Shown here: in pieces, positions 1 to 64,000 of the stretch
Numbering within the stretch: the first letter of the stretch is position 1
Layout: each line of letters starts with the position of its first letter
Source: Hyphomonadaceae bacterium
GTDB taxonomy: Bacteria; Pseudomonadota; Alphaproteobacteria; Caulobacterales; Aquidulcibacteraceae
Assembly: GCA_023384105.1 (NCBI GenBank)
Contig: JAHDXR010000010.1
Span: 1-64,000, forward strand
DNA: 64,000 nt
Direction of reading: 5' to 3'
Position numbers and translations under genes: made by a program
Notes under the pieces: generated by a model
Database searches by the model: none
What the model was told of the DNA's origin: nothing
What the model saw: only the letters and a program-made list of their open reading frames with translations

Positions 1-20
1 TTTCCGGAATGACCCGGGTT

Positions 21-205
21 GAAGCGTCGCGCCTATGGACCGCCGGCGTCCCGCCAGCCTGCGCCGACGTTCAAAGGAAGAGCGCGCAGCGTCTGCCGCG
101 CGTGCGGCGGCGGAGCGCCGCGCTCTCGCTTCTAAAAAAGTTGCGCAGGCCGGCGGGACGCCGGCGGTCCATAGGCGCGGCGCGTCCGATTCAGCGCGAC
201 GCTTC
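21..205. repeat. Full-length GGACCGCCGGCG inverted-repeat element (family A, copy 1)
   Basis: Two 36-nt arms (29-64 and 143-178) are reverse complements with one mismatch and enclose about 78 nt. The outer 8-mers GAAGCGTC (21-28) and GACGCTTC (198-205) also pair, so the whole 185 bp can fold into one hairpin. The right end closely matches the right end of the copy at 28691-28865 (GGCGGTCCATA, GGCGCGTCCGA and GCGCGACGCTT in the same order), so it is a dispersed element with conserved ends and no coding capacity. It abuts the stop codon of the thioesterase gene at 204. Its MITE-like nature is inference. Confidence 0.8.
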
Positions 206-641
206 AGGCCGGGGCGGCGTTCGGCTCTTCCACTTCGGGCGTCATGAAATGCCCGTGCAACGTGGCGATCGGCTGGTGACGCTCGCCTTGCCAGGCCTCG
301 GCCTGCACGTTGGCGACGCGGCGGCCGATCTTGACCACGCGCGCGCGTGCGAACGTGTCGGCCGGCCGGCCGGAGCGCAGATAGTCGATGCCGATGTCGA
401 TCGTCTTCGGGAAGCGTTCGCTCTTGGATGCGATCGCCAGCTGCGTCAGCGCGGTCACTTCCATCAGCGCGCCGACCACGCCGCCGTGCAGCGCCGGCAG
501 CATCGGATTGCCGATCAGGTGCTCGCCGTAGGGCATCACCAAAGTCAGCTCATCGCCTTTCAGTTCGGCGCGAAGCCCGAGAAAGCGCGCATAGGGGATG
601 CGTTCGAGCGCGGCGGTGACGCGCTGTTGCGACGTGGTCAT
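204..641 (-). CDS. PaaI-family hotdog thioesterase (second of an overlapping pair)
   Basis: A 145-residue hotdog-fold protein, the usual length for PaaI/4HBT thioesterases, which hydrolyse acyl-CoA thioesters in the cytoplasm. The family motif is present as HGG (residues 52-54) followed by Glu61 in the position of the catalytic acid (HGGVVGALME). The ATG at 641 overlaps the TGA of the upstream thioesterase (ATGA, 638-641) and has GAAGAAA as ribosome site, so the two are translationally coupled. A longer reading to 791 exists but would overlap the neighbour and lacks family similarity. Substrate unknown. The partner's divergence (AGG for HGG) suggests the two subunits could be a heteromeric pair; that is inference. 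Confidence 0.85.
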   Translation of the reverse strand: MTTSQQRVTAALERIPYARFLGLRAELKGDELTLVMPYGEHLIGNPMLPALHGGVVGALMEVTALTQLAIASKSERFPKTIDIGIDYLRSGRPADTFARARVVKIGRRVANVQAEAWQGERHQPIATLHGHFMTPEVEEPNAAPA

Positions 642-1138
642 GATTTCTTCTTCCGCATGTTCGAGAAAATCCGCCGTCCGGCGCTGGCGTTGACCATGAA
701 GGCGCAGGCGACGTGCGCGATCGGGTTCTCGGGCGTGTCTTCGTAGGCGACGGCGCGCACGAAGGCGATCGAGCGGCCCAGCTTGTAGCAATGCGCCTCG
801 GCCAGCACGTCGCGGCCGGGCTCGGCGGCGCGCATGTAGTCGATCCTGAGATCGATGGTTGCGACCGAACTCGGATGTTCCATCGCCGACACCGCGGCCA
901 TGCCGCAGATGCTGTCCAGAAGCGTGGTGATGACGCCGCCCGCGATCACGTTGGTTTCCGGGTCGCCGACCAGTTCCGGACGGTACGGCGTCCGGCCCCA
1001 GACCCGCCCCCGTTCGATCCGGGTCATCTCCATGCCGATCGCGGTGGCCTGGGGGCTGAATCGGATCATGGCGCGGATCCGCTCGCCGGGGTCTTCGCCT
1101 TCGGCGCCGGCGGGGGCTGGGGGCTTGCTGTCGCTCAT
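638..1138 (-). CDS. PaaI-family hotdog thioesterase (first of an overlapping pair)
   Basis: A 166-residue hotdog thioesterase with the PaaI signature IAGGVITTLLDSICG (about residues 65-79): the usual HGG is AGG here and Asp75 occupies the acid position. Residues 1-20 form a low-complexity Pro/Gly/Glu leader. It starts about 100 bp from the divergent TetR gene, so the TetR protein may control both directions. It probably hydrolyses short or aromatic acyl-CoA; the substrate cannot be read from sequence. Confidence 0.85.
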   Translation of the reverse strand: MSDSKPPAPAGAEGEDPGERIRAMIRFSPQATAIGMEMTRIERGRVWGRTPYRPELVGDPETNVIAGGVITTLLDSICGMAAVSAMEHPSSVATIDLRIDYMRAAEPGRDVLAEAHCYKLGRSIAFVRAVAYEDTPENPIAHVACAFMVNASAGRRIFSNMRKKKS

Positions 1139-1242
1139 GTTCCCTGGCTAGCAGCGCTCGCCGCCGTCCGCCACGTATGGAAATTGACGATGCGTCATTC
1201 TTGTGCCGCTATAGCGATGGGCTGTACTCTTAAGGAATGGAC

Positions 1243-1860
1243 ATGAGCGAAGCGGCGGTCGTCGAGCCGATCGGCAAGCGCGAGCGCACCAAGGTGGCCA
1301 ACCGGCAGGCCATCCTGGTGGCGGCGCGGCGCGTGTTCGCCAAGCTCGGCTACGAGGCGGCGACGGTGCGCGACATCATCCGCGGCACCGAGCTCGCCTC
1401 GGGCACGTTCTACAATTACTTCCGTTCGAAAGAGGAAGTGTTCGAAGCGCTGGCCGACGACGGCGCCCGCCGGTTCCGCCCGATCCTGCGCCAGGCGCGG
1501 GAGAACGCGAAGTCGTTCGAGGACTACCTCCATAGCGCGTTCGTGGCCTACTTCCGCTTCATCGTTGAGGACAATCAGCAGGAGGGGCTGCCGATCGATC
1601 AGCGCCGGCCGCACGTGCGCATGGACACGCCGGAGATGTCGGCGGTCTATCAGGAAGTTCGTCAAAGCCTCGAGGACGCCATCGCCCATGGCGATGCGCC
1701 GCGCGTCGACGCTGACTATCTGGCTTGCGCCTGCATCGGCATCGCGCAAGAGGTTGGCTCCGCCATGTTGCGCCGTTCGCCGCCGGACATCGCCGCTGCT
1801 GCAGACTTTGCGACTGGACTCATCCTAAAGGGCCTTCAGGGCGCGCCGCGCCAAGGCTAA
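1243..1860 (+). CDS. TetR/AcrR-family transcriptional regulator
   Basis: A 205-residue one-component repressor. The N-terminal helix-turn-helix is typical (RQAILVAARRVFAKLGYEAA, then TVRDII...ASGTFYNYFRSKEEVFEAL). The C-terminal ligand domain is less conserved, as is normal for the family. Two ATGs lie at 1237 and 1243; AAGGA at 1232-1236 is correctly spaced only for 1243, so that start was chosen. It is divergent from the two thioesterases and 18 nt upstream of the alpha/beta-hydrolase, with which it probably forms an operon. A lipid or acyl ligand is plausible from context only. Confidence 0.9.
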   Translation: MSEAAVVEPIGKRERTKVANRQAILVAARRVFAKLGYEAATVRDIIRGTELASGTFYNYFRSKEEVFEALADDGARRFRPILRQARENAKSFEDYLHSAFVAYFRFIVEDNQQEGLPIDQRRPHVRMDTPEMSAVYQEVRQSLEDAIAHGDAPRVDADYLACACIGIAQEVGSAMLRRSPPDIAAAADFATGLILKGLQGAPRQG

Positions 1861-1878
1861 TTCGAGGAGACGCAAGAC

Positions 1879-2913
1879 TTGTCCTGGCTGCGCAAGGCGC
1901 TCGTCCAACTTGCTTTGTCGCGTTCGAGCGAGACGCTCATCAAGGCGTCCGGGGGCGAGCCGCGCACGGTGCGCGGCATGACGCTCGATCCGCGGTTTCA
2001 ATTCCTGGAAGCGCAGGCGCGCGCCCGCGCGATCCCCTGGGACCGGATGACGGTCGACATGCTGCGCGCCCAGACCGAAGCCGGCTCCGAGCTGTTTGGC
2101 GGCAAGGCCGTCGGCGGCGTGCGGATTCAGAGGCAGTACGTCACCGGCCGCAGCCATTCGGTGCCGACCCGGATCTACCTGCCGACGGTGCGCGACAATT
2201 CCGCGGCCATGCTGGTCTATTTCCACTTCGGCGGCGGCGTGATCGGCTCGCTCGAAACCTGCCACCGCTTCTGCAGCATGATCGCCAAGGAGGCCGGCGC
2301 GCCGGTCATGTCGGTCGATTACCGGCTGGCGCCCGAATACAAGTTTCCCACCGGCCTCGAAGACTGTATCGCCGCTTACCAGTGGGCGGTGGACAATGCG
2401 GCGCGCTTCGGCGCGCCCGTGGGCAAGGCGGCGGTCGGCGGCGACTCGATGGGCGGCCACTTCTCCGCGATCATCGCCCAGGAGTTCCGCAGGACGAAGC
2501 CGCCGGTGCTGCAGCTGCTGATCTATCCGGCGGTCGATTTCACCTCCGAGACCCCGTCGATGCACGATTTCGCCGACGCCTGGCCGCTGACGGCGGAGAC
2601 GATCGAGTTCTTCGTGCGGCAGTACCTGCCGGAAGGGGTCGATCCGGGCGATCCGCGCATCTCGCCGCTGCGCACCGAGGATTTGCGCGGGCTTGCGCCG
2701 GCGCTGATCTACACGGCGGGCTTTGACATGCTGCTCGATCAGGGCGCTCAATACGCCGAGAGGCTGAAGGACGCCGGGGTGAAGACGAGCTATCACTGCT
2801 TCGAGTCGCTGCCGCACGGCTTCGTCGCGTTCCCGAAAGCGGCGCCCGCCGCGGAGGCCGCCATACGGCGCATCGCCGGCGACGCCGCCGCCGCGCTCAA
2901 GGGACACCGCTAG
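1879..2913 (+). CDS. Alpha/beta hydrolase of the hormone-sensitive-lipase family
   Basis: A 344-residue cytoplasmic esterase/lipase. The HSL oxyanion-hole motif is present as HFGGG (YFHFGGGVIGS), followed by the nucleophile elbow GDSMGG. An Asp in AGFDMLLDQG and a His in LPHGF complete the catalytic triad. The start is TTG at 1879 behind a strong GAGGAGA ribosome site (1864-1870); no ATG lies near. It is co-directional with the TetR gene and directly abuts the MFS transporter, whose reading frame continues right after its TAG. Likely role: hydrolysis of a short-chain ester that the neighbouring permease transports. Confidence 0.9.
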   Translation: MSWLRKALVQLALSRSSETLIKASGGEPRTVRGMTLDPRFQFLEAQARARAIPWDRMTVDMLRAQTEAGSELFGGKAVGGVRIQRQYVTGRSHSVPTRIYLPTVRDNSAAMLVYFHFGGGVIGSLETCHRFCSMIAKEAGAPVMSVDYRLAPEYKFPTGLEDCIAAYQWAVDNAARFGAPVGKAAVGGDSMGGHFSAIIAQEFRRTKPPVLQLLIYPAVDFTSETPSMHDFADAWPLTAETIEFFVRQYLPEGVDPGDPRISPLRTEDLRGLAPALIYTAGFDMLLDQGAQYAERLKDAGVKTSYHCFESLPHGFVAFPKAAPAAEAAIRRIAGDAAAALKGHR

Positions 2914-4293
2914 CTGGCGCCCGCTCCACGCATCGATCGCGGCGCCTGGAGCTGGGCGCTGTTCGAATGGGCGCGCAATCCGTACGTGCTCTTGTGCACG
3001 ATCTACGTGCTCGCGCCCTATATCTCGAACGTCGTCATCGGCGATCCCGTGCGCGGACAGGCGCTGATTTCGAGCTGGCACACGATCTCCGGCGTCATCA
3101 TCGCCGTCACCTCCGCGTTCCTCGGCGCCGCGACCGACCGCATGGGCCGGCGCAAGCCGCTGCTGGCGCTGATCGTCGCCGTGCTCGCCGTCAGCATCTT
3201 CGTTCAATGGTGGGCCGTGCCGGGCGAGGGCGGGCTGCCGCTCGGCGTGCTGGGGTTCGTCGTCATCGTCAGCAGCATCGCCTTCGTCTATTCGGAAGTG
3301 CTGCACAACGCGATGCTGACGCGCGCGGCCCATCCCGCCGTGCTGTCGCACGTGTCGGGGCTCGGGCTGTCGCTGGGCAACCTCGCCTCGGTGCTGCTGC
3401 TGGTGTTCGTGCTGGCGACGATCGCGCTGCCGGGGCAAATGGACCTGCCGTTGATCCCGGACGCGCCCCTGTTCGGGCTCGACCCCGCCGCCTACGAGCC
3501 CAGCCGCATCGTCGCGCCGCTCTGCGCGATCTGGCTGATCGTCTTCTCGATCCCGCTGTTTCTCTACACGCCCGATCTCACCACGACCGGAGAGCGCTTC
3601 GGCGACGCGATGCGCCATGGCGTCGGCAACGTCATCCGCACCATCTCCAAGCTCCGCGACTATCGGAACGTCGCGCTCTTTCTGGTCGCGCGCATGCTCT
3701 ACGCCGACGGCAAGACCGCGATCCTGATCTTCAGCGGCATCTACGCGGCCGGCGTCATGCAGTGGGGCCTGATCGAGATGCTGGCCTATGGCGTCATTCT
3801 CACCATCTTCGCCGTGTTCGGCGGCTTCATCGGCGGCTGGCTGGACCACGCGCTCGGGCCGAAACGCGCCGTCGTGATCGAGCTTGGCGCGGTGCTGGCG
3901 TGTCTCATCGCCATGGTGTCGATGACCTTCGCGTCGATGCTGTTCGTCATTCCCGTCGATCCGGAGGCGAGGATCTGGAACAGCCCGCTGTTCGCAACCG
4001 CGCCGGAACTGGGCTACATGGGCTTCGCCATCGTCATCGCCATTTTCATCACCGCAGCTTATGCTTCGAGCCGGACGCTGATGGCGCGGCTGGCGCCCGA
4101 GGGCATGGAGGGCGAGGTGTTCGGCCTCTATGCGCTGGCCGGATCAGCCACGGCGTGGCTCGGACCGATGCTGGTGGAGTACTTCACCTCGACCTACCAG
4201 AGCCAGCGCGCCGGTTTCGCTTCGATCGCCATCCTGCTGCTGCTTGGGTTCGTGCTGCTGCTGTTCGTCAAGCCGCCGGCCGCGAAGCACTGA
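2914..4293 (+). CDS. MFS transporter, Atg22/UMF1-like (apparent CTG start)
   Basis: A 12-helix membrane protein of the major facilitator superfamily. It has a typical loop 2-3 motif (ATDRMGRRKPLL) and resembles the UMF1/Atg22 branch (SEVLHNAMLTR, VSGLGLSLGN). The first conventional start is GTG 2986, but the frame is open back to the TAG at 2911-2913, and the upstream residues (GAWSWALFEWARNPYVLL) are the conserved N-terminal part of helix 1. The only candidate covering them is CTG at 2914, immediately after the hydrolase stop and 9 nt from AAGGGA (2899-2904). The called start is therefore CTG 2914 (459 aa); GTG 2986 (435 aa) is the conservative alternative. Confidence 0.85.
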   Translation: MAPAPRIDRGAWSWALFEWARNPYVLLCTIYVLAPYISNVVIGDPVRGQALISSWHTISGVIIAVTSAFLGAATDRMGRRKPLLALIVAVLAVSIFVQWWAVPGEGGLPLGVLGFVVIVSSIAFVYSEVLHNAMLTRAAHPAVLSHVSGLGLSLGNLASVLLLVFVLATIALPGQMDLPLIPDAPLFGLDPAAYEPSRIVAPLCAIWLIVFSIPLFLYTPDLTTTGERFGDAMRHGVGNVIRTISKLRDYRNVALFLVARMLYADGKTAILIFSGIYAAGVMQWGLIEMLAYGVILTIFAVFGGFIGGWLDHALGPKRAVVIELGAVLACLIAMVSMTFASMLFVIPVDPEARIWNSPLFATAPELGYMGFAIVIAIFITAAYASSRTLMARLAPEGMEGEVFGLYALAGSATAWLGPMLVEYFTSTYQSQRAGFASIAILLLLGFVLLLFVKPPAAKH

Positions 4294-4297
4294 TCGT

Positions 4298-5197
4298 TCA
4301 AGCCGCGTCGTTGAGCAGCTGGCGCAGCTTCTTGTCGACCATGCGCTTCAGGCTCTGGGCCACGGCTTCGCGCTCTATCGACAGGGCGTGCGGCAGGTGC
4401 GCGAGCTGGTGCAGCGCCGCCGCATGGGTGCGCACGGCTTCCGGATCGAGCCGCTTGGTCGCGCCTTGCGCCTTCAGATAGCGCGTCATCTCGCGCGCGC
4501 CGAGCACGAGCGTCGCATCGCCGATCTGCTCGGCTACTTCGATCAGCGTCTGCACGGCCTGAAACACGTGTTGGGCCGCTTTCGCGTCGCCGGCGGTGAG
4601 CGCCTGGACATGCGCCTCGATCGCCGCGACGCTGGCGCGCGCGAGCTGCTCCTTTACGTTGTCTTCGGCCTCGTCGGCTTCGTCGGGTATGTCCTCGGGG
4701 ATGTCGGCGAGGCGCCGGTGCGGGCCGGTGTAGTTGAGGTCCGGCCTGCGCCGGCGGCGGCAGGGGCCGACATAGGTCGGCGACGTGATGAACGGTTGCG
4801 GGTGCTCGATCGCGGCGCGGATGCGCTGCTGCAGCGCCAGCGCGGAAATGGGTTTGCGCAGATAGCCGTCGACGCCGGCCTGGCGCGCGGTCTCCACGTC
4901 GGCCAGCGTGCCGCGCGAGGTCAGCATGAAGATCGGCGCGGCGCGGTTCGGGGTCTCGGCGCTGTGGCGGATGCGGCGGACGAAATCGAGCGCGCCGGCG
5001 CAGCCGAACCATTCCAGCAGCACCACGGTCGGGTTCAGCTTCTTGAGCGCTTCCCAGCCTTCGGCGGTGTTGGCGACGCCCACAGCGCGGCGGAAGCCCA
5101 TGCTGCGCAGCTGGTCGAGCGTGATGCCGCGCTCGAAATGGTTGTCGTCGACCACAAGCGCGGACAAGCCGGACGGTTCGACATCTTCGCCGTTCAT
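4298..5197 (-). CDS. Receiver-domain protein with Glu at the phospho-acceptor site
   Basis: 299 residues. The N-terminal CheY-like receiver (about 10-130) keeps the acidic pair D17/D18, T93 and the KP switch K115-P116, but the phospho-accepting Asp is Glu62 (VVLLEWFG). Substitution by Glu often mimics the phosphorylated state, so signalling may be constitutive or phosphate-independent; that is inference. A basic linker (CRRRRRPD, about 145-152) leads to a helical C-terminal half (about 180-299) with no DNA-binding or enzymatic domain I recognise. It converges on the MFS gene 4 nt away. There is no kinase partner adjacent. Confidence 0.8.
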   Translation of the reverse strand: MNGEDVEPSGLSALVVDDNHFERGITLDQLRSMGFRRAVGVANTAEGWEALKKLNPTVVLLEWFGCAGALDFVRRIRHSAETPNRAAPIFMLTSRGTLADVETARQAGVDGYLRKPISALALQQRIRAAIEHPQPFITSPTYVGPCRRRRRPDLNYTGPHRRLADIPEDIPDEADEAEDNVKEQLARASVAAIEAHVQALTAGDAKAAQHVFQAVQTLIEVAEQIGDATLVLGAREMTRYLKAQGATKRLDPEAVRTHAAALHQLAHLPHALSIEREAVAQSLKRMVDKKLRQLLNDAA

Positions 5198-5287
5198 ACT
5201 TCCGCAACGCCCCCAGAGACAGCAGGCGAGCCTAGCGGCGATTGCTTAGAAATCGCTGAAAGCGCGGTTGCCGGCCGGTAAACGCGG

Positions 5288-5983
5288 CTAGAGCTGCGCC
5301 CGCTTGCCTTCCTCCAGTTCGCCGATCAGCGACACCTTTTGCCAGATCTTGCGGGCGAGGCCGGTGGTGAGATTCTCGATCTCCGTCACCGCTTCGATCA
5401 CCACGGGATCGCGCACGCGTTCGGCGTAGAGCGCCGCGAGCTTGCCGATCAGCGCCAGCATCTCGGCGCAATAGTCCAGATAGCGCGTGAGCTGAAACGC
5501 GGTCATCGCCCGCGGCGGGGCGCGCTCGTGCACCAGGGCGGTGGGGTCCTTCGTCAGCTGGTGCATGTCGATGACGTGCGCGAGCGAACGCAGTTCATGC
5601 AGCGCATCGAGCGCGCGCTGGCGTTTCAGCCGCTCTTCCAGGGTCAGCAGAAACCACGCCGCGCCGCCGAACAGGATCAGCAGATTGACCGCCGCCTCCA
5701 GGCTTTCGAGCAGGCCGATGCTCGCCTCGAACCGCTCCAGGTGCAGGAACTTCGCCGCCGCGATCTGCGCCGCCAGCCCCAGCGCCAGGATGGCGCCGAC
5801 GCTGATGCGCAGCGGCCAGTTGCGCTGGGCCAGCTTGGCCGCCTGGGCCGAGGACTTGTGCGCGGTGGCGAGCAGTTCGCCGCACACCCGCCCCAACCCC
5901 GCGCCCGGAAAGCGCGTATCGATCCGCTGCTGCAGCCGTTCGATGGTTTTGACGATATGGCTCGGATCGAGCGACCGGTACAT
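5288..5983 (-). CDS. Hypothetical protein with two central membrane helices
   Basis: 231 residues, not assigned to a family. Two hydrophobic segments (about residues 60-80 and 95-115) flank a short acidic loop and are bracketed by helical, charged N- and C-terminal parts, suggesting a hairpin anchor in the inner membrane with cytoplasmic ends. The ATG at 5983 (MYRSLDPSH) was chosen; an earlier ATG at 6043 adds 20 residues without membrane or domain character. It lies upstream of the receiver gene in the same direction, with a 90-nt gap. Confidence 0.65.
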   Translation of the reverse strand: MYRSLDPSHIVKTIERLQQRIDTRFPGAGLGRVCGELLATAHKSSAQAAKLAQRNWPLRISVGAILALGLAAQIAAAKFLHLERFEASIGLLESLEAAVNLLILFGGAAWFLLTLEERLKRQRALDALHELRSLAHVIDMHQLTKDPTALVHERAPPRAMTAFQLTRYLDYCAEMLALIGKLAALYAERVRDPVVIEAVTEIENLTTGLARKIWQKVSLIGELEEGKRAQL

Positions 5984-6098
5984 GCAAGACCCCCGCGTGC
6001 GCGGTTCAATCTTGCACGCGGCCGGCGCGTCTTGAAACTGCAATGAGGCCCGCCACGTTGGCTGCGGCCTCGCCGCCGAGGTCTAGGATCGCCGCCCC

Positions 6099-8726
6099 AT
6101 GGACGCCCGCGTCCCCGTCCTGCCCGAGCCGTTCGCCGCCTGGTTCGCCAGCCGCGGCTGGACCCCGCGCGCGCACCAGCTCGAACTGGTGCGCCGGGGG
6201 CAGGACGGGCTGTCGACGCTGCTGATCGCGCCCACCGGCGCGGGCAAGACGCTGGCCGGCTTCCTGCCCAGCCTGATCGAGCTTGCGCCCCTGGCGGCGC
6301 AGGGGCCGAGACGCCCGCACAAGCTGCACACGCTCTACATCTCGCCGCTCAAGGCGCTCACCACCGACATCGCCCGCAACCTCGAAACGCCGGTGCGCGA
6401 GATGAAGCTCAACGTCCGCCTGGAGACGCGCACCGGCGACACGCCCCCGCACAAGCGCCAGCGCCAGCGCGCGCACCCGCCGGACATTCTGCTGACGACG
6501 CCTGAGCAGCTCTGCCTGCTGATCGCGTCGGCGCATGCGCGCGTGTTCTTCGAAGATGTTCAGGCGGTGGTGATCGACGAGATTCACGCGCTGGCGCCGA
6601 CGAAGCGCGGCGATCTACTGGCGCTGGCGCTGGCGCGGCTGGCGCGCTGGGCGCCGAAGCATCGGCGTGTCGGCCTCAGCGCGACGGTGGCGGATGAAGA
6701 AGGACTGGCGCGCTGGCTGCTGGGGGCTTCTTCCTCTCCCCTCGAGGGGAGGGGGCCGGGGGGCGGGATGACGCCCGACGCTTCAGGGCATGCGCCAAAG
6801 CGCAAACGTCAAACGTCGCGCCTCACCCCATCCCCTTCTCCTTCCCCTCGAGGGGAGGGAGCGATTGTGAAAGCCCCGCCCGGCGCGCAGCCGATCGTGG
6901 ACGTGCTCGATTCCGATGCGCAGATTCCCTGGGCCGGACACACCGCGCGCCACGCGATGCCGGACGTGTACGAAGCGGTCAAGCGCGCCAAGCTCGCGCT
7001 CGTGTTCGTCAATACGCGCGCGCAGGCGGAACTCGCGTTCCAGGAGCTTTGGCGCATCAACGACGATGCGCTGCCGATCGCGCTCCATCACGGCTCGCTC
7101 GATGTCGCGCAGCGGCGCAAGGTGGAGGCGGCGATGGCGGCCGGCGCGCTGCGGGCGGTCGTCTGCACCTCGACGCTCGATCTCGGCATCGACTGGGGCG
7201 ATGTCGATCTCGTCATCCAGATCGGCGCGCCGAAGGGCTGTTCGCGCCTGGTGCAGCGCATCGGCCGCGCCAATCACAGGCTGGACGAGCCGTCGCGCGC
7301 GCTGCTTGCGCCCTCGAACCGCTTTGAAGTGCTCGAATGCCGCTGCGCGCAGGAAGCGGTGATGGACGGCGAACTCGACGGCGAACAGCGCCGCGTCGGC
7401 GGCCTCGATTGTCTGGCGCAGCACATCATGGGCTGCGCCTGCGGCGAGCCGTTCGACGCCGACGAACTCTACGCCGAAGTCGTCTCCACGGCGCCGTACG
7501 CCGATCTCCCGCGCGCGCAGTTCGAGCGCGCCGTCGACCTCGTCGCCACCGGCGGCTATGCGCTGCGCGCCTACGACCGCTACCGCCGCATAATCCAGGA
7601 TCCGCACACGCAGCGCTGGCGCGCCCGCAATGCGGGCGTCGCCCAGCAGCATCGCATGAATGTCGGCGCGATCGTCGAATCGGAGATGCTCGACGTGCGG
7701 CTGGCGCACCGGGCCGGCGCACGCCCGCGCGCGGGCGCGTCAACAAGCACCGGGCAGCCGCGCCCGCTGATCGCCGGGCGCAAGCTGGGACAGATCGAGG
7801 AATATTTCATCGAGGGCCTGACGCCGGGCGACACCTTCATCTTCGCCGGGCAGGTGCTGCGCTTCGTCGGCCAGCGCGAGACCGACGCGCTGGTCGTGCC
7901 GGCGGCCGGCGCGGAAAATCCCAGCGTGCCGTCCTATGCCGGCGGCAAGTTTCCGCTCTCGACCTTCCTCGCCGACCGCGTCCGCCACATGCTGCACGAG
8001 CCGAAGCGGCAGAAGACGCTGCCGCCGCAGGTGCGCGAATGGATCAAGCTGCAGAAGAGGCGCTCGACCGTTCCCGCGCCGGATCAGATGCTGATCGAGA
8101 CGTTCCCGCGCGGCGGCAAGCACTATCTCGTCTGCTACCCGTTCGAGGGGCGCCTGGCGCAGCAGACCCTCGGCGTGCTGATTTCGCGCCGGCTGGAGCG
8201 CGCCGGCAAGCATCCGCTCGGCTTCCTCGCCAGTGAGTACGCGATGGCGGTGTGGGGGCTGGAGCCGATGGGCGATGTTGACCTGGACGCGCTGTTCGAC
8301 GAGGACATGCTGGGCGACGATCTCGAAGCCTGGCTCGCGGAATCGACGCTGATGAAGGCGACGTTCGCCAAGTGCGCCGTGATCGCCGGCATGATCGAGC
8401 GCAACATGCCCGGCGCGGCGCGCAAGACCGGCCGGCAAGTGACGTTCTCGGCCGATCTGATCTACGACGTGCTGCGCCAGTACGAGCCCGACCATCTGCT
8501 GCTGCAGGCGGCGTTCGCGGACGCCGGCGAAGGTTATCTCGACCTCAAGCGCGTCGGCGCGCTGCTGCGGCGGGTCAAGGGCAAGATCGTCCACCGCGAT
8601 CTGGCGCATGTCTCACCGTTCGGTGCGCCGGTGATGATGGAGGTCGGGCGGGTCGGCGTGCAGGGCGAGGCGGAGGAGGCGATCCTCGCCGACGCCGAGG
8701 CGCTGATCGGCGAAGCGATGAGCTGA
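6099..8726 (+). CDS. Ligase-associated DEXH-box helicase (Lhr family) carrying a repeat-derived insertion
   Basis: 875-residue superfamily-2 helicase of the bacterial Lhr-core type found with DNA ligase, an exonuclease and PdeM in a DNA-damage response set. Motifs in order: APTGAGKT (Walker A), TTPEQL, VVIDEIHAL (DEIH box), LSAT, FVNTRAQAELAFQELW, CTSTLDLGIDWGDVDLV and QRIGRANHRLDEPSRAL, then the Lhr winged-helix and C-terminal region. Residues about 212-255 (encoded by 6731-6861) are low-complexity and translate a CTCCCC/GGGGAG palindromic repeat that other Lhr proteins lack at this point, yet the frame stays open. The partner pdeM lies 2 kb downstream, beyond an alkyl sulfatase; no ligase or exonuclease is in the window. 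Confidence 0.92.
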   Translation: MDARVPVLPEPFAAWFASRGWTPRAHQLELVRRGQDGLSTLLIAPTGAGKTLAGFLPSLIELAPLAAQGPRRPHKLHTLYISPLKALTTDIARNLETPVREMKLNVRLETRTGDTPPHKRQRQRAHPPDILLTTPEQLCLLIASAHARVFFEDVQAVVIDEIHALAPTKRGDLLALALARLARWAPKHRRVGLSATVADEEGLARWLLGASSSPLEGRGPGGGMTPDASGHAPKRKRQTSRLTPSPSPSPRGEGAIVKAPPGAQPIVDVLDSDAQIPWAGHTARHAMPDVYEAVKRAKLALVFVNTRAQAELAFQELWRINDDALPIALHHGSLDVAQRRKVEAAMAAGALRAVVCTSTLDLGIDWGDVDLVIQIGAPKGCSRLVQRIGRANHRLDEPSRALLAPSNRFEVLECRCAQEAVMDGELDGEQRRVGGLDCLAQHIMGCACGEPFDADELYAEVVSTAPYADLPRAQFERAVDLVATGGYALRAYDRYRRIIQDPHTQRWRARNAGVAQQHRMNVGAIVESEMLDVRLAHRAGARPRAGASTSTGQPRPLIAGRKLGQIEEYFIEGLTPGDTFIFAGQVLRFVGQRETDALVVPAAGAENPSVPSYAGGKFPLSTFLADRVRHMLHEPKRQKTLPPQVREWIKLQKRRSTVPAPDQMLIETFPRGGKHYLVCYPFEGRLAQQTLGVLISRRLERAGKHPLGFLASEYAMAVWGLEPMGDVDLDALFDEDMLGDDLEAWLAESTLMKATFAKCAVIAGMIERNMPGAARKTGRQVTFSADLIYDVLRQYEPDHLLLQAAFADAGEGYLDLKRVGALLRRVKGKIVHRDLAHVSPFGAPVMMEVGRVGVQGEAEEAILADAEALIGEAMS
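6731..6861. repeat. CTCCCC/GGGGAG palindromic repeat inserted inside the Lhr coding sequence (family B)
   Basis: Contains the perfect palindrome CTCCCCTCGAGGGGAG at 6736-6751 and a second copy of its core, TCCCCTCGAGGGGA, at 6843-6856, separated by about 90 nt. It resembles the intergenic repeats at 20650-20711, 21285-21386 and 22615-22757. It lies in frame between the LSAT helicase motif and the next conserved block, adding about 44 residues rich in Ser, Pro, Gly and Arg. Confidence 0.8.
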
Positions 8727-8804
8727 ACGCGGGCCGCCGCAGCGTCAGCGTTGCGCTTGCCGGCGCTTCGGCGCAGGTTCGCCGCAACAAGATCGGGGGA
8801 GACG

Positions 8805-10733
8805 ATGCGGTTTGCGGCGATGTTCGCCTTCGCGCTGGCGCTGACCGGCGCGGCGCAGGCGCAAGTTACGGACGCGACCCGCGCGGCCAATGCGGAGCTG
8901 GCGCGCACGCTGCCATGGAGCGATCGCGAGGACGAGGACTTCGCCGCGCGTGGCTTCATCGCCGCCTGGGATCAGCCGCAAATCCGCGCCGCCGACGGTC
9001 ACGTGGTTTGGGACTTCACCGCCTACGACTTCCTCCAGGGCGACGCGCCGGAGACGGTGAACCCCAGCCTGTGGCGCCATGCCGGGCTGCTGGCGCGCGC
9101 GGGCCTCTTCCAGGTGACGGACCGCGTCTATCAGGTGCGCGGCTTCGACGTGTCGAACATGACGATCATCGTCGGCGACACCGGCCTCATCCTGGTCGAT
9201 CCGCTGACCAGCGCGGAGGTCGCAAGCGCGGCGCTGACGCTGGCTCGGCGCACGCTGGGCGACCGGCCGGTGCGGGCGGTGATCTACACCCACAGCCACG
9301 TCGACCATTTCGGCGGCGTGCGCGGCGTCGTCAGCGCCGAGGACATGACGGCGGGACGGGTCGAGATCATCGCGCCGGAAGGCTTCATGGAGCATGCGGT
9401 GACGGAGAACGTCATCGCCGGCGCCGCCATGGGCCGGCGCGCGCTCTACCAGTTCGGCGCGGGGCTCGCGCCGGGCCCGGAAGGGCAGATGACGTCGGGC
9501 ATCGGCCTCGCCATCTCGGCCGGCGCGTTCACGCTCATCCCGCCGACGCGCACGATCGCGCGCACCGGCGAAACATTGACGATCGACGGCGTGCACATCG
9601 AGTTTCAGCTCACGCCGGAAACCGAAGCGCCCGCGGAGATGAACTTCTTCCTGCCCGATCTCGGCGTGCTGTGCCTGGCGGAGAACGCCAACGCCGCGAT
9701 GCACAACATCCTGACGCCGCGCGGCGCGCTGGTGCGCGACGCCAAGGCGTGGGCGGATTATCTCACCGAGTCGCTGCGCCTCTATGGCGCGCAGTCGCAG
9801 GTGATGGTGACGAGCCACGCTTGGCCGCGTTTCGGCGCCGAGCGCGTGCGCGATTTCATCGCCAGCCATCGCGACGCGTACAAGTATCTGCACGACCAGA
9901 CCGTGCGGCTGATGAACGCCGGCTACACCGACCGCGAGATCGCCGACCTCGTGCGCCTGCCCGAGCCGCTGGCGAGCCGCTGGTTCAACCGCGGCTATTA
10001 CGGCACGATGATGCACAACTCCCGCGCCATCTATCAGCGCTATATGGGCTGGTACGACGCCAATCCCGCCAACCTCAACCCGCTGCCGCCGGTGGAGGAA
10101 GGCGTGCGCTTCGTCCGCGCGATGGGCGGCGCCGAGCGGGTGCTGGCGGAAGGTCAGCGCGCATTCGACGAGGGTGATTATCGTTGGGCGGCGCGGGTGC
10201 TGAACCATCTCGTATTCGCCGATCCGAGCGACACCGCCGCGCGCCAATTGCTCGCGCGCACGCACCGGCAGATGGCGTGGCAGGCCGAGAGCGGCATTTG
10301 GCGCAACATGTATCTCGTCGCCGCGCGCGAACTGGAGCAGGGGCCGCCGGCGCGCGGTTCGCAGGTCGTGAGCGTCGATCTCGTTGCGGCCACGCCCACC
10401 GGCTACATTCTCGACCTGCTGGCGGTGCGGCTCAATCCGGAGCGGCTGGGCGCGCGCAGCTTTGCGTTCAACCTGGTTTTCCCGGAACGGAACGAGCGCT
10501 TCGCGGTGACGATCCGGAACGGCGTGCTGGTGCACGAGCGCGACGTGACGCTTCCCGATGCGCCAACGATTACCGCCGCGCGCGCGACCTTCCTGCAGGC
10601 GATGGCGGCCGGCGCGATGCGCCGCGCCGTGTTATCCGGAAGCGTGCGCATCTCCGGCGATAGGCGCTCGCTTGAAGGCATGAACGAGGCGTTCGATACA
10701 CCGGACCCGAATTTTCCCATCGTCACGCCCTGA
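8805..10733 (+). CDS. Secreted alkyl sulfatase, SdsA1-like metallo-beta-lactamase fold
   Basis: 642 residues with an N-terminal signal peptide (MRFAAMFAFALALTGAAQA). The metallo-beta-lactamase domain carries the di-zinc motif HSHVDHFGG, followed by the alkyl-sulfatase dimerization region (YTDREIADLVRLPEPLA, YYGTMMHNSRAIYQRYMGWY) and an SCP2-like C-terminal domain. Such enzymes hydrolyse linear alkyl sulfates such as SDS to alcohol and sulfate, usually in the periplasm. GGGGGAG at 8795-8801 supports the ATG at 8805. It sits between the Lhr and PdeM genes, co-directional, but is functionally unrelated to them. Confidence 0.9.
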   Translation: MRFAAMFAFALALTGAAQAQVTDATRAANAELARTLPWSDREDEDFAARGFIAAWDQPQIRAADGHVVWDFTAYDFLQGDAPETVNPSLWRHAGLLARAGLFQVTDRVYQVRGFDVSNMTIIVGDTGLILVDPLTSAEVASAALTLARRTLGDRPVRAVIYTHSHVDHFGGVRGVVSAEDMTAGRVEIIAPEGFMEHAVTENVIAGAAMGRRALYQFGAGLAPGPEGQMTSGIGLAISAGAFTLIPPTRTIARTGETLTIDGVHIEFQLTPETEAPAEMNFFLPDLGVLCLAENANAAMHNILTPRGALVRDAKAWADYLTESLRLYGAQSQVMVTSHAWPRFGAERVRDFIASHRDAYKYLHDQTVRLMNAGYTDREIADLVRLPEPLASRWFNRGYYGTMMHNSRAIYQRYMGWYDANPANLNPLPPVEEGVRFVRAMGGAERVLAEGQRAFDEGDYRWAARVLNHLVFADPSDTAARQLLARTHRQMAWQAESGIWRNMYLVAARELEQGPPARGSQVVSVDLVAATPTGYILDLLAVRLNPERLGARSFAFNLVFPERNERFAVTIRNGVLVHERDVTLPDAPTITAARATFLQAMAAGAMRRAVLSGSVRISGDRRSLEGMNEAFDTPDPNFPIVTP

Positions 10734-10755
10734 AGAATCCGCTCTGATCGCCGCC

Positions 10756-11520
10756 ATGCCGATGCTGCATCGCCCCGCCGCCAAGCCGGCGCGCCCGCGC
10801 CGCAAGCCGGCCGGCGCGCCGCCGCCGATGGCGATCGCCGGCGCGAATGTCGAGCTTCGGCTGGGCGACATGCTGCTGACGGCGCTGCCGGAAGGCGCGC
10901 TCTGGCTCGGCGAAGCGAAGACGCTGATCGTCTCCGACCTGCATTTCGAGAAGGGCTCGGCCTATGCGCTGCGCGGCCAGATGCTGCCGCCCTACGATAC
11001 GCATGCGGCGCTGGCGCGCCTGCAGGCGCTGATCGAACGGCTGGCGCCGGAGATCGTGGTCTCGCTCGGCGACAGCTTTCACGACGGCGGCGGGCCGGCG
11101 CGGATGGCCGCGCGCGACCGCGCTCTGCTGCAAAGCATGATCGCGCGCTGCGATTGGGTGTGGGTCGAAGGCAATCACGACGGCCGCGCGGCGGAGACGC
11201 TGGGCGGGGCGGTGCGCGAAACGCTGCACATCGGCGCGCTGGTGCTGCGCCATGAGCCGGCCGAAGGGCCGGCGCCTGGCGAGATCGCCGGGCATCTGCA
11301 TCCGTGCGCGAAGGTGAGCGGGCGCGGGCGCAGCGTGCGCCGGCGCTGCTTCGCCACCGATGGCGCGCGTCTGGTGATGCCGGCGTTCGGGGCGTTCGCC
11401 GGCGGGCTCAATGTCTGCGACGTGGCGTACGCGCCGATCTTCGCCGATGGCGTGACGGCCCTGGTGCTGGGCAAGGACCGCGTGCTGCCGGTCGCGAGCG
11501 AGCGGCTGCTGGCCGATTGA
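10756..11520 (+). CDS. pdeM: Ligase-associated DNA damage response endonuclease PdeM
   Basis: 254-residue calcineurin-like metallophosphoesterase. Metal-binding motifs: SDLHFEKGSAYA, SLGDSFHDGG, EGNHDGR and GHLHPC. This matches PdeM, the nuclease of the ligase-associated DNA-damage response set, and the presence of the Lhr helicase upstream on the same strand supports it. The first 25 residues are a basic, Pro-rich leader; an internal ATG (MAIAGANVE, residue 25) is an alternative start closer to the family length. Confidence 0.88.
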   Translation: MPMLHRPAAKPARPRRKPAGAPPPMAIAGANVELRLGDMLLTALPEGALWLGEAKTLIVSDLHFEKGSAYALRGQMLPPYDTHAALARLQALIERLAPEIVVSLGDSFHDGGGPARMAARDRALLQSMIARCDWVWVEGNHDGRAAETLGGAVRETLHIGALVLRHEPAEGPAPGEIAGHLHPCAKVSGRGRSVRRRCFATDGARLVMPAFGAFAGGLNVCDVAYAPIFADGVTALVLGKDRVLPVASERLLAD

Positions 11521-11529
11521 AGCCTCGCC

Positions 11530-11562
11530 CCTATGAACCGCCGGCGTCCTCGCCGGCATGCG
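11530..11562. repeat. Half copy of the GGACCGCCGGCG element (family A)
   Basis: CCTATGAACCGCCGGCG followed by TCCTCGCCGGCATGCGC matches the left arm of the full copies, with one change (GAACC for GGACC). No right arm follows. It lies between the convergent pdeM and DUF3429 genes. Confidence 0.6.
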
Positions 11563-11587
11563 CCCGATCGAACAACGCCGACGCCTG

Positions 11588-12061
11588 TCAGATTCTGCGC
11601 AGCGCCGTCGCGAGCGGGATCAGCAGGCAGACGATCATCGCGCCGCCCGTGAGCACGCGGCGCAGCAGCGGGTACCAGTCCGGCGCGCCGGTCGCGGCGC
11701 TGCGGTGATCCCAGACGTATTGCGCGGCGAACAGGCCGGCGAAGGCGGACGCAGCGCCGATCGCGGCGGGCACGACCACGACGAACAGGGCGAGCGCCCA
11801 GCCGGCGAGCGCAGGAACGGCGCTGAACAGCAGGCGCAGGCCGTCCGGCGCGTGCGGCGCGCGCATCAGCTCGAAACCGCAGCGCACGCCGCCCAGGAAC
11901 GACAGCAGCACGGCGGCGTACACCGAGAAGCCGAGCGCGCCGAGCAGCGCCGTGTCGTGGTGCTGCGAGAGCGAAACCAGCGCGGAAATGGCGAGCGGCG
12001 CGAGGCCGAGGAAGCCGAGGCGCAACGCGGCGCGGGGCAGGAAGGGCTGCGGTTCGGTCAC
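11588..12061 (-). CDS. DUF3429-domain inner-membrane protein
   Basis: 157 residues with about five hydrophobic helices (LRLGFLGLAPLAISALVSL, FSVYAAVLLSFLGGVRCGFE, LLFSAVPALAGWALALFVVV, SAFAGLFAAQYVWD, VLTGGAMIVCLLIPLA). The GGVRCGFE and YVWDHR segments are characteristic of DUF3429; function unknown. GTG at 12061 overlaps the TGA of the upstream TIGR02186 gene (GTGA), making it the third gene of a tightly coupled membrane operon with TauE/SafE. A start at 12091 would overlap the neighbour by 34 nt and is less likely. Confidence 0.8.
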   Translation of the reverse strand: MTEPQPFLPRAALRLGFLGLAPLAISALVSLSQHHDTALLGALGFSVYAAVLLSFLGGVRCGFELMRAPHAPDGLRLLFSAVPALAGWALALFVVVVPAAIGAASAFAGLFAAQYVWDHRSAATGAPDWYPLLRRVLTGGAMIVCLLIPLATALRRI

Positions 12062-12840
12062 GTTCGGCGGAATAAGAACGCGGCCACCCACCCCGCCGCA
12101 AGCGCCAGCAACACGGTCAGGATCCCGTAGAGGAACGAATAGTTGGTGGCGAGGTCGTGGATGCGGCGCTCGACGCCGACGCGGCTGATGCTGATCGGGA
12201 TGCGCTGCGCCGAAATCAGCCGTCCGTCGCGGAAGAGATAGGTGTCGGCGTAGTATTGCGCGATCGGCGCGTTGGCGGGCAGGCGCACAACCGCGCGAAA
12301 CAGGCCGCCCTGATAGAGCGTGAGGCCGCCGCGCTGGTCCGGCGCGGCGCGGCCGGAATATTCCTGGTAAAGCCCTTGCTGGCGGCGCAGCCGGACGAGC
12401 GCGGCGCGATAGGCGGACGGATCGCCGCCTTGCGGCACGGCGCTGTCGAGCTGCGCGGAGGCGGCCGGATCGAGCTGATAGCGCCAGATCGATTGCGGGC
12501 TGGCGATCTGGCGCAGCGGGCGGTTGCTGAGCACGGCGAAGAAGGTCGGCGCTTCGCTGAACTGCACCGGGTCGCCGTTCATCCAGAGGCCGAGCACGCG
12601 GCGCTTGCGCATCACGGTGGCGCTTTCGCTCGGCCCGCGCACGACGACGACGATGTCGCCGCGCCCGCGCCGGTCGGGGTTCACGCCGAACACGGTGACG
12701 TAGGAGCCGCGATAGTCGGAGCTGACCGTGATCTGCTCCTCGGCGACGGCGGCGGGCAGGTCCGAAGCGACGTCCGAGGTCTGCGCCGCCGCGGGCGCGG
12801 CCAGCAGCAGCAGCGCGAGGAGGGCGGCCAGCCGTCTCAC
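12058..12840 (-). CDS. TIGR02186-family membrane-anchored periplasmic protein
   Basis: 260 residues: signal peptide (LAALLALLLLAAPAAAQ), a periplasmic domain (ITVSSDYRGSYVTVFGVNPD..., FRAVVRLPANAPIAQYYADTYLFRDG), and one C-terminal membrane helix (LYGILTVLLALAAGWVAAFLF). This arrangement and the motifs match TIGR02186, a family of unknown function regularly encoded beside TauE/SafE permeases, as here. The GTG at 12840 overlaps the TGA of the permease (GTGA, 12837-12840). It may be an accessory subunit of the permease; that is inferred from constant linkage. Confidence 0.85.
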   Translation of the reverse strand: MRRLAALLALLLLAAPAAAQTSDVASDLPAAVAEEQITVSSDYRGSYVTVFGVNPDRRGRGDIVVVVRGPSESATVMRKRRVLGLWMNGDPVQFSEAPTFFAVLSNRPLRQIASPQSIWRYQLDPAASAQLDSAVPQGGDPSAYRAALVRLRRQQGLYQEYSGRAAPDQRGGLTLYQGGLFRAVVRLPANAPIAQYYADTYLFRDGRLISAQRIPISISRVGVERRIHDLATNYSFLYGILTVLLALAAGWVAAFLFRRT

Positions 12841-13748
12841 CACAGCCCCCGCAGCACGTAGGGCTCGGTCGGCGGGATCACGAGGTCCCACAGGAACTTG
12901 GCGCTGGCGATCAGCAGCAGCGCGCCCAGCACCGCGCGCAGATGCTCGCTCTTGAGGCCGGCGCCGAGCCGCGCGCCCATCTGCGCGCCCACCACCCCGC
13001 CCAGCATCAGCAGCGCCGCGAGCACCAGATCGACCGTCTGCGTCGCCGTCGACTGCAGCACGACGATAAGCGATGTGATGATCAGCACCTGGAACAGCGA
13101 GGTGCCGATGACGACATTGGTCGGCATCCGCAGCAGATAGATCATCGCCGGGATCAGGATGAAGCCGCCGCCGATGCCCATGATGGCGGCCAGCCCGCCG
13201 ATGCCGAAGCCGAGCGCGAGCGGCGGGATCACGCTGATATAGAGGCCCGAGCGCGGGAAGCGCATGCGCAGCGGCAGCGTATGCGCCATGGTCTTCACCG
13301 GCCGGCGCAGGATCGAGACGCCTTTGACCGCGCGCCCGCGCCAGACGTGATAAGCCTCGCGCACCATCAGGAAGCCGACGCTGGCGAGCAGGATCAGGTA
13401 GAGCAGCGAGACGATGAGATCGAGCTGGCCGAAGTGCAGCAGCCGTTCGAACAGCCAGACGCCCGAGACGCTGCCCAGGACGCCGCCGATCGAAAGCAGC
13501 ATGCCCATGCGCCAGTCGACGGACTTGCGCCGCGTCTGCGCCATGATGCCTGAGAAGGAGGTGGCGGCGATCTGGCTCGCGCCGGTGGCGACCGCGACCG
13601 GCGGCGGCACGCCCAAAAACATCAGCGATGGCGTCATGATGAAGCCGCCGCCGACGCCGACCATGCCCGACATGAAGCCGACGCCGCCGCTCACCAAGAG
13701 GACGAGCAGCACGTTCACCGGCATCTCGGCGATCGGCAGGTAGATCAA
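12837..13748 (-). CDS. TauE/SafE (TSUP) family permease
   Basis: 303 residues, about eight membrane helices in two related halves, each with the family glycine motif (GFMSGMVGVGGGFIMTP near residue 25 and GLAAIMGIGGGFILIPAMIY in the second half). TSUP proteins export or import organosulfur anions such as sulfite or sulfoacetate. The start is TTG 13748; an internal ATG (MPVNVLL, residue 9) is an alternative. First gene of the overlapping operon TauE / TIGR02186 / DUF3429. A sulfur substrate would fit the alkyl sulfatase and TauD-type dioxygenase elsewhere in the window, but none is adjacent. Confidence 0.88.
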   Translation of the reverse strand: MIYLPIAEMPVNVLLVLLVSGGVGFMSGMVGVGGGFIMTPSLMFLGVPPPVAVATGASQIAATSFSGIMAQTRRKSVDWRMGMLLSIGGVLGSVSGVWLFERLLHFGQLDLIVSLLYLILLASVGFLMVREAYHVWRGRAVKGVSILRRPVKTMAHTLPLRMRFPRSGLYISVIPPLALGFGIGGLAAIMGIGGGFILIPAMIYLLRMPTNVVIGTSLFQVLIITSLIVVLQSTATQTVDLVLAALLMLGGVVGAQMGARLGAGLKSEHLRAVLGALLLIASAKFLWDLVIPPTEPYVLRGLW

Positions 13749-13881
13749 TTGTCCAGCTCTGATCCGGGGAGCGTCCCCGCGCCCGCGCCCTTATGGGCGC
13801 CTTGGCGCGTCGAAGCAACGGCGGAGCGCGGTAAAATCCGCGTCCCGCTTCCGGGCTTGGAGAAGGGGAAGGCGAAGCGCT

Positions 13882-16800
13882 TTACGCGCCGGTCCGCGAG
13901 GCCCAGGCGCGCTGTCCGAACTCGCCGTTGGCGATGGCGCTCGCCGCGCGCGGACGGAAGGCCTCGGCGCGCGCGCGCGCCTGCTGCACTTGGAGCTGCG
14001 GCAGCTGCGCCTCCAGCGCGGTGGCGCGTGCGCCGGCGTCCTGGTCGCCCTGGCGGGCTGCGACCAGGAACCAGAACAGCGCTTCCGATGCGCTCGCGCT
14101 CACGCCGCGGCCCTGCTGGTAGAGGACGCCCAGATTGAACTGGCTGTCGGCGACGCCGAGCTCGGCCGCTTGCCGGAACCAGCGGAACGCCGCCGCCTCA
14201 TCGAGCGGGGCCCCTTCGCCGCGGGCGAAATAGACGCCGAGATCGTGCATGGCCCGGCGGTTGCCCGCGGCGGCGGCGCGCTCGGTCCATTGCCGGGCGA
14301 CGGCGAGATCGGTTTCGACGCCTTCGCCGCGCTCGTAGAGCTTAGCCAGGCGATACTGCGCCATCGGAAAGCCGCGGTCCGCGGCGCGGCGCAGCATGGC
14401 GACGCCCTCCTGCGTGCGGCCGGCGGCGAGGCGCTGCAGCGCCAACTCGTATTGCGCGGTGAGATCGCCCGATTGCGCGGCTTGATCGAGCGAGACGTTG
14501 CGCGGGGCGAGCGGGCCGGCGACGACGGGCTGCGTCGTTTCCGGCGCGGCGGCGATCGGCGTGTCGTTGGCGCCGGTGGCTGGCGCCGCGGCGTCCGCGG
14601 GCGCGGTTTGCGCGAACGGATCTTCGGGCGCCGCCTCGAAGGTAGCGTCCGGATCGGTTGCATCCAGCGCGGGCGCGGCCTGGGTCTCAGCCGGCGCCGG
14701 CGGCGGCGCATCCGGCTCGGCGTTGGTGTCGGCGGCGTCGTCATTGCCGCGGATATAGAGCGCGCCGCCGACGAGCAGGGCGGCGATCAGCCCGGTCGCG
14801 CCCCACAGCACGATTCGGCTCGGGCCGCGCAGCGAGAGCCTCGGCGTCGGCGCCTGCTCGCGCGTCTTCGGCAGCGACTGCGCCTGCGCGGCTTTGCGCG
14901 CCTGGGCGAGATAGTCGTTCTTGCCTGCGGGCGCGGGCGACGGCTCGGTGAGGTCGAGCGTCGTCATCGCCGGCGCATCGGCTTGAGCCGCCGGCGCGGC
15001 GTGTTCGCTGAGCAGCGGCTCGAACGCTTCGTCGTCGTCGGCCGAGGCGGAGTCCGCCGCCGGAGTCGTCAGCTCCAGCTCGCCGTCGGGCGTCCAGAAC
15101 GTATCGTCCTCCGGCGGCGGCGCGGTCTCCGGCGTCTCCGCTTCGGATTCCTCGATCAGCAGATCGTCGTCGGGCGAGACGATTTCGCGCGCCTCGATCG
15201 GCGGATCGGACGCGAACGGCGCCTCGCCGAGATCGTCGGTGATCAAGTCGTCGATGTCCTCGGCGAAATAGATGTCGCTGTCGTTCGGCTCCTGGCGCAG
15301 CACGGGCTGCTTGTTCGGCGTGGCCGTCGCCATCGGCGGCAGCGGGCCGGCGCGCAGCGGCTGCGCTGCGTCCATCGGCGAGACGTAAGGCTGCGGCTCG
15401 GGATCGCTGAGGTCGCTGCTGCCGAAGGACGGGAAATCGTCGGTGCGGCGCGACGGCGTCGGAATGGTTTCGAGCGGAGGATCGTCGTCCTTGGCGCTCT
15501 CGTACTGTTCGAGCTTGGAGGCGACCGAGGAGACCGCCTTCTGCACCGGCGCAATCGCCTCCTGCGAATGCTCTTCCACCTCCTGCAGGCGCTGCATGAT
15601 CGAGGCGATCGCCTCGGACACGCGCGCGCCGGACCGTTCCTCGCTGTCGAGCATGCGCTCGCCGAGTTCGCGCGAGAGCAGTTCGTGGCGCTGGCTGAAG
15701 CGCTCGGCCATGCGCGCGACCTGTTCGCCCACGTGCTCGATAGCCTGGGCGCTGCGCGTTTCCACCGCGCCGACGCGCTCTTCGAGACGCTCGGAGAGCC
15801 GGCCGATTTCCAGGCCCATGCGGTCGAACGCGGCGGCTTCGCGGTGCTCGATGTCGTCGAAGCGCTGTTCGAGCGCCTGCGCCATGCGCGAGAGTTCTTC
15901 GCGCACGGCCGAGGCCGCGGCGTCGTCGTTGCGGGATTCGACCGCGCGCAGGCGCTTATCGACGCTTTCGCTCATGCGCTTGATTTCGAGCGAAATCGCT
16001 TCGATCGTCTGCGCCTGGCGGCGTTCGGCGGAGGCGAGGCGGCGGTTGACGTCGGCGATCGCGCCTTCGAGGCCCTTGTCGCCGGTGACCCCATCCAGCG
16101 CCGCCTGCAGCTGGCTGGCGAGCTCGGTGCGGGCTTCGCCGACCATCTGGCCGACCGACTGCGCCATGGTGTCGAGACGCTGCTCGAGCAGCGCGCGCAG
16201 CGCTTCGGTTTCCTGCGCCGCGCCGCCTTGCTCGACCTTGGCGCCGAGCGAGGACACGGTTTCCTCCAGCGTGCGGATCGCCGTGTTGGCGGTGTTTTCG
16301 GTCTCGGCGATGCGCTGCGCCAGACGCTGCAGCGCCTGGTCGAGCGTTTTCACCGCGCCGTCGACTTCGCCGAGCTTCTGCGGCGCAGCGGCGCTCTCCA
16401 TCGTGGCGAGACGGCGCTCGAACGCGGCGAGCGCGTTCGCCAGCGGGCTTGTGTCGGCCTTGGCTTCGAGGTGGGCGAGGCGTTCGGCGATGTCGGCCTG
16501 GGCCTGATGCAGCTCGGTGAGATCGATCGCGCCGCTCTGGCCGGCGATGTCCTCGACCTGCTTGACGCGCGCGGCCAGCGTGAGCTGGGCGTTGCGCAGA
16601 TCGGCGATCGCCGCGCCGGCGGCCTGACGCAGACCCGCCGTGCTCTCGCGCGCGCCGGATTCGGCGCGCTCGATGCGGGCGATCAGGTCGTCGTGCTGGC
16701 GCTTCAGGTCGTCGACGCTGCCGACGCGGCGCGCGATCTCGCCTTCGAGGCGCACCACTTCCTCGAGCAGCGCCTCGCGCGTGCCGCGGCTTTCGCTGCT

Positions 16801-17628
16801 GACCTCGGCGACGGCGGTTTCGATGGCGCGGCGGGTGGAGGTTTCGCTTTCGGCGACGCGTTCGGTAAGCGTTTCCTGCAGCCGGCGCAGTTCGGAGACG
16901 GCGTCGGCCGAAGCCTCGGCGGCTTGGCGCGCGGCCTCCTCGGCGACTCGGCGCGCCTCGGCCAGCGTTTGCGCGACCTGCGCGTCGCGGCTTTCGATTT
17001 CGCTGCTGAGGAAGCTCGCCGCGGCCTCGGCGCGACGGGCGATTTCTTCCGCGACGCTGACTTGGCGCTCCAGGCGCTGCTTGACGTTTTGAATGTCGCC
17101 GCCCGCGTGTTCGAACGCGCGCTTGGCGTCCTGCGCTTCGTGCTCCGCGCGCTCCAGCTTGCCGCTCAGCGTTTCGCCGGCGATGCGGAATTGTTCGAGC
17201 GCCTGGGCGACGCGCTCGGCCGCTTCGGTGGAGACGGCTTCGACGTCTTCGATGCGCGCGGCGAGGCCCAGCACCGAGCGGTCGATGGTGGAGACGGCGC
17301 GGTCGAGGCCGGTGACGGCGAGCTGCGTGCGGCGCTCGATCGATTCAAGGCGCTGGGCGAGGCGGGAAGGGTCGTTGAGGCGGCCGCCGCCGATGGTCCA
17401 ATCGTCGTCGTCGTATTCGACGGTCGCGGGCAAAGCGGCGTGGCGCGCGCGCATGCGCGGCGTCTGCGCCGCGGCGGCGGGCGCATGCGAAAGCGACTGG
17501 CCTTGGCTGGCGAGCGCTTGGTTCAGAAATTCGCCGAGGCTCATCCCCTGGCGAGCGGCGGCTTCGCGCGCGGCCTCTCGCACTTTTGGGTCGATGCCCT
17601 TCAAGCTCCAGCTTTGCGCGCCGCTCAT
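13882..17628 (-). CDS. podJ: PodJ-like polar localization protein with coiled coil and Sel1 repeats
   Basis: 1248 residues. An N-terminal block (MSGAQSWSLKGIDPKVREAA, then GMSLGEFLNQAL) is characteristic of PodJ/PodJL proteins. A very long Ala/Glu/Arg coiled coil spans roughly 70-720, an acidic Pro-rich segment roughly 730-925, one membrane helix about 934-955 (VLWGATGLIAALLVGGALYI), a Pro/Ala-rich periplasmic linker, and four Sel1/TPR-like repeats (about 1045-1205). This is the Caulobacter PodJ plan, although no peptidoglycan-binding-like domain follows the Sel1 repeats and the coiled coil is longer. PodJ organises the new pole, recruiting pilus and signalling factors. Orthology is probable rather than proven. 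Confidence 0.75.
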   Translation of the reverse strand: MSGAQSWSLKGIDPKVREAAREAAARQGMSLGEFLNQALASQGQSLSHAPAAAAQTPRMRARHAALPATVEYDDDDWTIGGGRLNDPSRLAQRLESIERRTQLAVTGLDRAVSTIDRSVLGLAARIEDVEAVSTEAAERVAQALEQFRIAGETLSGKLERAEHEAQDAKRAFEHAGGDIQNVKQRLERQVSVAEEIARRAEAAASFLSSEIESRDAQVAQTLAEARRVAEEAARQAAEASADAVSELRRLQETLTERVAESETSTRRAIETAVAEVSSESRGTREALLEEVVRLEGEIARRVGSVDDLKRQHDDLIARIERAESGARESTAGLRQAAGAAIADLRNAQLTLAARVKQVEDIAGQSGAIDLTELHQAQADIAERLAHLEAKADTSPLANALAAFERRLATMESAAAPQKLGEVDGAVKTLDQALQRLAQRIAETENTANTAIRTLEETVSSLGAKVEQGGAAQETEALRALLEQRLDTMAQSVGQMVGEARTELASQLQAALDGVTGDKGLEGAIADVNRRLASAERRQAQTIEAISLEIKRMSESVDKRLRAVESRNDDAAASAVREELSRMAQALEQRFDDIEHREAAAFDRMGLEIGRLSERLEERVGAVETRSAQAIEHVGEQVARMAERFSQRHELLSRELGERMLDSEERSGARVSEAIASIMQRLQEVEEHSQEAIAPVQKAVSSVASKLEQYESAKDDDPPLETIPTPSRRTDDFPSFGSSDLSDPEPQPYVSPMDAAQPLRAGPLPPMATATPNKQPVLRQEPNDSDIYFAEDIDDLITDDLGEAPFASDPPIEAREIVSPDDDLLIEESEAETPETAPPPEDDTFWTPDGELELTTPAADSASADDDEAFEPLLSEHAAPAAQADAPAMTTLDLTEPSPAPAGKNDYLAQARKAAQAQSLPKTREQAPTPRLSLRGPSRIVLWGATGLIAALLVGGALYIRGNDDAADTNAEPDAPPPAPAETQAAPALDATDPDATFEAAPEDPFAQTAPADAAAPATGANDTPIAAAPETTQPVVAGPLAPRNVSLDQAAQSGDLTAQYELALQRLAAGRTQEGVAMLRRAADRGFPMAQYRLAKLYERGEGVETDLAVARQWTERAAAAGNRRAMHDLGVYFARGEGAPLDEAAAFRWFRQAAELGVADSQFNLGVLYQQGRGVSASASEALFWFLVAARQGDQDAGARATALEAQLPQLQVQQARARAEAFRPRAASAIANGEFGQRAWASRTGA

Positions 17629-17704
17629 TAACGTGCCCTCGCCGCGTTGTCGCCGCGCGTCCGCGGCTCACGCCCAACCCCAGGGCGGCGCTCGATGCGT
17701 CCGA

Positions 17705-17813
17705 GAATCGCCCACGATTTCGCAGTGTCGATCAAAGGCGTCGGCGTGTTAATGGCGAGTAAAATAGTAAACAGCGATTAGCCATGCCGGAAACGACACA
17801 TCATTCCGGATTC
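17705..17813 (-). promoter_or_regulatory. Possible cell-cycle control region of the podJ-like gene (GANTC and CtrA-like sites)
   Basis: Two GANTC sites (GAATC 17705-17709, GATTC 17809-17813), the CcrM methylation sequence, flank a near-match to the CtrA consensus: TTTA-N7-TTAA read on the minus strand (17749-17763). In Caulobacter, podJ transcription is cell-cycle controlled by methylation-sensitive regulators, so this arrangement is suggestive. Each motif is short and can arise by chance; no -10/-35 was recognised. Confidence 0.3.
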
Positions 17814-18216
17814 GAAACCTGAACGCGATCTCCATGCGCAGGCCTAGTTGGATGAAGGCCCGATAGCCCGACGCCCTTCACCGTACTCGAAGCGCTGGCG
17901 CGGGAGTTAAAGTGTCGCCGCAGGCGTGAGCGCACTGCCGGATGCGAACCGCGCCGCGCACGCATCCAGCGCTCGACCGTGAACGGATCGTCGAGATCAA
18001 ATCGCAGACGAAACCGCCGGTCGCGCGCAAAGGCGGCGGCGGTGGTGTTGCCGTAGCGGCAGATAAGTCCCGACGCGCTTCGGCAGCGGCTTGGCCGCTG
18101 GCATGCTGGCGGTTGCGGAATACCTCTGCGCAAGGCTTGGTGCCGCTGCGGACCGCCTGAAATTGACGGATGTCGGCATCGGCTTGACTAGTATAAACTG
18201 CGATGAGTGACGCCGC

Positions 18217-18257
18217 CGTCAACTTCCGTTGACGCTTCCGTCAACGGAAGCTAGGGT
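18217..18257 (+). promoter_or_regulatory. merR promoter with overlapping palindromic operator
   Basis: CTTCCGTTGACG (18223-18234) and CGTCAACGGAAG (18239-18250) form a perfect 12-bp inverted repeat with a 4-nt spacer, and a third half-site CGTCAAC precedes it (18217-18223). The operator lies over the -35 TTGACG (18229-18234); TAGGGT (18252-18257) follows after 17 nt as a plausible -10. This geometry suits autoregulation by the MerR protein encoded 35 nt downstream. Confidence 0.65.
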
Positions 18258-18291
18258 CGTCACACTGGGAAGAAACACCAAGGGATGTCCG

Positions 18292-18741
18292 ATGACCAAA
18301 GCCGAGCGCACCTACACAATTTCCCAACTGGCGCGTGAGTTCGACGTCACGCCGCGCGCGCTCCGTTTCTACGAAGACAAAGGCCTGCTGACGCCGCGTC
18401 GCGACGGCATGAACCGGGTCTACTCGCATCGCGACCGCGCGCGGCTGCAGCTGATCCTGCGCGGCAAGCGCGTCGGCCTCTCGCTGATCGAGATCAAGGA
18501 GATACTCGACCTCTACAAGGTCGATCAGCGCGCGCAGGCGCAGACGGCGCTGAAGAAGTACAAAGCCCGCGTCGTCGCTCTCGAAGCGCAGCGCGAAGAC
18601 ATCGACGCGGCGATCGAAACGCTGACCGACAGCATCGCCAAGCTGGAAAAGTTCCTGTCGAAACCGGCGCCGGCTGCGGTGATGGGCGCGGCGCGCGCCT
18701 TTGAGGCGGAAGCCAAGAAGCGGCTCGAAGAAGTACACTAG
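18292..18741 (+). CDS. MerR-family regulator, LiuR-like, of acyl-CoA degradation
   Basis: 149 residues. The N-terminal MerR winged helix reads YTISQLAREFDVTPRALRFYEDKGLL, then NRVYSHRDRARLQLILRGKRVGLSLIEIKEIL. A dimerization helix (about 85-125) has no effector cysteines, so it is not a metal sensor. MerR proteins of this type (LiuR group) repress branched-chain amino acid or fatty acid degradation genes. Its position directly ahead of a beta-oxidation gene run and the palindrome over its own promoter support that role. ATG 18292 follows AGGGATG; a longer start at 18229 lies inside the operator and is rejected. Confidence 0.88.
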   Translation: MTKAERTYTISQLAREFDVTPRALRFYEDKGLLTPRRDGMNRVYSHRDRARLQLILRGKRVGLSLIEIKEILDLYKVDQRAQAQTALKKYKARVVALEAQREDIDAAIETLTDSIAKLEKFLSKPAPAAVMGAARAFEAEAKKRLEEVH

Positions 18742-18749
18742 CGGCGCTT

Positions 18750-18819
18750 GGCGGTCGGCGGTAGGCAGTCGTTTCGACGCCGCTGTTTTCGACCGCCGAT
18801 CTGCCGATTGCCGACCGCC
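18750..18819. repeat. Inverted short-unit repeat (family C, GGCGGTCGGC type)
   Basis: GGCGGTCGGCGGTAGGCAG (18750-18768) is complementary in 15 of 19 positions to CTGCCGATTGCCGACCGCC (18801-18819), with a 32-nt loop. It fills the gap between merR and the acyl-CoA dehydrogenase gene and could form a hairpin in the transcript. Its arrangement resembles the repeats at 39136-39270 and 41217-41322 although the sequence differs. Confidence 0.6.
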
Positions 18820-18834
18820 GTTTCGGAGCTGACG

Positions 18835-20628
18835 ATGCCTTCTTACAAAGTCCCGCTTCGCGAGTATCGCTTCCTGTTGAAGGACGTGCTCGACATCGGG
18901 CGCTATTCGAACCTGCCCAGCTTCGCCGATGCGCCGATGGACCTGATCGACCAGGTGCTCGATGAAGGCGCGAAGTTCTGCGAAGGCGTGCTCGCGCCGC
19001 TGAACAGGGTGGGCGACGAGCACGGCTGCGTGCGTCACGACGACGGTTCGGTGACGACGCCGCCCGGTTTCAAGGACGCCTACAAGCAATATATCGAGGC
19101 CGGCTGGTCGGGACTGTCCAGCGATCCCGCGTTCGGCGGCCAAGGCCTGCCGTACATCGTGGCGCTGGCCTGGAACGAGATGGTCGCGTCGTCGAACATG
19201 GCGTTCGGCATGTATCCGGGGCTTTCGCACGGCGCCTACGCCGCGATCCACACCCACGGCGACGACGCGCAGAAGCGGACCTATCTGCCGAAGCTGGTGA
19301 GCGGCGAGTGGACCGGCACCATGAACCTGACGGAGCCGCATTGCGGCACCGATCTGAGCCTCCTGCGCACCAAAGCGATCCCGCAGGCCGATGGCTCGTA
19401 CCGCATTACCGGCCAGAAGATTTTCATCTCCGCCGGCGAGCATGACTTCGCGCCGAACATCGTTCACCTGGTGCTCGCGCGCATCGAGGGCGCGCCGGCG
19501 GGGACGAAGGGCATCTCGCTTTTCATCGTGCCGAAAGTCCTGGTCAACGCCGACGGCTCGCTGGGCGAGCGCAACGGCGTCGTCTGCGGCAAGATCGAAG
19601 AGAAGATGGGCATTCACGGCAATTCGACGTGCGTGCTCAATTACGACGACGCCGTAGGCTATCTGATCGGCCAGGAGAACAAGGGCCTGATGGCCATGTT
19701 CGTGATGATGAACGTGGCGCGCCTGGGCGTCGGCCTGCAGGGGCTCGCACAGTCGGAAGTCGCCTATCAGAACGCGGTGATCTACGCCAAGGATCGCCTG
19801 CAGATGCGCTCGCTGACCGGGGCGAAGAATCCGGGCGGGCCGGCTGACCCGATCATCGTGCACCCGGACGTGCGCCGCATGCTGATGGACGCCAAGGCGT
19901 TCAACGAGGGGGCGCGGGCGTTCGCGTTCTGGACGGCGCTCTATGTGGATCTCCTGCGCGGCTCGCCGGACGAGAAGGCGCGTCAGAAGGCCGACGATTA
20001 CGTGGCGCTGGTGACGCCGGTGATCAAAAGCTACTTCACCGACAAGGGCTACGCCAACGCCACCAACTGTCAGCAGGTCTTTGGCGGCCACGGCTATATC
20101 GAAGAGCATGGCATGAGCCAGTTCGTGCGCGACGCCCGCATCGCCCAGATTTACGAGGGCGCCAACGGCATCCAGGCGCTCGATCTGGTCGGCCGCAAGC
20201 TGGGCGCCAATGGCGGCCGCGCGATCTTCGCCTTCTTCAACGAGCTCGACGACTTCGTCTCGGCGCACGAGGACGAAGCCGAGTTGAAGGAATTCACCGC
20301 CGCGCTCGCCGGCGTGAAGGCCCAGCTGCAGGAGGGCACGATGTGGCTGATGCAGAACGGCATGACCAATTTCGACAATGCCGGCGCTGCGAGCCACGAT
20401 TATCTCAACCTCTTCGGCCTCGCCGCGCTCACCTACATGTGGACGCTGCAGGCGAAGGCGGCGCTGGCGGCGAAGAAGAACGGCGGCGCCTCCGATCCAT
20501 ATTACGGCGCCAAGCTGACGACGGGCCGCTACTTCCTGGCGCGCATGCTGCCGGACGCGGGCGCCCATCTCGCCAAGCTGAAGAGCGGCGCGGAGCCCGT
20601 GATGGCGCTCGCGGCGGAGGCGTTCTGA
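18835..20628 (+). CDS. Acyl-CoA dehydrogenase (about 600-residue FadE type)
   Basis: 597 residues. It catalyses FAD-dependent alpha,beta-desaturation of acyl-CoA, the first step of beta-oxidation. Recognisable blocks are MNLTEPHCGTDLSLLRTKA and YRITGQKIFISAGEHD (FAD/substrate site), KMGIHGNSTCVLNYD, QVFGGHGYIEEHGMSQFVRDARIAQIYEG (FAD ADP and dimer region) and an extra C-terminal helical domain typical of the 600-residue subgroup. The ATG at 18835 gives the family N-terminus (MPSYKVPLREYRFLLKDVL). It follows merR and begins the degradative run OsmC / thiolase / FadB. Confidence 0.93.
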   Translation: MPSYKVPLREYRFLLKDVLDIGRYSNLPSFADAPMDLIDQVLDEGAKFCEGVLAPLNRVGDEHGCVRHDDGSVTTPPGFKDAYKQYIEAGWSGLSSDPAFGGQGLPYIVALAWNEMVASSNMAFGMYPGLSHGAYAAIHTHGDDAQKRTYLPKLVSGEWTGTMNLTEPHCGTDLSLLRTKAIPQADGSYRITGQKIFISAGEHDFAPNIVHLVLARIEGAPAGTKGISLFIVPKVLVNADGSLGERNGVVCGKIEEKMGIHGNSTCVLNYDDAVGYLIGQENKGLMAMFVMMNVARLGVGLQGLAQSEVAYQNAVIYAKDRLQMRSLTGAKNPGGPADPIIVHPDVRRMLMDAKAFNEGARAFAFWTALYVDLLRGSPDEKARQKADDYVALVTPVIKSYFTDKGYANATNCQQVFGGHGYIEEHGMSQFVRDARIAQIYEGANGIQALDLVGRKLGANGGRAIFAFFNELDDFVSAHEDEAELKEFTAALAGVKAQLQEGTMWLMQNGMTNFDNAGAASHDYLNLFGLAALTYMWTLQAKAALAAKKNGGASDPYYGAKLTTGRYFLARMLPDAGAHLAKLKSGAEPVMALAAEAF

Positions 20629-20649
20629 TGAATGCACACGCGCTTTCCC

Positions 20650-20711
20650 TTCTCCCCACCCAAATTCGCTTTGCGAATTTGACCTCTCCCCCGCGCGGGG
20701 GAGAGGTGGGA
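20650..20711. repeat. CTCCCC/GGGGAG intergenic repeat (family B) between acyl-CoA dehydrogenase and OsmC genes
   Basis: Two nested palindromes: AAATTCGC-ttt-GCGAATTT (20662-20680), and CCTCTCCCCCGC followed directly by GCGGGGGAGAGG (20683-20706). It lies within an apparent operon junction, immediately ahead of the osmC start. Confidence 0.75.
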
Positions 20712-20719
20712 GCGTCGCC

Positions 20720-21190
20720 ATGAGCACCTACACTGCAACCCTCACCTGGACGCGCGGCGATCAGGCGTTCAGCGACGGCAAGTATTCGCGCGGGCACGAC
20801 ATCGCCTTCGACGCCGGCTTTTCGATTCCGGGCTCGTCCTCGCCGCATGTGGTGCGCCCGCCGCTGTCGCGCGAGGACGCCGCCGATCCGGAGGAGCTGT
20901 TCGTGGCGGCGCTGTCGTCGTGCCACATGCTGTTCTTTCTCGATTTCGCGCGCAAAGCCGGCTTCGTCGTCGACGCTTATGTCGACAAGGCCGAAGGCGT
21001 GCTGGCGAAAGGCGCCGACGGGCGCATGCAGATGACGCAGGTCCGGCTCAATCCGCAGGTCGCGTGGAGCGGCGATAAAGCGCCGACCGAGGAGGAGCTG
21101 CGCGAACTGCACCACACGGCGCACGAGGCCTGCTTCATCGCCAACTCGTTCAAGGGCGACGTAGCGATCGCCGGCGGGGAGGCGCACTAG
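20720..21190 (+). CDS. OsmC-family peroxiredoxin-like protein
   Basis: 156 residues with the OsmC fold. The conserved cysteines are in ALSSCHMLFFLDFARKAGF and HEACFIANS, the two redox residues that reduce organic hydroperoxides in this family. DPEELFVAALSSCHM is the family hallmark. It is embedded in the beta-oxidation run, where it could remove fatty-acid hydroperoxides or act on thiol adducts; that role is inferred. The ATG lies only 9 nt after the palindromic repeat, and GTGGGAG serves as ribosome site. Confidence 0.88.
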   Translation: MSTYTATLTWTRGDQAFSDGKYSRGHDIAFDAGFSIPGSSSPHVVRPPLSREDAADPEELFVAALSSCHMLFFLDFARKAGFVVDAYVDKAEGVLAKGADGRMQMTQVRLNPQVAWSGDKAPTEEELRELHHTAHEACFIANSFKGDVAIAGGEAH

Positions 21191-21284
21191 AGTTTGCCGC
21201 GCTTTCGCCGGCCCGGCGGAAGCGGTCAGCGGAGTAGGCGCGAGCTGCGCGCCGCGGGACGACTCCGGTCCCATGGAGGGTTAG

Positions 21285-21386
21285 TTGCTCCCCCGTTTGC
21301 GGGGAGCTGTCACGCGGGGCGCGACTGAGGGGGCGACACCCCCTCCGCTCGCTTCGCTCGCACCTCCCCCGCAAGCGGGTGAGGAT
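21285..21386. repeat. CTCCCC/GGGGAG intergenic repeat (family B) between OsmC and thiolase genes
   Basis: Begins GCTCCCCCGTTTGCGGGGAGCTG and ends with CACCTCCCCCGCAAGCGGGTGAGG, two GC hairpins separated by ACTGAGGGGGCGACA. The ACTGAGGGGG core recurs in the next copy (22615-22757). It fills most of the gap before the thiolase start. Confidence 0.7.
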
Positions 21387-21398
21387 AAGGAGTGACTG

Positions 21399-22613
21399 AT
21401 GGCTGAGGCCTATATCTATGATGCGGTGCGCACGCCGCGCGGCAAGGGCAGGAACACCGGCTCGCTGCACGAAGTGACGTCGCTGTCGCTGGCGACGCAG
21501 GTTTTGGAAGCGATAAGAGATCGCAACAATCTCGACACCTCGAAGGTCGACGACGTCCATCTCGGCTGCGTCTCGCCGATCGGCGAGCAGGGCTCGGACA
21601 TCGCGCGCATCGCCGTGCTCAACGCCAATTACGCCGAAACCGTCGCCGGCGTGCAGGTCGATCGCTTCTGCGCGTCGGGACTGGAAGCGGTGAACATCGC
21701 CGCGGCGAAGGTGAAGTCGGGCGAAGCCAACATGGCGATCGGCGGCGGCGTTGAAAGCATGAGCCGCGTGCCGATGGGCTCGACCGGCGGCGCCTGGGCC
21801 ACCGATCCCTCGATCGCGATGAAGACCTACTTCACGCCGCAGGGCGTGGGCGCAGACCTGATCGCCACCAAGTACGGCTTCTCGCGCGACGACGTCGACG
21901 CCTACGCCGTGCAGTCGCAGCAGCGCGCGGCGAAGGCCTGGAAGGAAGGCCGCTTCAAGAAGTCGATCGTGCCGGTGAAGGACCAGCTCGGCGTCACCCT
22001 GCTCGCCCATGACGAGCATATGCGCCCCGACACGACGATGCAGTCGCTCGCTTCGCTCGAACCGTCCTTCGTGATGCAGGGCGAAGTGATGCCGGGCTTC
22101 GACGCCGTCATCCAGCAGCGCTATCCGGAAGTGGAGAAGGTCAAGCACGTCCACCACGCCGGCAACTCGTCGGGCATCGTTGACGGCGCCTCTGCGGTGC
22201 TGATCGGCACAAAGGAAATGGGCGAAGCGCTCGGTTTGAAGCCGCGCGCGAGGATTCTCGGCGGCGCCTCGATCGGCTCGGAGCCCGCGATCATGCTCAC
22301 CGGCCCGGAATTCGTCACCCGGAAGCTGCTCGACAAGCTCGGCATGACGACGAAGGACATCGACCTGTGGGAGCTCAACGAGGCGTTCGCGGCGGTGGTG
22401 CTGCGCTGGGTGCAGGCGCTCGACCTTGATCCGGAGAAGGTCAACGTCAATGGCGGCGCCATCGCCATGGGCCACCCGCTGGGCGCCACCGGCGCGATGA
22501 TCCTCGGCGCCATGGTCGATGAACTCGAACGCTCCAACAAGGAGCGCGCGCTCATCACGCTCTGCGTCGGCGCCGGCATGGGCACGGCCACGGTGATCGA
22601 ACGGGTCAACTGA
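21399..22613 (+). CDS. fadA: Acetyl-CoA C-acyltransferase (thiolase)
   Basis: 404 residues. Thiolases cleave 3-ketoacyl-CoA with CoA, the last step of beta-oxidation. The nucleophile is C91 in [11 protein letters not shown]. The downstream catalytic motifs are [29 protein letters not shown] and the second Cys in LCVGAGMG. It is followed by the FadB-type multifunctional protein, the usual partner in a beta-oxidation complex. The ATG follows AAGGAGTG. Confidence 0.92.
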
Positions 22614-22614
22614 G

Positions 22615-22757
22615 GTTTGCTCCCCCGCGCACGGGGAAGCTGTACAGCGCGCGAAGCGCGATGACTGAGGGGGCGGCGCTGCCGTCGGCGGATTGTCCCC
22701 TCCGTCTCGCGGCTTCGCCGCAATCCACCTCCCCGCAGGCGGGGAGGAACGAGAAGG
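22615..22757. repeat. CTCCCC/GGGGAG intergenic repeat (family B) between thiolase and FadB genes
   Basis: Starts GCTCCCCCGCGCACGGGGAAGCTG, contains GACTGAGGGGGCGG, and ends CACCTCCCCGCAGGCGGGGAGG. It has the same layout as the copy at 21285-21386 but is longer because of an extra interior segment (about 22680-22730). It fills nearly the whole junction ahead of fadB. Confidence 0.7.
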
Positions 22758-22776
22758 AAGAAGAGGGTAAGGTCCG

Positions 22777-24978
22777 ATGGAAAACTTCAAGATCGACGTC
22801 GACAGCGACGGCATCGCGCTCATCACGTTCGACGTGCCGGGCCGCTCCATGAACACCATCACCGGTTCGGTGATGCGCGACCTGATCACGCTGGTCGAGA
22901 CGATCAAGACCGACGACAAGATCAAGGGCGCGGTGATCGCGTCCGGCAAGACCAGCGGCTTCTGCGCCGGCGCCGACCTCGGCGAGCTGAACCAGCGCGG
23001 CGCTCAGGCCAAGGACGAGCCGAAGAGCGAAGAAGAGAAGCTCAAGAAGCAGTTCGACCAGAGCTTCACGCTGAACAAGTCGCTGCGTGCATTGGAAACC
23101 TGCGGCAAGCCGGTGGCCGTCGCGCTCGAAGGCCTGGCCCTCGGCGGCGGTCTGGAGATCGCGCTCGCGTGCCATTATCGCGTCGCGGCGGACAATCCGA
23201 AGATCAAGTTCGGCCTGCCGGAATCCAAGGTCGGCCTGCTGCCGGGCGCCGGCGGCACGCAGCGCCTGCCGCGCCTGATCGGCGTGCAGAACGCGGCGAT
23301 GATGATCCTGCAAGGCGCCGACAAGTCGCCGCAGGAAGCCAAGGGCCTGGGCTTCATCAACGAAGTCGTGCCGGCCGGCAAAACCGTCGAAGCGGCGAAG
23401 GCCTGGGTGAAGGCGAACCCGAAAGCGACCGCGCCGTGGGACGTGAAGGGCTTCCGTGTGAAGGACGGCCCGTTCACGCCGGGCGGTTCGATCGCCTATG
23501 TCGGCGGCAACGCCATGGTCTCCAAGCAGACCAACCTGAACTATCCGGCGCAGCGCAACATCATGTCGTGCATCTACGAAGGCATTCAGGTGCCGATCGA
23601 CGCCGCGCTGCGGATCGAGAGCCGCTACTTCATCAAGACGGCCAACACGCCCCAAGCCAAAGGCATGATCCGCACGCTGTTCGTGAACATGCAGGCGCTC
23701 GGCAAGGGCGGCAACCGTCCGCAAGGCTTCCCGGAATACCAGGTGAAGAAGGTCGCCGTGCTGGGCGCGGGCCTCATGGGCGCGGGCATCGCCTACGTGC
23801 AGGCCAAGGCCGGCATCGAAACCGTGCTGCTCGACGTGAGCCAGGAGAGCGCCGAGAAGGGCAAGGCCTACTCCAAGCGCATCGTCGACAAGGACGTCTC
23901 GCGCGGCAAGCTCACGAAGGAGAAGGGCGACGAACTGCTCGCGCGCATCACGCCCTCGACCGACTATTCGCTGATCAAGGGCGCCGACCTCGTCGTCGAA
24001 GCCGTGTTCGAGAACCCGGCGCTGAAGGCCGAGGTGACGAAGAAGGCGGAAGCCTTCCTGGGCGACACCGCCGTGTTCGGCTCAAACACCTCGACGCTGC
24101 CGATCACCGGCCTCGCCGAAGCCTCGGTGCGGCCGAAGAACTTCATCGGCATCCACTTCTTCTCGCCGGTCGAGCGCATGGGCCTCGTCGAACTCATCCG
24201 CGGCAAGGAAACCACCGACGAAACCGTCGCCAAGGCGATCGACTACGTGCTGAAGATCCGCAAGACGCCGATCATCGTGAACGACTTCCGCGGCTTCTAC
24301 ACCTCGCGCTGCTTCGGCACCTATCCGGCCGAAGGCGTCGAGATGCTGATGGAAGGCGTCGCGCCGGCGATCATCGAGAATGTCGGGCGCCAGTGCGGTA
24401 TGCCGATGGGGCCGCTCGAAGTGTCCGACAGCGTCGGCCTCGACACCGCGCTCAAGATCGGCAAGACCAACGCCGAACTCAATCAGCAGGACTACAAGAA
24501 GGATCCGCGCGCGGCGCTTCTGTCGTGGATCGTGGAAGAGAAGGGCCGTGTCGGCCGCAAGGGCGGCAAGGGCTATTACGAGTACGGCGACGACGGCAAG
24601 CCGACGCGCATCTGGCCGGGCATCTCCGAAAAGATCGAAACGAAGGTGACGGAATGCCCGCCCGAGTTGAAGCAGGAGCTGACCAAGCGCTTCCTCTTCC
24701 GCCAGTGCATCGAAGTGGCGCGCTGCTTCGAGGAGGGCGTCATCACCGATCCGCGCGACGCCGACGTCGGCTCGATCCTGGCCTGGGGCTTTGCGCCCTA
24801 CACCGGCGGCTGCATCAGCTACATCGACCTCTTCTGGGGGACGAAGAAGTTCGTGGAGGAAGCCGACCGCCTCGCCGACGCCTACGGCGAGCGCTTCCGC
24901 CCGAACAAGCTGCTGCGCGACATGGCCGCCAAGGGCGAGACCTTCTACGAGCGCTTCGGCGCGAAGAAGGCGGCCTGA
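22777..24978 (+). CDS. fadB: Beta-oxidation multifunctional protein: enoyl-CoA hydratase / 3-hydroxyacyl-CoA dehydrogenase
   Basis: 733 residues. The N-terminal crotonase domain (about 1-200) has ALEGLALGGGLEIALACHYR and PESKVGLLPGAGGTQRLPR with the hydratase glutamates. An NAD-binding domain follows (VAVLGAGLMGAGIAYVQAKA, near residue 325), with IGIHFFSPVERMGLVELI and the dehydrogenase signature IIVNDFRGFYTSRCF, then the C-terminal helical domains. It performs hydration and NAD-dependent oxidation of enoyl-CoA and partners the thiolase upstream. FadB and FadJ cannot be told apart from sequence alone. A terminator follows at 25006. Confidence 0.93.
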   Translation: MENFKIDVDSDGIALITFDVPGRSMNTITGSVMRDLITLVETIKTDDKIKGAVIASGKTSGFCAGADLGELNQRGAQAKDEPKSEEEKLKKQFDQSFTLNKSLRALETCGKPVAVALEGLALGGGLEIALACHYRVAADNPKIKFGLPESKVGLLPGAGGTQRLPRLIGVQNAAMMILQGADKSPQEAKGLGFINEVVPAGKTVEAAKAWVKANPKATAPWDVKGFRVKDGPFTPGGSIAYVGGNAMVSKQTNLNYPAQRNIMSCIYEGIQVPIDAALRIESRYFIKTANTPQAKGMIRTLFVNMQALGKGGNRPQGFPEYQVKKVAVLGAGLMGAGIAYVQAKAGIETVLLDVSQESAEKGKAYSKRIVDKDVSRGKLTKEKGDELLARITPSTDYSLIKGADLVVEAVFENPALKAEVTKKAEAFLGDTAVFGSNTSTLPITGLAEASVRPKNFIGIHFFSPVERMGLVELIRGKETTDETVAKAIDYVLKIRKTPIIVNDFRGFYTSRCFGTYPAEGVEMLMEGVAPAIIENVGRQCGMPMGPLEVSDSVGLDTALKIGKTNAELNQQDYKKDPRAALLSWIVEEKGRVGRKGGKGYYEYGDDGKPTRIWPGISEKIETKVTECPPELKQELTKRFLFRQCIEVARCFEEGVITDPRDADVGSILAWGFAPYTGGCISYIDLFWGTKKFVEEADRLADAYGERFRPNKLLRDMAAKGETFYERFGAKKAA

Positions 24979-25005
24979 TCCAAGCGCTGACTCTGGACGT
25001 AACGT

Positions 25006-25040
25006 AAGGGGGTGCGCTTTTCGCGCGCCCCCTTATCTCT
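25006..25040 (+). terminator. Rho-independent terminator after fadB
   Basis: AAGGGGGTGCGC (25006-25017) pairs with GCGCGCCCCCTT (25023-25034) with one G-U wobble and a TTTTC loop, followed by ATCTCTT. The stem is strong but the U tract is imperfect. It lies 28 nt after the fadB stop and before the oxidoreductase start. Confidence 0.7.
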
Positions 25041-25062
25041 TGAGGGCATCTTTGGGGCTGTC

Positions 25063-26130
25063 ATGACCGCACTTACCGATCCGCTTTCCCTCCGCTCCGG
25101 CGCCACGCTGAAGAACCGCTTCGTGCTCGCGCCGCTCACCAACCTGCAAAGCCATCCGGACGGGGTGCTCTCCGAGGACGAGTTCAAGTGGCTCACTATG
25201 CGCGCCGAGGGCGGCTTCGCGCTGACCATGACCTGCGCCGCGTCCGTTCAGGAAAGCGGCGTCGGCTTTCCCGGCCAGCTCGGCTTTCACGACGCCAGGC
25301 ACGACCCCGGCCTCACGCGCCTTGCCGCCAAGATCAAGGAACATGGCAGCCTCGCCGTCGCCCAGCTGCATCACGGCGGCTTGCGCGCGGCGAAGACTCC
25401 CAAGGCGCCGAGCGCCGACGAAAAACTCAAAGCCGAAGCGATGACGCTCGATGAGATCCGCGAGAGCCGCGACTGCTTCATCGAAGCCGCGCGCCGCGCC
25501 GAACGCACCGGCTTCGACGGCGTCGAACTGCACGCCGCCCACGGCTATCTCATCTGCTCGTTCATGAGCCCCGAACTCAATCGCCGCGACGATGAATATG
25601 GCGGCGATCCCGAACGCCGCGCGCGTTTCCTGTTCGAGATCGTCGACGGCGTCCGCGCCGCGACCAAGCCCGGGTTCACGCTGGGGGTGCGTCTCTCGCC
25701 CGAGCGCTGGGGCCTCGACCTGCTCGAAATCCGCGACGTCGCCCAGCGGCTCCTGCGTGAAGCCAGGATCGATTTTCTCGACATGTCGCTCTGGGACGTC
25801 CGCAAGGAGCCGAGCGATGAGAAGCTCCGCGGCCGGACTTTGGCCTCCTATTTCACCGAACTGGAGCGCGGCGGTGTCCGCCTCGGCGCCGCCGGCAAGA
25901 TCATGTCGGCGCAGGACGCGCGCGACGCTATCGCCGCCGGTTTCGATTTCCCGATGCTCGGCCGCGCCGCGATCCTGCACCACGACTTTCCCAAGCGCGT
26001 CGCCGCCGATCCCGAGTTCGCCGCGATCGCGACGCCGGTCTCCGAGGCGCATCTGCGCCAGGAGGGCCTCGGCGGCGCGTTCGTGAATTATATGCGCACC
26101 TGGCAGGGCTTCGTCGAAGAGCCGGCTTGA
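25063..26130 (+). CDS. NADH:flavin oxidoreductase, Old Yellow Enzyme family
   Basis: 355-residue FMN-dependent TIM barrel. Family markers: LRSGATLKNRFVLAPLTN at the N-terminus, VAQLHHGG, GFDGVELHAAHGYLICSFMSPELNRRDDEYGGDPERRARF, GVRLSPERWG and a C-terminal FMN-phosphate region (AAGKIMSAQDARDAIAAGFD). The classical active-site HxxN/H motif appears as HAAH. OYE enzymes reduce activated C=C bonds; the substrate is unknown. ATG 25063 (MTALTDPLSLRSG) matches the family start. It abuts the methyltransferase gene. Confidence 0.9.
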   Translation: MTALTDPLSLRSGATLKNRFVLAPLTNLQSHPDGVLSEDEFKWLTMRAEGGFALTMTCAASVQESGVGFPGQLGFHDARHDPGLTRLAAKIKEHGSLAVAQLHHGGLRAAKTPKAPSADEKLKAEAMTLDEIRESRDCFIEAARRAERTGFDGVELHAAHGYLICSFMSPELNRRDDEYGGDPERRARFLFEIVDGVRAATKPGFTLGVRLSPERWGLDLLEIRDVAQRLLREARIDFLDMSLWDVRKEPSDEKLRGRTLASYFTELERGGVRLGAAGKIMSAQDARDAIAAGFDFPMLGRAAILHHDFPKRVAADPEFAAIATPVSEAHLRQEGLGGAFVNYMRTWQGFVEEPA

Positions 26131-26147
26131 GTTCGGGAGCTGCAAAA

Positions 26148-26990
26148 ATGGCGGAGCCGGATCGTCCTACCCAGCGCGAATACTGGAACAGCAAGGTCGG
26201 CGAGGAGTGGGCGCGCCAGGCTGACCGCACCGACAAGATGTTTGCGGCGCTGACCCAGGCCGTGTTCGATGCGCTCGATCTCCAGCCGGGCGAAGGCGTG
26301 CTCGACATTGGCTGCGGGGCAGGCGAAACGACGCTTGCGGCGGCGCGTCGCGTCGGCGGAAACGGCCATGTCGTCGGCGTCGATCTCTCGCAGCCGCTGC
26401 TCGCGCTCGGGCGCCGGCGCGCGCAGCAAAGCGGCTTGGCGATCGATCTGGTCGAGGCCGACGCCGCCGCCGCGGCTATCCCTGGCGCGCCGTTCGACGC
26501 GGCGTTCTCGCGCTTCGGCGTGATGTTCTTCGACGATCCGGCCGCCGCGTTCGCGCGCATTCGCCAGCATCTGCGCCCCGGCGGGCGGCTCGTGTTCGCG
26601 TGCTGGCGCACATTTGCGGAGAACGCCTGGTCGCGCGCGCCGCTCGATGCGTTGTCGCCGATGCTGAAAGCGCCGCTGCCGCCGCCCGATCAAAACCTGC
26701 CCGGACCCTTCGCCTTCGCCGACGCCGGCAAGATCAGAACCATTCTTGAAGCATCCGGATGGCGCGGCGTTTCGATCGAGCGGTGGGACGCGCCGCTGCG
26801 CCTCGGCGCCGACGCGGAGGACGCCGCCGCTTATGTGCTGCGGATCGGCCCGAGCGCCCGCGCGATCGCCGACCATGGCCTGGACGCGGCCGCGGCCAAG
26901 CAGCTGATCGTCGCGCGCCTGGCCGACGCGCAAGACGCCGCGGGCGTGTCGCTTGCCGCCGCCTGCTGGATCGTGCGCGCGACCGCTTAA
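26148..26990 (+). CDS. Class I SAM-dependent methyltransferase
   Basis: 280 residues. Motif I is VLDIGCGAGETTLAAARRVG (near 55-75), motif II acidic is VVGVDLS, and the UbiE/Methyltransf_11-like segment is FDAAFSRFGVMFFDDPAAAFARIRQHLRPGGRLVF. The start is ATG 26148 behind GGGAG; an in-frame TTG at 26127 overlaps the oxidoreductase stop and is less likely. The methyl acceptor is unknown; a small molecule is likely from the fold. Confidence 0.85.
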   Translation: MAEPDRPTQREYWNSKVGEEWARQADRTDKMFAALTQAVFDALDLQPGEGVLDIGCGAGETTLAAARRVGGNGHVVGVDLSQPLLALGRRRAQQSGLAIDLVEADAAAAAIPGAPFDAAFSRFGVMFFDDPAAAFARIRQHLRPGGRLVFACWRTFAENAWSRAPLDALSPMLKAPLPPPDQNLPGPFAFADAGKIRTILEASGWRGVSIERWDAPLRLGADAEDAAAYVLRIGPSARAIADHGLDAAAAKQLIVARLADAQDAAGVSLAAACWIVRATA

Positions 26991-27014
26991 GCACCGCGCG
27001 TTAAACGCAAGCGC

Positions 27015-27040
27015 CTTATGGACCGCCGGCGGTCCATAAG
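27015..27040. repeat. Minimal perfect palindrome of the GGACCGCCGGCG family (family A)
   Basis: CTTATGGACCGCC joined directly to GGCGGTCCATAAG, 26 bp without a mismatch or spacer. It is the core of the longer copies with the interior removed. It lies in the 301-nt gap between the methyltransferase and the helicase genes; otherwise that gap holds only the helicase promoter and leader. Confidence 0.8.
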
Positions 27041-27097
27041 CTGGCACGGCCTGTACTCAGTGCGACTAAGCGCAAGACGCCTATGCCGGGCGCGTTA

Positions 27098-27126
27098 TTG
27101 ACTTTTCAACCCTTTCCGCCGATATG
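27098..27126 (+). promoter_or_regulatory. Sigma-70-type promoter of the DEAD-box helicase gene
   Basis: TTGACT (27098-27103) and GATATG (27121-27126) are separated by 17 nt. Transcription would start near 27133, leaving a leader of about 160 nt before the GTG. Long leaders on RhlE/CsdA-type helicase mRNAs are often regulatory (cold response, autoregulation); whether this one is has not been shown. Confidence 0.5.
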
Positions 27127-27291
27127 CGGCGTCAGCGACCGTTCCAGCCGCACTTTGCGCGGAACGCGGTCCCCCGGAACGCCACCATCGACGTTCGGCT
27201 TTGAGCCGCCGGCTCGCCGCCTTTCTTCGCCGTCGCATCGTTCCTGAACTGATGAGCCGCCGCGCGCATGCGGGCGGCTGAAAGAGCATTC

Positions 27292-28668
27292 GTGACCAGT
27301 TTCAAAGACCTCGGCGTTTCAGCGCCGATCCTCAAGGCGCTCGACGCCGAAGGCTATTCCACGCCCACGCCGATCCAGGCCCAGGCGATTCCGATCGTGC
27401 TTAACGGGCGCGACCTCGTCGGCCTCGCCCAGACCGGCACCGGCAAGACCGCGGCGTTCGCGCTGCCGATCCTCGACCGCCTCGCCGCGAACCGCAAACA
27501 CGCCGGCGAGAAGTCCTGCCGCACGCTGGTGCTGGCGCCGACGCGCGAACTGGCGGCGCAGATTGCCGACAGCTTCCGCGCTTACGGGCGCTTCCTCGGC
27601 TTGAGCACGGCGGTCGTGTTCGGCGGCGCTTCCATGTTCAAGCAGAAGCAGGCGCTCTATCGCGGTGTCGACGTGCTCGTCGCTACGCCTGGGCGCCTGC
27701 TCGACCATGTCAGCCAGCGTTCGCTCAGGCTCGACAAGGTGGAAATCCTCGTGCTCGACGAGGCCGACCACATGCTCGACATGGGCTTCATCCACGATCT
27801 GCGGAAGATCGCCACGCTCTTGCCGAAGCAGCGCCAGTCGCTGTTCTTTTCGGCGACGATGCCGCCGCCGATCGCCGAACTGGCCGAGCAGTTCCTGACC
27901 AATCCACAACGTGTCGCGGTGACGCCCGTGTCCTCGACCGCCGAGCGTGTCGAGCAGGCGGTGGCGCATGTCGATCAGGCCAAGAAGCAGGATCTGCTGC
28001 ACGCGCTGCTGGAGGATCGCTCCATCGCCCGCGCGCTGGTGTTCACTCGCACCAAGCACGGCGCCGACCGGGTGGTGAAAAAGCTCGTCAGCGCCGGCTT
28101 CGAGGCTGAGGCGATCCACGGCAACAAGAGCCAGGGCCAGCGCACGCGGGCGCTGGAGGCGTTCAAGAAGGGCAAGGCGCGCCTGCTCGTCGCCACCGAG
28201 ATCGCCGCGCGCGGCATCGATGTCGACGACGTCACCCACGTGATCAATTTCGATCTGCCGAACGTGCCGGAGCAGTACGTGCACCGCATCGGCCGCACAG
28301 CGCGCGCCTCGCGCAGCGGCATGGCGATCTCGTTCTGCGCGCCGGATGAACGCGCCTACCTGAAGGATATCGAGCGTCTCACCAAGCAGGCGGTGCCGGT
28401 GATGGAAACGGATTTCTCGCTCGCTGCGCCGAAGCGGGATGAGCGCCCGGCGCGCCCGAAAGGGCCGGCTGGCCGTTCGCCGCATCCGGCCCGCGCGCCG
28501 AAGAAGCATCACGCTTCGGACGCGCACGGCAAGGCGCATGCGAAGCAGGGCCATGGTGCGGTCCGGTCGCGCGACGAAGGCGACCGCCGCGACCGCAAAG
28601 GCAACGCGGTCTGGTCGAACAGCGCTCCGCCGAGATATCGCAAGCAGCGCAAGCCGGCGCGGATTTGA
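27292..28668 (+). CDS. rhlE: DEAD-box RNA helicase, RhlE type
   Basis: 458 residues. ATP-dependent RNA helicase with Q motif (GYSTPTPIQAQAIP), AQTGTGKT, PTRELAAQI, TPGRLLDH, VLDEADHMLDMGF, FFSATMP, LVFTRTKHGADRVVKKL, ATEIAARGIDVDDVTHVINFDLP and HRIGRTARA. The basic, His- and Lys-rich tail (about 385-458) is typical of RhlE and binds RNA. GTG 27292 (FKDLG N-terminus) has GAAAGAG upstream; an ATG at 27268 would add eight residues. It probably functions in ribosome assembly or RNA turnover. Confidence 0.9.
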   Translation: MTSFKDLGVSAPILKALDAEGYSTPTPIQAQAIPIVLNGRDLVGLAQTGTGKTAAFALPILDRLAANRKHAGEKSCRTLVLAPTRELAAQIADSFRAYGRFLGLSTAVVFGGASMFKQKQALYRGVDVLVATPGRLLDHVSQRSLRLDKVEILVLDEADHMLDMGFIHDLRKIATLLPKQRQSLFFSATMPPPIAELAEQFLTNPQRVAVTPVSSTAERVEQAVAHVDQAKKQDLLHALLEDRSIARALVFTRTKHGADRVVKKLVSAGFEAEAIHGNKSQGQRTRALEAFKKGKARLLVATEIAARGIDVDDVTHVINFDLPNVPEQYVHRIGRTARASRSGMAISFCAPDERAYLKDIERLTKQAVPVMETDFSLAAPKRDERPARPKGPAGRSPHPARAPKKHHASDAHGKAHAKQGHGAVRSRDEGDRRDRKGNAVWSNSAPPRYRKQRKPARI

Positions 28669-28690
28669 GCGGCGCGGCGCTCGGGTCGAG

Positions 28691-28847
28691 CGGACGCGCC
28701 GCCGATATGGACCGCCGGCGCCCTCGCCGGCATGGCGCAACATTTTTTAAAGGAAGCGCGGCGTGTACCGCGCCGCATGCGCTCCCTCCCTTAAATGTTC
28801 GCGCAGGCCGGCGAGGGCGCCGGCGGTCCATATCGGCGGCGCGTCCG
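28691..28847. repeat. Full-length GGACCGCCGGCG element with perfect 41-bp inverted arms (family A, copy 2)
   Basis: Arm 28691-28731 is an exact reverse complement of 28807-28847. The 75-nt interior is itself partly self-complementary: GCGCAAC...TTTAAAGGAAGCGC opposite GCGCTCCC...TTAAATGTTCGCGC. The flank TATTCGGCGCGACGCTT (to 28865) matches the right end of copy 1 at 21-205, including the AAAGGAAG-type interior in inverse orientation. The two are therefore the same dispersed element. It lies between the convergent helicase and OmpA genes. Confidence 0.85.
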
Positions 28848-28901
28848 ATATTCGGCGCGACGCTTTAGCAGCAGCGCGCGCATCGCAATTCTCCCGAACG
28901 G

Positions 28902-28930
28902 AAAACGCCGCCGCCCATCAGGCGGCGGCG
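28902..28930 (-). terminator. Terminator of the OmpA-like lipoprotein gene
   Basis: On the minus strand CGCCGCCGCC-tgat-GGGCGGCGGCG is followed by TTTTCC. It lies 24 nt past the stop codon at 28954. Confidence 0.75.
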
Positions 28931-28953
28931 CTTCCTTTGAGCGTCGGTCCGGA

Positions 28954-29601
28954 TCAGCCTTGGAAAGCGCTGATAAAGACTTCGACACGGCGGTTGCCCG
29001 CGGCATCGCACGGTTCGTAGCGCGGCTGGCTTTCGCCGAAGCCCCGCACCGCGACGCGCTGACGGATCACGCCGCCTTGCGTCAGCACCGAAGCGACGTT
29101 CATCGCGCGGCGTTCCGACAGGTCCTGGTTGTACGCATCGGCGCCGCGGCAATCGGCGTGGCCGTACACGTCGACCGTGGTCTGATCGTATTCGCGCAGG
29201 ATGGCGCCGACATCCATCAGCGTCGGCACGAACTGGCTCTTCACCGCGTCGCGGTCGAAGTCGAACGTGAGGTCCGCCGGGAAGTTGAGCATGATCTGCG
29301 ACTGGTTCACGCGCGTGACGCCGACGCCGCTGCCGGCGAGACGTTGGCGCAGGTTCTGATAGGTGCGGTCCATGTAATTGCCGATCGCCGCGCCCGCGAG
29401 CGCGCCGACGCCGGCGCCGATCATGGCGTTGCGGCGATCGTCGCCGCCGGCGAGCGTGCCGGCGCCCGCGCCGACGATTGCGCCGATAATGGCGCCGGTG
29501 CCGGTGCGGTTGGTGGTGCGTTCGCCGGTGACAGGATCGACGTTGGTGCAGCCCACCATAATGAGTGCGGCGGCGGCTACGGCCACAAATTTGCGGATCA
29601 T
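28954..29601 (-). CDS. OmpA-family outer-membrane lipoprotein with glycine zipper
   Basis: 215 residues. A lipoprotein signal (FVAVAAAALIMVGC, lipidated Cys18) is followed by a glycine-zipper segment (TGAIIGAIVGAGAGTLAGG, AGVGALAGAAIGNYMD, about 34-78) and a C-terminal OmpA peptidoglycan-binding domain (LTFDFDRDAVKS, VDVYGHADCRGADAYNQDLSERRAMNVASVL, NRRVEVFI). It tethers the outer membrane to peptidoglycan. A compact form common in alphaproteobacteria; it has its own terminator at 28902-28930. Confidence 0.92.
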   Translation of the reverse strand: MIRKFVAVAAAALIMVGCTNVDPVTGERTTNRTGTGAIIGAIVGAGAGTLAGGDDRRNAMIGAGVGALAGAAIGNYMDRTYQNLRQRLAGSGVGVTRVNQSQIMLNFPADLTFDFDRDAVKSQFVPTLMDVGAILREYDQTTVDVYGHADCRGADAYNQDLSERRAMNVASVLTQGGVIRQRVAVRGFGESQPRYEPCDAAGNRRVEVFISAFQG

Positions 29602-29690
29602 GAAAATCCCTCCAAGACAAAGGCGGGCGTCAGGCCCACTCGAACGCGGAACTTCCTTCCCGCAAGCTGAGCGGGCGATGAACGTTCCCC

Positions 29691-30239
29691 CTAATCGGGC
29701 GAGCCCGATGCGGTAAAGCGGCCTAGACGGCCGAACTGTTCCATCAGAACTTGATCCACCAGCGGGGCAAGTTGATCGAGATTAAGGCCCGGATCGCCTG
29801 AAACGCGATAGTTCATCGTGATTTTCGCGCCAGAGGCGTGCGGCGCAACGGTGAACGTTAATACGCCGGCCACGCCGAGCGCCTGCAACGGGCCCAAGCC
29901 GCCCACGGCGCGGAGCGTGCGGACGCCCTCGTGCTCCATAGCCAGCACGACGCGGGCATGCTCGGCCGATTGCCCGTCGCCCCAGCGCTCGCACCAGCAT
30001 CCCCCTGCGTACGGCTCGAAGCTCAGCCGGCGGGCGTCGCCGGAATAGGTGTGGGCCGGACTCCACCAGCGGGGCAGGCGGGTGAGCGCGCGCCAGGCCC
30101 GGTCCGGCGTCGCCGCCACCTCCGTTTCGGCAGTGATCAGAAAGCCGCCCGGCGACGCCGACGCGACCTCCGCCCTGGCGGCGGCGCTCCAACTCAGGGC
30201 GGCGGCGAGGGCTGCGGCGGCAAGCAGGCGCATGGACAT
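29691..30239 (-). CDS. Exported SRPBCC-fold protein
   Basis: 182 residues. A signal peptide (MRLLAAAALAAALSWSAAARAEV) precedes an SRPBCC/START-like domain (ITAETEVAATPDRAWRALTRLPRWWSPAHTYSGDARRLSFEP, then GCWCERW). The ATG at 30239 follows GGGAGGT; a second ATG (30233) is two codons later. Such proteins bind hydrophobic ligands, but the ligand is unknown. It is divergent from the kinase-like gene at 30321. Confidence 0.85.
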   Translation of the reverse strand: MSMRLLAAAALAAALSWSAAARAEVASASPGGFLITAETEVAATPDRAWRALTRLPRWWSPAHTYSGDARRLSFEPYAGGCWCERWGDGQSAEHARVVLAMEHEGVRTLRAVGGLGPLQALGVAGVLTFTVAPHASGAKITMNYRVSGDPGLNLDQLAPLVDQVLMEQFGRLGRFTASGSPD

Positions 30240-30320
30240 GGACCTCCCGGAGGCCGCGCGCTGGCGACCCAGTCTTATTAACCAAAGCGCAGTGGCCCGT
30301 CAGTCACAATCTGAACCGAC

Positions 30321-31685
30321 TTGACCGACGCCGCGACCACCGATCCCGAACAGCGCCTCGCCAAGCGGGTGCGAAGATTGCGCGCCGTCGGCCAGGCGCG
30401 CGTGGCGAACGCGTATCTGCGAATTGTCGCGTGCGGGATCACGGCCCTCGTGGCGATGTCCATGGTGGGCAATATCTGGCCGCTCTACTGGTTCGCCGGC
30501 CTTTTCGTCGTGGTGCTGATCGACCGCGCCGTCTTCGTCCGCGTGCTCGCGCAGGCTGAACAGGGACATGCGCCGGCGAGCATGGTCTCGCTCGCGGCGT
30601 GGACCGGCGCCCAGAGCCTGTACGGCAATCTGCTTGCGCCGGTGCTGTGGTTCTCCACTTACGCGCCGGGCGAGATGCTGGCGATGATGTTCCTGTGCGG
30701 CGGGCTGGCCAATGCGGCGGCGACGCTGCGCGCCTCGCATACGCTCTCGGTGGCGGGCGCGGGGACGACGCTGGCGTTCATGCTGGGCTTGCCGCTCGTC
30801 GACTACCTCGCCGGCGGGCGCAATCCGCTCGACCTCATGCCGCTGGTGGCGGCGTTTTTGGTGATGGGCTTCGGCGTCAATCTGTGGCGCAGCCTGCTCG
30901 CGTCCGACGAAGCGCAGGCGCAGGCGGAAGCCGCGGTGCTGCGCGAACGGCAGGCGGCGGCGGCCGCGGCGGCGGCGAAGTCCGACATGATCAAGCGCAT
31001 GAACGACGAGCTGCGCACGCCGATGGCGGCGCTGATCGGCGCGGCTGAGCATCTGCATCGCGCCGCGGCGACTTCGGCGGCGCGGGCCCACATCGCGACC
31101 CTGATCCAGGCCGGCGAAGTGCTGAAGCTGGTGCTGAACGACCTCTCCGATCTCGACCGGCTCGAGAACGGCCAGCTTCGGATCGAGCCCAAGGCGGCCG
31201 ATCCGCGTGAGATCGTGCGCGGCGTCGTCAGCGCTTTTCGCGCCGCGGCCCAGGACAAGAACCTCGAACTGTTCCTCGACATCGCCCCGGAAGCGCCGGC
31301 GCGCGTGGAGATGGATGCGCTGCGCGTGCGCCAGGTGCTGTTCAATCTGCTCGCCAACGCGGTGCGCTACACCGCCCACGGCGGCGTGCGGGTGACGCTG
31401 ACGCTGGAGCCGTCGCAGCAGCAGGATCGCGTGCGTCTGAAGTTCATCGTCGCCGACACCGGCGCGGGCATGTCGCGCTCGCAGCTGGCGCTGATCTTCG
31501 GCCGCGGGCGGGTGGCGGCGGACGGCGACGGGCCGGGGCTCGGGCTCGCCATTTCGCTGCGCCTGGCCCGGCTGATGGGCGGGCGGATCGAGGCCAAGAG
31601 CGAACTCGGCGAAGGCTCGGTGTTCTGCTTCTCGCTGGACGCCCGCGTGCTCGCCGAGGTCCGCCAGCCGCGCTCGGCGGCGTGA
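30321..31685 (+). CDS. Membrane histidine-kinase-like protein lacking the phospho-accepting His
   Basis: 454 residues. About six hydrophobic segments (35-190) precede a short Ala-rich coil and a HisKA-like helix. The H-box, normally SHELRTP, reads NDELRTP here, with Asp229 (codon 31005-31007, GAC) in place of the His. The HATPase_c domain is intact: N box NLLANAVRYT, G1 DTGAGM and G2 GPGLGLAI. The protein may thus bind ATP but cannot autophosphorylate in the standard way; DivL, with Tyr for His, is a precedent. TTG start at 30321. No response regulator is adjacent. Confidence 0.88.
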   Translation: MTDAATTDPEQRLAKRVRRLRAVGQARVANAYLRIVACGITALVAMSMVGNIWPLYWFAGLFVVVLIDRAVFVRVLAQAEQGHAPASMVSLAAWTGAQSLYGNLLAPVLWFSTYAPGEMLAMMFLCGGLANAAATLRASHTLSVAGAGTTLAFMLGLPLVDYLAGGRNPLDLMPLVAAFLVMGFGVNLWRSLLASDEAQAQAEAAVLRERQAAAAAAAAKSDMIKRMNDELRTPMAALIGAAEHLHRAAATSAARAHIATLIQAGEVLKLVLNDLSDLDRLENGQLRIEPKAADPREIVRGVVSAFRAAAQDKNLELFLDIAPEAPARVEMDALRVRQVLFNLLANAVRYTAHGGVRVTLTLEPSQQQDRVRLKFIVADTGAGMSRSQLALIFGRGRVAADGDGPGLGLAISLRLARLMGGRIEAKSELGEGSVFCFSLDARVLAEVRQPRSAA

Positions 31686-31740
31686 CCGCGGAAATCGCCT
31701 GACCGCGCCCGCTTGATCTCGCCGGCGCGCCATGGTTTGC

Positions 31741-31761
31741 TATTGCGAGTGATTTGCAATA
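31741..31761. promoter_or_regulatory. Fur-box-like palindrome
   Basis: TATTGC (31741-31746) and GCAATA (31756-31761) are perfect inverted halves around GAGTGATTT; eight of ten half-site positions are symmetric. This resembles Fur operators of the TTGCGA-N-ATTTGCAA form upstream of iron genes. It lies between two convergent genes and therefore controls neither; a terminator follows 114 nt later. Confidence 0.45.
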
Positions 31762-31874
31762 AGGCGATAAGCCATGGCCATTATCCTCTTGCTCGGCGCG
31801 GGGCCGCTTGCGGCGCTGATGGCGGCTGAGCGTGAGGATGGGGGGCGGCGGCGCATATCCTCCCGCGCCGCTGA

Positions 31875-31921
31875 CCGCTCCGCCGCGTCCGCGCCAACGG
31901 ACGCGGCGGAGCGGCCTTTTC
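31875..31921 (+). terminator. Strong Rho-independent terminator of an unassigned transcript
   Basis: A perfect 17-bp stem (31875-31891 with 31898-31914) and a CGCCAA loop are followed by CCTTTTC on the plus strand. On the minus strand no T run follows, so it does not serve vsr, which ends at 31920. The histidine-kinase-like gene ends 190 nt upstream, so the terminator may end that transcript or a short one starting at the Fur-like box. Confidence 0.75.
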
Positions 31922-32339
31922 AGCGCGCGAGGAACGAGCCGAGCTTGCGCGACAGCGCCGCCGCGTCGCGGATTTCGCATTCCCACACCACCAGCGCCGA
32001 CCAGCCGGCGGCGCGCAAGGCCTTGAGCGAAGCGGCGTCGCGCGCGCGGTTGCGTTCGATCTTGGCGCGCCAGTAGGCGGCGTTGTCCTTCGGCTGGCGC
32101 GCGCCGCGTTTGCAGTCGTGGCCGTGCCAGAAGCAGCCGTGCACGAAGATCGCCTTGCCGAGCGAGGAGAACACAAGGTCGGGCTTGCCGGGCAGCCCTG
32201 CGCCGTTGAGACGATAGCGGCGCGCATAGCCGAGCGCGCGCACCGCGGCGCGAACGGCCAGCTCCGGCGAGGTGTCGCGCGATTTCACCGCGCGCATCAC
32301 GGCGGAGCGTTTTTCCGTATCGAAGACGTCGGCGCGCAT
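31920..32339 (-). CDS. vsr: Very short patch repair endonuclease Vsr
   Basis: 139 residues, the normal Vsr length. It nicks the T of T:G mismatches that arise from deaminated 5-methylcytosine. Motifs: RSAVMRAVKSRDTSPELAVRAAV, GLPGKPDLVFSSLGKAIFVHGCFWHGHDC (catalytic Asp and zinc/His residues), KIERNRARD and GWSALVVWECE. The ATG at 32339 overlaps the TGA of the methyltransferase gene by one base (TGATG), coupling the two as in other Dcm-Vsr pairs. Confidence 0.93.
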   Translation of the reverse strand: MRADVFDTEKRSAVMRAVKSRDTSPELAVRAAVRALGYARRYRLNGAGLPGKPDLVFSSLGKAIFVHGCFWHGHDCKRGARQPKDNAAYWRAKIERNRARDAASLKALRAAGWSALVVWECEIRDAAALSRKLGSFLAR

Positions 32340-33481
32340 CAGGCTGTCTTGCGCGCCGCCACGGCGCCGGCAAGCGGCGCGAGCAGGTGCTGCGACAGCC
32401 ATCGCACCACCGGCACGCACACCGCGTCGCCGATCAGGTGCAGCGCCTGGGTCTGGCTCGCCGGCAGCGGATAGTGTTCGGGCGCGCCCATCAGCCGCGC
32501 CGCTTCGCGCGGCGACAGCAGGCGCGAGCGGATATCGGCGCCGTCGACGAACAGCAGCAGCTGCCGGCTCGAACCGCCCGCAGGCGTGCGCAAGCAGCCG
32601 GCGAGCCCGTCAAACCGCGCTTCCGCGCGCTGCACCCGCTCGCCGCGCTCGATGCGGATGCGGCGGAAAACGGCGCCGACTTCGCTGCGGCCGCTTTCGG
32701 CGACGGCGTCGAGCCGCGCCCGTTGCAGCGGGCTCATCTGCGCAATGAGGCGCGCGGTCTGTTCTGCGCTCCGCCAGGGCGCGCCAGGCGCCTCGTCGAG
32801 CAGGTCGGCCAGGCGCGTGTTGCGTTTCGGCGGCGCGGGCAGGCGCCACCAGACGAAATGCTTGCGCAGAGTGTCGGGCAAGCGCGCGACGACGCCGCGC
32901 AGCGCCGCGCTGTGGAACGGTTCGCTCGGCCCGGATGCGGCGAGATGCGCCGGCGCGTTGCGCGCGGCGACGATGAACAGGCGCGGCCGCGATTGCGGCG
33001 TGAACAAAGCTGCGTCGACCTCCAGCGCGCCGGCGCGATAGCCGAGATCGTCAAGCGCGTGGATCAGGGCGGTGAAGTCGGCGCCGCCGTGCGAACTCAG
33101 CAACCCCGTGACATTTTCGAGCGCGAGCACGTCGGGCGCGCGGCCTTCGTGCGCCAGTTTTCCGATCAGCCGGTGAAAGCCCCAGAACGCGCCGGAGCGC
33201 GGCGCCGCGAGGCCCCGGCGCGCGCCGGCGAGCGACAGATCCTGGCAGGGGAAGGAGGCCCATGCGAGTGCGGCCTGGCCGGGCAAGTCCGAACTGTTGA
33301 GCTTCCAGATGTCGCCCTGGCGCATGTCGTCGCCGGGGGGAAAGGCGGCGCGGTAGGCGGCGGCTTTGGCCGGGTCGATGTCATTGGCGAAAACGCAGGC
33401 GAAATCCGGCTCCAGTCCGAGCCGCGCGAGGCCGCCGCCGGCGAAAAATTCATAGAGTGGGGCGCCGGAATCACGCTGCAT
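32339..33481 (-). CDS. DNA (cytosine-5)-methyltransferase, Dcm type
   Basis: 380 residues with C5-methyltransferase motifs in order: FFAGGGLARLGLE (I), NDIDPAKAAAY (II), GDIWKLNSSDLP (III), SFPCQDLSLAG with catalytic Cys (IV), LENVTGLL (VI) and QSRPRLFIVA (VIII). A target-recognition region follows (about 190-310), then motifs IX-X (LSPREAARLMG..., IGDAVCVPVVRWL). The ATG at 33481 begins the protein just before motif I. It is coupled to vsr and no restriction enzyme is nearby, so it is probably a solitary methyltransferase. Recognition site not deducible. Confidence 0.92.
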   Translation of the reverse strand: MQRDSGAPLYEFFAGGGLARLGLEPDFACVFANDIDPAKAAAYRAAFPPGDDMRQGDIWKLNSSDLPGQAALAWASFPCQDLSLAGARRGLAAPRSGAFWGFHRLIGKLAHEGRAPDVLALENVTGLLSSHGGADFTALIHALDDLGYRAGALEVDAALFTPQSRPRLFIVAARNAPAHLAASGPSEPFHSAALRGVVARLPDTLRKHFVWWRLPAPPKRNTRLADLLDEAPGAPWRSAEQTARLIAQMSPLQRARLDAVAESGRSEVGAVFRRIRIERGERVQRAEARFDGLAGCLRTPAGGSSRQLLLFVDGADIRSRLLSPREAARLMGAPEHYPLPASQTQALHLIGDAVCVPVVRWLSQHLLAPLAGAVAARKTA

Positions 33482-33544
33482 GCGCCTATAGTACCCTTTC
33501 GCGACGGCGTTGGCCCCATGGGGTCGCTGCCGATGGGGGGAAGC

Positions 33545-34402
33545 ATGCGGAGCCTGGTCCGCGGCGTTGTCTTGAGCACCGCACTCGTTTCGGCCGCGTT
33601 GGCGCTGTCGGCGTGTCAGCAGCAGCAGTCGGCGCCGCAGGAAGCGCCGGGCGCGCAGGATGACGCCGAGCGTGAAGCCGCGATCGCGGCCGAGCAACTG
33701 GCGGCCCTGGGCGGGCCGGCGAGCGCCGGCCAGCGCGCGCTCTATGAAGGCGAGTTTCAGGCCTCCGGCGGCATCGACGCGCTGGGCCAGGGCGAAGGCG
33801 GCGGCGCTGAGGGCGCGTGGGAGCTGCGCCTGCTCAGCGACTACGCGCAGTTTTCGCGTCCCGGTCTCGGCGAGGACGGCGGCATTCCCGGCGAGCGCGA
33901 CTATCGCGAGCGCGGCATGCGCGTCGTCGCCGGCGCCGTGACCATCACCCTCATGCACGAGCCCTGCAACGCAAGCGGCGTCGAACTGCCCTATGTCGCG
34001 CACGTGATCTACGAGGGCGTGTCGTATCAGGGCTGCGCGCGGCGCGGCATCAACGAAGGCGGCAACACCAGCTGGGCGGCGGTGCTGACCGACCTGATGC
34101 CGGCGATCGACGTGTGTCTCGCGCGCGCGGAGTCGCATCCCGCGCGGGTGACGTTCGCGGCGGCCGTCGGCGGCGGCGTCACCAGCGTGCGCCTGCGTGA
34201 AGCCAACGGTTCGCGGCGCGAGTGCATCGCCGCCGGCGGCGAAGCGACGGTGTACGAAACGCTGTCGGACATCGATCGCCGCAGCGGCGAAGGCGATCCC
34301 GAATTCCAGCGGGGCGGCGCGCGCCCCGCGGGCGCCTGCGTGGAGCCGGCGACGTCGCGTTCCGGCGAACAGCTGGGCTGGCTGATCAGGCGCTCGTGCT
34401 GA
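33545..34402 (+). CDS. Hypothetical lipoprotein
   Basis: 285 residues. A lipoprotein signal with lipobox ALSAC is followed by a Gln/Ala/Glu-rich spacer (about 23-50) and a globular domain with five or more cysteines in the C-terminal two thirds (EPCNASG, YQGCARRG, DVCLARA, RECIAAGG, GACVEPA), likely disulfide-bonded in the periplasm. The ATG at 33545 has GGGGGGAAG upstream. It is divergent from the methyltransferase by 63 bp. No family recognised. Confidence 0.75.
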   Translation: MRSLVRGVVLSTALVSAALALSACQQQQSAPQEAPGAQDDAEREAAIAAEQLAALGGPASAGQRALYEGEFQASGGIDALGQGEGGGAEGAWELRLLSDYAQFSRPGLGEDGGIPGERDYRERGMRVVAGAVTITLMHEPCNASGVELPYVAHVIYEGVSYQGCARRGINEGGNTSWAAVLTDLMPAIDVCLARAESHPARVTFAAAVGGGVTSVRLREANGSRRECIAAGGEATVYETLSDIDRRSGEGDPEFQRGGARPAGACVEPATSRSGEQLGWLIRRSC

Positions 34403-34412
34403 GCGGCGCGGC

Positions 34413-35168
34413 TCAGAAATGGAGCCAGGGCAACACGCCCTGCAGCCATTCGCCGACCCAAGCCGCGGCGATGACGCCGTATTTGGTGAACAGATAGACC
34501 CACAGCAGCGAGCCCAGCGCGCACGGCACCGAGAGCAGCATCAAGAGGCCGTCGCGCTGCATCAGCGCGAGCGCGGTGAGCGTCACCGTCACGCCGGGCG
34601 AAAGGTTGGCGCCCCAGATCGGCAGGATCAGCACCAGCGCCATCAGCAGCGTCTGGAAGCCGACGGCGGACGTCGCCGGCCAGCGGGTGAGAAACGAAAG
34701 TCGCGGCTTGATCAGGAATTCGACCCGGCGCAGTCCGCCAATGGCGATGTTGAGCGCGCGCGTGAAGCCGTCGCGCGAGAACGTCCAGGCGCGCACCTTG
34801 CGCGGCACCCAGAGCCGCCGCTGGCCGAGCAGCAGCCCAAGCGCCGGCGCGATCATCAGCACGCCGAAAATGGTCGAGATCCCCGGAATGTTCGGAATGC
34901 ACATCGGCAGCGCCAGGATCAGCAGCAGCACGCCGTGCGCGCGCGAATCCAGCCGGTCGAGAAGTTCGCCGACGCTGATCTTCTCGCCGCCGAACGCCTC
35001 GGTGAGTTCCCTGAGCACTTCCGATGCGCTGCGGCCCTCGAACTGCGCCTCGGCGCGCGGCGGCGGCGATGGCGGCGGCGTTCGCGGCGCGACGGCGGCG
35101 ATGTCCGGGTGACCGGCGTCAGGAGGCGGGGCGGAGGCCGGCATGTCCATGTTCGTGTGGAGGTTCAC
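34413..35168 (-). CDS. ExoD-family membrane protein
   Basis: 251 residues. A Pro-rich, disordered N-terminal 45 residues precede an ExoD domain with four to five membrane helices: SVGELLDRLDSRAHGVLLLILALPMCIPNIPGISTIFGVLM, then GQRRLWVPRKV and ALMQRDGLLMLLSV. ExoD affects exopolysaccharide production in rhizobia; its mechanism is unknown. Start uncertain: GTG 35168, or ATG 35150 / 35144 a few codons later. Confidence 0.85.
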   Translation of the reverse strand: MNLHTNMDMPASAPPPDAGHPDIAAVAPRTPPPSPPPRAEAQFEGRSASEVLRELTEAFGGEKISVGELLDRLDSRAHGVLLLILALPMCIPNIPGISTIFGVLMIAPALGLLLGQRRLWVPRKVRAWTFSRDGFTRALNIAIGGLRRVEFLIKPRLSFLTRWPATSAVGFQTLLMALVLILPIWGANLSPGVTVTLTALALMQRDGLLMLLSVPCALGSLLWVYLFTKYGVIAAAWVGEWLQGVLPWLHF

Positions 35169-35247
35169 ATGGGGCGCCGGGCGGAAATAAGCCAGAGGCG
35201 GAGCGACGTTCAGACGTCTTCAACCATACGAGCGTAGCGAAGGCGCC

Positions 35248-35724
35248 ATGGCGCGTGCGGCCATCGTTCTGCTTGGCCTCCTTCTCGCCGGTTGCGCCGG
35301 CGCGCGCCCGCCTGAGGAATTGGCCGGTCTTTGGAGTTCAGGCCCCGCCGCGTGCGCGGCGGGCGTGGGCGTGCGCTTTCGCGCCGATGCGATCGAGGCG
35401 GTCTATCAAGATGAAGCCGAGACCCTGTTCGCGCGGCCGCAATATGAAATCCAGGAAAGAAACGGCCGTACGTTTCGGGTTCGCATTGTCTATGCGTTGC
35501 CGCGTGTCGGGCGCGGCGCGCAGCTGGCGGGCGCGCATGGCGTGCTGGTCCTTGCGCGGCAGAACGGCGGCGGCATTGCTCCGGTCGCGCACACGCTGAT
35601 CGACGGCCTCACCGGCTCCGCGCGCGTGCGCATCGCCAATGATCCGGCCGCGGCGTTGCTGACGCTCGAGCCCTGCGGGCCTCATCCTTGGCGCGAGGAC
35701 CTGCGCGGGCGCGCGCCGGCGTGA
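35248..35724 (+). CDS. Hypothetical lipoprotein
   Basis: 158 residues. Signal peptide with lipobox LLLAGC (Cys16), then a small domain with a Cys pair (PAACAAGV and EPCGPH) and the motif LAGLWSSGP that is common in lipocalin-like small lipoproteins. No further identification. It ends convergently against the CC_3452-family gene, with a shared hairpin at 35732-35759. Confidence 0.7.
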   Translation: MARAAIVLLGLLLAGCAGARPPEELAGLWSSGPAACAAGVGVRFRADAIEAVYQDEAETLFARPQYEIQERNGRTFRVRIVYALPRVGRGAQLAGAHGVLVLARQNGGGIAPVAHTLIDGLTGSARVRIANDPAAALLTLEPCGPHPWREDLRGRAPA

Positions 35725-35731
35725 CGCGAAA

Positions 35732-35759
35732 AGGGCCGCCGGCGCGCGCCGACGGCCCT
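35732..35759. terminator. Bidirectional hairpin between convergent genes
   Basis: AGGGCCG-cc-GGCGCGCGCC-ga-CGGCCCT forms a long GC stem between stop codons at 35724 and 35784. There is no clear T run on the plus side, while on the minus strand TTTTCG follows, so it better serves the minus-strand gene. Confidence 0.55.
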
Positions 35760-35783
35760 GTCTCGATCAGCGTATGCCGAGGT

Positions 35784-36119
35784 TCAGTTCTGCGCTTGGA
35801 AGGTCGGCGCCGGCGCGCTTTCGCCGTTGCAGCGGGCCAGTTCTTCGGCTGTCAGCTCACCGCCTTCCGGGCCGTAGGCGACGATCCGCGCGCCCAGTTC
35901 GCGGGCGATCTGGCGGCACGCGCGCACGCTTGCGGCGTGGTTCGGGCGGGCGCGGCAGGTGTCGCCTTCGCACAGCCAAACGGTGTTCTGGGCAATGACT
36001 TGGCGCTCGGCCGCCGTGCCTTCGATCTTCACGGTGAAGACGGCGTCGCGGGCGTAGGCCGCGCCGGCGAAGCTCATGCTGGCGACAGCGGCGATCATGA
36101 TCGAACGAAGGGCGGACAT
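35784..36119 (-). CDS. CC_3452-family secreted small protein
   Basis: 111 residues. A signal peptide (IMIAAVASMSFAGAAYA) is followed by the family pattern TVWLCEGDTCRA...SVRACRQIARELGARIVAYG...LARCN, with four conserved cysteines likely forming two disulfides. This matches the alphaproteobacterial CC_3452 family, function unknown. The following 284 nt to the next gene are AT-richer (36195-36260) and hold no gene. Confidence 0.75.
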   Translation of the reverse strand: MSALRSIMIAAVASMSFAGAAYARDAVFTVKIEGTAAERQVIAQNTVWLCEGDTCRARPNHAASVRACRQIARELGARIVAYGPEGGELTAEELARCNGESAPAPTFQAQN

Positions 36120-36403
36120 GTCTTTGAACTCCTGGGCTCAAGGTCGCGCTGCTTGGGGGAGGAGCGCGAGCGAACACTGCCACCGCCCCTGACCGCTGAC
36201 AAGAGAAAACTGAAGGAAATAAAAAATATTCACTGATGAATTATTACGCGGCGGAAAGCTTCGTTCAGCCTGAAAAAGTCCGGCGTGCGTCCGTTGGCCG
36301 AGGCGCTGGCCGACGTGGTTAAAAAAGCGCAACCGCCGCCCGGAAATTCGCTACAGTGCCGCCGCGCGGGGGCGCGCGGGACGGCCTGGGGGATTGTGCT
36401 GCC

Positions 36404-37549
36404 ATGACCTTCTACAAGTTCTCGGTTGGCGTTGTACTGGCGCTGGCCATGGTCTCGGTGTTGACGTTGGCCGCGCTGGTGTTCAGCGCGCGCGACTTCC
36501 AGTTCGGCGTGCAGCAATTGTCGCCGCACACCGGCGGCATGATCTCGTTCGCCAAACTGGAAGAGGCCAATCGCGGCATCGACGAGATCGAAGCGGCGAC
36601 AGCCACCCCGCGCGGCGAGCAGCGCGAACTCGCCAATCAGCTCGCCGGGCTCGACGCGCAGATCCAAACCATTACGCGCGACGCCGACGAGTTGCGCGCG
36701 ACGATGGTCGGCGCAATCGCCGACATCGAGCGCAACGCGAACATCCAGGCCGCAAGCGCCGCGGTCGATACGTCCGCGCAGGCGCTGACTCAGCGCGTGA
36801 ACAGCCTCGCCGCACGCCAAGGCCTGTCGCCGAGCGATCAGCAGCGCGTGGCGCAGTTGCGCGCGCAGGCGCAGCAGCTGGCCGAGCAGGAAGCCGCGCT
36901 CGACGAGCGCGACGCCGAGCGCGCCGAGCTGGTGGCGCGCCAGCGCCTGGTGAACGGCCAGGTGCAGGAAGCGGACCGCCGCATGCTGGCGCTGCAGGCG
37001 AGCGTCGTGCCGGAGACCGATCAATACGCGCGCATCCGCGGCGAGGCGGAGGCCTTGCGCGCGATGAGCCCGCTGGGCGTCAGCGCCTATCTGGCGCAGG
37101 GGCATCCGGCGCTGCTGTCGACGGTGCTGGTGCTGCTGATGGGCTCGCTGGGCGCGCTGCTCTATCTGTTCCCCGCCTATCTCAACCGGCTGCAGCCGGT
37201 GACGATGGCGGAGATCGTCGTGCGCATCATCTTCGGCATGTGCGCGGCGCTGGCGTTCTATGTGCTCGCCAACGCGGCCATCGCCGGCTTCTCGGTGGCG
37301 TCGTCCTCGGCGCAGCAGCCGACGACGTCTTCGGCGCTCAATCCGTTCACGGTGTCGCTGGTCGGCATCGTCGCGGGCATCCTGTCCGAGGATATCGCCA
37401 AGTGGATTCAGGAACGCGGCCGCGGCTTCCTGACCCAGGGCGGGGCGGCGGCTGCAGCCGCCGCGCGCGCCGAGGCCTCGGCGAGCGCGCCGGCGTCCTC
37501 CGAGCCCGCGCCGGGCGGCGGCCTCGTCAACAACCAGGCGATCTCGTAG
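36404..37549 (+). CDS. Unknown inner-membrane protein with long periplasmic coiled coil
   Basis: 381 residues, no family recognised. An N-terminal membrane helix (about 8-30, VGVVLALAMVSVLTLAALVF) is followed by a heptad-rich Gln/Ala/Glu/Arg coiled coil (about 50-205), then three to four hydrophobic segments (about 235-335) including LLSTVLVLLMGSLGALLYLFPAYL. A conserved-looking cytoplasmic piece follows (GILSEDIAKWIQERGRGF) and a Gly/Ala/Ser-rich tail. The ATG at 36404 follows a GGGGG ribosome site. It is alone between intergenic regions and precedes a thiolase by 96 nt. Confidence 0.7.
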   Translation: MTFYKFSVGVVLALAMVSVLTLAALVFSARDFQFGVQQLSPHTGGMISFAKLEEANRGIDEIEAATATPRGEQRELANQLAGLDAQIQTITRDADELRATMVGAIADIERNANIQAASAAVDTSAQALTQRVNSLAARQGLSPSDQQRVAQLRAQAQQLAEQEAALDERDAERAELVARQRLVNGQVQEADRRMLALQASVVPETDQYARIRGEAEALRAMSPLGVSAYLAQGHPALLSTVLVLLMGSLGALLYLFPAYLNRLQPVTMAEIVVRIIFGMCAALAFYVLANAAIAGFSVASSSAQQPTTSSALNPFTVSLVGIVAGILSEDIAKWIQERGRGFLTQGGAAAAAAARAEASASAPASSEPAPGGGLVNNQAIS

Positions 37550-37645
37550 CGCCTCTTTTCGCGGCGCCTGACGCGGCGATATCCGCTTTCGCACATGCGA
37601 AAGCCCGATTAGGGTGCGCGCCATTCGTTTCAGGGAGATCGCCGC

Positions 37646-38836
37646 ATGGGTCGCGCAGTCATTGTTTCCTACGCCCGCACGGGCCTCGCCAAGTCGGGCC
37701 GCGGCGGCTTCAACGACACCCACGGCGCGGCGATGACCGGCCACGCGATCAAGCACGCGGTCGAGCGCTCGAAGCTCGATCCGGCCGAGATCGAGGACGT
37801 GGTGATCGGCTGCGGCGCGCCGGAAGGCGCGACCGGCTCGAACATCGCCCGTCTCTCGCTGGTTCGCGCCGGCCTGCCGGTGACGACCTCGGGCGCGACG
37901 GTGAACCGGTTCTGTTCGTCGGGCCTGCAGGCGATCGCGCAGGCTTCGCACTACATCACGAACGAAGGCGCCAAGGCCGCCGTCGGCGGCGGCGTCGAAT
38001 CGATCTCGCTGGTGCAGCTGAGCGGGCATGCGAACCGCTACCGCATCACCGAGGAAGAGCTCATGAAGACCAAGCCCGAGCTCTGGATGGCGATGATCGA
38101 GACCGCCGACATCGTCGCCAAGCGCTACAATGTGAGCCGCGACTATCAGGACGAGTACTCGCTGCGCTCGCAGCAGCGCATCGCCGCGGCCCAGGCGAAC
38201 GGCTTGTTCAAGGACGAGATCGTGCCGCTGCCGACGAAGATGAAGGTGGTCAACAAGGAGACGAAGGAAGAGAGCCTCGTCGATTACGTGGTGACCAAGG
38301 ACGAGTGCAACCGCCCCGACACCACGCTCGAAGGTCTCGCCAAGCTCGAGCCGGTGCGCGGCCCCGGCAATTTCGTCACCGCCGGCAACGCCAGCCAGCT
38401 CTCGGACGGCGCCGCCGCGGTGGTGCTGATGGACGAGAAGGAGGCGGAGAAGCGCGGGCTTGAGCCGCTCGGCCTGTTCAAGGGCTTCGCCGTCGCCGGC
38501 TGCGAGCCGGACGAAATGGGCATCGGCCCGGTGTTTGCGGTGCCGCGCCTGCTGGAACGCCAAGGCCTCAAGATCGACGACATCGACCTCTGGGAGCTGA
38601 ACGAAGCGTTCGCGTCGCAGTGTCTGTACTGCCGCGACAAGCTCGGCATCGATCCCGAGAAATACAACGTCAATGGCGGCTCGATCGCCATCGGCCACCC
38701 GTTCGGCATGACCGGCGCGCGCCTCGTCGGCCATGTCCTGATGGAAGGCCGCCGGCGCAAGGCCAAGCATGCGGTCGTCACCATGTGCATCGGCGGCGGC
38801 ATGGGCGCGGCCGGCCTGTTCGAGGTGTTCAGCTAG
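37646..38836 (+). CDS. Acetyl-CoA C-acyltransferase (second thiolase)
   Basis: 396 residues with nucleophile C90 ([12 protein letters not shown]), [31 protein letters not shown] and [12 protein letters not shown]. It degrades 3-ketoacyl-CoA, or makes acetoacetyl-CoA in the reverse direction. The gene is separate from the other thiolase (21399) and lies near an enoyl-CoA hydratase on the opposite strand. Substrate range unknown. Confidence 0.92.
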
Positions 38837-38843
38837 CAAATAC

Positions 38844-38871
38844 GGACCGCCGGCGCCCTCGCCGGCGGTCC
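38844..38871. repeat. Compact GGACCGCCGGCG palindrome (family A)
   Basis: GGACCGCCGGCG (38844-38855) and CGCCGGCGGTCC (38860-38871) are perfect inverted repeats around CCCT. It lies 7 nt after the thiolase stop and 9 nt before the convergent gene's stop, where it could serve as a terminator hairpin. Confidence 0.75.
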
Positions 38872-38880
38872 AATGTTTAT

Positions 38881-39135
38881 TCAGCTTCTGATCTTGTGAA
38901 CGCTGCTGGCGGTGGCGATACGGGTCCCGTCAGCGGCCTTCGCCTCGACGACGGCGAAGACCAGCGTGCGCGTCCGGCGCGAGATCTCGGCGGAGACGCT
39001 TGCAGGCGCGCCTTCGCGCAGGAACTCCATCGTCACGGAGACCAGCGGCGTCTCGGCGCCGACGGCCTCGCGCGCAGCGCGCGTCAGCGCTTCGATCATC
39101 TGGGCGGCGGTTTCTGTTTCGCTCATGTCTGGCAT
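38881..39135 (-). CDS. Small hotdog-like (4HBT C-terminal-type) protein
   Basis: 84 residues. The central and C-terminal part (LVSVTMEFLREGAPASVSAEISRRTRTLVFAVVEAKAADGTRIATASSVHKI) looks like the C-terminal beta strands of a thioesterase hotdog domain, without the HGG active-site helix. It may be a separate short subunit or a remnant; lack of the N-terminal half means catalysis is unlikely alone. The start may be ATG 39135 or 39126. It sits beside a 32-bp inverted repeat. Confidence 0.55.
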   Translation of the reverse strand: MPDMSETETAAQMIEALTRAAREAVGAETPLVSVTMEFLREGAPASVSAEISRRTRTLVFAVVEAKAADGTRIATASSVHKIRS

Positions 39136-39270
39136 TTAGGGATTAGGGGCTAGGGATTAGGGATTGGGTTGAGCGGCAAAGCGATTGGATGCGGCGTCAA
39201 GCGCTCTAAACGCTCACCTGAAACATTCCACTGCACAGCCAATCCCTAATCCCTAGCCCCTAATCCCTAA
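39136..39270. repeat. Inverted tandem TTAGGGA-type repeat (family C)
   Basis: The 32-nt left arm (39136-39167) is built of TTAGGGA/TTAGGGG/CTAGGGA heptads. It is an exact reverse complement of 39239-39270 across a 71-nt loop. Additional CCCTAAT/CCCTAG units run on to about 39287. It lies between the small hotdog-like gene and the hydratase gene. Confidence 0.85.
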
Positions 39271-39291
39271 TCCCTAGTCCCCAATCCGCGC

Positions 39292-40134
39292 TCACATCTT
39301 CTTCTTCAGCGGCGCCAGGGCGGGGAAGTTCGGATCGCGCTTTTGCGCTTTCGCGGCGAAGGCTTCCATCATGTGCGGGGGCGCGAACATGCCGGCTTGC
39401 CAGGTGGCGATGTAGTCGAGGCCGTCGGCGATCGAGTGATCGCGGGCGTAGTTGATCATGCGCTTGGAGCCGGCGACCGCGAGCGGGGACTTCGCGGCGA
39501 TCTCGCGCGCCAGCTCCATGACATGGGCGAGCATCGCCTCTTGGGTTTCGAACACCTCGTTGATGAGGCCGATCTCCTTGGCCTTCTGCGCCGGCAGGCG
39601 CCGGCCCGCATAGGCAAGCTCGCGCACCCAGCCTTCCGGGATCAGCTTGCACAGGCGCGGGAAGGTGCCGACGTCGGCGGTCATGCCGATATTGATCTCC
39701 TGGATCTGGAAGAACGCGTCCGCCGTGGCGTAGCGGATGTCGCAGGCGGAGATCATGTCGACGCCGCCGCCGATGCAGCCGCCCTGGATCGCGGCGATCG
39801 CCGGAATGCGCGCCTCGTCCAGGCAGGCGAACGAGTTCTGCAGCACCCTGACGAAATTGCGCAGCGCCTCGGCGCGCACGTACTGGTCGCCGCCGCCGGC
39901 GCTCACGCCTTCGCCGTCGGTGAACACGGAGAGGTCCATGCCGGCGGTGAAGTGCCTGCCGGTGGAGGAGAGCACGATCACGCGCGCCTTGGCGTTGTCG
40001 TCGATGTCGCGCACCAGCGCCGGCAGCTCGTTCCAGAACGGCCGGTTCATGGCGTTGAGCGCGTCCGGCCGGTTGAGGACGATGTGGGCGATGTTGTTTT
40101 CGATGTTCAGCTTGAAGCAGGTGGGTTCGGTCAT
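39292..40134 (-). CDS. Enoyl-CoA hydratase/isomerase family protein
   Basis: 280-residue crotonase. Blocks: NIAHIVLNRPDALNAMNRPFWNELP, GRHFTAGMDLSVF (oxyanion hole), AIAAIQGGCIGGGVDMISACDIRYATADAFFQIQEINIGMTADVGTFPRL, then the C-terminal trimerization helices. Glu in IQEINIG and Asp in TADVGTF are positioned like catalytic acids of the dienoyl-CoA isomerase-type branch. ATG 40134 follows AAGGAGG. Role in unsaturated acyl-CoA degradation is likely; hydratase versus isomerase is undecided. Confidence 0.9.
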   Translation of the reverse strand: MTEPTCFKLNIENNIAHIVLNRPDALNAMNRPFWNELPALVRDIDDNAKARVIVLSSTGRHFTAGMDLSVFTDGEGVSAGGGDQYVRAEALRNFVRVLQNSFACLDEARIPAIAAIQGGCIGGGVDMISACDIRYATADAFFQIQEINIGMTADVGTFPRLCKLIPEGWVRELAYAGRRLPAQKAKEIGLINEVFETQEAMLAHVMELAREIAAKSPLAVAGSKRMINYARDHSIADGLDYIATWQAGMFAPPHMMEAFAAKAQKRDPNFPALAPLKKKM

Positions 40135-40233
40135 CGGGCGCGCCTCCTTGGCGCAACGGCTAGCACAGCCGTTCGCCGCGGTCGCGCCATCGCGCGGCGT
40201 CAATCGCGCTGACGCCCCGCTCCCCGGACGCAG

Positions 40234-40324
40234 CCCCGGCGAAAGCCGGGGTGCGAGCCGGGTCCAGGGGGTGAAGTGCGGGTGCGTTCGTCCCTGGGTC
40301 CCGGCTCTTCGCTGCGCTGCGGCC
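40234..40324. repeat. CCCCGGCGAAAGCCGGGG intergenic repeat (family D)
   Basis: CCCCGGC-gaaa-GCCGGGG (40234-40251) is followed by AGCCGGGTCCAGG, complementary to the later CCTGGGTCCCGGCT with one bulge (40256-40268, 40294-40307), and by the tail CTTCGCTGCGCTGCGG. Similar GC hairpin repeats are widespread in alphaproteobacterial intergenic DNA. It occupies much of the 311-nt gap between the divergent hydratase and dodecin genes. Confidence 0.65.
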
Positions 40325-40445
40325 GTGAAGCGGGGGCGCCCCGTCGCACAAGCGTGCGCGGCGCGGCGTTTGCGCGGGATTGAGCTTGATCGGGCGCTGG
40401 CCGCGGCGGACTATCCGGGCGGGGCTGCAATCGAAGGAGGACGTC

Positions 40446-40646
40446 ATGGCCGTCGCCAAAGTGATTGAAGTCAACGCCGGCTCGAAGAAGGGCCTCGAAG
40501 ACGCCATCGAGCAGGGGCTCGCCAAGGCGTCGGACACGCTCGAGGACGTCAAGGGCGCCTGGATCAAGGACATCAAGGTGAAGTGCGAGAACGGCAAGAT
40601 CACCGAGTGGCGCGTCAACATGAAGGTGTCGTTCGTGCTGCACTGA
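40446..40646 (+). CDS. Dodecin family flavin-binding protein
   Basis: 66 residues, the normal dodecin size. Dodecins form hollow dodecamers that store or buffer flavins. Family pattern: MAVAKVIEVNAGSKKGLEDAIEQGL...LEDVKGAWIKDIKVKCENGKITEWRVNMKVSFVL, with the Trp (W39) that stacks on the flavin ring. AAGGAGG precedes the ATG at 40446, which excludes an upstream start. Confidence 0.92.
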   Translation: MAVAKVIEVNAGSKKGLEDAIEQGLAKASDTLEDVKGAWIKDIKVKCENGKITEWRVNMKVSFVLH

Positions 40647-40656
40647 CGCGGCGGCG

Positions 40657-41211
40657 CTACTTCGCCAGTTCCCGGTCGATCAGCACGGCCAGAAACAGGG
40701 CCGGGCCGCCATGGGCGGTCCAGGCGTGCGACACGCCGCGCTGGATCACGATCTGGCCGGGCTTCAGCCGTGTCTCGCTGTCGTCGAGGATCAGCGACGC
40801 CTCGCCGGAGATGAGGCAGATGATGTCGAGCGTGTCGGTCTGGTGCATCGCCGGGTGGCGGTCCTGATCGCGCAGATGATCTTCGGCCTCGAACTCGGCG
40901 AAGCGCTGGCGCGCCACGGCCTTGACCAGCTCCGGCGGCGCGCCCTCGGGCGGCGGCGCGATCGCGAACCAGCGCACTTTCACGTGTCCCACCGCCGGCG
41001 ACAGCACGGGCCTGGCTTCGCCGCGGTCGCGCGCGTCCTTCGGATCGAGCGGCTCGCCCAGCGCCTCGTGCCAAATCTCGAACAGGCCGCCGAGATCGGG
41101 ATCGCCGATCATGGCGGAGGGCGGCCCGTCGACGATCACGAGCGAGCGGCCGTCGCCGCCCTCGCCGGTGACGACGCGGTGCATGGTTTCGGTGAAGGCA
41201 GGGTGGGTCAT
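40657..41211 (-). CDS. Cupin-domain protein
   Basis: 184 residues. The C-terminal cupin barrel has motif 1 (PAMHQTDTLDIICLISGEASLILDD) and motif 2 (LKPGQIVIQRGVSHAWTAHGGPALFLAVLID), with His residues available for a metal. The N-terminal half (about 1-110) is a conserved extension (GDGRSLVIVDGPPSAMIGDPDLGGLFEIWHE). Related proteins are often described as aromatic-ring dioxygenase-like cupins; the substrate is unknown. Confidence 0.82.
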   Translation of the reverse strand: MTHPAFTETMHRVVTGEGGDGRSLVIVDGPPSAMIGDPDLGGLFEIWHEALGEPLDPKDARDRGEARPVLSPAVGHVKVRWFAIAPPPEGAPPELVKAVARQRFAEFEAEDHLRDQDRHPAMHQTDTLDIICLISGEASLILDDSETRLKPGQIVIQRGVSHAWTAHGGPALFLAVLIDRELAK

Positions 41212-41216
41212 GAGGT

Positions 41217-41322
41217 CTCCAGGTGTCGGGTGTCAGGTGTCAGCGAGAGCGCATCGACGGGCGGGCGAGAGCAAGAGCGATCATAATTTCTGACACCCGA
41301 CACCTGACACCTGACACCTGGA
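41217..41322. repeat. Inverted tandem GTGTCAG/GTGTCGG repeat (family C)
   Basis: Left arm 41217-41242 consists of GTGTCGG/GTGTCAG heptads. The right arm 41290-41322 carries four complementary units (CTGACAC, CCGACAC), pairing with one mismatch across about 47 nt and closing with CTCC/GGAG. Same architecture as 39136-39270, different sequence. It lies between the divergent cupin and dCTP deaminase genes. Confidence 0.8.
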
Positions 41323-41404
41323 GCGTAGCGGGCCTCCGGCGCTGGACAAAGCGCGCGATTGTGGCCAGCAAGGGCGCCAATCCGCACGGCGAATCGAGGC
41401 GAAA

Positions 41405-42415
41405 GTGACGGCCACGCACGGGGTTCTGTCCGACACGGAAATCAAGCGCGCGATCAGGCAGGGCTGGATCGCGGCGGACAATCCGTTCCTGGAGGATCAG
41501 ATTCAGCCGGCCAGCATCGATCTCAGGTTGGGCGAGGCCGCCTATCGTCTGCGCGCCAGCTTCCTGCCCGGCGCCGGCGCCAAGGTGCAGGATCGGCTCG
41601 ACGGCGAACTCGTCATGCACAAGATCGACCTGACGCAGGGCGCGGTGCTGGAGACGGGCTGCGTCTATCTGGTGCAGGTGCAGGAAGATCTGGCGCTGCC
41701 GCAGCACGTGCACGGCGCGGCGAACCCGAAGAGCTCGACCGGCCGCGTCGACGTGTTCACGCGGCTGATCACCGACGGGGCGCAGTCGTTCGACACCATT
41801 CCGATGGGCTATCACGGGCCGATGTGGGCGGAGATCAGCCCATGCACGTTCTCGGTGCTGGCGCGCACCGGCACGCGGCTGAGCCAGGTGCGGCTGCGGC
41901 GCGGGGCCCCGCATCCGAAGCGCGAGATCGAGTTCTCGATGGATCTGTCCATGAAAGGGCCGGTGGGCTTTCGCGCGAAGCGCCATTCCGGCGTGATCGA
42001 TCTCGACCGCGTCGGCGGCTACGATCCGCGCGACTTCTGGGAGCCGATGGAGGCGCGCAAGGGCCGCGTCGTGCTCGATCCGGGCCAGTTCTACATTTTC
42101 GCCTCGAAGGAAAACGTGGTGATCCCGCCGGACGAAGCGGCCGAGATGGCGCCGATCCGGCCGGAGCTGGGCGAGTTCCGCGCGCACTATGCCGGCTTCT
42201 TCGATCCGGGCTTCGGCGTTGCGCCGCACGGAGGGCGCGCCGTGCTCGAAGTGCGCTCGCGCGACGTGCCGTTCATCGTCGAGGACGGGCAGCCGGTTGG
42301 GAAGCTGGTGTTCGAACCGCTGTCGGGGCCGGTGGAGCGGCTCTATGGCGAAGCGGGGTCGAGCTATCAGGGGCAGGGCTTGAAGCTGTCGAAGCATTTC
42401 GCGCCGTGGCGCTGA
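41405..42415 (+). CDS. dcd: dCTP deaminase, double-length alphaproteobacterial type
   Basis: 336 residues, almost twice the length of a standard dCTP deaminase, because two deaminase/dUTPase-fold units are fused. The first unit has DQIQPASIDLRLGEAAYRL, NPKSSTGRVDVFTRLITDG and IPMGYHGPMWAEISP; the second has GRVVLDPGQFYIFASKE, GEFRAHYAGFFDPGFG and AVLEVRSRDVPFIVEDGQPVGKLVFEPL. It deaminates dCTP to dUTP for thymidylate supply. GTG start at 41405. Confidence 0.9.
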   Translation: MTATHGVLSDTEIKRAIRQGWIAADNPFLEDQIQPASIDLRLGEAAYRLRASFLPGAGAKVQDRLDGELVMHKIDLTQGAVLETGCVYLVQVQEDLALPQHVHGAANPKSSTGRVDVFTRLITDGAQSFDTIPMGYHGPMWAEISPCTFSVLARTGTRLSQVRLRRGAPHPKREIEFSMDLSMKGPVGFRAKRHSGVIDLDRVGGYDPRDFWEPMEARKGRVVLDPGQFYIFASKENVVIPPDEAAEMAPIRPELGEFRAHYAGFFDPGFGVAPHGGRAVLEVRSRDVPFIVEDGQPVGKLVFEPLSGPVERLYGEAGSSYQGQGLKLSKHFAPWR

Positions 42416-42425
42416 GGAGGCGGGC

Positions 42426-43316
42426 ATGATCCGCAGACTGTGTGCGGCGCTTGCCGCCCTGGCGCTGGCGGCGTGCGCGACGGCGCCGCAGGAACAGCAG
42501 TTTGCACCCAACCCGGCGCTGTTCGTCGCGCGCGACGCGGACTCGACCATGTACCTGTTCGGCACGCTGCACATTCGCCGCCCCGGCGCGCCGTGGGGCG
42601 GGGCGCGGGCGCAAGCCGGACTCGCCGAAGCGGAAGAGGTCTGGACCGAAATGCCGATCTCGCCCGAGACCGACCAGCAGGCGCAGCGGCTGGCGATCCA
42701 GTACGGCGCGGCCGAGCCGGGGCGGCCGCTGTCGAGCTATTTCAGCGCCGAGGAAAACGCGCGCATCGCCGAAGCGGCGCAGCGTCTGGGGCTGCAGGCG
42801 CAGGCGCTGGAGCCGATGAAGCCGTGGCTGGCGGGGCTGACGCTGTCGATCATGCCGATGCTGCAGGCGGGCTACGATCCGCAGCAGGGCGCCGACCGCC
42901 TGATCGACGCCTACGCCGACGAGCACGGCAAGATCCAGCGCGCGTTCGAGACGGCCGAACAGCAGATCCGGATGCTGGCGGGCTTCAGCGAAGAGGTGCA
43001 GCGGGAAATGGTGCTGCAGACGCTGGACGAAGTCGAAGCCGGCGGCGCGCTGATGGATGCGATGGCGGCGGCGTGGGAGACGGGCGATCTCGCCACGCTC
43101 GAACGCCTCGTCGTATCGGACATGAAGGCCGAGTACCCGGACTTCTACCGGGGCCTGCTGGCCGATCGCAACGACGCCTGGGTCGAGGTGCTGGACCGCG
43201 AGCTGCAAGGCGCGGGCGTCGATTTCGTCGCCGTCGGCGCCGCGCACATGCTCGGCGAAGACGGCGTCATCGCGCAGCTGCGCGCGCTGGGCTACAGCGT
43301 GGAGCGCGTGGAGTAG
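42426..43316 (+). CDS. TraB/GumN-family lipoprotein
   Basis: 296 residues. Lipoprotein signal with lipobox ALAAC (Cys16). The TraB/GumN domain shows MYLFGTLHIRRPG near the N-terminus (GTxH) and VDFVAVGAAHMLGEDGVI near the C-terminus (GxxH), the two conserved blocks of this putative metalloprotease-like fold. It starts 10 nt after the dCTP deaminase and is probably co-transcribed with it. Confidence 0.85.
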   Translation: MIRRLCAALAALALAACATAPQEQQFAPNPALFVARDADSTMYLFGTLHIRRPGAPWGGARAQAGLAEAEEVWTEMPISPETDQQAQRLAIQYGAAEPGRPLSSYFSAEENARIAEAAQRLGLQAQALEPMKPWLAGLTLSIMPMLQAGYDPQQGADRLIDAYADEHGKIQRAFETAEQQIRMLAGFSEEVQREMVLQTLDEVEAGGALMDAMAAAWETGDLATLERLVVSDMKAEYPDFYRGLLADRNDAWVEVLDRELQGAGVDFVAVGAAHMLGEDGVIAQLRALGYSVERVE

Positions 43317-43319
43317 CGC

Positions 43320-43373
43320 GCCGCGCTTTCTTTCAAAGGTTTGCGCAGGCCGGCGGGACGCCGGCGGTCCATA
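43320..43373. repeat. Right-half copy of the GGACCGCCGGCG element (family A)
   Basis: GCGCAGGCCGGCGGGACG followed by CCGGCGGTCCATA (43343-43373) equals the right arm of copy 1, preceded by a TTTCTTTCAAAGG interior remnant. There is no left arm. It lies between the convergent TraB/GumN and histidine kinase genes. Confidence 0.7.
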
Positions 43374-43379
43374 AGGGGT

Positions 43380-44774
43380 TCAGCCCGGCAGCACGAGTCT
43401 GGCGGTGAAGCCGTGCGGGGCGCGGTTGGCGAGTTCGAGGCGGCCGGCATGGGCTTCGGCGATGGCCTGGGCGATGGCGAGGCCGAGACCCGCGCCATTG
43501 GCGCCGGAGCTGCGCGCTTCGTCGGCGCGGAAGAAGGGATCGGTGAGCTTGGCGAGCTGTTCGGGCGGGACGCCAGGGCCCTGGTCGAGCACTTCGACAA
43601 CGACTTCGCCGGCTTCGCGGTAGACGCCCATCACGCCGCCGCCGCCGTACTTGGCGGCGTTCTCGGCCAGATTGCGCAAGGCGCGCGCGATCTCGCTCGG
43701 GCGGCACTCGGCGATCACCGGTTCGTTCGCGTCCGCGCGCACGTCGACGCCCATGTCCTGCAACTCGCCGCAGAGCGTGCGCGCGATCTCGGCGAGATCG
43801 ACCTTGACGCGCGCTTCGTCGCTGGCGCCGGCGCGCGCGAGCGCGAGCGCCTGCTCGGTCAGCTGCTCCATTTCCTCGACCGAGGCGAGCAGGCGCTGGC
43901 GCGCGGCCTCGTCGTCGACCAGTTCGGCGCGCAAGCGGATCGCGGTGATGGGCGTGCGCAGATCGTGGCTCAGCGCCCACAGCATCTGGCGCTGGCGGTT
44001 GAGTTGGCGGCCGAGCCGCTCGGCCATGGCGTTGAACGCGGTCGAGGCGCGGCGCACGTCTTCCGGACCGCTGACAGGCGCGACGACATTGGCTTCGCCG
44101 GCGCCCAGCGCTTGGGCGGCGTTGGCGAGGTCGGCGAGCGGCCGGCCGATCTGGCGCGAGACCAACGCTGCGCCGACGCCGACGATGATCACCGAAACAA
44201 GCGCCGCCGCGAGCACGCCGAGCGGCGCGGGGCGCGGGCCGGGCAGGCGGGCGCGGGCGTTGAGCCAGGAATGATCGTCAAGCCGCAGCGAGAGCGTCAC
44301 CTCGGTGTGGCGCACCATGGGCGGCTCGTCGGCCTCGAAGCGGCGCATCGGCCGCGGCTCGCCCTCGGCGAACTCTTGCGTGCGCATGCGCCAGCGGCGG
44401 GCCGGCGTCTCGACCGTGCGCGCGTTCGCGTGAACTTCCGCGCCGGGCAGGCGTTCGGCGATCGCGCGGGCGACGCGCCCGCCCGGGCCGGTCAGCGCGC
44501 CCTGGACGACTTCGGGCGAGCCCGAGACCTGATAGCGCATGCTGAAGTCGCGGATCGACGCGGCGACGGACTCGCGCCGGTCCGGGGCCGCCTCCAGCAG
44601 GCGCTCCTGCGTGAACACGACGCGCTCGGCGACGCTCGTTTCCGCGGCGCGCCGCAGTGCCGCGCCGCGTTCGTTGGCGTAAAGCGCGAACGCGATCGCG
44701 TAGGAGATGATCACGGCCAGCACGGTGACGAGCACCAGCCGGCCGGTCAGCGTATTGAGCGGATTGAGCTTCAC
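43380..44774 (-). CDS. EnvZ-type sensor histidine kinase
   Basis: 464 residues. Two membrane helices (about 10-32 and 185-206) bracket a 150-residue periplasmic sensor. A HAMP linker follows (RQIGRPLADLANAAQALGAG...), then HisKA with phospho-His270 (ALSHDLRTPITAIRLRAELV), N box ALRNLAENAAKYG, G1 DQGPGVP and G2 GAGLGLAI. GTG 44774 overlaps the TGA of the response regulator (GTGA, 44771-44774), so the pair is translationally coupled. Signal unknown. Confidence 0.93.
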   Translation of the reverse strand: MKLNPLNTLTGRLVLVTVLAVIISYAIAFALYANERGAALRRAAETSVAERVVFTQERLLEAAPDRRESVAASIRDFSMRYQVSGSPEVVQGALTGPGGRVARAIAERLPGAEVHANARTVETPARRWRMRTQEFAEGEPRPMRRFEADEPPMVRHTEVTLSLRLDDHSWLNARARLPGPRPAPLGVLAAALVSVIIVGVGAALVSRQIGRPLADLANAAQALGAGEANVVAPVSGPEDVRRASTAFNAMAERLGRQLNRQRQMLWALSHDLRTPITAIRLRAELVDDEAARQRLLASVEEMEQLTEQALALARAGASDEARVKVDLAEIARTLCGELQDMGVDVRADANEPVIAECRPSEIARALRNLAENAAKYGGGGVMGVYREAGEVVVEVLDQGPGVPPEQLAKLTDPFFRADEARSSGANGAGLGLAIAQAIAEAHAGRLELANRAPHGFTARLVLPG

Positions 44775-45493
44775 GCTTTTTCGACCGGCGCGGTGAACAC
44801 ATAGCCGCCGCCCCACACGGTCTTGATCAGCTTGGGCGAACGGGCGTCGGCCTCAATCTTGCGGCGCAGGCGCGAGACTTGGGTGTCGACGGCGCGGTCG
44901 AACACGTCGGCGCCGCGGTCGAAGGCGAGATCGAGCAGCTGATCGCGCGAAAGCACGATCTTGGGCCGCTGCAGGAAGGTGAGCAGCAGGCGATACTCGC
45001 CGGTGCTGAGTTCGTGCGTATGGCCGTCGTCGTCGACCAGCTCGCGTTCGGCCAGCTTCAGCGTCCAGCGGTCGAAACGCAGCGCATCCCCGCTCGGCGC
45101 CTCGACGTTCGGGGGCAGGGCGTGCGTGCGCCGCAGCACGGCGTCGATGCGGGCGAGCAGTTCGCGCGGGTTGAAGGGCTTCACCACGTAATCGTCGGCA
45201 CCGACTTCGAGGCCGACGATGCGGTCGATCTCCTCGGCGCGGGCCGAAAGCAGGATCACAGGGATCTGATTGGTTTCGCGGATATGGCGGGCGAGAGAGA
45301 GGCCGTCCTCGCCCGGCATCATGATGTCGAGGATGACAAGGTCGATCCGGTTTTCCTTGATCGCCTTGCGCGCGGCCTCGGCGCTCTCGACGGCCGTGGC
45401 GCGCCGCCCGTTCTTTTTCAGGAACTGGGCCAGCGACTCGCGGATTTCGCGATGGTCGTCAACGACCAGGATATGGGGGTCCTCGAGCGTCAT
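44771..45493 (-). CDS. OmpR-family response regulator
   Basis: 240 residues. Receiver domain with D12/D13, phospho-acceptor D56 (VILDIMMPGEDG), S83 and K105 (DDYVVKPFNP), then a winged-helix DNA-binding domain (LSTGEYRLLLTFLQRPKIVLSRDQLLDLAF...AVDTQVSRLRRKIE...IKTVWGGGYVF). It activates or represses promoters when phosphorylated by the coupled kinase. ATG 45493 was chosen; a longer frame to 45595 lacks family similarity. It is first in its operon, divergent from the EF-hand lipoprotein. Confidence 0.93.
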   Translation of the reverse strand: MTLEDPHILVVDDHREIRESLAQFLKKNGRRATAVESAEAARKAIKENRIDLVILDIMMPGEDGLSLARHIRETNQIPVILLSARAEEIDRIVGLEVGADDYVVKPFNPRELLARIDAVLRRTHALPPNVEAPSGDALRFDRWTLKLAERELVDDDGHTHELSTGEYRLLLTFLQRPKIVLSRDQLLDLAFDRGADVFDRAVDTQVSRLRRKIEADARSPKLIKTVWGGGYVFTAPVEKA

Positions 45494-45669
45494 CGAACCT
45501 TTAAGTGCCCCCGAACACGTCAAAAATCTACTCGGCGCGCGTGCCGGACTTGTGCCAAAGCTTGGCGCTCGCCTATGGCTGACACACTTAGGCAAGAACG
45601 AGGGACGTTCCGCCTTGAGGCCGCCTTGATCGGCAAGCCTCTAGGGCTCAAGCAACAAGGGAAAAGGCG

Positions 45670-46152
45670 ATGGACCTGAGATTGGCTGGTTTGGCGGTCG
45701 CGGCGGTGGCGCTCGCGGGCTGTGCGAGCGGGAACGGCGCCTCGAGTCGCGCGAGCGAGCCGATCCGGGCGCTGATGTCGGCGGACGTGATGATGTTCGT
45801 GAGCTTCGACGCGGACGGCGATCTCTCCATCACGGCTGCCGAACTGGAAGCGGGGCTGGACCGCGAGTTCGCCCGCGCCGACGTCAACAGCGACGGCGCG
45901 CTGCAGCCGATCGAATTTCAGAACTGGTCCAACGCCGTGCTGGGCGGCAGCCAGCTCGGCCCGTATCGGCTCGATTTCGACCGCAACGTCGACAACGTCA
46001 TCACGCGCGAGGAGTTCGACGCCGAAATCCGCGCGCGCTTCAGCGATTATGACGAAGACGAAAGCGGCGCGCTGACGCGGTCGGAGTTCATCCGCCTGGT
46101 CGGGCAGGCGCGTCCGCCGAGCGACCGGCCGCGCCCGCAGCCGCTGCCCTGA
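45670..46152 (+). CDS. EF-hand lipoprotein
   Basis: 160 residues. Lipobox VALAGC (Cys18), then four EF-hand-like loops: DADGDLSITAAE, DVNSDGALQPIE, DRNVDNVITREE and DEDESGALTRSE. The protein is probably a periplasmic, membrane-attached calcium-binding protein. AAGGGAAAAGG lies upstream of the ATG. It is divergent from the response regulator gene (177 nt), so it could belong to that regulon; this is untested. Confidence 0.85.
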   Translation: MDLRLAGLAVAAVALAGCASGNGASSRASEPIRALMSADVMMFVSFDADGDLSITAAELEAGLDREFARADVNSDGALQPIEFQNWSNAVLGGSQLGPYRLDFDRNVDNVITREEFDAEIRARFSDYDEDESGALTRSEFIRLVGQARPPSDRPRPQPLP

Positions 46153-46204
46153 CAAAGTCTGGCGCCAGAATGGTCCGTTCTGGAAAAACGGCGGACACAA
46201 GTCA

Positions 46205-46356
46205 GGGTTAACGTGCATGCATCGGACGGCGGGTTCTCCCCCAGCCGCCGCTCCGAGGGTCAGAGGTCCGCTTCCCTCCCTCCCCGGCGGACCCGGCCCC
46301 AACGAGAACAGCGGCCGGCGCATTCCCCCAGCGCCGGCCGTTTTCTTTGTTTCTTT
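46205..46356 (+). ncRNA. Candidate small RNA with three C-rich-loop hairpins
   Basis: Three consecutive stem-loops: CGGCGG...CCGCCG (46227-46250) with loop GTTCTCCCCCAG; GGTCCGC...GCGGACC (46265-46293) with loop TTCCCTCCCTCCCCG; and the terminator stem (46312-46340) with loop ATTCCCCCA. All single-stranded loops are C-rich and complementary to Shine-Dalgarno sequences, as in alphaproteobacterial anti-SD sRNAs. The terminator fixes the plus strand. The 5' end is a guess and no clear promoter was seen; it could instead be a 3' UTR of the EF-hand lipoprotein gene or leader of the next gene. Confidence 0.5.
46312..46356 (+). terminator. Strong Rho-independent terminator between the EF-hand genes
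   Basis: CGGCCGGCGC (46312-46321) and GCGCCGGCCG (46331-46340) pair perfectly around ATTCCCCCA and are followed by TTTTCTTTGTTTCTTT. It is the best terminator in the window, placed 160 nt after the nearest upstream stop codon. Confidence 0.85.
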
Positions 46357-46473
46357 GCGCCGTCCGGCGCGCCCGCTCCCGACAAACTTTGTCGCAAGCG
46401 CGACCAATGGAGGTAACAGCCGCCGTTTAGACATCGACCATGGCCGGTGCTTGGGCGGCCAAGGAGAGATTGC

Positions 46474-47058
46474 ATGCGTAAGATACTGTTTGCCGCGGCC
46501 GGCTTCGCGGCGTTGACGGGTGCGGCAGGCGTGGCGATGGCGCAGGGCGGACCGGCCCAAGCGCCGGAGCGGGGCGTCGCGCGTCTGTTCGAGGCCGACG
46601 CCAACAATGACGGCGTGCTGACGCGCCAGGAATTCGATGCGGCGCGCACCGCTCATTTCACGCAATTGGATCGCGACAATAACGGCCAGCTCTCGCGCGA
46701 AGAGATGCGCGCGATGCGCGGCGCGCACGGCGGCCGCCGCGGCCATGGCGCGGGGCTCGATCGCGCCGACGCCAACAATGACGGCGCCATCACGCGCGAG
46801 GAGTTCCTCGCCGGGCCGACCGAGCGCTTCAACCGGCTCGACGCCAACAATGACGGCGTCATCAGCCAGGCCGAGCGGCCGCAGCGTCCCGAGCGCGGCG
46901 AGCGTCCGAACTTCGACGCCAACAATGACGGGCAGATCTCCCGTCAGGAGTTCGTGGCGATGGGCGCGCGCATGTTCGAACGGCTCGACGCCAACAATGA
47001 CGGACGTGTGACACGCCAGGAAGCTGAGGCTGCGCGTCCGCATCGCGGCCGCGACTAG
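46474..47058 (+). CDS. Exported six-EF-hand calcium-binding protein
   Basis: 194 residues. A signal peptide (ILFAAAGFAALTGAAGVAMAQ) precedes six canonical EF-hand loops: DANNDGVLTRQE, DRDNNGQLSREE, DANNDGAITREE, DANNDGVISQAE, DANNDGQISRQE and DANNDGRVTRQE. The 17-mer GACGCCAACAATGACGG is repeated identically at 46597, 46768, 46840, 46915 and 46987, the last four at 72-75 nt spacing, so the array grew by duplication or is homogenised. ATG 46474 follows AAGGAGAG. It probably buffers calcium in the periplasm. Confidence 0.87.
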   Translation: MRKILFAAAGFAALTGAAGVAMAQGGPAQAPERGVARLFEADANNDGVLTRQEFDAARTAHFTQLDRDNNGQLSREEMRAMRGAHGGRRGHGAGLDRADANNDGAITREEFLAGPTERFNRLDANNDGVISQAERPQRPERGERPNFDANNDGQISRQEFVAMGARMFERLDANNDGRVTRQEAEAARPHRGRD

Positions 47059-47070
47059 GCCTTGAGCGAG

Positions 47071-47110
47071 GCGCGGCCGGAGCGGAGGGCTCACCCTCCG
47101 GCCGCGCTTT
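47071..47110 (+). terminator. Terminator after the six-EF-hand gene
   Basis: GCGCGGCCGGAG (47071-47082) pairs with CTCCGGCCGCGC (47096-47107) around a 13-nt loop, followed by TTTCGG. The stem is strong and the U run short. Confidence 0.6.
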
Positions 47111-47160
47111 CGGCTGCCGTAATGGGAGAAGGGGCTTGCCGCCCGCGCTGAGGCGGCCAA

Positions 47161-48690
47161 GTGAGATGGGACATGCTGGCCGGATTGAAGCAGAAAGCAC
47201 AGGACCTCTGGTCGAAACGCCCCGCGTTCTTGCGGGGGCGCGCTCTTTACCTTGTCGCCGGCGGTCTCGCCGTGGTGCTGGCGTTCTGGCTGATGTTCGG
47301 CCGCGGCGGCGATGAAGAGCCCTATCGCACGGCGCAGGCGGATCGCGGCTCGATCACGCGCGTGGTGAGCGCGACCGGCACGCTGCAGCCGCTGGTGTCC
47401 GCGAACGTGGGCTCGACCGTGTCCGGCCCGGTGCAGGACGTGCTGGTCGACTTCAACAGCCAGGTGCGCGCCGGCCAGGTGCTGGCGCGGCTCGATCCGA
47501 CGCCGTTTCAGCAGCGCATCGTGCAGGCGCAGGCGCAGCTTGCGCAGGCGCAGGCGCAGCTTGCCGTGGCGGAGGCCGACTATCAGCGCTACGTGCTGCT
47601 GCAGCAGCGCGGCTTCGCGTCGGAACAATTGATGTCGCAGCAGCGCGCGGCGCGCGATACGGCGCGCGCGGCGGTGGCGCAGGCGCAGGCGCAGGTGGCG
47701 ACGGCGCGCACCGATCTCGAGCGCAGCGTGATCCGCTCGCCGATCGACGGCGTGGTGGTCGACCGGCAGGTGAATGTCGGCCAGTCGGTGGCGGCGAGCC
47801 TTCAGGCGCCGACGCTCTTCATCATTGCGCAGGATCTGTCGCGGCTGCAGGCCAACATCACGGTCGACGAAGCCGACATCGGCGAAGTCGAGGAAGGCAT
47901 GGCGGTGCGCTTCACGGTCGATGCGTTTCCGGAGCGCGAGTTCGAAGGCCGCGTAAGCCAGGTGCGCCAGCAGGGCGTCGCCGAAAGCGGCGTGGTCAGC
48001 TACACGGTCGTGGTCGAGGCGGACAATCCCGGCCGGCAATTGCTGCCCGGCATGACGGCGAACGCCGAGATCGTGCTGGAGCAGCGCGACGATGTGCTGC
48101 GCTTGCCGAACACGGCGCTGCGCTTCCGTCCGGCCGACGCGGCGCTGGTGGCGCGCGCGCAGCAATTGATGCAGGGCGGCGGCGCGCAAACCCAGGCGCA
48201 AGCGCCGGGCGGCCGCAACGGACCGGCGGCGGGGCGCGGCGTCGGCCAGCTCGCGCAGGCGCTCGAACTCACCGAAGATCAGCAGGCGCGGGCGCGCCAG
48301 ACGTTCGAGACGGCGACGGCGTCGTCGCTCGGGCAGGGCGGCGGCAATCGCCGCGCCGCCATGCGGCAGGTGCGCGAGCAGGTGATCCGCGAACTGGAGC
48401 CCACGTTCACGCCGCACCAGCGCGAACTGCTGGAGCAGATGCGCGCCGGGGCCGGCCGCCGCCAGGAGCTGCGTCAGCAGGCGGTCGTCTGGGTGGTGCG
48501 CAACAACAGGCCCGAGCCGGTGCTGATCGAGATCGGCGTCGCCGACAACGCCAATACGCTGGTGTTCAGCGGCCTCTCCGAAGGCGATCGGGTGATCACC
48601 GGCGGCGGAGCGCAGGCGCAAGGCCAGCAGCGCGGCGCCAGCCCGATGGGCGGCGGCCCCGGCCCCGGCGTCCGCATCAGGGGCGCGTGA
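47161..48690 (+). CDS. macA: MacA-like periplasmic adaptor of an ABC efflux pump, with LTxxQ insertion
   Basis: 509 residues against about 370-400 for MacA. N-terminal membrane anchor (about 28-46), lipoyl and barrel domains (VVSATGTLQPLVSANVGSTVSGPV, SPIDGVVVDRQVNVGQSV), a long Gln/Ala helical hairpin (about 115-190) that contacts TolC, and a beta-barrel. Residues about 326-442 are an insertion with two CpxP/Spy-like LTxxQ-type motifs (ALELTEDQQARARQTFE, EPTFTPHQRELLEQM). GTG 47161 or ATG 47173 is the start. It overlaps the ABC ATPase gene by one nucleotide (TGATG). Confidence 0.85.
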   Translation: MRWDMLAGLKQKAQDLWSKRPAFLRGRALYLVAGGLAVVLAFWLMFGRGGDEEPYRTAQADRGSITRVVSATGTLQPLVSANVGSTVSGPVQDVLVDFNSQVRAGQVLARLDPTPFQQRIVQAQAQLAQAQAQLAVAEADYQRYVLLQQRGFASEQLMSQQRAARDTARAAVAQAQAQVATARTDLERSVIRSPIDGVVVDRQVNVGQSVAASLQAPTLFIIAQDLSRLQANITVDEADIGEVEEGMAVRFTVDAFPEREFEGRVSQVRQQGVAESGVVSYTVVVEADNPGRQLLPGMTANAEIVLEQRDDVLRLPNTALRFRPADAALVARAQQLMQGGGAQTQAQAPGGRNGPAAGRGVGQLAQALELTEDQQARARQTFETATASSLGQGGGNRRAAMRQVREQVIRELEPTFTPHQRELLEQMRAGAGRRQELRQQAVVWVVRNNRPEPVLIEIGVADNANTLVFSGLSEGDRVITGGGAQAQGQQRGASPMGGGPGPGVRIRGA

Positions 48691-49403
48691 TGGCGCTGCT
48701 GGTCGACGCACGCGGCCTGGTGAAGCTCTACCGCATGGGCGAGGAGACCGTGCATGCGCTCGACGGCGTGAGCTTCACCATCGCGCGCGGCGACTATTGC
48801 GCCATTGTCGGGCCGTCCGGCTCGGGCAAGTCGACGATGATGAACATTATCGGCGGCCTCGACACGCCCACCGAGGGCAAGCTCGTCATCGACGGCGCCG
48901 ATATCGGCGCGATGAGCGACGCCGAGCTTGCGCAGTTCCGCAACCGCGCCATCGGCTTCATCTTCCAGAGCTTCAACCTGCTGCCGCGGCTGACGGCGCT
49001 GGAGAATGTCGAGCTGCCGATGATCTATGGCGGCGTCGAGCCGAAGGCGCGGCGCGAACGCGCGGCGGCGCTGCTGCAGCGTGTCGGCCTGGGCGAGCGC
49101 ATGGGCCACCGGCCGACGCAGCTCTCCGGCGGCCAGCAGCAGCGCGTCGCCATCGCGCGCGCGCTCGCCGGCAAGCCGCCGCTCCTGCTCGCGGACGAGC
49201 CGACCGGCGCGCTCGACACCACGACCGGCGCCGAGATCATGGCCCTGTTCGACGAGCTGAATCGCGAAGGCGTCACGATCATCGTCGTCACCCACGATCA
49301 CGAGGTGGCGGCGGCGGCCAGGCGCACGATCGAGATGCGCGACGGCCGCATCGTGTCGGACAGGCTCAACGAAAGGAGCGCACGCCATGATGCGCACGTC
49401 TGA
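48690..49403 (+). CDS. ABC transporter ATP-binding protein, MacB/LolD type
   Basis: 237 residues. Walker A GPSGSGKST, Q-loop GFIFQSFNLL, signature LSGGQQQRVAIARAL, Walker B LLADEPTGALD and switch THDHE. It energises export by the MacB-like permease encoded next. The ATG at 48690 overlaps the adaptor's TGA; a GTG one codon earlier is an alternative. Its 3' end overlaps the permease start by 17 nt. Confidence 0.92.
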   Translation: MALLVDARGLVKLYRMGEETVHALDGVSFTIARGDYCAIVGPSGSGKSTMMNIIGGLDTPTEGKLVIDGADIGAMSDAELAQFRNRAIGFIFQSFNLLPRLTALENVELPMIYGGVEPKARRERAAALLQRVGLGERMGHRPTQLSGGQQQRVAIARALAGKPPLLLADEPTGALDTTTGAEIMALFDELNREGVTIIVVTHDHEVAAAARRTIEMRDGRIVSDRLNERSARHDAHV

Positions 49404-50628
49404 CCTGATCGCGAGCGCGGCGCGCGCGCTGCGCTCCAATCCGCTGCGCTCGGCGCTGACGGCGCTGGGCGTCATCATCGGCGTCGCCTCGGTGGTGGCG
49501 ATGGTGGCGCTCGGCTCGGGCGCGCAGGCGCAGGTCGAGCGTTCGATCGCCTCGCTGGGCTCCAATCTGCTGATCGTCGTGCCCGGCGCGCAGCGGAGCG
49601 GCGGCGGCGTGCGCGCGCAAGCGGGCGCCGGCGGCGGCTGGGACGCGCTGACGCTGGGCGACGCCGAGGCGATCGCCGCGCAGGTGGAGAACGTCGCCGT
49701 GGTCGCGCCGTCGCAGCGCGCGCGCACGCAGGTGATCGCCGGCGGCCTCAACTGGAACCCGCAAGTGGAGGGCGTGACGCCCGCCTATCTCGAAGCGCGC
49801 GACTGGCGCATCGCCCAGGGCCGCATGTTCGACGAGACCGAGGAGCGCCAGGCTCGGCGCGTGATCGTGCTGGGCGCGACGGTGGCCAACGAGCTGTTCC
49901 CCAATGTCGATCCCGTGGGCCAGACGGCGCGCATGGCCGGCGGGGCGTACGAAGTGATCGGGGTGCTGGAGTCCAAGGGCCAGTCCGGCTTCGGCATGGA
50001 CCAGGACGATATCGTTCTCGCGCCCCTGACAACCGTCAAACGGCGCGTCTCCGGCCGGCGCGGCCGCGGCGACAGCGTCAGCCAGATCTCGGTGAAGGCG
50101 GTTAACGAGGGCGTGCTGAGCGCCGTGCAGCAGGATGTCGAAACGCTGCTGCGCCAGCGCCACCGCACGCGGGAAGGCGAGGACGACTTCACGGTGCAGA
50201 ATTTGAGCTCGATCACACAGACGGCGGCTCAAACCACGCAAGTGTTCACCTATCTGTTGGGGGGAATCTCCGCCGTCTCGCTGCTGGTGGGCGGTATAGG
50301 GATCATGAACATCATGCTGGTGAGCGTAACTGAACGGACGCGTGAGATCGGTTTGCGAAAGGCCTTGGGCGCGCGTCAGTCGGATATTCTTCACCAGTTC
50401 GGCTTGGAGGCGGTGACGCTGTCGGTGGCCGGTGGGATCATTGGCCTCACTATCGGCGTCGCCGGCGCGTGGTTAATGACGTCTTTGTTTAACCTGCCGC
50501 TGGTAATTTCGCCGTTGAACGCGGGCATGGCGATCGCCTTCTCGGGCGCGGTTGGCGTGGTGTTCGGCGCGTATCCGGCATGGCGCGCGGCGCGGCTCGA
50601 TCCGATCGAGGCGCTCAGGCGGGAGTGA
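49387..50628 (+). CDS. MacB-like ABC permease
   Basis: 413 residues. One N-terminal helix (LRSALTALGVIIGVASVVAMVALGSG), a large periplasmic MacB_PCD domain (about 50-280), and three C-terminal helices with the FtsX-like signature (GGIGIMNIMLVSVTERTREIGLRKALGARQSDI, AYPAWRAARLDPIEALRRE). It drives tripartite export of macrolides, peptides or lipid-like molecules. ATP hydrolysis is supplied by the separate ATPase, a split arrangement relative to E. coli MacB. SD AAGGAG lies 10 nt before the ATG at 49387. Confidence 0.92.
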   Translation: MMRTSDLIASAARALRSNPLRSALTALGVIIGVASVVAMVALGSGAQAQVERSIASLGSNLLIVVPGAQRSGGGVRAQAGAGGGWDALTLGDAEAIAAQVENVAVVAPSQRARTQVIAGGLNWNPQVEGVTPAYLEARDWRIAQGRMFDETEERQARRVIVLGATVANELFPNVDPVGQTARMAGGAYEVIGVLESKGQSGFGMDQDDIVLAPLTTVKRRVSGRRGRGDSVSQISVKAVNEGVLSAVQQDVETLLRQRHRTREGEDDFTVQNLSSITQTAAQTTQVFTYLLGGISAVSLLVGGIGIMNIMLVSVTERTREIGLRKALGARQSDILHQFGLEAVTLSVAGGIIGLTIGVAGAWLMTSLFNLPLVISPLNAGMAIAFSGAVGVVFGAYPAWRAARLDPIEALRRE

Positions 50629-50641
50629 GGAAGAAGTTCTC

Positions 50642-51946
50642 ATGCGTTTGGCAGTTGCATCCCTGGCCGCTCTGATCGCGGCGACCGCGCCGGCCTCGGC
50701 CGAGACGCTGGCGGAGTCGATGGCGTCGGCGGTGGAGTCGAACCCAACCCTGGCGGCGCAGCGTCAGCGCCTGAATGCGACGCGCGAAGCGCTGCCTCAG
50801 GCATGGTCCGCGGCGCTGCCGCAAGTGTCGATCTCGGGCAGCGCCAGCCGAAGCGACCGCGACTCGGACAATCCGGCGCTGGAGACCGGCGCCTCCGAGA
50901 CGTGGTCGGCCAACGCCAACGTTTCGCAGCTGCTGTTCGGCTCGGGCCGGGTGATGGCGTCGACGCGCGCGGCGCGGGCGCAGATCGCCGGCGCGGTGGC
51001 GAATTACGAGCTGACGCAGCAGACGCTGCTGCTCGATGTCGCGCGCGCCTACGCCGACGTGCGCCAGGCGCAGGCGGTGGTGGCTGCGCGCGAGCAGAAC
51101 GTCTCCAATCTGGCGCGCCTGCTCGAGTTCGCGCAGGCGCAGTTCGACGCCGGCGTGGTGACGCGCACCGACGTGGCGCAGGCGCAGGCGCGCTACGCGC
51201 AGGCGCGCACGCAGCTGGTGCAGGCCCAAGGCGCGATGGCCGCTTCGGTGCAGGCGTATCAGCGGCTGGTCGGGCGGCCGCCGTCGAACCTCACCGCGCC
51301 GGCGACGGCGACGGGATTGCCGGGGGATCTGGCGACGGCGCTCGATCTTTCCGTCGACAACAGCCCGGTGCTGATCGCGGCGCAGGCCAATACGCGCCTG
51401 GCGGATGCGAATGTCGACGTCGCGGCGGCGCAGGGGCGCGTGAACGTCACGCTCGAAGCGGGCTTCGGCACGAGCGGCGATTTCGACGACGATACGTTGG
51501 ACGCCACCAGCGACAGCGTCGGCGTGCGGGTTACGGTGCCGCTGTTCCAGGGCGGGGCGATCCGTTCGCGCACGCGCGCGCAGCGGGCGTTGCGCTCGGC
51601 CGCCAGCCTCGATCTCGCCGCCGCCCAGCGCAGCGTGCAGGAAACCGTCACCAACGCCTGGACCGGCCTCGCCAGCGCGCGCGCGGCGGTGGACTCCGCG
51701 CGCGAGCAGGTGCAGGCGGCGGAGCTGGCCTATGAAGGCGTGACGCTGGAGCAGGAAACCGGCCTGCGTTCGACGATCGAAGTGCTCGACCAGGAAGCCG
51801 ACCTGCTCACCGCGCGCATCGCGCTGGCGCAAGCCGAACGCGATCTGGTCGTCGCCGAGCGGCAGATGCTGGCGGCGGTTGGCATCCTGAGCGTGCCGAG
51901 CGGGGGCGGGGCGCTGATCGAGGAAGACGGACTGCGCGGGCGCTGA
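50642..51946 (+). CDS. tolC: TolC-family outer-membrane efflux protein
   Basis: 434 residues. Signal peptide (LAVASLAALIAATAPASA) then two TolC repeats rich in Ala/Gln helices (YADVRQAQAVVAAREQNVSNLARLLEFAQAQFDAGVVTRTDVAQAQARYAQAR, and SARAAVDSAREQVQAAELAYEGVTLEQETGLRSTIEVLDQEADLL). It forms the outer-membrane channel of the MacAB-type pump encoded upstream, 13 nt from the permease stop. AGGAAGAAG is the ribosome site. Confidence 0.92.
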   Translation: MRLAVASLAALIAATAPASAETLAESMASAVESNPTLAAQRQRLNATREALPQAWSAALPQVSISGSASRSDRDSDNPALETGASETWSANANVSQLLFGSGRVMASTRAARAQIAGAVANYELTQQTLLLDVARAYADVRQAQAVVAAREQNVSNLARLLEFAQAQFDAGVVTRTDVAQAQARYAQARTQLVQAQGAMAASVQAYQRLVGRPPSNLTAPATATGLPGDLATALDLSVDNSPVLIAAQANTRLADANVDVAAAQGRVNVTLEAGFGTSGDFDDDTLDATSDSVGVRVTVPLFQGGAIRSRTRAQRALRSAASLDLAAAQRSVQETVTNAWTGLASARAAVDSAREQVQAAELAYEGVTLEQETGLRSTIEVLDQEADLLTARIALAQAERDLVVAERQMLAAVGILSVPSGGGALIEEDGLRGR

Positions 51947-51950
51947 GCGC

Positions 51951-52835
51951 TCAGCGCTGCGGTCTGTCTTCGCCCTGCACGGTGACGCGTTCGACGATGC
52001 GCTCGTGCGGCCAGTAATCGAGCACGCCGTAATGCTGCGTGGCGCGATTGTCCCAGAAGGCGATGTCGTTCTCGCGCCAGCGGAAGCGCACATGGTATTC
52101 GGGCGCTTTCACGCGATCGACGAGATAGGCCAGGAGGTCGGCGGCTTCCTTCTCTTCGAGGCCGAGGATGCGGCTGGTGAAGATGTGGTTCACGAACAGG
52201 TGCCGTTCGCCGGTCTCGACGTGGCGGCGCACGACCGGATGCGTCTGCGCCGGATGCTCGCGGCGCAGCTGCTCGGCTTTCTCCTTGCTCACCCGGTAGC
52301 CGAAGCTCCGCAGGATGTCGTGTTCGGCGTCGAGGTGCTCGATCCTGGCTTTCACGTCGGGCGGCAGGTCGGCGTAGATCGCGGCGGTGTCGGCGAAGAT
52401 GGTGTCGCCGCCGAGCGGGGGCAGTTTGCGCATGCGCAGGATGCCGGCGAGCGAAGGGATTTCGCGGAAGGTGACGTCGGTGTGCCACTTGTTGGCGGGG
52501 CGCGCGATCGGGATCAGCTCTTCGCTGAGCTTCATGCCGTCGGCGGCCTCGATGTAGAGGATTTCCGGAAAGCCCGGCACGTGCGCGGTGACCGGATGGC
52601 CTTCCAGTTCGCCGAAATAGCGGCCGAAGCGGACATGATCCTCGTAGCTGATGTCCTGATCGCGGAAAAACAGCACCTTGTGCTTCAGCAGCGCGTCGCG
52701 CAGTTCCGCGACCTGTTCGGACGAGAGCTCGCGTCGCAGGTCGGCGCCCGCCACCTCGGCGCCCAGCAGCGGCCCGATCGGGGTGAAGTGCAGAGCGGCT
52801 GATCGCAGCGCCGTCGCCGTGGCGGACTTTCCCAT
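51951..52835 (-). CDS. TauD/TfdA-family Fe(II)/2-oxoglutarate dioxygenase
   Basis: 294 residues. Iron ligands H118 and D120 (NKWHTDVTF) and H268 (NRATQHYGVLDYW); R279 (ERIVERVTV region) binds 2-oxoglutarate. TauD enzymes hydroxylate taurine or alkyl sulfates/sulfonates to release sulfite or sulfate, TfdA aryloxyacetates; the exact substrate is not clear. It is divergent from the TonB receptor and shares its control region, which suggests a role with the imported compound. It converges on tolC 4 nt away. Confidence 0.9.
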   Translation of the reverse strand: MGKSATATALRSAALHFTPIGPLLGAEVAGADLRRELSSEQVAELRDALLKHKVLFFRDQDISYEDHVRFGRYFGELEGHPVTAHVPGFPEILYIEAADGMKLSEELIPIARPANKWHTDVTFREIPSLAGILRMRKLPPLGGDTIFADTAAIYADLPPDVKARIEHLDAEHDILRSFGYRVSKEKAEQLRREHPAQTHPVVRRHVETGERHLFVNHIFTSRILGLEEKEAADLLAYLVDRVKAPEYHVRFRWRENDIAFWDNRATQHYGVLDYWPHERIVERVTVQGEDRPQR

Positions 52836-52876
52836 CGGAAGCTCCTGTGATGCGGGTGCGGCGGGGATAATCTACT

Positions 52877-53000
52877 TAATCTCGATCGGATCAATAGAGA
52901 TTAGCTAAAGCGTGTCTTCAGGAGCGGCTGGAACCGCTGGAATTTGCGTCGTGAGCTGCGTGAGCGAACGCAGCGCGGGCCGACGCATGATCCAGATCAA
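52877..53000. promoter_or_regulatory. Shared control region with AT-rich palindrome and FNR/NnrR-like box
   Basis: TAATCTC-N13-GAGATTA (52877-52883 and 52897-52903) is a perfect interrupted palindrome in an AT-rich patch only 42 nt from the tauD-type start. About 85 nt further, ATGAT-CCAG-ATCAA (52987-53000) matches the FNR/CRP-family consensus TTGAT-N4-ATCAA at nine of ten positions. FNR-like NnrR controls nnrS in other bacteria, and the operon starting at 53134 ends with nnrS. No convincing -10 was found. Confidence 0.5.
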
Positions 53001-53133
53001 CTCTCGTCCGGGCGCGGCATTGGCGCGCCCCTCCATGCGCTGACAAAGCGCCGCATGGCGCACTTTTGACTCGCGAATGCGAAACACTCGCAGGTAAAAA
53101 GCCGTATCGAAAAGTCCAGTTTGGGGGCGAGAG

Positions 53134-55395
53134 ATGGAAACTAGAGGTCCTTCGGGTCAGCGGCGCGGCGGCGTCCGGCTGTTGTCCGCGGCGCTGCTGG
53201 CGGGGGCGTCTTTGCCCGCCTTGAGCGCGCCGGCCCTCGCCCAATCGGTGCTCCCCGGCGCGCACGAAGCTCCCCAGACCGAAGAGATCGTCGTCACCGG
53301 CGAGCGCCGCTCCGCCGTCGAGATCGCGCAGGCGAGAGCGCGCGCCACGCCGGGCGGCGTGAGCGTCGTCGTCGCCGACGATGTCGCGCAGAACGCCAAT
53401 GTCACGCTGTCCGACGCGCTGTCGTCGGCGCCGGGCGTCGTGGTGCAGAATTTCTTCGGCGCCAACGATCAGCCGCGCGTGCAGATCCGCGGTTCGGGTT
53501 TGCAGCAGAATCCGGTCGAACGCGGCGTGCTTGTGCTGCTCGACGGCCTGCCGCTCAACCGCGCCGACGGCTCCTATGTCGTCGGCCTCGTCGATCCGCG
53601 CCAGGCCGCGCATATCGAAGTGTTTCGCGGCTACACCGCCAACCGCCTGGGCTCGACGGTGCTGGGCGGCGCGATGAACTTCGTGCTGCCCTCGGGCGTC
53701 CAAGCCGACGGCTTGCGTCTGCGCGCCGAAGCGGGAGAGTTCGAGCACGTCTATGGCGGCGCCGATCTCGGCTTCAGCGGCGGCGGTTGGGACGCGCAGG
53801 CCTCGCTCAGCCACACCGAGCGCGACGGCTTTCGCAGCTACAACAGTTCCGAGCGCACCAGCGGCTACGCCGCGGCCAGCTTCCGCTGGAGCGACCGCGT
53901 GACGACGCGCGTGCTCGCGGGCCATGTCGACAACCGCTTCGACGTGTCGGGGCCGCTCAATTACGCCGCGCTTCAGGCCGATCCTTCGCAGGTTTCGCTG
54001 GGCCCGGTCGTGGTCGGCGGCGTGGCGCAGAATCCGGGGCCGAATGTGGTGCGCGACCAGCCCCGGCGCGACACCGCGCTCACCTGGGCCGGCGTCCGCA
54101 CCACCGCGTCCCTGGGCCGGCATGCGCTCGACGGCGCCGTCAGCTACGTGACCTCCGACGACAGCTTCAGGTTTCCGGTATCGTCCGGCGAGCGCGTCAC
54201 CGAGGGCGGCGTGCTCAATGTCATGGCGCGCTACGCTTACGAAGGCGAGGCGGGCCCGTTGCCCTTGTTCGAAGCGACCGCGCTCATTTCCAGCGGGGAC
54301 GACGACCGCGACTATTATCTCAACGCCGCGGGCGTGCGCGGGGCGCTGTTCGGAACCGGCGAACTCTCGGCGACCACCTACAGCTTCAATGTGAACGCCA
54401 ATATCCCGCTGGGGCGCAACTTCACGCTCTCGCCCTCGCTGTCCTACGCGCACGCCGAGCGCAGTTTCGACGACCGCTACACGCTGGCGACCCGCCCGAC
54501 GCTGGCGTTCAATCCGATGAACCCGACCGTGCGCCTACCGGACGGCGCGGTTCCGACAGTCGACGCCAGCTATGATCGTGAATACGACGAAGTGAGCCCG
54601 GCGCTGGCGCTGAGCTGGACGCCGACGCCCGACGATCATCTCTTCGTTGCGCTGAGCCACACGTTCGAGCCGCCCTCGCACGACGACCTGCTGGCCACCA
54701 TCAACGGCACGCCGAACTCGTCCGCGGGGCGGCCCGCGCCAGGCAATCCGGCGCTGCCGGCGGCCGTGTTCGCGACGCCCGCGCTCGAAGCCCAGACCGG
54801 CGACACGCTCGAGATCGGCTGGCGCGGCAGACGGGGGCCGGTCGCGTTCGACGCGGTCGCGTATTACGCCTGGCTCGACAACGAACTGCTCAATCTGCGC
54901 GACGCCACCGGGGTCTCGATCGGCGCGATCAATGCGGGCGAGACGCGCCACTTCGGGCTCGAACTCGCCGCCGGCGCGGCGCTGACGCCCCAGCTCAACG
55001 CCCGCTTGGCCTACGTTTATCAGGACTTCCGCTTCGTGGACGATCCGGTGCGCGGCGACAACCGGCTGGCCGGCGCGCCGCCGCATGTCGTCAATCTCGA
55101 TCTCGACTACAGTCCGGTCCCATCCCTGGTGCTGGGCCTCAGCCTCCATTGGCTGCCGGACGAGACCCCGGTCGACAACCTCAACACGCTCTATAACGAC
55201 GCCTATACGGTCGTGGATGCGCGTGCGATCTACCGCACCAGCGAGCGCTGGCGTCTCTTCGTCGAAGCGCGCAACATCGGCGACGAAACCTACGCGGCGT
55301 CGACGCTTGTCGTCGATCAAGCCCAACCCGGCCAGGCCGTGTACATTCCAGGCGACGGGCGCGCAGTCTATGCAGGTGTTGCGGTTGAGTTCTGA
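53134..55395 (+). CDS. TonB-dependent outer-membrane receptor
   Basis: 753 residues. A signal peptide (LLSAALLAGASLPALSAPALAQS), a TonB box (TEEIVVTGER), a plug domain (TLSDALSSAPGVVVQNFFGANDQPRVQIRG, GVLVLLDGLPLNRADGSY) and a 22-strand barrel ending in the terminal aromatic F (GRAVYAGVAVEF). It imports a large or scarce compound with TonB energy. The periplasmic ABC system and NnrS follow in the same direction, within overlapping frames, which implies one uptake unit. Confidence 0.92.
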   Translation: METRGPSGQRRGGVRLLSAALLAGASLPALSAPALAQSVLPGAHEAPQTEEIVVTGERRSAVEIAQARARATPGGVSVVVADDVAQNANVTLSDALSSAPGVVVQNFFGANDQPRVQIRGSGLQQNPVERGVLVLLDGLPLNRADGSYVVGLVDPRQAAHIEVFRGYTANRLGSTVLGGAMNFVLPSGVQADGLRLRAEAGEFEHVYGGADLGFSGGGWDAQASLSHTERDGFRSYNSSERTSGYAAASFRWSDRVTTRVLAGHVDNRFDVSGPLNYAALQADPSQVSLGPVVVGGVAQNPGPNVVRDQPRRDTALTWAGVRTTASLGRHALDGAVSYVTSDDSFRFPVSSGERVTEGGVLNVMARYAYEGEAGPLPLFEATALISSGDDDRDYYLNAAGVRGALFGTGELSATTYSFNVNANIPLGRNFTLSPSLSYAHAERSFDDRYTLATRPTLAFNPMNPTVRLPDGAVPTVDASYDREYDEVSPALALSWTPTPDDHLFVALSHTFEPPSHDDLLATINGTPNSSAGRPAPGNPALPAAVFATPALEAQTGDTLEIGWRGRRGPVAFDAVAYYAWLDNELLNLRDATGVSIGAINAGETRHFGLELAAGAALTPQLNARLAYVYQDFRFVDDPVRGDNRLAGAPPHVVNLDLDYSPVPSLVLGLSLHWLPDETPVDNLNTLYNDAYTVVDARAIYRTSERWRLFVEARNIGDETYAASTLVVDQAQPGQAVYIPGDGRAVYAGVAVEF

Positions 55396-55399
55396 GGCG

Positions 55400-56386
55400 A
55401 TGCAATTTGTGAGACGGGGGATATCGCGCCGGCATGCGCTGGCGGCGGGCGCAGCGCTTGTCGTCGGCGCCTGCGCGCGCGAGCGCCCGGCGCCGGGAGA
55501 GTTCGCGATCTGGGGCCCGCCGGCGGGGCCGAGCATCATCCTCGCGCATGCCGAGCGGCAGGGCATGCTGCGCGAGATTGCCGAAGATGCGACGGTGCGG
55601 GCGTGGCGCAGTCCCGACGAATTGCGCGCGGGGCTCACCTCGCAGACGATTCAATTGTCGATCATGCCGCTCAACACCGCCGCCAATCTGTACAATCGGG
55701 GCCAGGACGTGCGCCTCGTCAACATCATGACGCGGGGGCTTCTCTACGTCGTGTCCGAGGACGACGGCATCGTCGATGTCGCGTCGCTGGCCGGCAAGCG
55801 GCTCGCCGTGCCGTACCGGAAGGACGCCCCGGAAATCGTGTTGCAGCGGCTCCTATCCTATCACGGCCTGGCGGAAGGCGATCTGACCGTCCGCACGACC
55901 GGCACGCCGATCGAGGCGACGCAGCTCTTGCTCACCGGCCAGGTCGACGCCGCGTTCGTGCCGGAGCCGGCGGCGTCGGCGGCGATCGCCGCGGGCGGGC
56001 TGATTGGAAAACGCCTGCGCCGCGTGATCGACGTGCAGCAGGCGTGGGCGTCGGTCGCCGGCGAAGGCGCAAGCCTGCCGCAGGCCGGCCTCGCCGCGAC
56101 CGGCGCGTTCGTGGACGCGCATCGCGCGCAACTGGCCCGCCTGAACGAGGTGCTGATCGCCGCCGTGCGCGCGACGCTGGAGCAGTCGGGCGAAGCGGCC
56201 GCCGCCGCCGCATCGCTGTTCGGCTTGCCCAAGCCCGTGCTTGAAGCCTCGATTCCGTATTCCAACCTGGTCGCCGTTCCGGCCGCCGAGGCGAAGAGCG
56301 AAGTGGAGCGCTATTTCTCGGCCATTCACGAATTGGACGTCGACATTCTCGGCGGGCGGCTCCCCGATGCAGGCTTCTACGTCTAG
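55400..56386 (+). CDS. Tat-exported ABC substrate-binding lipoprotein, NitT/TauT type
   Basis: 328 residues. Twin-Arg signal (RRGISRRHALAAGAALVVGAC) with a lipobox Cys, then a periplasmic binding domain: LTSQTIQLSIMPLNTAANLYNRGQDVRLVNIMTRG (NMT1/THI5-like), LAGKRLAVPYRKDAPEIVLQRLLSYHGL, TEATQLLLTGQVDAAFVPEPAAS. This is the family that binds nitrate, taurine, sulfonates or thiamine precursors. The ATG at 55400 lies 4 nt after the receptor stop; an in-frame ATG at 55370 would overlap it. Confidence 0.87.
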   Translation: MQFVRRGISRRHALAAGAALVVGACARERPAPGEFAIWGPPAGPSIILAHAERQGMLREIAEDATVRAWRSPDELRAGLTSQTIQLSIMPLNTAANLYNRGQDVRLVNIMTRGLLYVVSEDDGIVDVASLAGKRLAVPYRKDAPEIVLQRLLSYHGLAEGDLTVRTTGTPIEATQLLLTGQVDAAFVPEPAASAAIAAGGLIGKRLRRVIDVQQAWASVAGEGASLPQAGLAATGAFVDAHRAQLARLNEVLIAAVRATLEQSGEAAAAAASLFGLPKPVLEASIPYSNLVAVPAAEAKSEVERYFSAIHELDVDILGGRLPDAGFYV

Positions 56387-57203
56387 CGCCGGCGTCCTCG
56401 ACGCCGCGCTCGATCGGCTCGGCCGCATCGGCCGGTTTCTCTGGTCGGCCTGGATCGGACTTGCAGCGCTTTCGCTGATCGCCGCGCTCTGGCAATTGGG
56501 GCACGAGATTTTCGGCGACTTCGTGTTGCCTGCGCCATTGCCCGTCATCGCTCACATACAGGCGATCGTTGCGGCGCCGGAGAGTCATCCCGTCATCCTG
56601 GCGACGGCGGAGCGCGCGCTCGTGGGGCTTGCGCTGTCGCTGCTTGTCGGCGGCGGCCTGGGCCTCGTGATCGGCTATTCGCCGGCGGCGATCCGGATCA
56701 TGCGCCCGGTGGTGACGATCCTCATCGGCGTGCCGCCGATCGCCTGGATCGTGGTGGTGATGATCTGGTTCGGCTCGACCGACACGACCATTATCGCAAC
56801 GGTCGTCGCCGCGGCGGCGCCGCTGCTGCTTATCGGCGCCGCCGAAGGCGTCATCACGCGCAATCGCGGGCTCGACGACATGGCGCGCGCCTTCGGCGCC
56901 GGGCCGCTGAGACGCGCGACGCTGGGATTGAGGCAAGCCGCGACGACGCTGTTTCCCGCGCTCATGATGGCGTCCGGCACGGCGTTCAAGGTCGCCGTGA
57001 TGTCCGAACTGCTGACCAACGCCGGCGGCGTCGGCGGCGCCTTGGCGGACGCGCGCGCGACGCTGGACGTGGGCGAGGCGCTGGCCTGGGTCGCGCTCGC
57101 CGTCGCGCTGCTTCTGCTGGTCGAATACGGCCTCATGCATCCTGTGCGCAGCGAGTTCGAACGCTGGCGTTCGGCGGCGCAGCCTTGGGGCGTCAAACGA
57201 TGA
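56367..57203 (+). CDS. ABC transporter permease, NitT/TauT (SsuC) type
   Basis: 278 residues, six membrane helices. The EAA-like motif is AFGAGPLRRATLGLRQAATTLFPALMMASG, followed by FKVAVMSELLTNAGGVGGALADARATLDVGEALAW typical of the family. The start overlaps the binding-protein gene by 20 nt and the stop overlaps the ATPase ATG (ATGA at 57200-57203). It moves the captured ligand across the inner membrane. Confidence 0.9.
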   Translation: MQASTSSAGVLDAALDRLGRIGRFLWSAWIGLAALSLIAALWQLGHEIFGDFVLPAPLPVIAHIQAIVAAPESHPVILATAERALVGLALSLLVGGGLGLVIGYSPAAIRIMRPVVTILIGVPPIAWIVVVMIWFGSTDTTIIATVVAAAAPLLLIGAAEGVITRNRGLDDMARAFGAGPLRRATLGLRQAATTLFPALMMASGTAFKVAVMSELLTNAGGVGGALADARATLDVGEALAWVALAVALLLLVEYGLMHPVRSEFERWRSAAQPWGVKR

Positions 57204-57949
57204 GCGTGCTCGCGCTGCACGAGATCGGCCACGCCTATTTCGGCCGCACGGTGCTCGACCGCGTTTCGCTCGACATCGGCGCGGGCGAGTGCGTGGCGCT
57301 GGTGGGGCCGTCCGGTTCGGGAAAGAGCACGCTGCTCCATATCGCCGCGGGCCTGCTCACGCCGGTGCGCGGCCACGTTGCGCGCGGCTATCGCCGCCAT
57401 GCCGTGGTGTTCCAGGAGCCGCGCCTTCTCGACTGGAAGGACGCCCGCGGCAACATCGCCTACGTCCTGCGCCGCAGCCGCCTCTCCAGCCGCGCGCTGG
57501 GCGCGCGGATCGCGGCGGTGGCCGAACTGGTCGATCTCACGCCGGACGATCTGAAGAAGTTTCCGGTCGAACTCTCGGGCGGCATGCGCCAGCGCGTGGC
57601 GATCGCGCGCGCGCTGGCGATCGAGCCGGACTTCGTCTATTTCGATGAGCCGTTCAGCGCGCTCGATGTCGGCCTGCGCCAGCGCATGCAGGATCTGGCG
57701 CTCGGCGCGCTGTTGCGGAGGGGCGCCGGCGTGCTTTTCGTGACCCACGACCTGATGGAGGCGGCGCGCATCGCCCATCGCGTGCTCGTGCTCGCCGCGG
57801 ACGGCTGCGGCGTCGCCGGCGAGCGCGCCATAGAGGGCGCGCCGCTGGCGCGCGATGCGCGCGCCAGCTTCGACTGCGCGCAACGTTTCCTCACCGCCGA
57901 CCCGCTTTTTGCTCATCTCAACGACGTCGATGAGCGGCGCGTGCTATGA
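57200..57949 (+). CDS. ABC transporter ATP-binding protein, NitT/TauT (SsuB) type
   Basis: 249 residues. Walker A GPSGSGKST, Q-loop VVFQEPRLLDWKDARGNI, signature ELSGGMRQRVAIARAL, Walker B FVYFDEPFSALD and H-loop VTHDLMEA. The QEPRLLDW segment is typical of nitrate/taurine/sulfonate ATPases. It is coupled at both ends: the permease stop and the NnrS start overlap it by four bases. Confidence 0.92.
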   Translation: MSVLALHEIGHAYFGRTVLDRVSLDIGAGECVALVGPSGSGKSTLLHIAAGLLTPVRGHVARGYRRHAVVFQEPRLLDWKDARGNIAYVLRRSRLSSRALGARIAAVAELVDLTPDDLKKFPVELSGGMRQRVAIARALAIEPDFVYFDEPFSALDVGLRQRMQDLALGALLRRGAGVLFVTHDLMEAARIAHRVLVLAADGCGVAGERAIEGAPLARDARASFDCAQRFLTADPLFAHLNDVDERRVL

Positions 57950-59136
57950 TCCGCGCCGGCAAAGCGCTGACGGCGGCGCTGACTGAAGAGGCGCTGCGCC
58001 TGTTCTTTCCGTTGGGCGCGGTTTACGCGGCGCTGTGGCCGTTCGCGTGGACGTGGGTTTTCCAGCTCGACCTGCCGCTGATCCAGGCGACGCCGCCGTC
58101 GGTCTGGCACGGCCACGAGATGATCTACGGCGCCTATGGCGCGGCGCTGCTCGGCTTCATCCTGACCGCCGTCCCGGAATGGACGGACACGCCGCGGCCC
58201 GCGCCGCGGCTGTTGCTGGTGCTTGCGTGCCTGTGGGGGATAGGCCGCATGGTCGGCCTGTTCGGCGTCGACTGGGCGAACGCTCTTGCGGGCCTCGCCG
58301 ATATGGCCTGGCTCGTTGCGCTTATCGGCTTCGTCGGGCGCGTCGCCTGGCGCGCGCGCACCGCCAGCCTCAACGGCTTTCTGCTCTGGCTCGCGGCTCT
58401 GTTGGGCTGCGAAGCCGTGTTGCGCTGGGCGATCGGCGCGCAGGACGTCGCGCTTGCGCAAACCGCGCTGCGGATCGCGGTGTTGTCCTTTTCCGCGCTG
58501 CTGGCGCTGGCGCTGGCGCGGATCACGCCGCCGATCACCAACCGCATCCTCGATCCGGAGCGGAAAACGGCGCCGTTCAGGCCGCATCCTGGCAAACGCC
58601 ATCTGGCGCCGGCGCTGATCGCCGTCTGCATCGGCGCCGAACTCGCCGGCGCATCGAGCGCCGTGCTCGGCTATCTTTCCATAGCGGCGGGCGCCGCTTT
58701 CATGGATCGCGTCGCCGAATCCTTCATCGGGCGACAGTTCTTCCGGCTGGAAATCCTGGCGCTGTCGGGCGCAGCCGCGCTGGCGGGACTCGGCCTGCTG
58801 CTCTGGGGCGCCGGGCGGCTCGGCGCGCCCGGGCTCGACGTCGTCGGCCTGCACGTCTTGGGCATGGGCGGACTCGGCGTCGGCGTGCTCGGCGTTTTCT
58901 CCATCGCCGGCAAACTGCACACGGGCCAGGAGCTGGGATTGTCGAAACGGATCGCGCTGGCGTTCGCGCTGCTGCTGTTGGCGGTGGTCCTGCGCGCGGC
59001 GCCGACCTTCGGCGTCCTTCCGCCCGGACCCATGCACGGCCTCGCCTCGCTCGCCTGGGCGGCGGCGTTCCTGATCTGGCTACGCGCCTACTGGCCGGCC
59101 TTCTCGGCTCAGCCGGCGGGGGAGGCTCGGCCTTAA
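57946..59136 (+). CDS. nnrS: NnrS family membrane protein
   Basis: 396 residues, about twelve hydrophobic helices. NnrS motifs: WHGHEMIYGAYGAALLGFILTAVPEWT with H55/H57 as heme/copper ligands, NGFLLWLAALLGCE, VLALGMGGLG-like segments (LHVLGMGGLGVGVLGVFS) and the region around FIGRQFFRL. NnrS is a heme- and copper-containing protein that protects cells from nitric oxide stress. The ATG overlaps the ATPase stop (ATGA), so it is the last gene of the TonB / ABC operon. Confidence 0.88.
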   Translation: MIRAGKALTAALTEEALRLFFPLGAVYAALWPFAWTWVFQLDLPLIQATPPSVWHGHEMIYGAYGAALLGFILTAVPEWTDTPRPAPRLLLVLACLWGIGRMVGLFGVDWANALAGLADMAWLVALIGFVGRVAWRARTASLNGFLLWLAALLGCEAVLRWAIGAQDVALAQTALRIAVLSFSALLALALARITPPITNRILDPERKTAPFRPHPGKRHLAPALIAVCIGAELAGASSAVLGYLSIAAGAAFMDRVAESFIGRQFFRLEILALSGAAALAGLGLLLWGAGRLGAPGLDVVGLHVLGMGGLGVGVLGVFSIAGKLHTGQELGLSKRIALAFALLLLAVVLRAAPTFGVLPPGPMHGLASLAWAAAFLIWLRAYWPAFSAQPAGEARP

Positions 59137-59287
59137 GGTCTGATCCGGCGCCCCGGACTTGCCCTTGTTTGCCGGGCCTCGCTCGACGGCGATGACGGGA
59201 GCTGGCGATCCAACAGGGAAGGGCGCACATGAGCTGCTGCTTGCACTCTTGCAGCCGCGGCAAAGACCGTTATCTCTCAACCCGCTC

Positions 59288-59362
59288 GCGGGCATAGTTC
59301 AGAGGTAGAACGTCAGCTTCCCAAGCTGAATGTCGGGGGTTCGATTCCCCCTGCCCGCTCCA
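59288..59362 (+). tRNA. tRNA-Gly (anticodon CCC)
   Basis: Acceptor GCGGGCA (59288-59294) pairs with TGCCCGC (59352-59358), then discriminator T and an encoded CCA (59360-59362). D arm GTTC-AGAGGTA-GAAC; anticodon arm TCAGC-TTCCCAA-GCTGA with CCC at positions 34-36; T arm GGGGG-TTCGATT-CCCCC. A complete cloverleaf. Confidence 0.95.
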
Positions 59363-59458
59363 GAGCTTCAACCACCTAACCGCTGTCGGCGGAGGCGCCC
59401 GCCAAGGGCTGGGAAAGTCTCGCTGCCGCGAATCCTGAGCGCTTCCGGCGCGACCGAT

Positions 59459-59511
59459 CAATTTTCGTAGTATGCAAAGTACTTGCGCTGCGACAATTTT
59501 CGTAATACAAA
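59459..59511 (+). promoter_or_regulatory. Control region of the BrnTA module with direct repeats
   Basis: CAATTTTCGTAGTA (59459-59472) and CAATTTTCGTAATA (59494-59507) are direct repeats 35 bp apart in an AT-rich stretch just before the toxin gene. A weak promoter overlaps them (TTGCGC 59483-59488, 17 nt, TACAAA 59506-59511). The BrnA antitoxin is a DNA-binding autorepressor in characterised modules, so these repeats are plausible operators. Confidence 0.45.
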
Positions 59512-59516
59512 AATCC

Positions 59517-59789
59517 GTGCGTTACGCATGGGACGGAGCCAAGGCCGAGGCCAATCTCGCAAAGCACGGCGTTTCCATGGAGGCGGTGCGCGGGTTCGAT
59601 TGGAAGAGCGCCGTCGAGGTTGAAGACGATCGCTTCGACTATGGCGAGCGCCGCATGATCGCGATCGGCTTCATCGGTGATCGGCTGCATGTCTTGATTT
59701 ATGTGCGCCGGCATGCGTGGCGTCGGGTCATCTCTCTCAGAAAAGCCAACGACAGGGAGCGTGCGAGATATGAACAGGCAACGAAATAA
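59517..59789 (+). CDS. brnT: BrnT-family toxin (RNase)
   Basis: 90 residues from GTG 59517, the usual BrnT size. VRYAWDGAKAEANLAKHGVSMEAVRGFDW is the BrnT N-terminal signature, and RRMIAIGFIGDRLHVLIYVRRHAWRRVISLRKANDRERARY carries the basic residues of the RelE-like RNase fold. An ATG at 59472 lies in the promoter region and would add 15 atypical residues. The toxin is encoded first and overlaps the antitoxin gene by 20 nt, the characteristic order of this module. Confidence 0.88.
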   Translation: MRYAWDGAKAEANLAKHGVSMEAVRGFDWKSAVEVEDDRFDYGERRMIAIGFIGDRLHVLIYVRRHAWRRVISLRKANDRERARYEQATK

Positions 59790-60084
59790 GGCCGGGGCGC
59801 GGCTGAGAGCGCCGGCCAAGGCCAAGAAGGCGCGGCCGAAAGCGCCGGAGGGCGCGCTGTTTTCCGTGGATTCGCCGCCGGTGCCGGATCGGCTTCTGAA
59901 GCGGCTTAAGCCAACGGCGGAGGCGGCGAAGGCCAAGCGCGGCCGGCCGCGCTCGGAGGCCCCCAAGGAAGTGTTGAACGTGCGGGTCGACGCCGAAACA
60001 CTCAAAGCCTTCAGGGCGACTGGGGCAGGCTGGCAGCGACGCGTCAATGAAGCGTTGAAGCGCGCGGCCACGCGCCTGAAATAG
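59770..60084 (+). CDS. brnA: BrnA-family antitoxin
   Basis: 104 residues. A basic, Ala/Lys/Pro-rich N-terminal half is followed by the ribbon-helix-helix part: KEVLNVRVDAETLKAFRATGAGWQRRVNEALKRAA, the BrnA signature. The Lys/Arg-rich linker (RGRPRSE) is common in these proteins. It neutralises BrnT and represses the operon. ATG 59770 with GGGAG upstream. Confidence 0.85.
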   Translation: MNRQRNKAGARLRAPAKAKKARPKAPEGALFSVDSPPVPDRLLKRLKPTAEAAKAKRGRPRSEAPKEVLNVRVDAETLKAFRATGAGWQRRVNEALKRAATRLK

Positions 60085-60179
60085 TGAGATGGGCGGAGCC
60101 GCAGGCCCATCCATCGCCGCCCGCGCGTATTGCGCGGCGAGCGGTTGGCTGGTTGTCTGGGGCATTCACGGAGACGCAC

Positions 60180-60971
60180 ATGGGCGAGACGCCTCAACCA
60201 TCCGAACCGAAACCGGCGGCGACGATCCTGCTGCTGCGGGATGCGCCGCGCTTCGAGGTTCTGATGGTCAAGCGCCACCATCAGATCGACTTTGCGTCGG
60301 GCGCGCTGGTGTTTCCGGGCGGCAAGACCCAGCGGGACGACGCGGACGCCGCCTGGGCGGATCACGTCCTGGGCTGGGAGCGCTACGATCCGGTCCAGCG
60401 CGCGCTGCGGATCGGCGCCATTCGCGAGGCGTTCGAGGAAGCCGGCGTTCTGCTCGCGGAGCATGCCGACGGAACGCCGTTTTCGAGCCTTGGCGATCTC
60501 GCCCTGCGCAAGGCGGTCGATGCGGGGGAGGCGGCGTTCATAGACGTTGTTCGCGATTGGGGCGTTCGGCTGCGGCTGGACGCGCTGTCGGTGTTCGCGC
60601 GCTGGATCACGCCGGCGATGATGCAGAAGCGGTTCGACACCTGGTTCTATGTCGTGCAGGCGCCGCCGGACCAGGCTGCGGCCTGCGACGGGCGCGAGAC
60701 GGTGGACGCCGAGTGGATCGCGCCCGAACAGGCGGTGTCCCTCGCGGCGAGCGGCGCGCGCACCATCATTTTCCCGACGCTCATGAACTTGCGGCTCCTG
60801 GCCGAGGCCGAGAGCGCCGCCGACTGTATTGTGCGCGCCGGCGTTCGTCCGCTCACGCCGGTGCTGCCCTGGGTGGAGAAGCGGGAGGGCGGTCCGGTCC
60901 TGGTGATCCCGCCGGATGCGGGCTATGGCGAGGTGGCCGAGCCGCTCAGCGCCGTGATGGGACGCGGTTAG
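60180..60971 (+). CDS. NUDIX hydrolase (NUDT19-like)
   Basis: 263 residues. The Nudix box is REAFEEAGVLL (RExxEExGU) after the typical GGK segment LVFPGGKTQRDDADAAW; the long insertion between GG and the RE motif is characteristic of the NUDT19/CoA-diphosphatase-like subgroup. N-terminal signature AATILLLRDAPRFEVLMVKRH. Likely hydrolyses CoA or nucleotide diphosphate derivatives. ATG 60180 follows GGAG; the same frame extends upstream but without similarity. Confidence 0.85.
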   Translation: MGETPQPSEPKPAATILLLRDAPRFEVLMVKRHHQIDFASGALVFPGGKTQRDDADAAWADHVLGWERYDPVQRALRIGAIREAFEEAGVLLAEHADGTPFSSLGDLALRKAVDAGEAAFIDVVRDWGVRLRLDALSVFARWITPAMMQKRFDTWFYVVQAPPDQAAACDGRETVDAEWIAPEQAVSLAASGARTIIFPTLMNLRLLAEAESAADCIVRAGVRPLTPVLPWVEKREGGPVLVIPPDAGYGEVAEPLSAVMGRG

Positions 60972-60991
60972 CGGCGGGACGGGAGATCGAC

Positions 60992-61975
60992 GTGTTCAAT
61001 CCGGGCGAACGCGCCCCGCTGGTCTCGCTTGCGCCGATGGCGGGGGTGACCGACATCCCGTTTCGCCGCCAGGTGAAGGCCTTCGGCGGGCGCTATTGCG
61101 TGTCGGAGATGGTGGCCTCCGACCAGCTGGCGCGCGAGCGGATCGATATGGTGCGCCGCGCCGCGGGCGCCGGCGTGATCTCGCCGCTCGTGATCCAACT
61201 CGCCGGCCGCGAGCCGCGCTGGATGGCCGAAGGCGCGCGCCTGGCCGAAGCCGCCGGCGCCGACGTGATCGACATCAATATGGGCTGCCCGTCCAAGAGC
61301 GTCACCTCGGGCCTTTGCGGCGCGGCGCTGATGCGCGATCCGGCGCTCGCGCTTCGCCTGATCGAAGCGACGGTTGCGGCCACAGCATTGCCGGTGACGC
61401 TGAAGATGCGGCTCGGGTGGGATCATGCGAACCTGAACGCGCCTGAGATCGCCAGGAGCGCCGAGGCGGCGGGCGTGCGCATGATCGCGGTCCATGGCCG
61501 CACGCGCGGCCAGTTCTACACCGGCGGCGCCGATTGGACGGCGATCGCGCGCGTCGCGGGCGCCGTGACCGTCCCGGTGATCGCCAATGGCGACATCGCC
61601 AGCGCCGAGGACGCACGGCGCGCGCTGGCGCTCTCGGGCGCCGCGGGCGTGATGATCGGGCGCGCCGCGCAAGGCCGGCCCTGGCTTCCAGGCGCCATCG
61701 AACATGCGCTGAGATACGGCGGAGAGGCGTCGGCGCCTTCGCGCGCGCGGCTGCTTTCGTCCTTGCTCGCGCTCTACGAGGACTCGCTCGCCTTCTATGA
61801 GCCAGGCCTCGGGCGCCGCGTGGCGCGCAAGCACATCGCCTGGACCATCGACGCGGTGTTCGGGACGAGCGCGCGCGAGACGCGCAAGGCCGTCTGCACG
61901 CTTGACGACCCGGTCCGCGTGCGCGAGGCGCTGCAGGCGCTGTTCGAGAGCCGGGCGGAGCCTGTCGCCGCGTGA
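60992..61975 (+). CDS. dusB: tRNA-dihydrouridine synthase (DusB type)
   Basis: 327 residues. FMN TIM-barrel with VSLAPMAGVTDIPFRRQVKAFGG, VIDINMGCPSKSVTSGLCGAALM (catalytic Cys in the GLCG segment), LKMRLGWDH, VHGRTRGQFYTGGADW and NGDIASAEDAR. It reduces uridines in the tRNA D loop. The GTG at 60992 has GGGAG upstream and starts 20 nt after the NUDIX stop, suggesting an operon. DusB is inferred from motif pattern. Confidence 0.9.
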   Translation: MFNPGERAPLVSLAPMAGVTDIPFRRQVKAFGGRYCVSEMVASDQLARERIDMVRRAAGAGVISPLVIQLAGREPRWMAEGARLAEAAGADVIDINMGCPSKSVTSGLCGAALMRDPALALRLIEATVAATALPVTLKMRLGWDHANLNAPEIARSAEAAGVRMIAVHGRTRGQFYTGGADWTAIARVAGAVTVPVIANGDIASAEDARRALALSGAAGVMIGRAAQGRPWLPGAIEHALRYGGEASAPSRARLLSSLLALYEDSLAFYEPGLGRRVARKHIAWTIDAVFGTSARETRKAVCTLDDPVRVREALQALFESRAEPVAA

Positions 61976-62058
61976 GCGCCGCCGGCGCAGGGAAATGCGC
62001 GCGGGGCGTGGAAGTCGAAGCGCTGCGGCGTTAGGACAGCGCCAACAGGAGATTTCCC

Positions 62059-63483
<1,425 letters not shown>

Positions 63484-63495
63484 CGGACGCAACGC

Positions 63496-63517
63496 TATGG
63501 GGCGCCGGCGCCCCATA
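63496..63517. repeat. Short palindrome related to the family A cores
   Basis: TATGGGGCGCC (63496-63506) is a perfect reverse complement of GGCGCCCCATA (63507-63517). It has the same position (between convergent genes), size and TATGG...CCATA ends as the family A palindromes, with GGGCGCC replacing GGACCGCC. Confidence 0.6.
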
Positions 63518-63525
63518 CTTGAATC

Positions 63526-64000
63526 TTAGCCGGCTTGCTTCTGTTCGCTGGCGGGCGCTGTAGCGGCTTGCGCGGCGGGCCGCGCGCGGGCGTAGCGCAT
63601 CACGGTGGCGGCGAGGCGGTCGCGGTCGGCGGGCTTGACGATGTGTTCGGCGGCGCCGAGCGCCAGCGCGTGGGCGCGGTCTTCGTTCACCGAAAGCACG
63701 ATGACGGGGATGTCCTGCGTCTTCGGATCGTGCTTGAGGCTTTGCAGCACGCGCCAGCCGGAGCGGTCGGGCAGGAAGATATCGAGCAGCACCAGCGCCG
63801 GCGCCTCGGTGCGCGCAAGCGCAAGCCCGGCCTCGCCGCCGCCGACGCCGAGCACGGAAAAGCCCGCGCGCGTCAGCGAGCGCGCCGCCAGTTCGCGCGC
63901 GTCGGGTTCGTCCTCGATGACGATGATCAGCGGGCCGTCGGCCGATCCCTGCAGCGCATCGACCTGCGCGGCCACGCCGAGCGCCTTGGCGGCGTCGGCG
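63526..64000 (-). CDS. Receiver-domain protein, 5' end beyond the window (likely hybrid kinase C-terminus)
   Basis: A CheY-like receiver (LIIVIEDEPDARELAARSLTRAGFSV...APALVLLDIFLPDRSG...VIVLSVNEDRAHALALGAAEHIVKPADRDRL) with acidic pair, phospho-accepting Asp (LLDIFLP) and KP switch. The frame remains open to the window edge (preceding residues ADAAKALGVAAQ), so the conserved part is probably the C-terminus of a longer protein such as a hybrid histidine kinase. The internal GTG at 63975 is a weak alternative start. The C-terminal 20 residues are Ala/Gln-rich. Confidence 0.75.
   Translation of the reverse strand, partial: ADAAKALGVAAQVDALQGSADGPLIIVIEDEPDARELAARSLTRAGFSVLGVGGGEAGLALARTEAPALVLLDIFLPDRSGWRVLQSLKHDPKTQDIPVIVLSVNEDRAHALALGAAEHIVKPADRDRLAATVMRYARARPAAQAATAPASEQKQAG

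Follow-up and report, generated by a model that had tools for sequence, protein, structure and literature searches.

Related systems

NnrS (PF05940) is a heme–copper membrane protein of NO regulons, in which it is frequent (PMC1274295). It is counted among the cuproproteins (PMC6769254), and PMC10256816 cites its relief of iron–NO stress in Vibrio cholerae. The five-gene unit described here ends in an NnrS that matches the Pfam family, keeps His 55, His 303, and His 325, and has relatives preceded by NO-type boxes. Unlike the sampled unlinked NnrS proteins (36 rows), however, it is firmly linked to an importer, lies on a separate branch, and has lost one histidine column (22 of 22 linked rows). 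The unit also resembles TonB-dependent siderophore and heme uptake, combining a plug-barrel receptor with an ABC importer and showing Fur-type sites in part of its family; yet its ABC part is of the NMT1/SsuA type and not of the FecCD type, and its receptor falls under the TonB-siderophor cut-off. The PQQ uptake pair PqqU/PqqT comes close as well, as PqqU is the nearest solved receptor, the fold search with the binding protein ranks PqqT first, and two carboxylate arginines are shared. Compared with PqqU, though, the receptor misses seven PQQ contacts. With the Ssu and Tau sulfonate ABC importers, the unit has the binding-protein fold and the one-permease layout in common but adds a TonB receptor and NnrS and misses the curated cut-offs. 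The literature searched holds no description of the unit. Because one NnrS subfamily goes with a single importer, the role of NnrS becomes a testable question: the ligand of the importer would reveal what this NnrS handles.

Architecture of the unit

Five genes on the forward strand at 53134–59136 of the window (the whole 64,000-nucleotide stretch of DNA that was analyzed) form one real unit, coding for a TonB receptor, a binding protein, a permease, an ATPase, and NnrS. The first gene (53134–55395) encodes the receptor of 753 aa, which is assigned to the TonB-dependent receptors by Pfam matches to Plug (60 bits) and to the barrel (132.4 bits), with PF00593 and PF07715 both above their cut-offs. 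It is followed by a periplasmic binding protein of 328 aa with an NMT1/SsuA fold (55400–56386; NMT1_2 31.6 and NMT1 30.4 bits, both above cut-off), which contains a lipobox-like VGAC motif. The ABC permease (56367–57203; BPD_transp_1 55.9 bits) comprises 278 aa when its start is taken as ATG; a longer frame with a TTG start is also present. The ABC ATPase has 249 aa (57200–57949; ABC_tran 91.3 bits), and the importer-linked NnrS closes the unit with 396 aa (57946–59136; 242.4 bits, cut-off 28). Receptor and binding-protein genes are separated by 4 nt, the binding-protein and permease genes overlap by 20 nt, and the two remaining junctions are ATGA overlaps of 4 nt each, as can be read from the sequence. 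The first-pass annotation had proposed five adjoining or overlapping genes that form a single import route from the outer membrane to NnrS; all five are present, Pfam confirms the families it named, and the route is supported.

Recurrence in other genomes

Conservation of gene order and of the link to NnrS, also near denitrification genes, had been put forward as a check on that route. Gene order is conserved elsewhere and the linkage is kept: binding protein, ABC genes, and NnrS occur together in 27 of 34 fetched loci, spread over Alphaproteobacteria, other Pseudomonadota, and Campylobacterota. Relatives of the receptor (49–57% identity) adjoin a relative of the binding protein or of NnrS in all of 22 plasmid records. 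In five loci (L034, L035, L062, L065, and L068), the fetched stretch contains a binding-protein gene but no NnrS.

Of the 27 full-unit loci, 9 carry denitrification genes or a denitrification electron carrier within the sequence fetched; among these neighbors are pseudoazurin (L009 and L043), nirK (L011), nosZ (L013), and narGHI (L031). NO reductase (NorB) is encoded in seven of eight full-unit genomes as compared with 86 of 390. Genome G842 carries the full unit with no NorB match, and there the unit adjoins an arsenite-oxidase gene. The host of the window encodes NirK with an adjoining cupredoxin gene, qNor, and an ordinary nnrS; its genome contains an FtrB–hemN–nnrS island. With NirK and qNor, the host can both produce NO and remove it. 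For nosZ, not even the control genomes gave a match, so that the search has no bearing on whether the host carries this gene. Because the same set of genes recurs in distant bacteria, often next to denitrification genes, it has the marks of a hitherto undescribed system for uptake under NO or low oxygen.

The importer-linked NnrS subfamily

The NnrS proteins of the unit form a branch of their own when 22 linked and 36 unlinked rows are compared (support 100/100, and 100% of 200 bootstrap trees), and the NnrS of the window falls within the linked branch. The columns of His 55 and His 303 are kept in 22/22 linked and 36/36 unlinked rows, and that of His 325 in 22/22 and 35/36. The column of residue 274, in contrast, holds histidine in none of the 22 linked rows, the window NnrS included, versus 33 of the 36 unlinked ones. 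An NnrS gene of the unlinked kind often stands next to the unit as an additional copy in tandem. NnrS as such is present in 114 of 200 genomes sampled from the phylum. The separate subfamily had not been recorded in the first-pass annotation.

Candidate regulatory sites

An FNR-like box, ATGATCCAGATCAA, lies at 52987–53000 on the forward strand, its first base 147 nt before the receptor ATG, with one mismatch to TTGAT-N4-ATCAA. It had been reported before as an FNR-family box; it is indeed present, and such boxes are enriched before relatives of the unit, but since its first T is missing, the strict TTG-N8-CAA core fails. When the 298-nt gap is shuffled 4000 times with dinucleotides preserved, an equally good site arises in 31 cases. 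The window holds four one-mismatch sites of this kind versus 0.34 expected, so they are not rare here; the NnrR pattern shows no excess in the window. Within the family, 9 of 15 alphaproteobacterial regions have an FNR/NnrR-type box ahead of the unit, where shuffling yields 1.1; the window belongs to the six that lack the strict core. Control by NO or anaerobiosis is highly probable for the family, and we infer with modest confidence that it applies in this genome as well. Crp/Fnr genes are found in locus L004 and beside L034, L035, and L037. For the Rrf2 regulators of L009, L010, and L041, the NsrR and RirA scores are about equal and both below their cut-offs, so neither identity is claimed.

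A candidate Fur-type palindrome, CGCGAATGCGAAACACTCGCA, starts 62 nt before the receptor ATG (53072–53092, forward strand; first base counted) with mismatches at 5 of 21 positions. Only 1 of 4000 shuffles is as good, and the palindrome stands at the same distance as in three Azospirillum loci. Fur-type sites of the other relatives mostly do not stand out; besides Azospirillum and the window, L031 and L037 alone reach at most 3/200 shuffles. The masked pattern has no further match with up to three mismatches in the host genome, so its use by the Fur of the host stays putative. Iron or heme genes neighbor the unit in 7 of the 27 full-unit loci. The palindrome is absent from the first-pass annotation.

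Proposed ligand and function

Our tentative reading is that the unit responds to NO or low oxygen and takes up an organic chelate that probably carries iron, its own NnrS shielding or releasing the metal. Herein, a scarce organic chelate would cross the outer membrane via the TonB receptor, and the binding protein together with the ABC pair would carry it into the cell. At the inner membrane, the dedicated NnrS would act on the newly arrived metal, either by stopping NO from trapping the iron as iron–nitrosyl complexes or by aiding its release. An FNR/NnrR-type regulator would couple expression to NO or low oxygen, in some relatives perhaps one of the Rrf2 type, and a Fur-type repressor would probably add iron control here and in Azospirillum. 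We infer an iron- or heme-type ligand as a plausible choice, at somewhat less than an even chance.

Counting against this reading are the degenerate box of the window, the scarcity of prominent Fur-type sites among relatives, the full unit of G842 with no NorB match, and a binding protein that lacks conserved Cys, His, and Met residues and belongs to a fold group for small organics, for example, sulfonates and PQQ. One alternative is import of a redox cofactor resembling PQQ, or of some other molecule that is polycarboxylated and free of metal, with NnrS as redox partner or protector. PqqU/YncD is the closest solved relative of the receptor (profile E 1e-32), the residues R304 and R365 that hold the PQQ carboxylates are arginine in 7/7 aligned receptors, and PqqT is the top Foldseek match of the binding protein; the fold search is used with caution because the model, built from three sequences, has a pLDDT of 61. 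However, Q84, Y99, Q121, Q308, Q310, Y481, and R536 of PqqU are unconserved, so that two of nine readable contacts are kept (K274, with no aligned residue, and N447, a misfit to the chain numbering, are left out), and the receptor reaches 97.8 bits of the PqqU cut-off of 1200. Among profile matches in the PDB (3hn0, 3qsl, PqqT, and SsuA), SsuA fits about as well as PqqT, and 3hn0 far better by sequence. No PQQ gene was noticed among the named neighbors of the unit. This reading is considered improbable. The same holds for a copper chelate supplying NirK, NosZ, cupredoxins, and NnrS in denitrification, to which the pseudoazurin, nirK, and nosZ neighbors, the host NirK with its cupredoxin gene, and the classing of NnrS as a cuproprotein (PMC6769254) point; on the other side, the binding protein is devoid of conserved Cys, His, and Met residues, the unit also lies by narGHI and by iron or heme genes, and the candidate Fur-type sites indicate iron.

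Importer and NnrS might also be merely co-expressed in an NO regulon with no joint function. This would fit the frequency of NnrS in such regulons (PMC1274295), the five loci with a binding protein and no NnrS in the fetched stretch, and the unlinked NnrS gene that often stands in tandem beside the unit. A regulon of that loose kind would be expected to contain NnrS of mixed subfamilies, however, and the single linked branch, devoid of the histidine column kept in 33/36 unlinked rows and accompanying the importer in two phyla, counts against co-expression only, which is held to have little probability. Least credible is an operon for uptake of taurine or alkanesulfonate, with the TauD-type enzyme encoded divergently at 51951–52835 (233.4 bits) cleaving the imported substrate. 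The fold and the ABC genes are like Ssu/Tau, and with the taurine dioxygenase model the divergent gene reaches 271.9, yet this lies below the cut-off of 313, as do SsuA_fam (54.9/163.5), TauC (31.9/342), and the taurine ATPase (139.5/357) below theirs. No TauD match occurs in loci L004–L013, L031, and L060–L069, and no TauD-named product is annotated in L034–L044; the closest relatives of the TauD-type gene within the genus (76% and 71%) adjoin other genes and occur without the unit. TauD is hence rejected as a unit member, and its earlier proposed role in processing the ligand finds no support.

The importer-linked subfamily would also show how NO-producing bacteria supply their enzymes with metal or cofactor amid their own NO, which matters for the release of nitrous oxide. 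A further reading, rather doubtful, assumes a second kind of NnrS that is a working import part: along an NO- and iron-controlled TonB/ABC route for an iron or heme chelate, an NnrS with an altered metal site would reduce or shield the incoming metal to keep it from being trapped by NO, the cassette being mobile across Alphaproteobacteria, other Pseudomonadota, and Campylobacterota and often carried on plasmids. If this were true, the NnrS family would gain a concrete substrate.

Further observations

The receptor reaches its best receptor score with the TonB siderophore receptor model (TIGR01783; TonB-siderophor), at 134.1 of the 223.5 bits needed. The neisserial receptor TdfF was dropped as a lead since the review passages on it give neither a ligand nor a gene neighborhood. 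A consensus scan of 52800–59400 gave no sigma-70-like promoter, and Rfam at gathering thresholds matched no riboswitch but only a tRNA at 59288–59359. A foreign base composition of the unit is rejected, its GC content being equal to that of the surroundings. Among 200 genomes of the order, the binding protein is found in one, which is the host genome itself. Loci L032 and L033 (G228 and G358; class-level matches) are set aside as distant paralogues lacking the other profiles in the fetched stretch; their neighbors, as read from the sequences, resemble Mrp-type antiporter genes.

Architecture of the unit

The host genome (3.67 Mb in 28 contigs) carries a five-gene unit on the plus strand of the window at 53134-59136, which, according to Pfam, encodes a TonB receptor, an NMT1/SsuA-type binding protein, an ABC permease, an ABC ATPase, and NnrS. 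In the sequence, 4 nt separate the receptor and binding-protein genes, the binding-protein and permease genes overlap by 20 nt, and the two remaining junctions are ATGA overlaps of 4 nt, bearing out the first-pass annotation of five overlapping or nearly overlapping genes. Because they are joined so tightly, the five genes are likely one transcript. A TauD-type dioxygenase (51951-52835) is oriented divergently, separated from the unit by a 298-nt gap. Closer to the TauD start, this gap contains an inverted repeat, TAATCTC-N13-GAGATTA (52877-52903), which may be an operator of TauD. Directly 3' of NnrS lies a tRNA gene (59288-59359), followed by a BrnT/BrnA toxin-antitoxin pair (59472-59789 and 59770-60084; Pfam matches above cut-off).

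Conservation of the unit

Among 200 genomes of the order, the binding protein occurs in the host only; hence, the search was widened. Relatives were taken from Azospirillum, a Hyphomicrobiales MAG, 62 plasmid records, a class sample (4 of 385 genomes: the host, sampled genome G362, and two that carry distant paralogues), and a phylum sample, in which 10 of 398 genomes matched, the host among them. To span the listed matches, 34 loci (L-numbers) were fetched and scanned with profiles of the five proteins. Binding protein, permease, ATPase, and NnrS are found together in 27 of them, so that the gene order, whose conservation in other genomes the first-pass annotation had left to be checked, recurs outside the host. 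Three of these 27 full-unit loci belong to Campylobacterota (Sulfurimonas, Arcobacter, Nitratiruptor). The independent cases are fewer than 27 since several loci are closely related (L006/L044, L009/L043, L011/L042/L060, L012/L040, L007/L041). NnrS is absent from the other seven: L034, L035, L062, L065, L068, and the paralogue loci L032 and L033.

The window receptor has relatives at E 1e-80 or better in 22 plasmid records, and, by coordinates, each of the 22 also carries a relative of the binding protein or of NnrS no more than about 5 kb from the receptor relative. Outside this group, the outer-membrane partner differs: other TonB receptors are present in L037, L063, and L066, L061 has a barrel match, and two Campylobacterota loci have a barrel of another family. 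The unit closest to that of the window is L061, from sampled genome G842 (binding protein 51%, ATPase 63%, NnrS 59%); it adjoins relatives of UbiU, UbiV, UbiD, and UbiX and an arsenite-oxidase large subunit (1297 bits). On a Diaphorobacter plasmid (L034), a binding-protein relative is flanked by two TonB receptors, a cupin, and a CobN-type chelatase gene, and the profile scan finds no ABC genes or NnrS in the fetched stretch. The unit of an Arcobacter plasmid (L037) includes a small membrane-type, UPF0093-like protein at 8912-9319 (28.6 versus a cut-off of 34.2 bits), of which L062 has a weak relative.

The component families are already known; the five-gene unit and its NnrS branch seem to be undescribed. 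A literature search combining NnrS with transport and denitrification topics, which covered few subscription journals, gave no description of the unit among the titles listed or in the text available. One paper combining NnrS, a TonB-dependent receptor, and an ABC transporter concerns, in its accessible part, Paracoccus NnrS as a regulator and does not describe the unit.

The NnrS branch

In a tree of 58 NnrS rows, 22 sequences encoded with importer genes (linked) and 36 without (unlinked) are split by one branch with support 100/100, which recurs in 100% of 200 bootstrap trees. Nine near-identical rows and rows below 250 residues were left out. The unlinked rows comprise six second NnrS genes of the same loci, the other nnrS of the host, and 29 phylum-search loci, the latter being best-scoring matches rather than a random sample; within about 1.5 kb of these 29, no profile match to the other four unit proteins is found. 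The histidine columns of residues 55 and 303 are full in both sets, and that of residue 325 nearly so (22/22 linked, 35/36 unlinked). The column of residue 57 is weaker in linked NnrS (12/22 versus 35/36), and that of residue 274 is lost (0/22 versus 33/36), which, at the level of sequence, suggests an altered metal site.

Candidate regulatory sites

The FNR-like box of the first-pass annotation, ATGATCCAGATCAA at 52987-53000, is present with one mismatch to TTGAT-N4-ATCAA; however, it lacks the TTG-N8-CAA core, and 31 of 4000 shuffles of the 298-nt gap are equally good. Three more one-mismatch sites occur in the window (18484, 29772, 61265), giving 4 observed versus 0.34 expected. Among 15 alphaproteobacterial regions (the related L012 and L040 included), 9 have a TTG-N8-CAA box no more than 250 nt from the first gene, versus 1.1 in shuffles (maximum 4, n = 300), and the window is among the six without one. 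At the TTGCG-N4-CGCAA core, the boxes of L013 and L031 match the NnrR consensus as given in the accessible part of PMC1274295. Rrf2-type genes are located within or adjoining L007, L009, L010, L041, and L043, and Crp/Fnr genes within L004 and adjoining L034, L035, and L037.

Upstream of the receptors, three Azospirillum loci combine a TTG-N8-CAA box with a Fur-type palindrome, the latter 59 to 62 nt from the ATG. The window has a candidate Fur-type palindrome at 53072-53092, 62 nt upstream of the receptor ATG, with 5/21 mismatches; 1 of 4000 shuffles is equally good. When up to 3 mismatches are allowed, it is the sole match in the host genome to a masked form of the pattern, but the mask was set post hoc and, by a rough estimate, one match or so per genome of this size would be unsurprising. 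Hence, its position, not its uniqueness, carries weight. Fur-type sites also occur in L031 (0/200 shuffles equally good) and L037 (3/200), and marginally in L008 (8/200) and L034 (11/200); the remaining regions of the 27 scanned have none above shuffles.

Denitrification and iron neighborhoods

Proximity to denitrification genes, likewise raised by the first-pass annotation, is seen in part of the set: in 9 of the 27 full-unit loci, the fetched stretch includes a core gene for denitrification or an electron carrier, namely, nor and nirK (L011), nor (L042, L060), nor and nap (L012), nap (L040), nosZ (L013), narGHI (L031), and pseudoazurin with NnrU (L009, L043). In the phylum sample (two 398-genome draws taken as identical), NorB matches at E 1e-15 occur in 93 of 398 genomes: 7 of 8 full-unit genomes, G842 being the one without, versus 86 of the 390 remaining genomes (Fisher p 2e-4, kinship ignored). 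The host encodes NirK (505 bits versus a cut-off of 296), whose gene adjoins a Crp/Fnr gene and a copper-binding cupredoxin gene and has two TTG-N8-CAA sites upstream, and qNor, which has no such box directly upstream. An anaerobic/NO island on host contig C5 (L030, 12980-18715) contains a ribonucleotide reductase gene, an FtrB-type Crp/Fnr regulator, hemN, the unlinked nnrS, and several FNR-type boxes.

Seven of the 27 loci have iron or heme genes within the fetched stretch. L008 has genes for heme uptake, hutWX, and FeoA; L037 has ChaN; L038 has ferritin, imelysin, FTR1, and a transcriptional repressor; L039, L009, and L043 have FecCD-like iron ABC genes; and L004, as a weak case with an HMA match below cut-off, has a P-type ATPase.

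The ligand

PqqU is the nearest solved relative of the window receptor. Two of its arginines that grip the PQQ carboxylates, with contacts taken from the accessible part of PMC12124388, are arginine in 7 of 7 aligned receptors. Seven other PQQ contacts are lost and two more are unreadable in the alignment; PQQ itself is unsupported as the ligand. In the binding protein, no Cys, His, or Met position is conserved. Against the PDB, the binding-protein profile matches 3hn0 (E 2.8e-18), 3qsl, PqqT, and SsuA, and the best fold matches of its model (pLDDT 61) are PqqT and SsuA. An anionic organic chelate fits both receptor and binding protein. An iron-bearing chelate is favored because of the Fur-type sites, the iron and heme neighbors, and the role of NnrS against iron-NO stress, as cited in the available text of PMC10256816. 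A copper chelate is possible as well, as is a cofactor without metal. The Parabacteroides protein 3hn0 has a C-terminal GG-x-LPD-x-GF motif in common with the binding-protein family, which may, therefore, extend to Bacteroidota, judging by the motif.
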